Below, in pieces: positions 1-5,252 of a stretch of DNA of 5,252 nt. The notes under the pieces were generated by a model. The model worked only from the letters and a program-made list of their open reading frames with translations, was not told where the DNA came from and did not search any database. Origin of the DNA: Oscillospiraceae bacterium (GTDB taxonomy: Bacteria > Bacillota_A > Clostridia > Oscillospirales > Oscillospiraceae); the NCBI GenBank assembly GCA_016302005.1, contig JAEDOK010000112.1, positions 1 to 5,252 of the forward strand, read 5' to 3'. The position numbers were made by a program, and so were the translations under genes. Position 1 is the first letter of the stretch, and each line of letters starts with the position of its first letter.

Positions 1-190
1 GTTCCCCTGTACCGTCTGCCGCTGCGCGGACGGCACGCCCGGTGGTCGTGCCCTACGACCCTCGAATGCACCCCACCGTAGGGCGCGACGACTCGGCGCG
101 CCGGTGCAGGAACTACCAACCTCGTACAAACCTGTTCCCCTGTACTGTCTGCCGCTTCGCGGTCGGCGGGGACATGTCCCCGCCCTACAG
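1..190. repeat. Modular palindromic repeat array 1 (right part)
   Basis: Non-coding array, cut by the left window edge. Visible modules in order: a 21-nt imperfect palindromic core at 32-52 followed by CTAC; a 29-nt linker (53-81) ending in GTAG; an inverted 21-nt core at 82-102; the flank GGTGCAGGAACTACC (103-117); a stretch ending in CCGCTTCGCGG; and a perfect 20-nt palindrome GGCGGGGACATGTCCCCGCC at 165-184, closed by CTACAG (185-190). Positions 76-117 are identical to 1767-1808, and the surrounding sequence aligns with array 2 at lower identity. The spacing from the first core to the 165-184 core (133 nt) matches that in array 2 (134 nt). Open reading frames that cross it are by-products of the repeat. 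Confidence 0.85.
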
Positions 191-213
191 ATGTTGTATG
201 CAGTTTTTCCTTT

Positions 214-235
214 GGGCGGGCGACGCTGCCCGCCC
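214..235 (-). terminator. GC-rich hairpin after the small membrane-protein gene
   Basis: GGGCGGGC (214-221) pairs perfectly with GCCCGCCC (228-235) around a 6-nt loop. On the minus strand it begins 13 nt past the stop codon of the small gene, where a transcript end would be expected. No U-run follows, because the minus-strand sequence continues AAAGGAAAAAC. It is therefore not a canonical intrinsic terminator; it may instead stabilise the 3' end or be another palindromic repeat module. Confidence 0.35.
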
Positions 236-248
236 GTATGGGGTGTCA

Positions 249-401
249 TTACTGCACCATGTTCGTGACCGACTGCTCCAGCTTATCGACGGCTTTCTGC
301 GCTTTTTTCCGTGCCTGGGACTGCTGCGGCAGCATCAATGCGACTACGCCGCCGGCTGCCATTCCCAAGCCGAGGGTCAGCAAAAATCCTTTGACCTGCA
401 T
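249..401 (-). CDS. Small YtxH-like single-pass membrane protein (50 aa)
   Basis: The protein has a short hydrophobic, glycine- and alanine-rich segment (about residues 5-25, containing LLTLGLGMAAGGVVALML) followed by a basic amphipathic helix (about 28-45, with RKKAQKAVDK). This layout resembles YtxH-like proteins, which usually begin with a glycine-rich membrane helix followed by a charged helical region. The family role is poorly defined (general or envelope stress in some Firmicutes), so no function is assigned. The frame stays open upstream to 614, but the ATG at 399-401 is chosen because a strong GGGAGGT ribosome binding site lies 7 nt before it. The extra upstream codons would run antisense into the start of the phosphatase gene. 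It is divergent from that gene across about 150 nt. No clear promoter could be assigned to it. Confidence 0.72.
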   Translation of the reverse strand: MQVKGFLLTLGLGMAAGGVVALMLPQQSQARKKAQKAVDKLEQSVTNMVQ

Positions 402-408
402 GATGGTT

Positions 409-415
409 ACCTCCC
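409..415 (-). promoter_or_regulatory. Ribosome binding site of the small membrane protein
   Basis: Minus-strand GGGAGGT with 7 nt to the ATG at 401. It decides the start, since the open frame extends another 213 nt upstream without a comparable site. Confidence 0.75.
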
Positions 416-492
416 GATGATAAAAATTGAACCGCGTGGCGGGAATAGTTTGCCCCGCTGCGCGGAAAAAACGCAAAAAGTCGGAAACTGTC

Positions 493-521
493 TTTTCTTT
501 GCTGCCGTTCTGTGGTATACT
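493..521 (+). promoter_or_regulatory. Probable sigma-A promoter of the phosphatase-GNAT gene
   Basis: TATACT at 516-521 matches the -10 consensus at five of six positions and is preceded by a TG-containing stretch (TGTGG). The -35 box is weak: TTTTCT at 493-498 with a 17-nt spacer. The transcript would begin near 528, leaving a leader of about 24 nt before the ATG at 552. The ribosome binding site is also weak (GGTGA, 543-547), which suggests modest expression. Confidence 0.55.
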
Positions 522-551
522 TTTTAAAAATATGCAGAAAACGGTGATTTT

Positions 552-1562
552 ATGACGACGATTTATTTGATCCGCCACGCCGAGGCGGAGGGGAATGTGT
601 TCCGCCGCCTGCACGGGCAGTATGACTCCAATGTCACGCCCAACGGCTTAAAGCAGATCGCGGCGCTGGCGAAGCGGTTTGAAAGCATCCCCGTCGACGC
701 GGTGTACGCCAGCGACTTAACGCGCACCTGTACGACGGCGGGCGCGGTCTACAAACCGAAAAACCTCCCGCTCAACAAAGAACCGCGCTTTCGGGAGCTG
801 AACTGCGGCGTGTGGGAGGATCTTCCCTTCGGCTGGCTCGACCACACCGACCCGGAGCGCAACCGCGCCTTTTCCCACGACCCGCAGAACTGGTCGGTGG
901 AGGGCAGCGAAGGCTTTGCCACCTATACGGGGCGCTTTTTGGAGGCGTTGGAGGAGGTTGCCCGCCGCCACGAGGGGCAGACCGTCGCAATTTTCTCCCA
1001 CGGTATGGTGCTGCGGGGCGTGCAGCAGCGGCTGTTTTTTCCCGAAAAGCGCGATTTGCCCCACAGCGAGAACACCGCCGTGACCAAGCTCCTTTGGGAC
1101 GGTGCGGGCTACCGGTTGGAATATTTAAACGACGCGTCCCATTTGCCGTTGGAAATTTCCACCTTGGGCAGACAGCAGTGGTGGCGCGGCGGCGAGCACA
1201 AGGATCATAATATGTGGTATCATGACCCTGAAACGACCGACGCGCCCCTGCTTGCCGCCCTCGATGTCCCGGCGGGAGAGGTCACCCGCGTTTCGATGCT
1301 TGTGGATACGCCCACGGGCGCGGTCACCCTGCGCAGCTTGGACGCGGAGACGGACGAGCTTGTGCACCTCGCCGTTCTGCCGGAGTATCGCGGCAAGGGC
1401 TTTTCCGCGCAGCTTTTAGGCGAAGCGGTCAGCCTTGCCAGAAAACGCGGCAAGCGCTTCCTGCAGCTCGGTGCGCCGGCAGAGCACCCCGCTGCGAAAA
1501 GGCTCTTTGCGACCTACGGCTTTGCAGAGGACACCCTATCCCTGCAGCCTGTGATCCGATAA
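552..1562 (+). CDS. Histidine phosphatase-GNAT acetyltransferase fusion protein
   Basis: Two domains in 336 residues. Residues 1 to about 200 form a histidine phosphatase (phosphoglycerate mutase-like) domain. LIRHAEAEGN carries R8 and the phospho-accepting H9 (RHA rather than the commoner RHG). SDLTRT supplies R58, RELNCGVWE supplies E82, and FSHG supplies the second catalytic histidine H150. The catalytic set therefore looks complete. Residues 201-230 form a linker (STLGRQQWWRGG and following). Residues about 230-336 resemble a GNAT domain: VHLAVLPEYRGKGFSAQLL holds the acetyl-CoA loop R280-G-K-G283, with serine where the motif usually ends in G or A, then a C-terminal LFATYGF strand-turn typical of GNATs. 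It is cytosolic, with no signal peptide. Substrates of both halves are unknown. It is transcribed alone, with a promoter before it and a terminator directly after it. Confidence 0.92.
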   Translation: MTTIYLIRHAEAEGNVFRRLHGQYDSNVTPNGLKQIAALAKRFESIPVDAVYASDLTRTCTTAGAVYKPKNLPLNKEPRFRELNCGVWEDLPFGWLDHTDPERNRAFSHDPQNWSVEGSEGFATYTGRFLEALEEVARRHEGQTVAIFSHGMVLRGVQQRLFFPEKRDLPHSENTAVTKLLWDGAGYRLEYLNDASHLPLEISTLGRQQWWRGGEHKDHNMWYHDPETTDAPLLAALDVPAGEVTRVSMLVDTPTGAVTLRSLDAETDELVHLAVLPEYRGKGFSAQLLGEAVSLARKRGKRFLQLGAPAEHPAAKRLFATYGFAEDTLSLQPVIR

Positions 1563-1565
1563 TGC

Positions 1566-1604
1566 AAAATCACCTCTCCCACGGAACGGGAGGGGTGATT
1601 TTTT
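1566..1604 (+). terminator. Intrinsic terminator of the phosphatase-GNAT gene
   Basis: The left arm at 1566-1580 pairs with 1588-1602 over 15 positions, with a single G-U wobble and a 7-nt loop (ACGGAAC). A run of six T residues (1599-1604) ends the structure. It begins 4 nt past the TAA stop. The A-run on the left arm would also give a partial U-run on the opposite strand, so some bidirectional activity is possible. Confidence 0.92.
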
Positions 1605-1636
1605 ATCCATACACACTACGAAAAACAAAACAGCCT

Positions 1637-1995
1637 CTGTAGGGCGGGGACATGTCCCCGCCGTGGCAGCTACGATTCTGCTTACAGTATCGTCAACTCG
1701 TGCGGATGCCGCTTACGCGGTCGGCGGGGACATGTCCCCGCCCTACAACCGTGGAATGTAGCCTCGCCGTAGGGCGCGACGACTCGGCGCGCCGGTGCAG
1801 GAACTACCGAGTGCGTACAAGCTCGTTCGTTTATACCGTCTGCCGCTTACGCGGTCGGCGGGGGGACGCTTGCGAGCGCCGCCTGTGGCGGAGAAAGCGA
1901 GCAAGAAGGAGTGGCAGAATCAAGGCGATTGACAAGTGGGCTTTGCCCACGCAGACAGAGCCGCTGATTCAACAGGACATGTCCCCGCCCTACAG
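1637..1995. repeat. Modular palindromic repeat array 2, with terminal inverted repeats
   Basis: This fills most of the gene-free interval between the convergent phosphatase and lipoprotein genes (1605-2036). Modules in order: GTAG plus palindrome GGCGGGGACATGTCCCCGCC (1643-1662); a 60-nt spacer; the same palindrome at 1723-1742; a 30-nt CTAC...GTAG linker (1743-1772); a 21-nt inverted core (1773-1793) identical to that at 82-102; the flank GGTGCAGGAACTACC (1794-1808); then a 1857 core that begins normally but is interrupted, with its right half resuming at 1975-1989 before CTACAG. The outer ends, 1637-1657 and 1975-1995, are exact 21-nt inverted repeats of one another. No target-site duplication is visible outside them, and no transposase is encoded. 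The + strand stays open from 1652 to 2098, but only because of the repeats. Confidence 0.85.
1864..1974. other. Segment interrupting a palindromic repeat core
   Basis: About 110 nt separate the left half of a palindromic core (from 1857) from its right half (1975-1989). Inside are three small hairpins: CGCT/AGCG (1867-1870 with 1875-1878), CCGCC/GGCGG (1879-1883 with 1887-1891) and GTGGGC/GCCCAC with a TTT loop (1936-1950). It holds no convincing gene. It could be an insertion or the product of recombination between repeat copies. The exact left breakpoint is uncertain because it falls in a run of G. Confidence 0.5.
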
Positions 1996-2036
1996 CATAT
2001 TTCATAGCAATGACACGATAGGTGGTGCGGTCCGTA

Positions 2037-3347
2037 TTACAGCCAATCGAGGAGTACCGCCGCGTCGTAATTTCCGTTGTAGAAATCCGCCTTGCTGATC
2101 CGATAGTAGTTGTACTCGTCCAAATAGCCCTGACAGATAAAGTCGTCGTCCGTCTCCGCGAGCAGGTAAAAGGGTCTGCGCCGTACGTCCTGCCAGTATT
2201 GATGGGTCACGCCCGTGGCGATCTCGTACCGGAAATAGCCCTCGTCCGTCTCGTAGAATATGCGCCCGTCCAAACAGGTCATATAGGTGATACCGCTCTG
2301 CTCAAACAGGAATTCACCGGTCTGCGTCGCGGGATCATAGACCTTGACATATTTTCTGTCATAGAAGTAATAGAGCTTTCCGCCGTAGAACTGATTGAAA
2401 TTGTAAAGATGCAGCTCATGCTGCCAATCATTGTAGGCAAAGGCTTCTCCGCAGTCGGGGGACTCCTCCAAGGGATACTCCAGCATCGTCCAGCCATGCA
2501 GATTGCGGGAATAGGTGTCGTAATTCCAGCCATAGTCGGCGAAGTTCGCGTAGGCGGGATACTCCTGCCCGGAGGTCGGGAGATGGTAAGCGACGATGAG
2601 GGAGGTCTCGTCCATGCCCCAGAGATTATATACCCCGCCATACTCCATCTCGCGCTCTAACACGGTAACCATTGTGCCCTCCGCGAGGTCAAAGGCGAGA
2701 ATGCGCTGCTGCTTTGCCGCAATGGATTCCTCAGAGGCAGCGGAAGGCGCAAGCGTATAGCAGAGGACCGCTTTCTCCCCGCACAGCATAACGCCGCCGA
2801 GGGAGGCAACCCTGTCCCCCATGTCCGCCGCGTAGATCGTCTCCCGCTCGCCCGTGGTCAGGTCGAGGGAGAAAAAGGAGAGCGTGACCCATTCATCGCA
2901 GTTGTTTTGCGCGCCGCCTGCAAAATAGGCCTTGCCGTTGTGAATGCCGAAAACGATCCCGTTAATATCTTCGGCAATATAGGCGTCGCAGTTTTCGTCA
3001 TAGTGGGGGCAGTTTTTCTTGTTGCAGCAGACGGTGAGCTTGCTGTCTGCCATGTCGTAGCGCTGGAGGAATGCGGCATGCAGCCGATAGATCGCGTCGC
3101 CGGTGCGTGCGGAATCCCTTCCGAGCCGCACGGCGGTCAGGTCGGCGGGATAGGTGGTAAGCTCGGTCGGCTCGGAGAGGGAGGGGGTGGGAACCGCCTC
3201 CGTGCTCTCCGTCGTCGGCTCCGTCAAAGTCGATTCCTCGGACGGCACATCCGTCTCCCCCGTCGGCGCGGAATAGGCGGGAACGGACTCCCCGCAGGCG
3301 GTCAGAAGCAAAAGGATTAGTAACAGAAAAGGAATCACGCGTTTCAT
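2037..3347 (-). CDS. Secreted lipoprotein, probable beta-propeller-like domain
   Basis: The N-terminus MKRVIPFLLLILLLLTAC is a lipoprotein signal peptide with lipobox LTAC, so C18 would be lipidated and the protein anchored outside the membrane. Residues about 19-65 are a Ser/Thr/Pro/Glu-rich linker. The remainder (about 70-436) is rich in Tyr, Trp, Asp and Gly. It repeats strand-turn units such as GKAYFAGG, GGKLYYFYDRKYVKVYDPATQ and GRIFYETDEGYFRYEIATG, which is the pattern of propeller-like lipoproteins common in Clostridia. A cluster C107, C108, C113, H115, C120 could bind a metal or form disulfides. The ATG is set by a full AAGGAGGT site 6 nt upstream (3354-3361). It lies downstream of the sigma/anti-sigma pair on the same strand, 251 nt away. 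I do not recognise a specific function. No U-run terminator follows; array 2 begins 41 nt past the stop. Confidence 0.88.
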   Translation of the reverse strand: MKRVIPFLLLILLLLTACGESVPAYSAPTGETDVPSEESTLTEPTTESTEAVPTPSLSEPTELTTYPADLTAVRLGRDSARTGDAIYRLHAAFLQRYDMADSKLTVCCNKKNCPHYDENCDAYIAEDINGIVFGIHNGKAYFAGGAQNNCDEWVTLSFFSLDLTTGERETIYAADMGDRVASLGGVMLCGEKAVLCYTLAPSAASEESIAAKQQRILAFDLAEGTMVTVLEREMEYGGVYNLWGMDETSLIVAYHLPTSGQEYPAYANFADYGWNYDTYSRNLHGWTMLEYPLEESPDCGEAFAYNDWQHELHLYNFNQFYGGKLYYFYDRKYVKVYDPATQTGEFLFEQSGITYMTCLDGRIFYETDEGYFRYEIATGVTHQYWQDVRRRPFYLLAETDDDFICQGYLDEYNYYRISKADFYNGNYDAAVLLDWL

Positions 3348-3367
3348 AAAAAGACCTCCTTTGAGAT

Positions 3368-3396
3368 AGTATGGATGTGGGGGATTTTTCAGTGAA
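3368..3396 (-). promoter_or_regulatory. Weak candidate promoter of the lipoprotein gene
   Basis: On the minus strand, TTCACT (3391-3396) and CATACT (3368-3373) are separated by 17 nt, each matching the sigma-A consensus at four of six positions. The -35 candidate is formed by the first unit of the AGTGAAY heptad repeat. The call is tentative; transcription could also read through from the sigma operon. Confidence 0.3.
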
Positions 3397-3425
3397 CAGT
3401 GAATAGAGAATAGTGAATAGTGAAC
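3391..3425. repeat. Tandem heptad repeat, five copies of AGTGAAY
   Basis: Exactly five contiguous 7-nt units: AGTGAAC, AGTGAAT, AGAGAAT, AGTGAAT, AGTGAAC. The middle unit has one substitution. The array immediately precedes the palindromic repeat block at 3429-3541. Two similar units precede the related block at 5173-5252, so the copy number differs between loci. Confidence 0.85.
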
Positions 3426-3428
3426 AAC

Positions 3429-3541
3429 GAAGGAGCGCTCCGCGCGGATTCCAAACGCGGGCGGCTAATAGCCGCCCCTACGAGAGATTTCGCAGTTCAC
3501 GCCGTAGTGGCGGCTATCAGCCGCCCGGTGTAGGAACTATC
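3429..3541. repeat. Modular palindromic repeat block with paired inverted cores
   Basis: The block starts with GAAGGAGCGCTCC (3429-3441, containing the palindrome GGAGCGCTCC). Core GGGCGGCTAATAGCCGCCC follows at 3459-3477, then a 30-nt linker from CTAC (3478) to GTAG (3507), an inverted version of the core at 3508-3526, and the flank GGTGTAGGAACTATC (3527-3541). The linker and flank follow the plan of arrays 1 and 2 although the core sequence differs. The first half recurs at 5173-5252. Confidence 0.85.
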
Positions 3542-3580
3542 CTCCAACCAAAACAGACTACCCACAGGCGCGTCAGGGAT

Positions 3581-3605
3581 GCCGTAGGCAACAGCGTTCT
3601 ACGGC
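3581..3605 (-). other. Hairpin spanning the stop codon of the anti-sigma-like gene
   Basis: GCCGTAG (3581-3587) pairs exactly with CTACGGC (3599-3605) around an 11-nt loop. The TAG stop codon of the upstream gene lies in the stem. No U-run follows on the minus strand, so it is not a standard terminator; it may be a 3'-end stabilising or attenuating hairpin. Confidence 0.5.
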
Positions 3606-4528
3606 AGCAGCTCGTCGAGGAGGGGGGTGAGCAGGGTCAGGGGTGGGGTATTGGTGTTGGAGCTTGTGCGCACTTCGGCAGAATAGCCGATGCCGTTTTC
3701 GCACCATGCGGCGCAGCCGAAGCCGTTATAGCCCTTTTGCGGGACGTTTTCCAGCAGGAGGATGCTCTTTCCTGCGGCGGTCAGCAATCCGCTTTCGTGC
3801 AGTGCCCCCTCTTTTTTATAGGAATACACCCGCCGCACGCCCTCCTGTTGGGCAAACTCCGGCGTGATCGCGAGATAGACCGTCAAGCCGCCCTCCCGCA
3901 CCACGGCGGCATGCAGGGCATTCTCTCCGTCGCCGCGCCGGAACGGGAAATACAGCTCCACGCCGTCGGGGGTCACGCGCCCCGTCTCGGCAAATTCCTT
4001 CTCCGCGCGGTCGATATCGGACACGACGAGGGTCGCGTACGCCCCGGAGATCAGCTCGTCCATGGGTGGACTGTGCATCAATCGGATGCCGAAATACGCC
4101 TCCGCGCCTGCGACAGAGCCGAGATCGAGGCGTTTCCCCGCCGCGTTCGTCAGCTTTGCGCCGGTAAAATAGGAATAGTCATAGGAAAAATCGCGCCACG
4201 CCTCCGTCAGCGCAGTCACCGCCTCCTCGGGCAGCGTGAGGTTGGCGGGCTGTAGGGAGAATTCGATGTCGGCGGTGTAGTATTCCAGCGCCTCCACCTG
4301 CTGCCCCTGCGGGAGAGACAGCCCGATATCCTCTAATCTGACGGTATTCTTCCCGTGGAGAACGCGCACGCCGACAGAGACCGCCAGCACCGTGCTTGCC
4401 AGCAGCGCAATGATCGCGGCTGCCATTGCAACGCGCACAAGACGGCGCGGCTTTTTTGTGCGCGGCGCGTCTTGCAGCAGGTTATCGTCCAAATCGCTCA
4501 GCGCTTGCAGGATGTCCCATTCGTTCAT
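3599..4528 (-). CDS. Single-pass membrane protein, probable anti-sigma factor
   Basis: The protein has 309 residues. The N-terminal segment MNEWDILQALSDLDDNLLQD (1-20) is acidic and probably helical, a plausible sigma-binding region. Basic KKPRRLVR (25-32) then precedes one membrane helix (about 33-53), which predicts N-inside, C-outside topology. Residues 55-309 form an extracytoplasmic domain that probably senses a signal. Near its end GCAAWCENGIGYS holds C272 and C276 (CxxxC). The open frame continues upstream to 4921, inside the sigma gene. The ATG at 4526-4528 is chosen because it overlaps the sigma stop in ATGA, has AAGGAGGG 9 nt upstream (4538-4545), and gives a sensible protein. Coupled translation with the sigma factor is the main evidence for an anti-sigma role; I recognise no named zinc-binding anti-sigma domain. 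A regulator acting by another mechanism is possible. Confidence 0.82.
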   Translation of the reverse strand: MNEWDILQALSDLDDNLLQDAPRTKKPRRLVRVAMAAAIIALLASTVLAVSVGVRVLHGKNTVRLEDIGLSLPQGQQVEALEYYTADIEFSLQPANLTLPEEAVTALTEAWRDFSYDYSYFTGAKLTNAAGKRLDLGSVAGAEAYFGIRLMHSPPMDELISGAYATLVVSDIDRAEKEFAETGRVTPDGVELYFPFRRGDGENALHAAVVREGGLTVYLAITPEFAQQEGVRRVYSYKKEGALHESGLLTAAGKSILLLENVPQKGYNGFGCAAWCENGIGYSAEVRTSSNTNTPPLTLLTPLLDELLP

Positions 4529-5070
4529 GGCGTGTAGCCCTCCTTTTCCAGCCGTTTTCGGAGCTTTTTCCGCAGGCGGGAGAGTATCGCGGAGACGCGG
4601 TTTTCCTGCCAGCCCCGCAGGGCGGCAAGCTCTCCGACGCTGTAGCCGTACCAGTAGCGCTTGACGAACAGCTCCCGCTCCTCCGGCTTCAGACCGCGCA
4701 CGAACCCGTTCAGCACCTCCCGCAGAAAGACTGCGTCGGTTTCGCGCTCCCGCAGCGGGTCGGGGATACACTCGGCAAGCTCGTCGAGCAGGACGGTCAC
4801 GCCGCTGCGTTTCTGCGCACCCTCCCGTTCCAGATAGTGCAGGGCGATATTGCGCGTGACCCGGGCGAGGTAGGCGCGCAGGTCCGTTGGGACAGCCTCG
4901 CTCCGCCATACCGCCAGCCAAACATCACTGACGCACTCCTCCGCCGCCTGTTCGCTGCGCAAAAGCCGCCGCGCGATGGTGAGGCAATAGACCCCGTATC
5001 GGTCGCGCAGGTGCAGCAGCGCTTCCTCATCCTTCCGCGCAAGCTGCGCAACGATCTGCGTCTGTGTCAC
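4525..5070 (-). CDS. ECF-type RNA polymerase sigma factor
   Basis: The protein has 181 residues, a usual length for group 4 (ECF) sigma factors, with regions 2 and 4 only. Region 2 covers about residues 20-85: YCLTIARRLL, then EECVSDVWLAVW (the core-polymerase and -10 contact helix), then LRAYLARVTRNIALHYL (region 2.4-like). Region 4 covers about 125-175: LKPEERELFVKRYWYGYSV leads into the helix-turn-helix ELAALRGWQENRVSAILSRL and a basic tail. It would direct polymerase to a regulon promoter and be held inactive by the membrane protein encoded next. The start is GTG (5068-5070), supported by GGGAGGTG at 5076-5083; no methionine codon lies further in. The stop overlaps the next start by 4 nt. 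The promoter region suggests autoregulation. It lacks the extra C-terminal domain seen in some ECF groups. Confidence 0.93.
   Translation of the reverse strand: MTQTQIVAQLARKDEEALLHLRDRYGVYCLTIARRLLRSEQAAEECVSDVWLAVWRSEAVPTDLRAYLARVTRNIALHYLEREGAQKRSGVTVLLDELAECIPDPLRERETDAVFLREVLNGFVRGLKPEERELFVKRYWYGYSVGELAALRGWQENRVSAILSRLRKKLRKRLEKEGYTP
4538..4545 (-). promoter_or_regulatory. Ribosome binding site of the anti-sigma-like gene, inside the sigma gene
   Basis: Minus-strand AAGGAGGG, 9 nt before the ATG at 4528. It lies in the last codons of the sigma gene and fixes the downstream start, supporting coupled translation. Confidence 0.8.
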
Positions 5071-5075
5071 GAGGT

Positions 5076-5083
5076 CACCTCCC
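5076..5083 (-). promoter_or_regulatory. Ribosome binding site of the sigma gene (GTG start)
   Basis: Minus-strand GGGAGGTG; its GGAGG core lies 7 nt before the GTG at 5070. The strength of the site supports the non-ATG start. Confidence 0.8.
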
Positions 5084-5095
5084 TTGGGTCGTTCA

Positions 5096-5105
5096 AAAGC
5101 GCTTT
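5096..5105. repeat. Short palindrome in the sigma leader
   Basis: AAAGCGCTTT is a perfect 10-nt palindrome between the promoter and the ribosome binding site of the sigma gene. It could be an operator or chance. It shares the AGCGCT centre with the GGAGCGCTCC motifs of the nearby repeat blocks. Confidence 0.3.
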
Positions 5106-5108
5106 CAA

Positions 5109-5142
5109 CTATATAGACCGATTATAACACCGAAATGTGACA
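5109..5142 (-). promoter_or_regulatory. Overlapping housekeeping and ECF-like promoters of the sigma operon
   Basis: On the minus strand, a perfect TATAAT (5121-5126) is preceded by TGT, making an extended -10 box. No good -35 box is seen at 16-18 nt. Overlapping it are TGTCACATTT (5133-5142) and CGGTCTATATAG (5109-5120), with spacing that fits an ECF promoter. ECF-dependent promoters with a TGTCAC-type -35 and a CGTC-type -10 are known for some groups. Either promoter would start transcription roughly 40 nt before the GTG. The double arrangement would give basal expression plus autoactivation. Confidence 0.6.
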
Positions 5143-5162
5143 GGCGCGAGGAGAATTTTTTT

Positions 5163-5252
5163 GGTGAACAGTGAAGGAGCGCTCCCCGCCGATTAAAAAG
5201 CGGGCGGCTGATAGCCGCCCCTACGAGAAATCTCGCGCCTCACGCCGTAGGG
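5163..5252. repeat. Modular palindromic repeat block, cut by the right edge
   Basis: Two heptad units (GGTGAAC, AGTGAAG) run into GAAGGAGCGCTCC (5173-5185). Core GGGCGGCTGATAGCCGCCC follows at 5202-5220, then a 30-nt linker from CTAC (5221) to GTAG (5250). The last two bases (GG) are where the second, inverted core would begin. It is a diverged copy of the block at 3429-3510, in the same orientation. Confidence 0.85.

Follow-up and report, generated by a model that had tools for sequence, protein, structure and literature searches.

The palindromic repeats of the window, by which we mean the whole stretch of 5,252 nucleotides analysed here from an Oscillospiraceae bacterium, are very probably GTAG-tagged REPs, presumably spread as non-autonomous doublets by HUH/Y1 transposases of the TnpA_REP (RAYT) kind. 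A REP of this Oscillospiraceae-like bacterium would consist of an unpaired GTAG followed by a hairpin of 17-22 nt. The tag, the hairpin, the pairing and spacing, the mixing of cores, and REP-carrying RAYT-like genes in the family were all observed.

Reading the sequence and running a hairpin script, we re-found the four linkers that an initial annotation had described, each starting with CTAC and ending with GTAG: 29 nt at 53-81, and 30 nt each at 1743-1772, 3478-3507 and 5221-5250. At the first, a minus-strand REP at 32-56 (21-nt imperfect core 32-52, CTAC tag 53-56) and a plus-strand REP at 78-102 (GTAG 78-81, 21-nt imperfect core 82-102) enclose the stretch 57-77 between inward tags; we place the two cores in one class because the left one, read from the opposite strand, matches the right one with compensated base-pair changes. 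The second joins a minus-strand REP at 1723-1746 (core 1723-1742 of the GGGGACATGTCCCC type, CTAC 1743-1746) across 1747-1768 to a plus-strand REP at 1769-1793 (GTAG 1769-1772, 21-nt imperfect core 1773-1793). At the third, the stretch 3482-3503 separates a minus-strand REP at 3459-3481 (core 3459-3477 of the GGCGGCTRATAGCCGCC type, CTAC 3478-3481) from a plus-strand REP at 3504-3525 (GTAG 3504-3507, core 3509-3525). The fourth begins with a minus-strand REP at 5202-5224 (core 5202-5220, GGCGGCTRATAGCCGCC type, CTAC 5221-5224); its linker and GTAG occupy 5225-5250, and the right core is cut off by the window end. The core sequences named for the window are GGGGACATGTCCCC, GGCTATYAGCC and GGCGCGACGACTCGGCGCGCC. 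Three units with palindromes on both sides (the fourth being cut) compare with one in total over 20 shuffles that preserved base composition alone. The script found nine GTAG-tagged hairpins in the window, with an unpaired GTAG 5′ of the palindrome, as is characteristic of GTAG-tagged REPs (palindromes of 20-40 nt).

The same window REPs also form tags-outward pairs, at 78-188, 1639-1746 and 1769-1993, which the initial annotation had not noticed. The REPIN-like doublet 78-188 (111 nt) has two different cores and ends in a minus-strand REP at 165-188 (core 165-184, CTAC 185-188); each of its cores folds separately (z -3.3). The doublet 1639-1746 (108 nt) has identical cores, begins with a plus-strand REP at 1639-1662 (GTAG 1639-1642, core 1643-1662) and folds into one long hairpin (z -10). 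The pair 1769-1993 ends in a split minus-strand REP of the GGGGACATGTCCCC type at 1857-1993 (core 1857-1863 plus 1975-1989, CTAC 1990-1993; sequence and repeat D3), in which other DNA, about 111 bp long, interrupts the core. An exact 19-nt piece of this interrupting DNA (1864-1974) occurred in none of 230 loci. The window arrays are BIME-like, with tags-inward junctions of about 30 nt adjoining tags-outward doublets of about 110 nt.

Throughout the scanned collection, the linker pattern matched one genome alone (three loci of one MAG, SUG1575). Taking 380 kb of this MAG together with the window, and admitting any linker of 22-67 nt, we found 21 tags-inward pairs, three of them the window's. 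Fourteen linkers measured 30 nt and three 29 nt; the remaining ones were one each of 24, 57, 62 and 66 nt. Lengths are not broadly spread: 17 of 21 pairs, or 14 of 18 once the window's own are set aside, lie at 29-30 nt. Cores do exchange between linkers in this sample: one linker type is combined with cores of the GGCTATCAGCC or the GGATATTATCC type, and cores are mixed within pairs, which bears out the interchangeability proposed in the initial annotation. The bare pattern CTACN{18,28}GTAGKG gave 55+54 matches in the whole of SUG1575, barely above the reversed control (49+48), so it is the peak in linker length and the palindromes on either side that carry the signal. SUG1575 has repeats in common with the window, and the window-protein matches do not establish close kinship. 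The named relatives of the protein encoded at 552-1562 are Oscillospiraceae (60-67% identity), its best SUG1575 match reaches 29% identity, and the protein at 2037-3347 has weak matches only, in 35 of 400 genomes.

Mirrored pairing is specific to the GTAG tag. In the 380 kb of SUG1575, a 6-bp stem followed GTAG in 61 of 1600 occurrences (3.8%, against 0.9% overall). By hairpin rate GTAG ranked second among tetranucleotides, TAGG being first; TAGG, AGGG, TGTA and CGTA, all in the top six, overlap GTAG. GTAG hairpins number 63 in these 380 kb, with gene context tabulated for the window alone. The 162 GTAG hairpins found in 1.19 Mb had neighbours no more than 260 bp away in inward (15), outward (27) and same-strand (12) arrangement; each of seven other tags gave 0-2 neighbours per orientation, against 42 mirrored and 12 same-strand ones for GTAG. 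Twenty other genomes of the clostridial family, sampled at 40 kb each, gave 18 outward neighbour pairs, of which 14 were spaced at 70-150 nt, and six inward ones (28, 37, 38, 38, 142 and 166 nt, the first in genome G220). Compared with these samples, the 29-30 nt inward spacing was seen in SUG1575 and the window only.

The initial annotation had offered REP/BIME elements as an analogy and suggested looking for a REP-associated transposase. The GTAG tag, the hairpin, the mirrored pairs and family RAYT-like genes with the same kind of REP make this more than an analogy. TnpA_REP/RAYT-like genes were present in 171 of 400 clostridial-family genomes at E <= 0.001 (131 below 1e-10). Among solved structures, E. 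coli TnpA_REP (4er8) was the sole sequence match (E 2e-9) and also the first fold match (E 8.9e-9); a homologue is labelled 'REP element-mobilizing transposase RayT' in one source. The family proteins, known here from sequence and predicted fold, share with the E. coli TnpA_REP/REPtron (4er8; Corneloup et al. 2021, PMC8266576, as far as available) the HUH motif, the fold, an aligned C-terminal part and the GTAG hairpin as presumed substrate. We infer that RAYT-like proteins would recognise, cleave and move the REPs. Phage relatives of one transposase (L005) came to one record (33% identity, E 2e-13).

RAYT-spaced pairs were sought by exact pattern for two of the window's core types, both other than the 21-nt one, and occurred in 0 of 300 family genomes for each. 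For the commonest SUG1575 core (GGCTATCAGCC type), no matching gene was found among three Y1_Tnp matches of this possibly incomplete MAG. Loci L058-L077, mostly stronger Y1_Tnp matches, had few GTAG hairpins and none positioned within the matched stretch.

At least 43 of 70 inspected RAYT-like genes carry two in-frame REPs that bracket the HUH motif, with tags outward and a spacing of 176-209 bp; the script required this mirrored, tags-outward orientation, and the 70 genes are a subset of many more matches in the 171 genomes. Counts of internal REPs among the best matches of profile A1 are biased upwards because five of its six source proteins have internal REPs. With a stricter script, 43 of 62 genes placed had both REPs inside, and five had REPs on both flanks and none inside. 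In a phylum-wide draw, some genomes of which may belong to the clostridial family (kinship not given), four of six further homologues had REPs at both gene ends instead. The two copies of one gene agree at 92% despite their different reading frames (94% in a permutation comparison, where the best of 5000 permutations gave 64%), and cores differ between RAYT-like genes (54%). The L127 and L103 proteins, with 66% identity, have differing cores (0.55 and 0.50). Excluding the gene's own copies, dispersed cores occurred in five of six gene-bearing genomes against eight of 57 others for one pattern (Fisher p 0.001), and in four of five against nine of 58 for another (p 0.005). Two gene-bearing genomes, G092 and G321, had no dispersed copy; conversely, G386 (32 copies), G366 (11), G112 (10), G272 (7) and G322 (6) had many copies and no core-bearing gene among those inspected.

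The REPs in RAYT genes could be functionless insertions merely tolerated in two flexible loops, a reading that we hold to be somewhat improbable and still the strongest of the alternatives. In the predicted structure, the first of the two stretches encoded by REPs forms a loop of low confidence (pLDDT < 50 at residues 40-43) outside the part aligned with 4er8, and the second is a coil between strand and helix that has no counterpart in 4er8, falling in a gap. REP-less genes of the same RAYT-like kind exist in the sample, and intragenic REPs of other genes are discussed as tolerated insertions in the part of PMC3733652 available. Against tolerance speak the two positions, constant in at least 43 of the 70 genes, and the agreement of copies within a gene even where a close relative's core differs, as in L127 and L103.

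It is less probable that the unit which moves or folds is the core-linker-core arrangement itself, with inward-facing tags and a length of about 120 nt including the tails. In 18 class-I units (SUG1575 and the window), linker length and sequence are conserved and the tails partly so (left GGAGCGCTCC...AAACGC, right GTGCAGGAACTACC); linker 3478-3507 is identical at 29 of 30 positions to two SUG1575 units. The initial annotation had suggested that the whole unit folds as one object, and this holds for 28-101 (z -2.2) and 3455-3530 (z -5.4), each with cores of one class, which form one long hairpin; the mixed-core unit 1719-1795 folds into separate hairpins instead. Moreover, in two of the 18 class-I units the linker and left tail are present and the left core is seemingly missing, and in the 20 other family genomes sampled inward pairs are outnumbered by outward ones and differ in length. 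Quite unlikely is a role as non-mobile terminators, attenuators or structured RNA: the window REPs do lie between genes and a T-rich stretch comes after the minus-strand core 5220-5202, but no Rfam family reached its gathering score, only this core was a REP among nine terminator-like sites, and such a role would leave unexplained why GTAG is conserved, why the REPs pair in mirror orientation and why another genome has near-identical copies.

We return to GTAG-tagged REPs presumably moved by RAYT-kind transposases. The recognised object would most likely be the single GTAG hairpin, on single-stranded DNA, bound by HUH/Y1 TnpA_REP (RAYT) transposases, so that doublets would spread as non-autonomous elements; the unit that moves may be either of two, the junction with inward tags or the doublet with outward ones. 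Copies of several REP types, whether neighbouring or recombining, would swap their cores.

As far as the available parts of the sources go, the repeats resemble the GTAG super-family of REPs (Di Nocera et al. 2013, PMC3733652) in several respects: GTAG stands at one end and the stem measures 5-13 bp; dimers form in either orientation, as homodimers or heterodimers; one genome can hold several types; REPtrons are specific to repeat type; and some REPs lie within genes. In that super-family, tags-inside dimers (TT) have variable spacers as a rule of thumb, whereas the window/SUG1575 linker is nearly constant in length; RAYT genes have REPs flanking or overlapping an end, whereas the family genes hold two in-frame REPs inside. 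The part available describes no such in-frame pair in RAYT genes, although the supplement's intragenic-REP list might include RAYT genes, and the words clostridi and firmicutes are absent from the text. The REPINs of Bertels and Rainey (2011, PMC3116915, in part) are likewise inverted, RAYT-linked REP doublets with a spacer, and we regard the tags-outward window doublets as their equivalent; here, several core types occur per genome, doublets mix cores, and the host belongs to Bacillota. Rickettsia palindromic elements (PMC10969869, PMC3733652, both in part) also lie in frame within proteins, in unrelated genes, whereas in the clostridial family two REPs occupy fixed positions within the gene of the presumed cognate transposase. 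As far as we searched, the clostridial REP finding is not in print, including the available parts of PMC3733652, PMC6006769, PMC8266576, PMC3116915, PMC10969869 and PMC2817692.

Tentatively, in this clostridial family the substrate of the RAYT may be written into the RAYT gene itself, as a translated key that can be exchanged: two in-frame cognate REPs around the HUH-coding segment, kept alike by concerted replacement, would couple the transposase to its REP type, and the core exchange between doublets of the window could reflect the same process by which the genes are re-keyed. These results bear on where REP types come from, how their sequences change and what keeps each matched to its transposase. 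A REP written inside the transposase frame is a direct record of gene-REP pairs, available by the dozen and with different cores in one family, and close genes with different cores make REP-transposase matching testable.

The initial annotation had described four linkers starting with CTAC and ending with GTAG, and these proved exact. At its left end each linker takes in the tag of one REP (minus-strand reading) and at its right end that of the following REP, so the core-linker-core unit is a tags-inward REP doublet. These REPs of the window pair with tags outward as well, giving doublets of 108 and 111 nt; in PMC3733652, tags-inside dimers are called TT and tags-outside dimers HH. Our script found nine GTAG-tagged hairpins in the 5252 bases, located between genes. 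A tenth REP (1857-1993), read from the sequence, has its core interrupted by other DNA of about 111 bp (1864-1974). The interruption includes inverted bits resembling GAATC...GATTC, and a 19-nt piece of it, searched as an exact match, was absent from all of 230 loci. The genes include a histidine phosphatase-GNAT fusion (552-1562), the named relatives of whose protein are Oscillospiraceae, and an ECF-type sigma factor gene (4525-5070, minus strand); two further window proteins had no Pfam match.

Folding the doublets as single-stranded DNA, we find that the proposal of core-linker-core as one folded object is supported by two inward units with cores of one class, each a single long hairpin (28-101, z -2.2; 3455-3530, z -5.4), and not by the mixed inward unit 1719-1795, which formed separate hairpins (z -2.6). 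The outward doublet with identical cores (1639-1746) gave one hairpin (z -10), and that with different cores (78-188) gave separate hairpins (z -3.3).

In the genome contig collection, the linker pattern matched three loci, all from one MAG, Bacillota SUG1575. Admitting any linker length of 22-67 nt, we counted 21 tags-inward pairs with a hairpin on each side in 380 kb of SUG1575 plus the window, 17 of them at 29-30 nt (14 of 18 without the window). The bare CTAC-GTAG pattern was hardly commoner than its reversed control, and GTAG ranked second among tetranucleotide hairpin rates, after TAGG, which overlaps it. The suggested exchange of cores is borne out here, and the two cores of one pair are often of different type. 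The class-I linker is common to 18 units, two of which have the linker and left tail and seem to be without the left core. AGTGAACAGTGAAT-like 14-nt units adjoin class-I units in the window (3391-3432 and 5163-5176), and similar stretches lie beside SUG1575 copies.

In 1.19 Mb made up of the SUG1575 sequence, the window and a family sample (20 other genomes at 40 kb each), we counted 162 GTAG hairpins. Neighbours within 260 bp in the 20 other genomes were tags-outward in 18 cases (14 at 70-150 nt), same-strand in 8 and tags-inward in 6 (28, 37, 38, 38, 142 and 166 nt). Because inward spacing of 29-30 nt occurred only in SUG1575 and the window, with 20 other genomes sampled, constant-length inward linkers look like a local trait and outward doublets like the common one. 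In the genome-wide core counts described below, evenly spaced same-strand REPs were also seen, three at 189 bp (G062:C6:4888-5288) and four at 115 bp (G399:C70:47834-48201).

Pfam PF01797 matched three genes in SUG1575, two above the cut-off, and two of the three carry REPs in the reading frame. A transposase profile built from six family proteins, five with an internal REP, matched in 171 of 400 genomes at E of 0.001 or lower, with E below 1e-10 in 131; the weaker matches may be ordinary Y1 transposases. We inspected 70 genes, 30 loci from the profile search of family genomes and 40 more; RAYT-like genes with two in-frame REPs around the HUH motif come from loci L087-L156. One parsing rule placed 62 genes: 43 had an in-frame REP on each side of the motif, 5 upstream only, 3 downstream only and 11 none; 5 of these 11 genes had REPs on either flank. 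Under a looser rule (63 genes), 45 had both and 12 none; in at least 3 of the 12 (L092, L113, L139) the sequence still reads like REP-encoded peptides. The internal pairs have their tags outward, as the script required, and lie 176-209 bp apart. In a phylum draw of 149 genomes, some of which may belong to the family, the profile gave six further good matches: GTAG hairpins stand at both gene ends of L204, L205, L207 and L208 and upstream only of L206, while L203 is a frame with stops and one GTAG hairpin inside. On these few genes, some possibly from the family, internal REPs may be a family trait, with flanking REPs as the more widespread arrangement. The core GGAACGGTCTTGACCGTTCC lies next to both L136 and L204, RAYT-like genes of different genomes.

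The internal REPs could be tolerated passengers without function, a reading to which we give limited credence. Against it stands the agreement of internal cores, 92% within a gene versus 54% between genes; 43 genes held 34 distinct upstream core strings, and 45 genes held 23 distinct 8-nt arms. None of 5000 partner permutations reached the within-gene agreement, and two-position agreement over gene pairs persists with protein identity removed (partial correlation 0.91). Protein constraint fails to explain it, because the copies give different peptides on opposite strands (e.g. VGADIIRP and GRIISAPT). Cores were less than 85% alike in 5 of 45 genes; single-sided change therefore occurs.

In the 40-kb samples, 7 of 24 rows (one gene entered twice) showed the gene core in the gene's own genome, versus 6.7% of other-genome comparisons. 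Counting two core patterns genome-wide in 63 genomes, with the gene's own copies left out, we found dispersed copies of the first in 5 of 6 gene-bearing genomes versus 8 of 57 others, and of the second in 4 of 5 versus 9 of 58. Against a strict link, genomes G092 and G321 bear the gene and lack a dispersed copy in this count, and core copies occur where no inspected gene bears the core (G386, 32; G366, 11; G112, 10; G272, 7; G322, 6). For two core types of the window, a search of 300 relatives gave no RAYT-spaced pair of either type.

In the AlphaFold2 model of protein P0001 (mean pLDDT 83), the first REP-encoded stretch falls in a loop modelled with low confidence, and the second lies in coil; E. 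coli TnpA_REP (4er8) was the best fold match and sole sequence match. According to PMC8266576, TnpA_REP binds the single-stranded GTAG hairpin and cleaves it near CT; depending on the protein, the tetranucleotide is required or helps in site selection. By analogy, the substrate of the family's RAYT-like proteins would be the individual GTAG hairpin. Several REP types per genome would then yield mixed doublets, and recombination between arrays would exchange cores. That the internal REPs serve as an exchangeable, translated key coupling each transposase to its REP type is a possibility we regard as doubtful.
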